From a virus, in the IMG/VR virus record IMGVR_UViG_3300017971_000820, positions 1-21,780 of that record: a DNA stretch of 21,780 nucleotides. One strand, given 5' to 3'. Position 1 is the first letter of the stretch, and every line of letters starts with the position of its first letter. Both the position numbers and the translations under genes were made by a program. The notes below the pieces were generated by a model. The model ran no database searches, had not been told where the DNA came from, and saw only the letters and a program-made list of their open reading frames with translations. Below, in pieces: positions 1 through 21,780 of this stretch.

Positions 1-2
1 CC

Positions 3-203
3 CTGACCCCCGCTGTCCAGCAGGCGGCCAAGGTCAACGACGAAGCGGTGAGGGTTGCTGAATTCGCTCTGTGCCACGGGGCTTCCGTGGGTGCCATTCG
101 ACGGCATTATGGCACCCCCGACAGGGCGGCCATTTGGCGATCGTTGTGCAACTCGACTGACGAGTTCAACCTTGGGATCCCGGGAGGGGGTGATGGGAAT
201 TAA
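3..203 (+). CDS. C-terminal end of an upstream phage gene (partial)
   Basis: A frame open from the window edge encodes 66 residues and stops at TAA 201-203. It contains AVRVAEFALCHGASVGAIRR followed by a short Trp/Cys segment and ends in GIPGGGDGN. It overlaps the next gene's ATG at 193 by 11 nt, matching the tight packing of the whole operon. The other two frames hit stops within the first 60 bases. The segment is mostly helical in character and could hold a helix-turn-helix, but I do not recognise it. Function unknown. The coding call rests on the open frame, natural amino-acid composition and operon fit. Confidence 0.6.
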   Translation: MTPAVQQAAKVNDEAVRVAEFALCHGASVGAIRRHYGTPDRAAIWRSLCNSTDEFNLGIPGGGDGN

Positions 204-720
204 CTATACGGCACTGACGTCAGAGTTGACTGTTGACCCTTTGACCAGGGGTTACGCCGGCATGACAGACCAGCAAGCCGCTGACTCACTGAACGCTGTG
301 GATCGACCCAACGTGAATGGTCCCTATTCGGTTCTGTCTTACATGCTGAACAAGACCCACAAGACAGGCACCGGCACGGACCAAGAGTATACCAACATCC
401 TTGGTCGCCTGATCCATGCTGCAGGGGCAGATGCGGGTACAAGCCCATTTGGGCAGACTGACACCATGCTGCTGAAACAGAAGCATGCCTGCCAGGCGGT
501 GTTGTTCTGGCTTGAGTCCCCCCATGCAGAGGATTACGACCTCACGGATACCTCACTACCGTTGGGCCTTGTCAATGCGGCAGATGTGTTCAGCGTGTCA
601 CAGAAAACCGCTATTGAGGCGCTATCGCAGAATCGGATCAGTCGGGCTACAGAGTTGGCCAGTGATCTTCAATACAGCGGATTGATTACCGTTAGCCATG
701 TGGCAACGGCGAGGGCATAA
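193..720 (+). CDS. Conserved phage protein of unknown function, virion operon
   Basis: The protein has 175 residues. I chose ATG 193 rather than an in-frame start at 55 because a strong purine-rich Shine-Dalgarno (GGGAGGGGG) sits directly upstream and the protein then begins MGINYTALTSELTVDPLTRG. That N-terminus, with the following GYAGMTDQQAADSLN stretch, recurs in proteins encoded next to phage head and tail genes. The 46 residues before it look non-coding and overlap the upstream gene. Likely helical and cytoplasmic, with no signal peptide or membrane segment. A structural or assembly role is inferred from position only; the family has no assigned biochemical function that I know. Confidence 0.75.
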   Translation: MGINYTALTSELTVDPLTRGYAGMTDQQAADSLNAVDRPNVNGPYSVLSYMLNKTHKTGTGTDQEYTNILGRLIHAAGADAGTSPFGQTDTMLLKQKHACQAVLFWLESPHAEDYDLTDTSLPLGLVNAADVFSVSQKTAIEALSQNRISRATELASDLQYSGLITVSHVATARA

Positions 721-722
721 CA

Positions 723-1286
723 ATGGCCGACTCCTACGTTAAGTACGGTACACAGCTTCTATTCGCTGACCATGTGACAGACTTCGGTGCAGCACCGACC
801 ACTGCGGCAAACTCCCTGATTATCGGAACTCCAACTGACGTTCAGCTCGATCTAACTGGCGTGGCGGCGTCCGGTGGTGCAAGGCAGAGCGCCAAGACGG
901 CAGACCTGGGCGCTACCCACAGCGACATCTGGGAGGTGTCGGCCTGTCTTGAGTTTGAGGCGGCACCGACGGATGGCGGGGTTGTGACCTTCTACTGGGC
1001 TGAATCCCCAAGTGCCACTGCAGGTACGGGCAACCCGGCTGGCCTGACAGGCAGTGATGCAGCCTTTGTTGACACCACCGGCAACCTTGGGCAGATGAAG
1101 CGAATCGGCTCCCTGACAGTGCGAAACAACGTGATCAACATCGGTCATGTGGGACATGTGGTTGTGGATCATCGCTATGGGATCTTGGTGGTGGTGAACA
1201 ATGCTGACCAAGCTCTGCGCTCTACCGCGACGGCCATGGACGAGACGCACATCGTCATGAACGAGATTGTTTCCGGGGCGGTCTGA
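723..1286 (+). CDS. Putative virion structural protein
   Basis: This 187-residue protein starts MADSYVKYGTQLLFADHV, two bases after the upstream stop, with a GAGGG ribosome site at about 709-713. It is rich in Ala, Thr, Gly and Val with alternating beta-strand patterns, for example near residues 145-165 (VVVDHRYGILVVVNN). This fits a small beta-sandwich such as a decoration or tail-attachment protein. No cysteine motif, signal peptide or transmembrane segment is apparent. It is translationally coupled to the next gene (TGATG, 1 nt overlap). Virion role is inferred from context and fold character; the exact part is unknown. Confidence 0.65.
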   Translation: MADSYVKYGTQLLFADHVTDFGAAPTTAANSLIIGTPTDVQLDLTGVAASGGARQSAKTADLGATHSDIWEVSACLEFEAAPTDGGVVTFYWAESPSATAGTGNPAGLTGSDAAFVDTTGNLGQMKRIGSLTVRNNVINIGHVGHVVVDHRYGILVVVNNADQALRSTATAMDETHIVMNEIVSGAV

Positions 1287-2155
1287 TGACTGTAGTCCGT
1301 AGCGCAAGGGGCTTACATGCTATAGCGAGGCGCGAGCCATCGCTGCTGATCCCTAATGAGCAACCATCAGGGAATGTAACTCCGCCCGCCGATGACGTGC
1401 TGTCGTGGGCACCCTGGGAAGGTATGTTAGGTTTTGATCTGTCTGGTGACTACGCTGCTACAGCACACACAGGCGATCCGGCCATCGTGCAGTATGAGGG
1501 GGATTCAGCAGTTTATGCGGTCAATGACATCCTGCAGATAGGCCCAGCAGGCATTGACTTGTCCGGCGGCTATACGATCACATGGCGCGGTGAGATAACG
1601 TCATTCGACGATTGGGGGGGAGTGTTTGTGCTTCCTGCCAATTCCGGGGCTACAAACCATATTGTATTTCAGCGGAGTAGCTCAACAGCAGTGCTACGAA
1701 TATATCACGGAGTAACGTCAATAGACTTGTCAATAGCCACTACTGATCTGCAATCAGCGAAACATACCGTATCCATCACATGGGATGGCGCAAGAATACG
1801 CACTGTTTTAGACGGTGTGCTCAAAGATGATTTAGCCTTTACTACTACGCCAGACACAACGGGCGGAGTTGATGGGGTGTATCTGTTTTGCGAGAGAAAT
1901 CTTGATACTGCCTTTGGCACGGATGGGTACTGTACGGCATTCGAGGTTAAAGCGGAGCCGACGTCTGCGGCTGAGCTAGTTGACCAGCACCATCATTTGT
2001 ATCAGGACTGGAAGACGGCGAATGATTCTCCATATTTGATTTCAGTGGCGGCGGTAACCGCCGACGATGTTTTCTTCAAAAACCAAACCGACGAGATTTC
2101 CAACGGCGTCGGCCCGGTAACTGCCGCAAGACTTAATGGAGTGATAGTCACATGA
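1286..2155 (+). CDS. LamG / concanavalin A-like domain virion protein (putative adhesin)
   Basis: The 289-residue protein has a beta-rich core at about residues 45-235 that reads like a laminin G / concanavalin A-like jelly roll. Features include GGYTITWRGEI, HTVSITWDGARIRTVLDG and a late GYCTAFEVKAEP strand, as in Laminin_G_3-type lectin folds. The C-terminal 45 residues form a separate small domain. Such domains in tail proteins often bind glycans, so a host-surface or decoration adhesin is plausible but inferred. Its start overlaps the previous stop by 1 nt and its end overlaps the next ATG by 4 nt. Codon use is visibly more A+T-rich (many ATA, TTA, TTT) than in neighbours, suggesting modular acquisition. 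Confidence 0.65.
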   Translation: MTVVRSARGLHAIARREPSLLIPNEQPSGNVTPPADDVLSWAPWEGMLGFDLSGDYAATAHTGDPAIVQYEGDSAVYAVNDILQIGPAGIDLSGGYTITWRGEITSFDDWGGVFVLPANSGATNHIVFQRSSSTAVLRIYHGVTSIDLSIATTDLQSAKHTVSITWDGARIRTVLDGVLKDDLAFTTTPDTTGGVDGVYLFCERNLDTAFGTDGYCTAFEVKAEPTSAAELVDQHHHLYQDWKTANDSPYLISVAAVTADDVFFKNQTDEISNGVGPVTAARLNGVIVT

Positions 2156-3483
2156 GAATCCCCAGCGGTACTACCGACCAATACATCTACTTCGTAGCCG
2201 TAGATTCAACAGACCTCAAGACCCGTGAGACCGGCCTAACCACCTTCACTGTGTACCGGTCACGCAATGGAGGTATTGCTGCTGCGATGACCACGCCGAC
2301 AGTCAATGAGGTTGATGCGACCAACATGCCCGGTGTGTATGAACTGCTGCTCGATGAGGACATGACAATAGATGCGGGCGATGATTCGCAGGAAATGGTG
2401 TTCCACATCACCCAGGCGAGCATGGCACCTGTCACAAGAACCATCGAGCTGTATCGGTCCAAGATCACTGCAGGCAACACCCTCACCGTTGACGCCAGTG
2501 GCAATGTGACCCTGGCAGACTCCGTTACTCATGGCGGCTCTGGTGCGGTGATGAGTCTCGGTAGCGTAGTCATTGCACCTTCAGACGGTACCCCTAACAT
2601 CGATCTCGCCGGTTCCGGCAATGCCGATGGTATCACCTTCACTCGCTCCGGTTCTGGTAACCCGTTTGATACGAACGTGATGGCGCAGATCAATGCAGAG
2701 GTCGATACCGCTATCTCTGATGCTGCTCTTGCAACGGCTGCCGCATTGACCACTGTGGATACCAATGTCGATACGATCCTGGTGGACACCAATGAACTGC
2801 AGACGGATTGGGCGGACGGCGGCAGATTGGACTTGATCCTGGATGCGCGGGCGTCCCAGACCAGTGTGGACACCGTTGATACCAACGTGGACGCGATATT
2901 GGTGGATACCGGAACCACTCTGCCGGCTCAGATCAGCGGGCTCAACGATCCTACCGCGGCGGCCATTGCCGATGCAGTATGGGATGAGGCCACCGTGGGG
3001 CATACCACCGCCGGCACCTTCGGGGAACAGGTGAAGACGGACGTTGACGCGATTCTTGCGGACACCAACGAGCTGCAAGGGGACTGGGTCAATGGTGGCC
3101 GGCTCGATGTGATCCTGGATGAGTTGACCACCCAGGGTGACACCAATGAGACGAAGCTGGATACCATCGATACCAACGTGGATGCGATCCTGGTGGACAC
3201 GGCGTCTATAGGCATAACCAAGAACGCGGCATTCTCGAACTTCGAATTCCTTATGGTGCTGACTTCGGACCACTACACCGCCGGCACCGGTTTGACGGTT
3301 ACCGGACAGCGAAGCATCGATGGTGGGGGGTTTACCAACATCAGCGGTGCCATTGCCGAAGTGGGGAGCGGTGTGTATCAGGTGGATCTGCTGGCGGCCG
3401 ATACGAACGGTGATGTGATTACCTACAAGTTCTCTGCCGCAACTGCGGATGACACCATCGTTACGGTGAAGACACGGGCATGA
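2152..3483 (+). CDS. Fibre-like tail protein with DTNVDAIL repeats
   Basis: The protein has 443 residues. Residues 1-100 form a beta domain common in phage tail proteins (IYFVAVDSTDLKTRETGL ... MPGVYELLLDEDMTI). The middle, about 200-350, carries four copies of a DTNVDAILVDT heptad-like repeat, two followed by NELQxDWxxGGRLDxILD. These suggest a trimeric coiled-coil shaft. A PTAAAIADAVWDEAT segment typical of phage fibres lies between copies two and three. The last 85 residues (FLMVLTSDHYTAGTGLTVTG ... GVYQVDLLAADTNGD) resemble the N-terminal domain, suggesting duplicated caps. Start overlaps upstream by 4 nt (ATGA). A tail or baseplate fibre component is the best guess. Confidence 0.7.
   Translation: MRIPSGTTDQYIYFVAVDSTDLKTRETGLTTFTVYRSRNGGIAAAMTTPTVNEVDATNMPGVYELLLDEDMTIDAGDDSQEMVFHITQASMAPVTRTIELYRSKITAGNTLTVDASGNVTLADSVTHGGSGAVMSLGSVVIAPSDGTPNIDLAGSGNADGITFTRSGSGNPFDTNVMAQINAEVDTAISDAALATAAALTTVDTNVDTILVDTNELQTDWADGGRLDLILDARASQTSVDTVDTNVDAILVDTGTTLPAQISGLNDPTAAAIADAVWDEATVGHTTAGTFGEQVKTDVDAILADTNELQGDWVNGGRLDVILDELTTQGDTNETKLDTIDTNVDAILVDTASIGITKNAAFSNFEFLMVLTSDHYTAGTGLTVTGQRSIDGGGFTNISGAIAEVGSGVYQVDLLAADTNGDVITYKFSAATADDTIVTVKTRA
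2755..3201 (+). repeat. In-frame coding repeats (four DTNVDAIL units)
   Basis: Four degenerate units at about 2755, 2875, 3040 and 3166 encode V/D-T-N-V-D-A-I-L-V/A-D-T. Two are followed by an NELQ-DW--GGRLD-ILD extension. Units are 8 to 15 codons long and separated by unequal coding segments. The repeats preserve protein sequence rather than identical DNA, so selection acts on the coiled-coil shaft. This is not a CRISPR array. Confidence 0.75.
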
Positions 3484-3641
3484 TAATCGACTGGCGCTCA
3501 AGGATGACATTCGTTGGCGGGTTCTTCTTCCGCCATGCGATTGCCGTGGAACCGGAATCCCCATGGACGGAGATAACTCCGGACGATTCCACCTGGACCG
3601 CCCAAGACCCCGACGATTCTGTGTGGACGGAGATCCCTTGA
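3480..3641 (+). CDS. Small Trp-repeat phage protein (53 aa)
   Basis: ATG 3480 overlaps the previous stop (ATGATAA context) and the frame runs 53 codons to TGA 3641. The next gene's ATG follows immediately as TGATG. The C-terminal half carries three imperfect copies of a Trp-Thr unit: SPWTEITPDD, STWTAQDPDD and SVWTEIP. This acidic Trp-rich repeat occurs in tiny proteins of phage virion operons, but no function is known to me. The N-terminal half has a short aromatic stretch (FVGGFFFRHAIAV). Coding support is the perfect start/stop coupling on both sides and the internal protein repeat. Confidence 0.65.
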   Translation: MIIDWRSRMTFVGGFFFRHAIAVEPESPWTEITPDDSTWTAQDPDDSVWTEIP

Positions 3642-3769
3642 TGCCGGCGAAGACAAAGAGACAGCAGCGGTTCATGGGAATGTGCAGCACCCCGGCAGGA
3701 AGAAAGAAGGCCAAGGGTAAATGCCCATCGATGAAAGTGGCGAAGAAGTACCGCAAGAAGGCTAAGTGA
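3641..3769 (+). CDS. Small lysine-rich phage protein (DUF3008-like)
   Basis: This 42-residue, very basic protein starts MPAKTKRQQRFMGM and ends VAKKYRKKAK. The MPAKSK-QQRFMGM type N-terminus is characteristic of small phage proteins often annotated DUF3008-like, found in late operons. Here the middle differs, with two cysteines (CSTPAGRKKAKGKC). Its start is set by TGATG overlap with the upstream stop; the frame extends upstream, but that part overlaps a better gene. The charge suggests nucleic-acid contact, for example with packaged DNA, but that is inference. Confidence 0.7.
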   Translation: MPAKTKRQQRFMGMCSTPAGRKKAKGKCPSMKVAKKYRKKAK

Positions 3770-4251
3770 TGGCATGCAATACTTGGTGTTCATACACTGG
3801 TGAAATTCCGACCAAGGGTGACCCGGAAAGTCGCCTAGACGATTGGGTGGTTAATGTGTCTGACTTCAGTAATCTCTTGACGGACGGAATAAACAAACTC
3901 GTTTGGGGCGGGGGTGCTGAGTCTTTCACGCTGCCAACCCAATACTGGATTTCCTGCCACAGCACTCTTTCGACCGAGACGGGGCCGGGCACCGAGTTGT
4001 CCGGTAACAACTACGGACGGATGCAGGTGTTGCTTGAAAAGGTGACAGACCGGAAATGGGCAACGAGTGCAGATGTATCGAGTCAGTCGGCATCGGCCGA
4101 CTGGGATCCGATCCTGTCTCTGGGCGTTTATGACGCTCAGACCGGGGGCCGCTATCTCGGGTATGGTACTTTGTCGGTACCGAAGATAATCCTGACCAGT
4201 CAGGTGTTTTTCATCGGTCAGGGTAACTTCACCCTAGAGTTCCTGGTATGA
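3769..4251 (+). CDS. Phage tail-fibre family protein (Gp80-like)
   Basis: The 160-residue protein has a C-terminal half that matches a widespread short phage tail-fibre family: GTELSGNNYGRMQV, then ADWDPILSLGVYDAQTGG, then YGTLSVPKIIL and a closing beta strand. In that family the layout is W/Y-rich N-terminus, GTE-x-SGGGYAR-like strand, then a beta-sandwich reading ...FGIFDAATGGNLL. I chose ATG 3769 (TGATG coupling); a GTG at 3766 is immediately upstream in frame. It lies between structural genes and is translationally coupled to the next gene by ATGA. Virion localisation is inferred from the family and context. Confidence 0.65.
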   Translation: MACNTWCSYTGEIPTKGDPESRLDDWVVNVSDFSNLLTDGINKLVWGGGAESFTLPTQYWISCHSTLSTETGPGTELSGNNYGRMQVLLEKVTDRKWATSADVSSQSASADWDPILSLGVYDAQTGGRYLGYGTLSVPKIILTSQVFFIGQGNFTLEFLV

Positions 4252-5525
4252 CGAGGCCTAATTTCACACCGGATCCTCCACCCGAAGGGGCAGACTCGGC
4301 CGAGTTGACGGCGTGGTTCATGGATCAACTCAACCGGATCGCGGACTGGTGGCCGCCGGACTACGATGCTCGGTTGGCGGCTCTGGAGACTCGGAACACT
4401 GTCAACGCGGGAACTTTTCCACTCAACACCCGGGTGGCGATAGGCATCACCGTAACCGATGTACCAGCGTTGAACTGCGGTGAGGGGTCAGTGGCGGAGA
4501 TAGCAAGTACGCCTTTCTATAACCCTATTGGAATCATGTACGCAAATACCGCGGATCGAGTGGTGTTGTTTTCCACTAACGTCGTAACCACCCCGTCTCG
4601 GATTGTAGAAGTTAATCCCAACACCGGTGCCGTCACTGATCTTCACAATGTGACAGGTGAAGTTATTTACGGTGTCGTGTGTTCCCCCACCGGCTCAATA
4701 AGTACGGCTGATCGGGTTATTTGGATGGAAGGCGGCTTTGGTTCAACCATCTACTTCAAATGTTACACATTGGCACCTTGGACAATGGTGTGGGAAGTGA
4801 GTTTGTCATACGGGGGGTCTTTCAGCGGGATTGCGGGGGAGAGCAATAGCTCAATACTGGTGAAAGGGAGTCTTGGGATGCGGTATGTTAATAAAGCAAC
4901 GGGGGGTAACAGTGCCGACATAACACCAGATGCTGGTTACTCACTACCGTCTAACTTCCATGCGGCATACCTTTTACCACATGCCTATGATTGGCAGTTC
5001 ATCATAAAGGAAACCGCCACTAACGATTACCATGTTGTAGAGGTTCCAAACGGGCATTCGAGTATAGGGGCCAGCGACATCGTTGAGACTCTTTCTGTCG
5101 GAAGTGCTACCGATTTGGTGTATGGGGGAGCCCCGGTTGTAGATTCAGACGGTAATGTGTATTGGCCCATCATTTCGCCCCAAATGCAGGCCGCAGAAGG
5201 AGAGTCCCATTCAACATTTATTTTGCGAGTAAATGCTTCAAAAGTTCACGACAGAACATGGGGATTTAGTACAACAGGGATATCATCCTTCGGTGCAACT
5301 AATCTTGGGGTTCTGACATACCAAGAAGATCGAGACGTCATTCTCTGTTGTACCAGTAATAAGGTTCAGCAATACCATATCCCAACCAACACTTGGTCAG
5401 AATGTACCCCAAGCGGGGTGGATGATAATATCTTCGGTGCGGCCTATGTCGGGAATGATACGCTTTGGACTCAGAAGACTTCAGACACCAATAATGTAGG
5501 TGCCTGGGAATTCACGATTTATTAA
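4248..5525 (+). CDS. Putative receptor-binding tail protein, beta-propeller-like
   Basis: The protein has 425 residues. The first 50 form a proline-rich and helical adaptor (PDPPPEGADSAELTAWF, then DARLAALETRN) as in phage tail proteins that dock by their N-terminus. From about 65 to the end it is a chain of beta strands with blade-like units, such as RIVEVNPNTGAVTDLHNV, DRVIWMEGG and VQQYHIPTNTWSE, suggesting a six- or seven-bladed propeller. Such a head could bind or process a host surface ligand; no catalytic motif is recognised. Base composition is more A+T-rich than flanking genes, which fits frequent exchange of receptor-binding modules. Overlaps upstream by 4 nt (ATGA). Confidence 0.6.
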   Translation: MTRPNFTPDPPPEGADSAELTAWFMDQLNRIADWWPPDYDARLAALETRNTVNAGTFPLNTRVAIGITVTDVPALNCGEGSVAEIASTPFYNPIGIMYANTADRVVLFSTNVVTTPSRIVEVNPNTGAVTDLHNVTGEVIYGVVCSPTGSISTADRVIWMEGGFGSTIYFKCYTLAPWTMVWEVSLSYGGSFSGIAGESNSSILVKGSLGMRYVNKATGGNSADITPDAGYSLPSNFHAAYLLPHAYDWQFIIKETATNDYHVVEVPNGHSSIGASDIVETLSVGSATDLVYGGAPVVDSDGNVYWPIISPQMQAAEGESHSTFILRVNASKVHDRTWGFSTTGISSFGATNLGVLTYQEDRDVILCCTSNKVQQYHIPTNTWSECTPSGVDDNIFGAAYVGNDTLWTQKTSDTNNVGAWEFTIY

Positions 5526-5534
5526 GGAGGCGAC

Positions 5535-6440
5535 ATGGCTATTGAAGGCGCAAGTTACCCGAGCGGTCTTGATCCGGCGACATACGGGCCATTCGGAACG
5601 AGTGATCCCGCCGAAGGCGATGACTTCATCAAGAATACTCGGGAGATCCTGAAGAACACCTTCGCGAATATCTCGGGTGCGGTGACCGCCACCCAAGACG
5701 AGATGAACTACCTGGATTTGACCGCCCTCGGAACGGCTCAGAATTCCAAGGCGATCACGGTCGGGGCAACCGGCGGATGCGATGCTTCGGCGGTGACATG
5801 GTCGAACCTCGGCACTGTCACCACGGTAGACATCAACGGCGGCTCCGTCGATGGTGCCTCAGTGGGTACAGCCTCCCCATCATCCGGTATTTTCACCGTC
5901 CTGCAGTCAACCGTGAACTTCTCCCTGGCCACCGGTTCGACGGTCACCGCGATCCTGGACGAGGACGCGATGTCCACGAACTCTGCCACTGCGCTGGCCA
6001 CACAGCAGAGCATCAAGGCATATGTGGACGCGCAGACCGGGGCAATCTCATCGGGCGTCATCGCACAATTGCAATCGAACTACGCCGCCAGCTACACGGT
6101 CACCGGCACCTATGCCGACGCGGTTTCGCAGAGCATTACCCCATCGTCCGCCTCGAACAAGGTGAAAGTCACGATCACGGGCTACATTACTCTGGCGGCA
6201 TCCCAGAACTGTACGGCGCTCTGGAAGGTGCAGAAGGCCGGGGTGGATCTACTGAGTGAGGTTTCCCACTACCTCGCCAACGGTGCTGCTGAGGTCGAAG
6301 CTGTACCGATCAGCGTCAGTTACGTTGACTCGCCGGCCACCACTGAAGCGAAGACATACGCTCTGCAGATGTACTACACCGGCACCAATGCCCCTACTGG
6401 TACGCACCTATCAATCGTTCTGGAGGAAATCACGGTATGA
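5535..6440 (+). CDS. Phage tail fibre protein
   Basis: The 301-residue protein has a strong AAGGAGG site at 5524-5530 overlapping the upstream stop codon and 4 nt before ATG, the best ribosome site in the late operon. The N-terminal part (about 20-75) has the fibre signature DFIKNTREILKNTFANISG and ATQDEMNYLDLTALGTAQNS. Around 145-170 lies SATALATQQSIKAYVDAQTG, a trimerising fibre motif shared by many phage fibres. The C-terminal 110 residues are beta-rich and probably form the distal tip. The strong ribosome site suggests high expression. No enzymatic motif or S74 chaperone domain is present at its end. Confidence 0.8.
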   Translation: MAIEGASYPSGLDPATYGPFGTSDPAEGDDFIKNTREILKNTFANISGAVTATQDEMNYLDLTALGTAQNSKAITVGATGGCDASAVTWSNLGTVTTVDINGGSVDGASVGTASPSSGIFTVLQSTVNFSLATGSTVTAILDEDAMSTNSATALATQQSIKAYVDAQTGAISSGVIAQLQSNYAASYTVTGTYADAVSQSITPSSASNKVKVTITGYITLAASQNCTALWKVQKAGVDLLSEVSHYLANGAAEVEAVPISVSYVDSPATTEAKTYALQMYYTGTNAPTGTHLSIVLEEITV

Positions 6441-8011
6441 GCCAGACCGGGAAAGTAGAGGGACTGGGTGTTGTCGGCTATGTGGCCGACTTGGAGCCTG
6501 TCGATCTACCCCCGAACGCATGGAGCTTTCTTCAGAATGTCCGGTGCAAGGATGGCAGCATTCACAGCTTCGATGGTTCCGAGACGGTGGACACGATCAC
6601 GCCAGCACCAGATACCATTGAGAAGGTGCAGGTGGGTGAATCCTCGCATCTGGTTTATGCGGCCGGCACCAAGATCTACTCATGGATCGATGGGACGGAA
6701 ACCGACATCAGTCTGCGAGATTACAACGCAGGCAGCCGGTGGGATTCGTGCAACTTGGGTGGTGTCGCAATCTTCACGACGATTGCCGACAATCCCCAAT
6801 ACTGGGGCGGGGAAGGATCTTGTGTCGATCTACCCTACAACGCGGATACGGGATGCACATGGTCCTCCGTAGGGATGACGGCATCGGTTATCCGCCCGTT
6901 CAAGAACTACCTGTTCGCCCTGGACGTAAACGATTGCTCGGGTCGGAATCGCCGCCGGCTTGTCTGGAGTCATCCCGCGGATCCCGGGACCGTCCCTGTA
7001 ACATGGGACATCACCGACGCGACGAAAGACGCTGGCGATCACTCCCTGACCAAAACGCCGGGTGCGATTCTCGACGGTCTGGTTCTCCGAGACACGCTGC
7101 AGATCTACAAAGAGGATGCGATCTACAGCGTGACCTTTACCGGTGGCACCTATGTCTTCAATTTCCGATTGGTCTCCAGCAGCCACGGTCTTTATGCGAG
7201 GAACTGTGTCTGCGACATCGGCGGTAAGCATGTCTTCGTGGGCAAGGGCGACATCTACCTTTACGACGGGGTGAACATCAACTCCATCGCAGATCGGCGC
7301 GTCCGCGATCTGTTTTTCGGTGGGGTGAATCGAAGCACCTATGACGAAACCTTCGTCGTCTTCCATGAGAAGGCCAATGAAGTCTGGCTGTGCTACCCGT
7401 CCACTTCCGTGACGGGCACCGTGTGCGATAAAGCCTTGGTCTGGAGTGTGGAAGACAACACCTGGAGCCCGCGGGATATACCCGAGGCGAGGACGGCAAT
7501 CCACACCGTGGTGAAGCGTTCCAGTGCGTACACCTGGGACACCCTGCCTTACGCCACATGGAACGACTGGGGCACTACTCCCCCGACACCCACATGGACG
7601 TCTTGGGACGGGCTGACGGACAGTGAGCCGATCTTCGAGTCACTGATCCTGGCCGGATCGGGAAAGCTGTATGAGATGGACCGGACGAACCAGGACGATG
7701 GTGTAAACATCACCTGTATTGCCCGAAGGACGCATCTGGATCTCGGGGATACCGGCGATTGGCACATGGTGACCACGATCCGCCCGAAAGCGACGGGATC
7801 GGCGTTTCGCGTCCGGGTCGGAATGCACGACGTCATCAATGATGCGGTTTCCTGGAGCGACTATCAAACATTCACACCGGGGACGGATTACAAGCTAAAC
7901 TTCCGGGTAACCGGTCGCCTTCACGCCATTGAGTTTTCATCGATCACCGCGGCTACTTGGGAGATTTCCGGTTATGAATTCGACTATGCGTTTGCCGGGA
8001 GGCGTTCGTGA
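6437..8011 (+). CDS. Phage tail nozzle / tail-tube-like propeller protein
   Basis: The 524-residue protein begins SQTGKVEGLGVVGYVADLEP followed by LPPNAWSFLQNVRCKDGSI. This matches podoviral tail structural proteins in which a beta-propeller barrel forms the tail nozzle. Internal strands include NPQYWGG, RPFKNYLFALDV, LQIYKEDAIYSV, HGLYARNCVCDIGGKHVFVG and KALVWSVEDNTWSPRDIPEA. The IYKED...S.HGLYA segment is typical of this group. It starts 4 nt inside the preceding fibre gene and ends 4 nt into the next (GTGA). Assignment to a nozzle rather than another propeller protein is inferred from the pattern and from the ejection-type genes that follow. Confidence 0.6.
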   Translation: MSQTGKVEGLGVVGYVADLEPVDLPPNAWSFLQNVRCKDGSIHSFDGSETVDTITPAPDTIEKVQVGESSHLVYAAGTKIYSWIDGTETDISLRDYNAGSRWDSCNLGGVAIFTTIADNPQYWGGEGSCVDLPYNADTGCTWSSVGMTASVIRPFKNYLFALDVNDCSGRNRRRLVWSHPADPGTVPVTWDITDATKDAGDHSLTKTPGAILDGLVLRDTLQIYKEDAIYSVTFTGGTYVFNFRLVSSSHGLYARNCVCDIGGKHVFVGKGDIYLYDGVNINSIADRRVRDLFFGGVNRSTYDETFVVFHEKANEVWLCYPSTSVTGTVCDKALVWSVEDNTWSPRDIPEARTAIHTVVKRSSAYTWDTLPYATWNDWGTTPPTPTWTSWDGLTDSEPIFESLILAGSGKLYEMDRTNQDDGVNITCIARRTHLDLGDTGDWHMVTTIRPKATGSAFRVRVGMHDVINDAVSWSDYQTFTPGTDYKLNFRVTGRLHAIEFSSITAATWEISGYEFDYAFAGRRS

Positions 8012-8490
8012 CCGAAGAATTCGATAGCGAGGGCTGGAGAAAGGTCCGAAACGACAAACTGTTGGAGTGGGTTGGCGACTCTCATGCCGTGCAATTCATC
8101 TTGCATATGGGTCAAGTGGCGGAAGTGTGGGATGATCTGATAGACCGCGATAAGGATTTTGACGATAATCACATCCATAGCGCGTTTTGGGCGTTGCTTA
8201 TCGAGTTACCCCTGAATCCGTTCTTTGACCGGTTCAAGGGACAGTTGATTCCGCTGATGACCGTGGGGATCAACACATGGCTCGATTCAAACGTCATGCA
8301 GGATGGCGACGAGGAAGAACAGATTCAGGCGTATGTCCTACGAAGGTGGTTGCTGGAGCTTTCCATCTATGTTGTTTACCTGACCCGCGGTCGGGAATAC
8401 GCGCAGCAACACAGTTTGGAGATCCGGAAGTTTTTTACGCGGTATGAGACGTTTGCCGACTTCCGGGCTAAATTAGGGGAGACAGTCTGA
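8008..8490 (+). CDS. Conserved phage helical protein of unknown function
   Basis: This 160-residue protein uses a GTG start (8008) overlapping the upstream TGA (GTGA). It is largely alpha-helical and rich in Trp, Asp and Glu (for example QVAEVWDDLIDRDKDFDDNH, then RRWLLELSIYVVYLTRG). Small soluble proteins like this are found between tail-tube-like and ejection-protein genes in podovirus-type genomes. No catalytic motif, cysteine cluster, signal peptide or membrane helix is visible. An assembly or chaperone role is possible but speculative. Confidence 0.6.
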   Translation: MTEEFDSEGWRKVRNDKLLEWVGDSHAVQFILHMGQVAEVWDDLIDRDKDFDDNHIHSAFWALLIELPLNPFFDRFKGQLIPLMTVGINTWLDSNVMQDGDEEEQIQAYVLRRWLLELSIYVVYLTRGREYAQQHSLEIRKFFTRYETFADFRAKLGETV

Positions 8491-9569
8491 TGCCACTTGG
8501 CGGAAGTAGCAATACCACAACGGTCCAACGATCCGATCCGTGGACCGGTGTGCAACCTGAGCTTCGGAGCCTTTATGGGCGAGCCGGCGAACTGTCACAA
8601 GATGTCGCCCCGTTCTATCCTGGCCAAACCTTTGCCGGTTTCGATCCTCTCCAGACGACCGGCATGACGGGAGCCGTTGATTACGCGACCGGGCAACTTC
8701 CCGGCATGGTCTCCGGGTACCAATCGACGCTGGGACGCATGCTGGATGCCCCGCTGAACATTACCCAGGATCCGGCCTACCTGAACGCTATCGCTGCAAA
8801 CAGATCTTCGGTCATGGATGCCTTGACCGAGGATATGCTCCCCAGTGTGCGCTCCGGGGCGACAGCAGCCGGCCAGTTTGGCGGTTCGAGGCAGGGCATC
8901 GCAGAAGGTCAGGCCATTGGCGATGCCGCGGAAGCCCTTGCCAGGGCTAATGCTCAGACGGGTCTCGGGATGTATGACACAGCTTCCCGAACCGCGGCAA
9001 TGGCAGCAGGCCAGATGCCCGGTGCTCTGCAACTGGGCTTCACGCCGTCGCAGACAATGATGGACATCGGTGGCATGCAGCAAGGCATGACGCAGCAGGG
9101 TATTGATGAGGCCATTGCCAGACACTACTACCCGCAAACAGCCGGCCGGGAGAACTTGGCTTGGCTGAACAGCATCCTGACCGGTGCTTCGCCGTATGCG
9201 GGACAAACCACTACCGCTCCCGGACAGAGTAGAGCCGCCGGTGCCCTTGGTGGCGCATTGATGGGTTCCCAACTTGTCCCCGGCATCGCGAGTGCGCTTG
9301 CGCCTGCTGGAATGACGGTGGCAAGTGCCGCAAGCCCATGGTTGTCAGGCCTTGGCGCTCTCGGTGGTGCGCTCGCGTTCTCCGACCGCCGCCTGAAGCG
9401 GAACATCGTGAAGGTCGGCAAACATGGTCCGCATAACCTGTACGCCTTCAACTACGCCTGGGGTGGTCCGCAGCATCTCGGCGTGATGGCTCAGGAAGTA
9501 CAAGAGACTCACCCCGAGGCAGTGACCGAGGTTGCCGGGTATCTGGCCGTTGATTACGGGAGACTGTGA
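8490..9569 (+). CDS. Virion protein with C-terminal S74-type chaperone/protease domain
   Basis: The protein has 359 residues. The N-terminal 230 are helical and Gln/Ala/Met-rich, with the phage motif GATAAGQFGGSRQGIAEGQA (about 122-141), as in internal virion or ejection-type proteins. Residues 240-297 are Gly/Ala-rich and hydrophobic. Then SDRRLKRNIVKVG begins an intramolecular chaperone auto-protease domain (peptidase S74): Ser298 is the expected self-cleavage residue and Lys303 the dyad lysine five residues on. HLGVMAQEVQETHPEAV and VDYGRL are family signatures. The domain is only 62 residues, shorter than endosialidase chaperones, and ends at the stop. Start is coupled by TGATG. Confidence 0.75.
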   Translation: MPLGGSSNTTTVQRSDPWTGVQPELRSLYGRAGELSQDVAPFYPGQTFAGFDPLQTTGMTGAVDYATGQLPGMVSGYQSTLGRMLDAPLNITQDPAYLNAIAANRSSVMDALTEDMLPSVRSGATAAGQFGGSRQGIAEGQAIGDAAEALARANAQTGLGMYDTASRTAAMAAGQMPGALQLGFTPSQTMMDIGGMQQGMTQQGIDEAIARHYYPQTAGRENLAWLNSILTGASPYAGQTTTAPGQSRAAGALGGALMGSQLVPGIASALAPAGMTVASAASPWLSGLGALGGALAFSDRRLKRNIVKVGKHGPHNLYAFNYAWGGPQHLGVMAQEVQETHPEAVTEVAGYLAVDYGRL

Positions 9570-10732
9570 TGCCCTTTGACATGAATCAAATGATGCAGAA
9601 CCCGATGTTCAACATGGGGTTGGGTATCCTGGCCGCCAACCAACCGGGTGCCTCGTTTGGGCAGGCGGTGGGTAGCGGCATGTTGGCAGGGCAGCAGAAC
9701 CTTCTCCAGATGCGGCAGTTGAAGGAAAAGGCGGCCCAACGACAACTGCAAAGCGAGTTCATGAAGCAGCAGATTGCCGAGGCAAAACGGAAGGCGGCAC
9801 TCCAGGCGCAAATCCAGGAACGGGCGCAAGCCCTGATCGGTCAGCCCGGTGGTGAGGAACTGGCTGGTCCCACGCCCACCGGTGCCCGTCTGACGGGGGC
9901 ACCTTCCGGGATGTACGCGACTGATCCACAGATGGCACCTTTGGCCGGCCTGTTGGCTGCCAGTGGTGACACCGGTGGTCTGGTCGATCTGCTGAAACCG
10001 GAGAAGCCCGGCAAGCCGAGTGCGGATATGCAAGCGTATCTGTACGATGTGACCCAGCACGGTTACAAGGGGAGTTTTGCGGACTGGAAGAAGTCCACCC
10101 GCAAGGCAGGCGTCACGAAGGTTGATGTCAATGTGGGCTTGGGTAAGAAGGCGGAAGGTGATCTGCAGGCGAAGTCCATTTCCGCAAAGACCACCATCCC
10201 CCTGATTGACCAGTTGATTGCCGATACTCAGGCCTTGCCGGGCGGTGTCGGTGGTATTGCGGAAGCCCGGGAGGCGACTGGCGGCATATTCGGTCAGCTT
10301 GCGGATGTCGGTGTCCCGGGTGCCCGGACCGTGGCCGGTGCCATCAAGCCGGAAGTCACCCTATTGGACCCGGATGCCCCGGGCGGCCAGCGGACCATCA
10401 CCGGCCAAAGTCTGCGGACTCAGGGTGAGGTTCTGGCCATCCGGCTGAAGCCGCTCATGGCGGATACCGGCCCGCTGTCCAACCAGGACCGTGCTCGACT
10501 GGCCACCGCGATGGGCGACGTGGCATCGGCTGACTCGGAGCGACGGCTGGAGGCACTATCGACCATCAGGAACATCATGACCGAGAACGAGGAAACGATT
10601 GACAACTTCCTTCGCAAAGGCGGCTTAGGGGTTCCCGGTGAACGACCGCCGCCCGTGCAAGGGCAAGTGATCAGCGGGTACAAGTACATCGGCGGTGACC
10701 CCGGTCAACAATCGAGCTGGGAAAAGCAATGA
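9569..10732 (+). CDS. Putative internal virion / ejection protein
   Basis: The 387-residue protein begins Met-rich (MPFDMNQMMQNPMFNMGLGI), then a coiled-coil-like helix at about 40-90 rich in Lys, Gln and Ala, then Gly/Pro-rich linkers. A C-terminal helical domain contains NQDRARLATAMGDVASADSE and ENEETIDNFLRKG. This plan, between an S74-tailed protein and a very long helical protein, matches internal virion proteins that podovirus-type phages eject with DNA. ATG 9569 is preferred (TGATG coupling); GTG 9566 is also in frame. No enzymatic motif seen. It overlaps the next start by 4 nt (ATGA). Confidence 0.6.
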   Translation: MPFDMNQMMQNPMFNMGLGILAANQPGASFGQAVGSGMLAGQQNLLQMRQLKEKAAQRQLQSEFMKQQIAEAKRKAALQAQIQERAQALIGQPGGEELAGPTPTGARLTGAPSGMYATDPQMAPLAGLLAASGDTGGLVDLLKPEKPGKPSADMQAYLYDVTQHGYKGSFADWKKSTRKAGVTKVDVNVGLGKKAEGDLQAKSISAKTTIPLIDQLIADTQALPGGVGGIAEAREATGGIFGQLADVGVPGARTVAGAIKPEVTLLDPDAPGGQRTITGQSLRTQGEVLAIRLKPLMADTGPLSNQDRARLATAMGDVASADSERRLEALSTIRNIMTENEETIDNFLRKGGLGVPGERPPPVQGQVISGYKYIGGDPGQQSSWEKQ

Positions 10733-13146
10733 AGCCATGGGAAGAATACCAGCAGCAGGCGACTGACGCTCCCCCCTGGGAAGACTACGCACCCGCACCG
10801 TCAGCCTACGCCGAACGCCAGACTCCCCGCGGCAGACGGCACCTGGGCGGCACCTACGCGGAACGGGTCTCTGAAACGGCCGGTTTCCCGGTATCCCCGG
10901 AACCGGATCTCACGGCCACAGAACGTGGTCTGATCGGTCTTGCAGATACCCCGGAAGAACGCCGGCAAGAGTTCCTTCGGATGTACCCGGCCGGTACGAT
11001 CCAGGAGATTCAACTGCCGACGGGGCAAACGGAGACGGTCTATTCCAAGAACCCGCTGGATCCGCCCAAGCTGTTGGATGAGCCGGGTGTGACCCTGATG
11101 GATGTCATGGATCGACCGCAGACCTTGCTCGAGGCACCCCTGCAGCTTGGTACTGCTATGCTCGGTCCCGCTGCCCCGGCTGCTCAGATTGGCCTGCAGG
11201 CTGCGATCCCCGGCCTCACCCACTTGGCGAAGGAAGGGCTCCAAGAGCTTCGGGGTGCCCAGCTTCAACCCATGGGTGAAGTATTGGGACAGGCGGGCAT
11301 GGAGTCGGCGGCAGACCTGCTCACCGGTGGTCTGGGATACGGGCTTCCCGCTCTGACGGGGAAAGTTCTCGGTGGTCCGGTGAAAAAGGGTGCTGCTCCG
11401 TTGGTAGAGGACGCCAAGGCGATTGAAGCATTGATGCAGACCCGTCCTGATCTGATCCCACCCATGGCATACCAGATGCGCCCGGATCATCCGATCATGG
11501 AAGGCCTGTCCAAGCAGGCGCGATCCACCAGTCCCGCACTGCAGCAGCAGGAAATGGCCCAACGGTTGGTCTTTGGGGATGTGCTGCGCGATATTGGTGA
11601 GTTGCCTGTTGAACGGGCAGGTCGGAAACTGGTGGGGCAAGGCAAGCGATTCCTCCGAGAGAAGCGGGACGAGCTGACCCAGATGTTCAACGTGAACCCC
11701 ACCGATGCCGGCGAGGCGATGAAGGGTATCATCACCAAGAACTTCAACAAGCAGTCCCGGGCTCAGATCAATCAGGCCTACAACGAGGCCGGCACCCTGG
11801 CAGAAGGGGTGCGGTTTGACCTGACTGGTGCTCAACAGGCTGCCCGGGAAGTAACAGCACCGGTGCCGGCCACCGCGACCGAGATGGTGGACTCCGAGAT
11901 CGTTGATCTGATGGGCCGCCCGCTGACCCAGAACACGGTTCAGGAATTCGTGAACGTTGCCGCGAGCCCGGGTGGCAAGGTTTCCCGGGTGGCTGCTCTG
12001 CTAAAGAAGATCGACCCCGAACAAACGAACTGGGAAGTGGTCAAGGAGTTGCGGAGCCAAGTAGGCGATGCGATCAAGGATCTGCCCAGCGAGGATGCGA
12101 CATCGGGTGCGGCCAAGGCACTGTGGAAGCGGTTGACCAACTCCATTGAGAACCCCATCGGTGGAGGCGGTGAGTTCGTCACCGCATGGCAGAAGGCCAA
12201 CGCGCTCTCCCGTAAACGGTTCGAGGTCTTTGAGCAAGGCCGGGTGTTGAAGGTTCTGGGCGAAGACTCTCCCTCGGGACTCGTTGCCGAGTTTGCCACC
12301 AACCCCCACAACCTTACTCCGACCATGAAGGAGGTATTGTCCGGGTATGGCGGGAAGAAGCTGACGGTTGCCCGGAAGGGTCTGCAGCGCGGCATCCTCA
12401 TGAATGACAACCCCCGGGCATTGGTGAACCAGTGGCGTGACGGCAACCCGGAAGGGTTCAACTTCCTGTTTGCATCCAAGGCCGACCGATCCGCGTTTAC
12501 CCGGGTGGTTGATGAACTCGATGCGCTCAAGTCCCATCCGATTCAGCAGATGATCGATAACAAGGGAGCCATGATCGAACAGGGTAAGACGCTGCTCGGG
12601 AAACTGGGACCGCAAGAACTGCGCTCCACCATCCGTATGTATGGTGGCAAGGATTCCGCAGGCGGGCAGGCTCTCAGATTGGCCACCCTGGACGATATGC
12701 TCGGCAAGGCCATGAAGATCGACAAGGATGGTGTGTTGTCACTGGACTCTACCGCGCTGAACAAGACCATCATGGAAGCCAAACGCAAGGGTCTGTGGGA
12801 TAAGGTACTGACATCCCAAGACAAGACGAACTTGCGCGGTATGGACGCCTATGTTCGCCGGGTGATCAATTCGTCTTCCGATGTCGGTGTTTCCCTGGAG
12901 AAGCAACAAGCCATCGCATCCTTGAAGCATCCGACCAGCTTCATCCAGGGTGTCCATGCTCTGGCGGTAAACAACCGTGTGCTGGCACCCCTGCTGATGA
13001 GTAAAACGGCTGCCAAGTTATTCAAGCCGACTGTCCGGAAAACCGGGAGAAACGTCCCTCGTGTGAAACCGGGTCACTGGGTGTTTGTCGGTAACCTGCT
13101 CGGGGAGATCAATCGCATTCCTAGCGAGGAATCTGTGCGGCAGTGA
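10729..13146 (+). CDS. Large internal virion / DNA ejection-type protein
   Basis: The 805-residue protein is the last late gene. Its N-terminus carries two W-E-[ED]-Y units (MKPWEEYQQQ and APPWEDYAP), typical of long phage ejection proteins. Residues about 140-215 form an Ala/Gly/Leu-rich hydrophobic stretch (MLGPAAPAAQIGLQAAIPGL) that could enter the host envelope. The remainder (about 230-800) is a long charged helical region with many Lys, Glu and Gln. No peptidase or transglycosylase motif is recognised, unlike some T7 gp16-like proteins. A role in forming the DNA translocation conduit is inferred from position and composition. Confidence 0.6.
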   Translation: MKPWEEYQQQATDAPPWEDYAPAPSAYAERQTPRGRRHLGGTYAERVSETAGFPVSPEPDLTATERGLIGLADTPEERRQEFLRMYPAGTIQEIQLPTGQTETVYSKNPLDPPKLLDEPGVTLMDVMDRPQTLLEAPLQLGTAMLGPAAPAAQIGLQAAIPGLTHLAKEGLQELRGAQLQPMGEVLGQAGMESAADLLTGGLGYGLPALTGKVLGGPVKKGAAPLVEDAKAIEALMQTRPDLIPPMAYQMRPDHPIMEGLSKQARSTSPALQQQEMAQRLVFGDVLRDIGELPVERAGRKLVGQGKRFLREKRDELTQMFNVNPTDAGEAMKGIITKNFNKQSRAQINQAYNEAGTLAEGVRFDLTGAQQAAREVTAPVPATATEMVDSEIVDLMGRPLTQNTVQEFVNVAASPGGKVSRVAALLKKIDPEQTNWEVVKELRSQVGDAIKDLPSEDATSGAAKALWKRLTNSIENPIGGGGEFVTAWQKANALSRKRFEVFEQGRVLKVLGEDSPSGLVAEFATNPHNLTPTMKEVLSGYGGKKLTVARKGLQRGILMNDNPRALVNQWRDGNPEGFNFLFASKADRSAFTRVVDELDALKSHPIQQMIDNKGAMIEQGKTLLGKLGPQELRSTIRMYGGKDSAGGQALRLATLDDMLGKAMKIDKDGVLSLDSTALNKTIMEAKRKGLWDKVLTSQDKTNLRGMDAYVRRVINSSSDVGVSLEKQQAIASLKHPTSFIQGVHALAVNNRVLAPLLMSKTAAKLFKPTVRKTGRNVPRVKPGHWVFVGNLLGEINRIPSEESVRQ

Positions 13147-13147
13147 T

Positions 13148-13211
13148 TGGTCTGTGGATTATTCACCCCTTTTTGTCGCGCGGATCCTCGTCGTTAAAGG
13201 GTTTTAGACCA
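13148..13211 (+). terminator. Nested stem-loop after the late operon, possible weak terminator
   Basis: Starting 2 nt after the last late-gene stop there is an outer pair TGGTCT (13148-13153) with AGACCA (13206-13211). Inside is CCCTTT (13167-13172) with AAAGGG (13196-13201), followed by TTTT. The inner stem plus T-run resembles a weak rho-independent terminator, but the loop is long (23 nt). The outer stem would compete with it. Confidence 0.35.
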
Positions 13212-13307
13212 TCCCCCGTTTGAACGCAGGCGTCGTATGATACTGTTCGATGAAATAAATCGGCCAACAACAATCAATAGATATAGTAAATAATTAACGT
13301 AAGGACA

Positions 13308-13321
13308 TTCCTTCGAAGGAA
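13308..13321. other. Perfect 14-bp palindrome in A+T-rich intergenic region
   Basis: TTCCTTCGAAGGAA reads the same on both strands. It lies in the 291-nt gap 13147-13437, whose middle (13255-13340) is clearly more A+T-rich than the rest of the window. The flanks (ATTCCTT ... AAAGGAAT, 13307-13329) allow an alternative hairpin. It could be a dimeric-protein operator or part of a replication origin; nothing in the sequence decides. I see no convincing gene, tRNA or known ncRNA in this gap. Confidence 0.4.
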
Positions 13322-13357
13322 AAAGGAATATCGTTACAAACATTAAGCCAAGGAAGA

Positions 13358-13460
13358 CAGTGAGTGAAAAATTGACATGTTACCGTGACGCCTCCGTGGC
13401 ACACGGTTAACGAGTTAAACCGGATGCCACGGAGGCGTCACGGCAGAGAGTCACTCACTG
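13358..13460. repeat. Long nested inverted repeat at the convergent gene junction
   Basis: A perfect 19-nt inverted repeat pairs 13383-13401 with 13425-13443. Inside it CGGTTAAC pairs with GTTAAACCG with one bulged A, giving a hairpin of about 27 bp with a tiny loop. Outside it CAGTGAGTGA (13358-13367) pairs with TCACTCACTG (13451-13460). On the minus strand the hairpin is followed by a TTTTT run (revcomp of 13368-13372), so it may terminate the leftward genes, whose last stop codon lies in the right arm. The plus strand has no T-run after it. Confidence 0.7.
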
Positions 13461-13650
13461 ACGTGATATCGGCGGGGCCCAGGAGGCTTTTATCACCACC
13501 GCAAATAAGAAAGTACCGCCGAGACGGAGTCCGCATGCCATAGCTGGCTCTTGGTGGGCGGGGATCATCGAACAAGTAGCTAAAGTAGATCACCAGACCT
13601 CCGGTCTGCTGACTACTTAGCTTTATCGTTACCTTGCCCTTCGATTCCAT
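13438..13650 (-). CDS. Small unknown phage protein (third gene of leftward cluster)
   Basis: The frame encodes 70 residues from ATG 13650 (MESKGKVTIKLSSQQTGG) to TGA 13438. A TTG at 13677 would add nine residues, but neither start has a strong ribosome site. The start overlaps the Lar-like gene by 22 nt, implying translational coupling. The sequence is beta-like at the N-terminus and basic in the middle (DDPRPPRASYGMRTPSRRYF). I do not recognise it. Its stop lies inside the right arm of the long inverted repeat, so the last codons are read just before that hairpin forms. Confidence 0.55.
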   Translation of the reverse strand: MESKGKVTIKLSSQQTGGLVIYFSYLFDDPRPPRASYGMRTPSRRYFLICGGDKSLLGPADITSVSDSLP

Positions 13651-13853
13651 GCGGTCGTGCCTAGACGTGTCTCGCAATCGCAGTTGTACCAGTTGATGCA
13701 GCGGATATGACTAGCGCACACAACTTCGGCCGCACTTCCGCAGAAGGGGCAAGGTAACAAGTCAGGCAACGCGGACGCTTGCTCCTTGCCAGCCGTACAG
13801 CTATCGCAGTAGCCGCCTGTTCCACACACGCCACCATCTTCTGTGCATTTCAT
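13629..13853 (-). CDS. Lar-like restriction alleviation family zinc-ribbon protein
   Basis: The 74-residue protein carries the Lar-type signature LLPCPFCGSAAEV (Cys35, Cys38), then Cys52, Cys58 and Cys60, and ends TAWNRRAR, the usual AWN-R-A terminus of this family. The N-terminus adds Cys3, Cys10, Cys16 and Cys19, possibly a second metal knuckle. Family members include Rac prophage Lar, which lowers type I restriction of unmodified DNA; many relatives are untested. A ribosome site (AAAGGAA) lies 8-10 nt before ATG. It is the middle gene of a three-gene minus-strand cluster opposite to all neighbours, as expected for accessory cargo. An anti-restriction role is inferred. Confidence 0.75.
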   Translation of the reverse strand: MKCTEDGGVCGTGGYCDSCTAGKEQASALPDLLPCPFCGSAAEVVCASHIRCINWYNCDCETRLGTTAWNRRAR

Positions 13854-13873
13854 CGCGCCGGTTCCTTTAATCG

Positions 13874-14131
13874 TTAGCCAGCCTGTGACCCAGCTTCATC
13901 CAAGAACGCTTGGATGTCATCGGCCACCCAAAACACCCCTACCTTATTGGTGTACCGCCCTATGATGCGCCAAGCGTGTGTCGGCATCTGAAACTTCTCC
14001 ATCTCGTGATCGCTGTTTCTCAGCACTCGGTATCGTCCGGAAAATCCGTAGACAATGTAGAAGGTTCCCGGGAGATCTTCCTGATGTCGCAGCAGGAATT
14101 GAGCAATATGTTCGGGGCTTTGATCTTGCAT
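13874..14131 (-). CDS. Small unknown phage protein (first gene of leftward cluster)
   Basis: The 85-residue protein has a good ribosome site (GAAGGAG, 7 nt before the ATG at 14131). It begins MQDQSPEHIAQFLLRHQEDL and contains a beta-like centre (TFYIVYGFSGRYRVL) and a C-terminal helix (VADDIQAFLDEAG). It looks like a small soluble alpha/beta protein and I do not recognise the family. It is transcribed away from the replication operon. Its neighbour in the same cluster is Lar-like, so a host-takeover or anti-defence role is possible but only by association. Confidence 0.65.
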   Translation of the reverse strand: MQDQSPEHIAQFLLRHQEDLPGTFYIVYGFSGRYRVLRNSDHEMEKFQMPTHAWRIIGRYTNKVGVFWVADDIQAFLDEAGSQAG

Positions 14132-14156
14132 GGTTCCGCTCCTTCGTTGTTGGTGT

Positions 14157-14185
14157 TTGACAGTGTGGCACTGATGTACTACAGT
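14157..14185 (+). promoter_or_regulatory. Sigma70-like promoter for the replication operon
   Basis: TTGACA (14157-14162) is a perfect -35, followed by a 17-nt spacer and TACAGT (14180-14185, four of six matches to TATAAT). Transcription would start near 14192, about 20 nt before the ATG at 14212, and makes the GTG at 14191 an unlikely start. On the opposite strand TTGAAA (14190-14185) could serve as a -35 for the leftward genes with a poor -10, so the two promoters may overlap. Confidence 0.65.
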
Positions 14186-14195
14186 TTCAAGTGCC
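14167..14195. promoter_or_regulatory. Inverted repeat around the -10 region, possible operator
   Basis: GGCACT (14167-14172) and AGTGCC (14190-14195) are inverted copies with centres 23 bp apart, roughly two helical turns, flanking the -10 box and start site. A dimeric or tetrameric repressor such as the ribbon-helix-helix-like protein encoded next could bind here. This is pattern-based; arms of 6 bp can arise by chance. Confidence 0.35.
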
Positions 14196-14211
14196 GAACG
14201 AGGAAAAATTA

Positions 14212-14397
14212 ATGCAACTCAATTCGACCATCGCCATCCGGGCGACCCGCAAGCTACGGGACCAGTTCATGAAGAAGGCTGCGAAATTCGGGCGTCCCGC
14301 AGATGTGCATCGCGACATACTGCAGGCGTTCGTTGATGGTCGGCTGATTATCGAACCGGATCCCAAGAAACCCACACTGGAGAACCACAATGCTTGA
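14212..14397 (+). CDS. Small ribbon-helix-helix-like DNA-binding protein
   Basis: The frame encodes 61 residues from ATG 14212, with GAGGA 8 nt upstream. The sequence reads as a beta strand (MQLNSTIAIRATRK) followed by two helices (KLRDQFMKKAAKFG, then RPADVHRDILQAFVDGRL), the order of Arc/MetJ-type ribbon-helix-helix proteins. A proline-rich tail follows. It is the first gene behind the promoter at 14157, a usual place for an autoregulator, and an inverted repeat overlaps that promoter. Its end overlaps the next gene by 8 nt. The fold call is by pattern, without recognised close homology. Confidence 0.6.
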   Translation: MQLNSTIAIRATRKLRDQFMKKAAKFGRPADVHRDILQAFVDGRLIIEPDPKKPTLENHNA

Positions 14398-14779
14398 AAC
14401 AACCCTGGAAAGGATCGCAACCGCACTGGAAAAGATTGCCGACAGTTTTGATTCGGCCGCAGTCATTGCTCCAACCGCTGCCGACCAACCCGTACCGAAC
14501 CTCACGCCGGCACCCGCAGATCCCATCCCCCCGGCGGCCCCGGTCCCTGCTGCCGCAGCTCCCGAGATCCCTACAGCACCAGCCGAACCCGCTCTGCCCT
14601 TCAACGACAAGCAGGGCATGATCAACTACGTCATGGCGGCCTATCAGGAACTCGGTCCCGAGAAGGGTGCCCAGATCCAAGCCGTCTTGGTGAACCTCGG
14701 TCATCCGAACATCAACGATGTACCCCCTGAACAGTTCCAGGCGGTGTTCGATGGTGTGGAAAAGCTGAAGGTGGCATGA
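14390..14779 (+). CDS. Early phage protein with Ala/Pro linker, unknown function
   Basis: The protein has 129 residues. An N-terminal heptad-like helix (TLERIATALEKIADSFD) suggests an oligomerising coiled coil. Residues about 35-70 are a disordered Pro/Ala linker. The C-terminal 55 residues (KQGMINYVMAAYQELGPEKG ... PPEQFQAVFDGVEKLK) form a compact helical domain that recurs in phage replication regions upstream of DUF2800/DUF2815 genes. The ATG overlaps the previous stop by 8 nt and its end overlaps the next ATG by 4 nt. An adaptor or replication-accessory role is inferred only from location. Confidence 0.6.
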   Translation: MLETTLERIATALEKIADSFDSAAVIAPTAADQPVPNLTPAPADPIPPAAPVPAAAAPEIPTAPAEPALPFNDKQGMINYVMAAYQELGPEKGAQIQAVLVNLGHPNINDVPPEQFQAVFDGVEKLKVA

Positions 14780-15024
14780 TGAAGGACGGTATCTTCACAA
14801 CCGAATACGAGGCTTCCCATGAGTGGGATCGACGCATGGTGTACTCTCGGGCACTGGTGGCGGGTGCCACGGTGGCGGCAGAACTCGCTGCAAAAGACGA
14901 CGACCCTCCTGCTCAGGAACAGGTCAAACTTTTCATCAGACGATTCGCCAACACCGTTCTCGACCATTACGATACCAAGTTCCCGGAACCCATCGTCGTA
15001 AACGGTCAGGGGGGCTCACAATGA
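14776..15024 (+). CDS. Small unknown phage replication-region protein
   Basis: This 82-residue protein is coupled by ATGA overlaps to both neighbours. It begins MMKDGIFTTEYEASHEWDRR (the second ATG at 14779 is equally possible) and is mainly helical (ALVAGATVAAELAAKDD, then VKLFIRRFANTVLDHYD). No motif is recognised. It lies directly before the DUF2800 gene and overlaps it by 4 nt. Confidence 0.6.
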   Translation: MMKDGIFTTEYEASHEWDRRMVYSRALVAGATVAAELAAKDDDPPAQEQVKLFIRRFANTVLDHYDTKFPEPIVVNGQGGSQ

Positions 15025-16319
15025 GTCATGCGCGACTCAGCCCCAGTTCAGGTCACCGATGGATGGTCTGCCCGGGGTCTGTCAGAGAGGAAGCGAAGTA
15101 CCCGGGAGATTCGTCCGGGCCGGCTGCCATTGATGGAACCCACTCCCACACCCTTCTGGAACACTGCATCAACAATGGTCTGATGGACCCGATGCTCATG
15201 GTCGATAAGGAGTTGGAAGACCATGAGGGTGCGTTCGTGGTCGATGCCGCCCGTGCTGCCCGTGTCGTCGTCGCCGTCAACTACATCAAGGATCGACAGA
15301 CGCAGATGACGCCATGCCGCGTCAATGCCGAAGAAAAGGTCGATGCGGGACAGTGGTTTGATCGTGACGATATGGCCGGCACGGCAGACGTTTCGATCAT
15401 CGGCAATGGGATGATCGAGGTCATTGACTACAAAGACGGCATGACCCCGGTATCCGCTGTTGGCAACCCTCAAATGGGGATCTACCTTGGTGGTAAACTG
15501 GCGGGATTCCGGGATGCTATGGGGCAGTTGCCGCCCGGCAAGGTCCGAATGACCATCATCCAGCCAAAGCTGGCCGTGAAAGGCATGGACCCGATCAGTT
15601 CCCATGAGATCGACATCAACGAGCATCTGTCCTGGATCCACAATGAACTTGGCCCTGCCGCCGCGGCGACCGATGATCCGAATGCACCACTGGTACCCGG
15701 CGAGGCCCAATGCAAATGGTGTCGAGCCAAGGGAGGTTGTAAGGCCTTGGCGAACAAAGCCTTGAAGGAGGCACAAGTAATGTTCGAGCAAGTCGATATG
15801 GCCAAGCAGGCTGCAGACAAAGACCCGAATGATCTCACCGATGATCAGATCCGGGACATCATGGAGGCGGCACCCCTGATCAAACAATTCCTGGAAGCCG
15901 TGGATGCCGAGGCCATGCGTCGGTTTGAGACGGGTCACGCCGTCCCCGGCCTAAAGGTCGTCCGCGGCAGGGGCTCCCGGTCGTGGTCGCTGTCAGAGGA
16001 AGAAATGGAGAATCGCCTGAAGCGGATGGGTCTGCCGAAGTCGGTCATCTGGCAGACGAAGCTCATCTCGCCGGCCCAAGCCGAAAAAGCATCCTGGGAG
16101 AAGAAGTCCAAGGGTGAGATGGTGAAGAAGTCGTTGTCTGAGCGTCAACTGGCGACACTGGAGAAGGAGTACATCAAGACATCAAAGGGTAAGCTGACCG
16201 TGGTTCCGGAGTCGGATCATCGTCAAGCGGTCCCCATGGCGGCAGAGCATCTGTTTGCCAACACTCAACCAACTGAAACCGCTGAACCGGAGATTCCGGC
16301 TTGGCTGCAAGGAGCCTGA
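15021..16319 (+). CDS. DUF2800 family PD-(D/E)XK nuclease-like protein
   Basis: The 432-residue protein starts MSHARLSPSSGHRWMVCPGS; the ATG at 15021 overlaps the upstream TGA, and the upstream extension of the frame is non-genic. Signatures are Cys17, a DGTHSHTLLEH segment (His41/His43), Asp123 in GTADVS, and VIDYKDG with Asp136 and Lys138, the D...(D/E)xK pattern of RecB/Cas4-type nucleases. Cys231, Cys234 and Cys240 (CKWCRAKGGC) with Cys17 could hold an iron-sulfur cluster, as in Cas4 and AddB. The C-terminal 200 residues are charged and helical. DUF2800 genes typically sit beside DUF2815 in phages. A role in DNA-end processing during replication or recombination is inferred. Confidence 0.8.
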   Translation: MSHARLSPSSGHRWMVCPGSVREEAKYPGDSSGPAAIDGTHSHTLLEHCINNGLMDPMLMVDKELEDHEGAFVVDAARAARVVVAVNYIKDRQTQMTPCRVNAEEKVDAGQWFDRDDMAGTADVSIIGNGMIEVIDYKDGMTPVSAVGNPQMGIYLGGKLAGFRDAMGQLPPGKVRMTIIQPKLAVKGMDPISSHEIDINEHLSWIHNELGPAAAATDDPNAPLVPGEAQCKWCRAKGGCKALANKALKEAQVMFEQVDMAKQAADKDPNDLTDDQIRDIMEAAPLIKQFLEAVDAEAMRRFETGHAVPGLKVVRGRGSRSWSLSEEEMENRLKRMGLPKSVIWQTKLISPAQAEKASWEKKSKGEMVKKSLSERQLATLEKEYIKTSKGKLTVVPESDHRQAVPMAAEHLFANTQPTETAEPEIPAWLQGA

Positions 16320-16321
16320 TA

Positions 16322-17092
16322 ATGGGTAACCAGTCATCCAACACCGAGACGTTTGTGGTAGAGAACTGCATCCTGTCTTTCCCTCACCTGTTCGCCCTGG
16401 ACAACAACGGCAAGTATTCCTGCGCCTTGTTGATCCCGGAAGCTGCGGCACAGATGGTCTATCAGAAGGCGCAGGAACTCGCTGCCTCCCACTTTACCAA
16501 TGGCGAATCCGCCCTGCCCACGTTCCGCTGGCCGGTCATGAAGGCAAGCGACAAACAGTCCCAAACCACCGGCCAGTTCATCTACCGGGATAACCCCCGG
16601 CTGGCGAACCTGTACCTCATGAGCGCCAATGCCTCCGAGGAATATCCGCCGCAAGTGGTCGATCAGAATCGTCAGAAGGTCATGGACCGCGGTCTCATCT
16701 ATGCCGGCTGCATCGTCGCGGTGGGGATCCGCCTGTTCACCTACAACAACAAGGGCAACATCGGCATCGGCGTCGGTCTGTCCGCCGTGATGAAACAGGG
16801 CGATGGCGAGTCGTTGGGCGGGGACTCCGTGAATGCCGAACAGCTATTCTCCGGTGTCCAGGCTCAAGCTGCCGCCCCTGTCGGCCAACCCATGCCCGGT
16901 GGCGCCCCCATGCCCACACAGCAGCCTGCTGCCCCGTTCGGACAGCCTCAGACGGCACCGGCACCCGGGATGCCCGCTGCCCCGTTCCAAGGGGCTCCAA
17001 CAGCGCCTGCAGCACCAGTGTCCGGGATACCCCAACCCGAAGTCCCTGTCGGCCAACCCATGCCCGCGGCACCGCCTTTCCCGGGCAACTGA
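16322..17092 (+). CDS. DUF2815 family, putative ssDNA-binding protein
   Basis: The 256-residue protein uses ATG 16322 with AAGGAG about 8 nt upstream. Residues 10-170 match the DUF2815 plan: an N-terminal strand (FVVENCILSFPHLFALDNNG), KYSCALLIPE, then VMDRGLIYAGCIVAVGIRLF and GIGVGLSAVMKQGDGE. The family is regarded as a phage single-stranded-DNA-binding protein with an OB-like fold, analogous to T7 gp2.5. From about 175 the tail is disordered, rich in Pro, Ala and Gln, with PVGQPMP repeated twice, ending PPFPGN. It lacks the acidic tail usual for such proteins. It sits between the nuclease-like gene and the polymerase. Confidence 0.8.
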   Translation: MGNQSSNTETFVVENCILSFPHLFALDNNGKYSCALLIPEAAAQMVYQKAQELAASHFTNGESALPTFRWPVMKASDKQSQTTGQFIYRDNPRLANLYLMSANASEEYPPQVVDQNRQKVMDRGLIYAGCIVAVGIRLFTYNNKGNIGIGVGLSAVMKQGDGESLGGDSVNAEQLFSGVQAQAAAPVGQPMPGGAPMPTQQPAAPFGQPQTAPAPGMPAAPFQGAPTAPAAPVSGIPQPEVPVGQPMPAAPPFPGN

Positions 17093-17130
17093 TCGCAGTC
17101 GCCGCCGCGAACTCCCGGGTATGAGTTAAA

Positions 17131-17179
17131 AAGGCCCACCGGCATCCCGCCTGTAACGACTCCATGGGCGGGGCGCCTT
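17131..17179 (+). other. Possible hairpin leader before the DNA polymerase gene
   Basis: In the 106-nt gap before the polymerase, AAGGC (17131-17135) can pair with GCCTT (17175-17179). CCCGCC (17146-17151) can pair with GGCGGG (17167-17172), forming an interrupted stem. No T-run follows, so a classic terminator is unlikely; an mRNA-processing or translation-control structure is possible. This is one of the longest gaps in an otherwise overlapping operon. Confidence 0.3.
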
Positions 17180-17198
17180 CTAACAAAAAGGGACCAAG

Positions 17199-19052
17199 AT
17201 GACCGATTTCACCTACGACATCGAGACATACCCCAACTGTTTTACTTGCTGTATCGAGCAAATTGAAACCGGGGAATGCTGGATGTTCGAGATCTCCGAT
17301 TTCCGGGACGACTCTCAGCAACTACTCGCTTTCCTTGAATGGATGCGATCTGCTGCCGCCAGGATGGTGGGATTCAATAATCTTGGTTTCGACTACCCGG
17401 TGATCCACACCGCGCTGAAGATGGGTAGACCCACCGCCAAAGCACTCTATGACAAGGCGATGGCAATCATCAATTCCCAGGACAACGACGACCGGTGGGT
17501 ACACCAAGTCAAGGAGTCGGATCGTTGGATTCAGCAAGTCGATCTCTACAAGATTCACCACTTCGATAATAGAAACCGGTACACCAGTCTGAAAGCACTG
17601 GAGTTCAACATGCGGTTGAACAATATCGAGGACTTACCGTTTCCGGTGGGTACGGTATTGAATCGCGAACAGATCAAGGTGCTGAGGAAGTACAACCGGC
17701 ACGATGTTCTGGCGACTACCCGGTTCTATCACGAAACGATCAAGATGATCCGATTCAGGGAAGAACTGAGCCGGAAACACAACCGGGACTTCCTGAACCA
17801 CAATGACACCAAGATCGGCAAAGACTTCTTCATCATGCAGTTGGAGAAGGCCGGGATCCAGTGCTACACCTATGGCGCAGATGGCCGGCAGCCGCGGCAG
17901 ACACCGCGCCCTCAGATCCAGTTGGGGGAGGCAATCCTGCCCTGGATACAGTTCGACAACCCGGAACTGCAAAGGGTGCTGGACTGGCTGAGAGACCAGA
18001 CGATCACCGAGACGAAGGGGGTATTCAAGGATCTCACGGCCCAAGTCGACGGGTTCGAATTCGTCTTTGGGCTCGGCGGTATACACGGGTCGGTGGACAA
18101 CCAGTCGTTCGAATCAACGGCCGATATGGTGATCATCGATATCGACGTTGAGTCCTACTACCCCTCCACAGCCATCGCCCAGCGGTTCAAGCCGGCACAT
18201 TACCCTGACACCTTCTGCGACATCTACGCGGATCTGAAGGAGCAACGGAAGCAGCATGCCAAGGGCACGGCTGAAAACGCCATACTCAAATTGGCGTTAA
18301 ATGGGGTATTCGGTGATTCGAACAACCGGTATAGCGTGTTCTACGATCCCTTGATGACCATGCAGATCACACTGAACGGTCAACTGCTGCTGTGTTTGCT
18401 GGCGGAAAAGCTCATGGTCATCGAGGGGCTGCAGATGGTACAGGCCAACACCGATGGTCTGACGGTGTACCTGCCCCGGAAACACCTGGACTATTTTCGA
18501 TCACTTGTGTCCTGGTGGGAGGGGATCACCGGATTGGTCATGGAGGAAGCCGAGTATTCCCGGATGCTCGTTCGCGATGTGAACAATTACATTGCGGAGT
18601 ATGCCAGCGGGAAGGTCAAGCGCAAGGGTGCCTACGAATACGATCTGGGCTGGCACCAGAACGCCTCGGCCCTAGTGGTGCCGAAGGTGGCCGAGTTGGC
18701 ATTGCTCAAGGGATGGGGTATCCGGGAAACGGTTACCGGGTGGCCCAACATGATGGACTTCATGCTTCGGGCAAAGATTCCCCGATCTTCCCGGTTGGTG
18801 ATCACCTACCCGAACGATTCTGAAAACGAATACCCTCTCCAAAATCTCACCCGGTACTACGTCAGCAAGGAAGGCGGAACCATGGTGAAAATCATGCCGC
18901 CGCTTCCCAAGAATCCGGACAAGTGGAGACGATTTGAACAACAGAAGGGGTGGAAGGTACAACCCTGCAACGACATCAAGGATGCTACGGCACCCATTGA
19001 TTACGAATACTACATTCGGGAGGTCGAGAAACTGGTTCTCGGGATGCAATGA
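17199..19052 (+). CDS. Family B DNA polymerase with 3'-5' exonuclease
   Basis: The 617-residue protein has both active sites. Exonuclease: Exo I YDIET (Asp7, Glu9), Exo II GFNNLGFDY (Asp65) and Exo III YNRHD (Tyr165, Asp169). Polymerase: motif A DIDVESYYPS (Asp316), motif B KLALNGVFG (Lys364, Asn368) and motif C ANTDG (Asp419). Motif C has Asn where most family B enzymes have a first Asp; the second, catalytic Asp is kept, and NTDG seems normal in this phage subgroup. At 617 residues it is short for family B and shows no clear protein-priming insertions. AAGGGA precedes the ATG. It replicates the phage genome with its neighbouring helicase and nucleases. Confidence 0.9.
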   Translation: MTDFTYDIETYPNCFTCCIEQIETGECWMFEISDFRDDSQQLLAFLEWMRSAAARMVGFNNLGFDYPVIHTALKMGRPTAKALYDKAMAIINSQDNDDRWVHQVKESDRWIQQVDLYKIHHFDNRNRYTSLKALEFNMRLNNIEDLPFPVGTVLNREQIKVLRKYNRHDVLATTRFYHETIKMIRFREELSRKHNRDFLNHNDTKIGKDFFIMQLEKAGIQCYTYGADGRQPRQTPRPQIQLGEAILPWIQFDNPELQRVLDWLRDQTITETKGVFKDLTAQVDGFEFVFGLGGIHGSVDNQSFESTADMVIIDIDVESYYPSTAIAQRFKPAHYPDTFCDIYADLKEQRKQHAKGTAENAILKLALNGVFGDSNNRYSVFYDPLMTMQITLNGQLLLCLLAEKLMVIEGLQMVQANTDGLTVYLPRKHLDYFRSLVSWWEGITGLVMEEAEYSRMLVRDVNNYIAEYASGKVKRKGAYEYDLGWHQNASALVVPKVAELALLKGWGIRETVTGWPNMMDFMLRAKIPRSSRLVITYPNDSENEYPLQNLTRYYVSKEGGTMVKIMPPLPKNPDKWRRFEQQKGWKVQPCNDIKDATAPIDYEYYIREVEKLVLGMQ

Positions 19053-19252
19053 CGGATTTCACCCATTGGGATCGCAAGACCCTTGAACGATTCGCACAGG
19101 ACGCTGAACGCCTGTTGCTCCAATATGCCCGAAGCGTACCCAATAACGACAAGCCCGAGTGCCTTGATAAATGGGAGCGGGAGATGCAGCTTGAGCGGGA
19201 ATGCAACAGATGCCGACACACCCTGGAATGCAAGGCGGTGAGGAATGCTTGA
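19049..19252 (+). CDS. Small four-cysteine phage protein
   Basis: The 67-residue protein overlaps the polymerase stop by 4 nt (ATGA) and the VRR-NUC gene by 8 nt. It is helical and charged in the first half (WDRKTLERFAQDAERLLLQY). Four cysteines, Cys38, Cys52, Cys55 and Cys61 (CNRCRHTLEC), could bind zinc. I do not recognise a family. Its place between polymerase and nuclease suggests a small accessory factor of the replication complex. Confidence 0.6.
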   Translation: MTDFTHWDRKTLERFAQDAERLLLQYARSVPNNDKPECLDKWEREMQLERECNRCRHTLECKAVRNA

Positions 19253-19553
19253 AAAACAGATCGAGAAACGTGTTTGTGACTATGCCAAGTCCAAGGGATT
19301 CCTGGCGTACAAGTTCACCAGTCCGAATCGGGCATCGGTACCTGACCGGCTGTTTATCTCTGAAGACGGGTTCTGCTTTTTCATCGAGTTCAAAAGGAAG
19401 GGCGGGAAGGTTACGGAAGGTCAGAAGCGCGAGATGCAGCGACTCGAGGATCAGAGGGTCGTGGTGTATGTGGTAGACAACATCGATACCGGGAAACACA
19501 TCATTGATGCAATCAGCATGGGTATTATCCCGGAATTGGGGTCGATGTGCTAA
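19245..19553 (+). CDS. VRR-NUC domain nuclease
   Basis: The 102-residue protein is a stand-alone VRR-NUC domain. It has an N-terminal helix with acidic residues (LEKQIEKRVCDYAKSKGF), SVPDRLF (Asp34), then FFIEFKRKGGKVTEGQ (Glu48, Lys50), the D...ExK active site with the KxGG.....Q tail of the family. VRR-NUC proteins, including the FAN1 nuclease domain, act on branched DNA; phage single-domain versions cut Holliday junction-like structures in some tested cases. It is encoded between polymerase and SNF2 helicase, the usual arrangement. Resolution of recombination intermediates during replication is inferred. Confidence 0.85.
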   Translation: MLEKQIEKRVCDYAKSKGFLAYKFTSPNRASVPDRLFISEDGFCFFIEFKRKGGKVTEGQKREMQRLEDQRVVVYVVDNIDTGKHIIDAISMGIIPELGSMC

Positions 19554-20953
19554 CACCTGACAACCTTCACGGCTACCAGAAGAAGGCTGTCAACTTCCAA
19601 GCCACCCACTCGGCTTCCGCCCTATGGCTCGATATGGGGCTCGGCAAAACCGCCATCACCCTCACCAGCATCGCCCATCTCATTAACACGGGCTTTCTCA
19701 ACGGTGTCGTCATTGTCGCCCCTATCCGCGTTTGCCGGCTGGTGTGGCGTCAGGAAGCATTGAAGTGGGATCACACCAAGCATCTGCGATTCAGTATGGT
19801 GGTGGGCACCAAGGATCAGCGCACCCGGGCATTGCTCCGGGATGCCGATGTGTACCTGATCAACTACGAGAATCTGCGCTGGCTATCTGAAACCCTGCGG
19901 ACGTACTACCTGAAGAAGGACAAACCGCTTCCGTTTGATGGAGTGGTCTGGGATGAAATCTCCAAGATGAAGAACAGCGCAACCCACCGAGTCCGCGCTG
20001 TCAAAAAGATCCTGCCCCATTTCAAATGGACTACCGGGTTGACTGGCACCCCGGCCGCCAATGGCTACAAGGATCTCCACGGGCAATACCTTGTCCTGGA
20101 TCAGGGACAGCGGTTGGGTACGGACAAGACAGCCTTCATGAACCGCTTCTACTACAGCGAGGGTGCGTACAAGCTCAAGGCGTTCGATGACACCGAGAGT
20201 ACCATCAAGGCCTTGATCGGGGACATCACGCTGCAGATGTCCGCGGAGGACTATAACCCGTTGCCGGATCTGATCATCAATGACGTGATTGCCGATCTGC
20301 CCAAGAAGCTCAGGGAGAAGTACAACCAACTGGAAAAGCAGTTCTTCTTCGAACTGGACAACGGCACCGGTGTGGAGGTCTTCAACAAGGCCGCCCTCAC
20401 CAACAAGTGTCTGCAGTTCAGCAATGGCAATGTGTACCCGGTATCCGGGATGCCGATGTGGGAGACGATCCATGATCTGAAACTGGATATGCTGGAAGAC
20501 ATCCTCGAGGAAGCGTCCGGGCAGCCGGTCCTTTGCTCCTATGCCTACCGGAGCGATGCCGAGCGGATCATGGAGCGGTTCAAGAAACTGCGCCCGATCA
20601 ACCTGACCGACTGCAAGTCTGAAAAGTCCTTGCTGACAGCCATGGCTCGCTGGAAGGCGGGTGATTGCCCTCTGATGATCGGTCATCCCGCCAGCATGGG
20701 ACACGGGGTAGACGGGCTCCAGGACAACGGGCACATCTTGGTGTGGTATGGGTTGAACTGGAGCCTTGACCTGTATGACCAGTTCAACGCCCGGATCCGC
20801 CGGCAAGGACAAGGGGCACCCGTCATCTGCCATCGGCTGCTGATTGGGGACACCCTTGATCAGGCTCAGGCGTTTGCCTTGGACGATAAGGCCACCACGC
20901 AAACAGCGCTTCGCTCCGCGATCAAACAGTACCGGGAAGCCCGAGGGGTTTGA
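19547..20953 (+). CDS. SNF2-type helicase/translocase
   Basis: The 468-residue protein starts at GTG 19547, overlapping the VRR-NUC stop by 7 nt. Motifs: HGYQKKAV (Q-like), Walker A DMGLGKTA (Lys34, Thr35), VVIVAP (Ia), Walker B WDEISKMKN (Asp136, Glu137), TGLTGTP (III), and in the second half MGHGVDGLQ and motif VI QFNARIRRQGQ (Arg416, Arg419). This two-RecA-lobe layout is the superfamily 2 SNF2/DEAD-like form found with VRR-NUC in many phages. It probably translocates on double-stranded DNA or remodels forks. The canonical VI form QxxxRxxRxGQ is complete, so the enzyme should be active. It is the last gene before the cassette region. Confidence 0.88.
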   Translation: MLTPDNLHGYQKKAVNFQATHSASALWLDMGLGKTAITLTSIAHLINTGFLNGVVIVAPIRVCRLVWRQEALKWDHTKHLRFSMVVGTKDQRTRALLRDADVYLINYENLRWLSETLRTYYLKKDKPLPFDGVVWDEISKMKNSATHRVRAVKKILPHFKWTTGLTGTPAANGYKDLHGQYLVLDQGQRLGTDKTAFMNRFYYSEGAYKLKAFDDTESTIKALIGDITLQMSAEDYNPLPDLIINDVIADLPKKLREKYNQLEKQFFFELDNGTGVEVFNKAALTNKCLQFSNGNVYPVSGMPMWETIHDLKLDMLEDILEEASGQPVLCSYAYRSDAERIMERFKKLRPINLTDCKSEKSLLTAMARWKAGDCPLMIGHPASMGHGVDGLQDNGHILVWYGLNWSLDLYDQFNARIRRQGQGAPVICHRLLIGDTLDQAQAFALDDKATTQTALRSAIKQYREARGV

Positions 20954-21006
20954 CATTGTTGAACGTGGGCTCTATGCTTGTTGTACGACATTATTGAGGG
21001 CTTTAG

Positions 21007-21075
21007 CACCGACTCGTTGGCATTGGTCTTTTAGTTACTGCCGTGTTCTGGGCGCTAGGCCAGGTATACACATAA
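21007..21075 (+). pseudogene. Truncated cassette gene remnant (C-terminal hydrophobic segment)
   Basis: The 120 nt after the helicase stop hold no intact gene. A 22-codon open stretch from 21007 ends in TAA 21073-21075 and encodes a hydrophobic tail with LVGIGLLVTAVFWALG, like a membrane helix. Its TAA lies inside the R''-like box of the attC-like site that follows, the usual position for a cassette gene stop. The same frame upstream has TGA and TAG stops and no plausible start. I interpret this as the 3' end of a cassette gene whose 5' part was lost; alternatively it is non-coding. Confidence 0.4.
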
Positions 21076-21124
21076 CGACCAGTCGGCAGCGGGCCGAAGG
21101 CTCCGCTGGCCGCAATGGTTAGGC
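21070..21124 (+). repeat. attC-like recombination site 1
   Basis: R''-like ACATAAC (21070-21076) and R' GTTAGGC (21118-21124, matches GTTRRRY) bracket a hairpin. TAAC pairs with GTTA. After an unpaired spacer, CGG pairs with CCG, then G109 (of 211xx) is extrahelical, then CAGCGG pairs with CCGCTG. The top closes with GCC-GAA-GGC and an extra T. This is the plan of integron attC sites (R box, unpaired spacer, L box with extrahelical base, variable end). The third R'' base is non-canonical. Confidence 0.8.
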
Positions 21125-21563
21125 GGTATTTCTATCTAACGGAGAGCAGATATGGGCGTAGAAAACAATGAATGCGTTGTGGCAACCACCTGGAATCGTG
21201 AAGCCATGATGAAAGTGCGAGAGTGGGTAAGCAAGCTGGATGCCGATGAGCATTCGTTGTTTGCGTTCCTCCCCAGTCTGATGAACAACAAAGAGACTGT
21301 GTTCCTTGCCCCTGACGGAAGCAAGAAGGGCTGGGATACCGCCAAGCAGGGCGAAGCCTTGCGAGACAGGTTTATCGAGTACCTGAGCGCCTTTGACTAT
21401 GATGATGGCAGTAGCCCATTTGATTGGGTGGAAGTCGGCTATGGGGAGTTTGGCCAGAAGGTGCTGCGCGGCAACAACGTGAACTGCTACTCGGACGAAG
21501 AGTACGCCGCCTAACGATTACCAACAGCGGCCCGAGGCACGAGGGTCGCGCTGATTGTGCTGG
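21119..21563 (+). mobile_element. Complete integron-type gene cassette (about 445 bp)
   Basis: Between the G/TT crossover points of the two attC-like sites lies one gene in plus orientation, starting 33 nt in and ending in the R'' box of its own attC. Strong support: R' at the cassette start (GTTAGGC, 21118-21124) is the exact reverse complement of R'' at its end (GCCTAAC, 21509-21515), as expected if both derive from one attC of the circular cassette. No integron integrase or attI is recognisable in the window, so this resembles an array without integrase (CALIN). Confidence 0.8.
21152..21514 (+). CDS. Cassette-encoded protein of unknown function
   Basis: The 120-residue acidic protein has GGAGA 7 nt before ATG 21152. 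It begins MGVENNECVVATTWNREAMM and contains EHSLFAFLPSLMNNKETVFL, a Gly/Lys-rich turn (APDGSKKGWDTAKQGEALR) and an Asp/Trp-rich part (YDDGSSPFDWVEVGYGEFG). It looks like a small soluble alpha/beta protein with no membrane segment or signal peptide. I do not recognise the family; cassette genes often have no known relatives. Its TAA stop is part of the R'' box GCCTAAC. Expression may depend on read-through from the replication operon, since no promoter is evident. Host-defence, toxin-antitoxin or surface roles cannot be distinguished. Confidence 0.75.
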   Translation: MGVENNECVVATTWNREAMMKVREWVSKLDADEHSLFAFLPSLMNNKETVFLAPDGSKKGWDTAKQGEALRDRFIEYLSAFDYDDGSSPFDWVEVGYGEFGQKVLRGNNVNCYSDEEYAA

Positions 21564-21569
21564 TTAGTT
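21509..21569 (+). repeat. attC-like recombination site 2
   Basis: R'' GCCTAAC (21509-21515) is a perfect RYYYAAC and R' is GTTAGTT (21563-21569, one mismatch to GTTRRRY). CTAAC pairs with GTTAG. After a spacer, CAA pairs with TTG, A at 21554 is extrahelical, then CAGCG pairs with CGCTG. The 17-19 nt top is the variable terminal region. The extrahelical base is three pairs into the L box, exactly as in site 1, although the sequences differ, so structure rather than sequence is conserved. Confidence 0.82.
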
Positions 21570-21593
21570 TTCTTCCTTCTTACGGAGTAACAA

Positions 21594-21780
21594 ATGGAAC
21601 ACTTCAACCAACTGACACCAGCCGAAGCGGAGCGCCTTGCCTTGCTGTCTGAGGAACTGGGAGAGGCGCAGCAGGCCATTGGCAAGATTCTCCGACACGG
21701 GTACGAAAGCACCCACCCGGAGGGAGGCCCGACGAACCGCGAGGCACTGATGCGCGAACTGGGAGACGTGCGGGCCGCGA
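21594..21780 (+). CDS. MazG-like pyrophosphohydrolase, N-terminal part (cut by window end)
   Basis: ATG 21594 follows GGAG (21584-21587) and opens a frame to the window end (62 complete codons). It begins MEHFNQLTPAEAERLALLSE and shows the MazG-type metal-binding motifs EELGE (Glu20, Glu21, Glu24) and ELGD (Glu55, Asp58), with the conserved IGKILRHGYESTHP between. All-alpha NTP pyrophosphohydrolases of this type hydrolyse (d)NTPs to monophosphates and are common in phages, including this short LTPAEAERLALL group. It lies 30 nt after the R' box of attC-like site 2, so it is probably the next cassette's gene. Substrate unknown; the C-terminus is outside the window. Confidence 0.75.
   Translation, partial: MEHFNQLTPAEAERLALLSEELGEAQQAIGKILRHGYESTHPEGGPTNREALMRELGDVRAA

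Follow-up and report, generated by a model that had tools for sequence, protein, structure and literature searches.

The end of this viral sequence raises the question of how structures resembling the attC sites of integrons came to lie directly behind a phage replication operon, and whether they delimit genuine gene cassettes. In the window analysed here, a 21,780-base virus record, structural genes are followed by a replication module comprising genes for an exonuclease, a ssDNA-binding protein, a DNA polymerase, a VRR nuclease and a SNF2 helicase. The SNF2-type helicase gene (19547..20953, plus strand; PF00176, E 2.3e-17; phrog_62, E 4e-124) is the last phage gene ahead of the array. Its stop at 20953 is followed, in order, by a spacer (20954..21069), a first attC site (attC1), a gene encoding 120 amino acids, a second attC site (attC2) and a truncated MazG-like gene; no homology to the spacer was found in L003, the closest relative, whose helicase is 78% identical. 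A DNA search of isolated phages gave no match. Between the structural and replication modules, positions 13438-14131 hold several short ORFs on the minus strand, and the sign of the GC skew switches within the same interval, which is possibly an early control region.

The two sites lie at 21070-21124 (attC1, ACATAAC...GTTAGGC) and 21509-21569 (attC2, GCCTAAC...GTTAGTT), each with its canonical polarity on the minus strand. With one mismatch tolerated per box, both show R'' (RYYYAAC) and R' (GTTRRRY) boxes, an L-box hairpin and unpaired spacers, as do all five sites of the longer array described below, and at each window site the paired L boxes contain one extra base. The preliminary description had proposed two attC-like sites enclosing a gene that ends within an R'' box, and we found its coordinates and boxes to be accurate: the core box GCCTAAC (21509..21515, plus strand) contains the TAA stop of the cassette 1 gene (21152..21514, plus strand), and a crossover would be expected there between TAA and C. 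This arrangement of stop codon and core is also seen in most viral cassettes. At the upstream end of cassette 1, the core box GTTAGGC (21118..21124, plus strand) is, as had also been recognized, the exact reverse complement of 21509-21515, a mark of site-specific insertion. The core box GTTAGTT (21563..21569, plus strand) belongs to cassette 2, whose gene, encoding a MazG-like nucleotide pyrophosphohydrolase, occupies 21594..21780 on the plus strand and is truncated by the window end. In the inverted reading set out below, attC1 belongs to cassette 1 and attC2 to cassette 2.

We evaluated these sites with a covariance model of our own, R1. Candidate attC sites (98) were taken from intI-carrying bacterial loci, mostly beta- and gammaproteobacterial, where they were found through chain complementarity and oriented by intI; six doubtful candidates were put aside, and R1 was built from 41 bacterial attC sites. 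Controls outside the training set, including phage TJE1, whose sites Qi et al. had assayed experimentally, were matched in the expected orientation, and the model is not very sensitive, as only one of the three TJE1 sites passes E 1. A home-made palindrome scan, which gave many chance matches in 80 relatives, was too unspecific to be used alone and was replaced by the covariance model. With all filters off, the two best R1 matches in the window are attC1, at 16.0 bits on the minus strand (E 0.04) versus 8.6 on the plus strand, and attC2, at 14.5 bits on the minus strand (E 0.09) with its plus-strand match absent from the list; a covariance check of the kind that the preliminary description had proposed thus places both sites at the top of the window, each of them marginal singly. 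The DNA fold of attC1 has a z of -3.15, and Rfam gave no match to an attC family at either of two thresholds. The array context is decisive, and it confirms that the window ends in two genuine integron gene cassettes, exchangeable units of the type by which antibiotic resistance travels between bacteria.

That context comes from one viral contig, L083, which we found by searching with the 120-aa protein and which matches the window at 99.98% over 4,828 bp, with one mismatch. L083 runs on for 5.7 kb, and with it the array counts five attC sites and an equal number of genes, followed by a short ORF and then by an 852-aa primase, so that the array lies between a phage helicase and a phage primase. 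The sites fall within 1.8 kb and have no intI nearby, and thus form a CALIN (at least two clustered attC sites, no intI nearby). All five are detected by R1, with scores from 30.8 bits (L083 5473-5534) down to 6.4 bits; as the scores at sites 3 and 5 are low (6.4 and 9.0 bits), some of the sites may be decayed. The boundaries of the cassettes are demonstrated by their cores, since head and tail carry perfectly reverse-complementary 7-mers in every one of the five, the mate of GTTAGTT being AACTAAC at L083 4930-4936. The distance from helicase to primase is 2,489 bp in L083 versus 82 bp in L003, and 97 to 354 bp in five further relatives with the same gene order, and R1 found no attC match in 80 relatives (1.04 Mb). 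The array is an insertion in one phage lineage with phage genes on both flanks, in agreement with the earlier placement of the cassettes in a replication operon after the SNF2 helicase gene. An 88-aa ORF at L083 6138-6404, between the last core and the primase, has no match in the 80 relatives; it could represent either a further, sixth insertion or a portion of the region around the terminal site.

The cassettes encode a phrog_11375 protein, the MazG-like pyrophosphohydrolase, a DNA methyltransferase-like protein and two small proteins. The cassette 1 protein (phrog_11375, E 3.7e-18; L083 4200-4562) shares 33% identity with proteins in 27 mycobacteriophage records and has a single distant match in plasmids; elsewhere the family is known in mycobacteriophages some 110 kb in size, an unusual range for a gene carried on a cassette. 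Cassette 2 is complete at L083 4642-4935, and its full-length protein matches phrog_4856 (E 2.3e-17); a search of solved structures found none for the MazG-like protein. In a defence-system library, cassette 3 matched methyltransferase-type entries weakly, and cassette 2 had a single marginal match. Homology supports the direction of the genes in cassettes 1 to 3, and a ribosome-binding motif is clear in four of the five cassettes (1, 2, 4 and 5), which have ACGGAG in common ahead of the start codon. Read in the direction of the operon, the cassette unit therefore consists of an attC site, a ribosome-binding motif, a gene, a TAA stop and the crossover point in the core.

The genes in this array run against the polarity of their attC sites. 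On the strand opposite the genes the five sites score 30.8, 16.0, 14.5, 9.0 and 6.4 bits with R1, and on the gene strand the same sites score, in that order, 3.4, 8.6, below 1.8, below 1.8 and 2.3 bits; where a cassette gene would be expected to follow attC polarity and be read from Pc, all five sites are opposite to their gene. A model-independent feature gives the same orientation, as a C precedes GTT in 91 of 92 bacterial sites and does so in the phage array (5/5) only if the array is read in reverse. A normal array starts with a bare core at attI and finishes with a full attC. Here five attC sites serve five genes, a full attC stands at the helicase (upstream) end and a bare core, GCATAA/CAGTG, is found only at the primase (downstream) end, from which it follows that the cassettes are inverted. 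Polarity did not figure in the preliminary description, and its account of the L box needs a corresponding correction: the extrahelical base is present, and on the strand read there it falls in L', both sites matching R1 on the minus strand.

We then asked how general the inverted layout is. Coding strands were called by codon usage, with training on separate sequences and with a second sample left untouched beforehand, and the calls depend on this codon model; calling by longest ORF was noisy and was abandoned in favour of codon scoring. The viral scan used a polar, gene-blind attC pattern that covers one attC sequence type, applied to IMG/VR contigs that may include some cellular DNA. The pattern occurs in at least 120 viral contigs (L220-L339), falling into 114 DNA clusters among the matches listed, and the first 80 of these contigs hold 336 R1 matches; read backwards, it has no match in 448 bacterial genomes. 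Counted by cassette, antisense genes outnumber sense genes 31 to 1 in viral contigs and 15 to 1 in the untouched set, versus 0 to 29 in bacterial intI-linked cassettes. Counted by contig, the viral ratio is 96 antisense to 6 sense among the matches listed and that of bacterial intI-linked loci 2 to 21 (p 1.9e-16), a contrast that the longest-ORF rule weakens (viral 28:14, bacterial 7:54). The same pattern in bacterial genomes gave 2 sense and 0 antisense, with few cassettes callable.

Several further observations accompany these counts. When 20 large proteins encoded on antisense contigs were tested, 14 matched phage families (among them portal, tail, tape-measure and replication proteins), and 62 of the 82 contigs having flanks, among the matches listed, have flanking genes mostly in the same direction as the cassette genes. 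In 33 of 46 antisense viral cassettes, no more than 8 nt separate the stop codon from the crossover, and the commonest form is exactly TAA/C. Relatives of the cassette genes in L182, L196 and L210 also lie in arrays whose attC polarity is inverted in the same way. Among phages with reported CALINs, the circular genome MW202573 is inverted (five R1 matches), PH101 is apparently inverted (two weak R1 matches), TJE1 has normal polarity by R1, and P12002L gave no R1 match. Inversion is thus the rule across other viral contigs, and its recurrence, like the polarity itself, is demonstrated. Six contigs (L231, L282, L295, L300, L313 and L334) have mostly sense coding near attC and are possible captured bacterial cassettes. 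Viral contigs often carry canonical attC sites: one narrow pattern is present in at least 120 of them, some with long arrays. Cassette arrays seem much more abundant in phages than the published count of 17 CALINs in 10,705 phages (Qi et al. 2023, PMC9892861).

A search for intI, which the preliminary description had called for, came back empty: TIGR02249 found none in the window, in L083 or in 36 relatives. Because both the window and L083 are incomplete records, this phage may encode an integrase outside them; a complete integron, with intI beside attI and an array, appears in neither fragment. Above the curated cutoff, intI occurs in 2 of 50 pattern contigs, L345 (G072, 26001-45760) and L346 (G099, 10001-29764), which may represent either complete integrons carried by phages or sequence from a host; the G072 intI is seemingly frameshifted. 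At their terminal end, 27 of 39 viral arrays have a G.CTA attI-like box at a fixed distance ahead of the terminal core, versus 13-15% expected for the motif, and such a box is present at 13 of 22 bacterial array heads. The L083 terminal site itself has a weak G.CTA box that fits the attI-like consensus poorly.

These findings are probably best explained if phages keep an integrase-less integron that host IntI, acting in trans, fills with reverse-gene cassettes, which the phage operon then reads. A host integron integrase would insert and exchange cassettes by joining folded attC strands to the site at the downstream end of the array. The attC hairpin fixes the polarity of insertion (PMC8946536), and joining at a downstream site would mean that cassettes always enter in one orientation. 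With the attI-like site at the downstream end of the operon, only reverse-gene cassettes would be expressed; selection would favour genes that the phage operon can read, and phages would accordingly keep a pool of cassettes whose genes oppose attC. Placed in a bacterial integron, a gene of this kind would point away from the Pc promoter, and the two pools would thereby be functionally separate. The inferred steps of this account are IntI activity in trans, expression, selection and isolation from the bacterial pool. A broader version, to which we give slightly less than an even chance, is that phages possess an integron world of their own, attI-bearing and integrase-less, stocked with reverse-gene cassettes by host IntI in trans and functionally isolated because a cassette that works in one pool would be silent in the other.

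The preliminary description had suggested that a phage had captured, or exchanges, cassettes. The cassettes are real and of integron type, and the nearest explanation to that view is that illegitimate or homologous recombination brought part of an ordinary bacterial integron array into a phage. The temperate phages M16-3 and Va_90-11-286_p16 do carry pieces of bacterial arrays, and the attC sequence types resemble proteobacterial ones. Against this, the genes here oppose attC polarity in five cassettes of five, bacterial intI-linked cassettes show no such case among 29, and the inversion recurs in 96 of the 102 viral contigs judged among the matches listed; "captured ordinary bacterial cassettes" is therefore not the best description, and we consider this origin quite unlikely. 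It is also unlikely, if somewhat less so, that the reverse-gene layout comes from an unsampled bacterial lineage with inverted cassettes, for which phages are mere carriers. The beta- and gammaproteobacterial bias of our sample leaves room for such a lineage, and reverse integrons are known from spirochaetes, among others, with intI as the turned part; however, in their proteobacterial sequence type the viral pattern attC sites agree with sites that have normal cassettes, and the few callable bacterial loci with the pattern were both sense.

Two further explanations are very improbable. One is a misassembly fusing the phage helicase to an integron fragment, in favour of which it can be said that the window and L083 may derive from related samples. 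Yet the junction is present in the second contig as well, with the single mismatch in 4,828 bp, other phages have the same layout, including the circular MW202573, and phage genes flank the array on both sides, with the primase after it, which makes a chimera at 20954 unlikely. Equally improbable are hairpins that serve as phage terminators or RNA elements and resemble attC by chance. Several sites fold no better than shuffled sequence, but chance does not readily account for perfect head-to-tail complementarity in five cassettes, for the preference of a bacterial attC model for one strand, or for the lack of matches in 1.04 Mb of relatives.

On the accepted view (PMC8946536), the strand selectivity of attC guarantees that a cassette joins attI in the orientation that Pc transcribes, and a large class of viral arrays with systematically reversed genes breaks this rule. 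Inverted viral arrays suggest that phages and bacteria have the recombination chemistry in common and gene pools that are separate. With them, the origin of cassettes, their possible transport by phages and the possible growth of arrays through the host integrase during infection become questions that can be tested, and tools or surveys that assume agreement between gene and attC may misjudge viral arrays.

Integrase-less phage arrays are not in themselves novel. Phage CALINs without an integrase have been reported in TJE1, PH101, P12002L and MW202573, and five of six phage attC sites tested recombine with attI1 (Qi et al. 2023, PMC9892861). Those CALINs resemble the array described here in having attC sites without intI, small accessory genes and DNA methyltransferases; the searched text of that study makes no mention of genes opposite attC polarity, and inverted phage cassettes were not found in the open PMC literature (preprints and subscription papers lay outside this search). 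Like class 1 and chromosomal bacterial arrays, the viral arrays have R and L boxes, an extrahelical base, head-to-tail complementarity and, in many cases, an attI-like end. In bacterial arrays, however, transcription from Pc at the attI end reads genes that share the polarity of attC, whereas in viral arrays the genes run against that polarity and the attI-like sites lie downstream. The reverse integrons of Treponema and others resemble the phage array in that the orientation of one component is reversed. In the Treponema type, intI has the reversed orientation with respect to the cassettes, whereas in the phage array, where the fragment records yielded no intI, each gene is reversed with respect to its own attC site.
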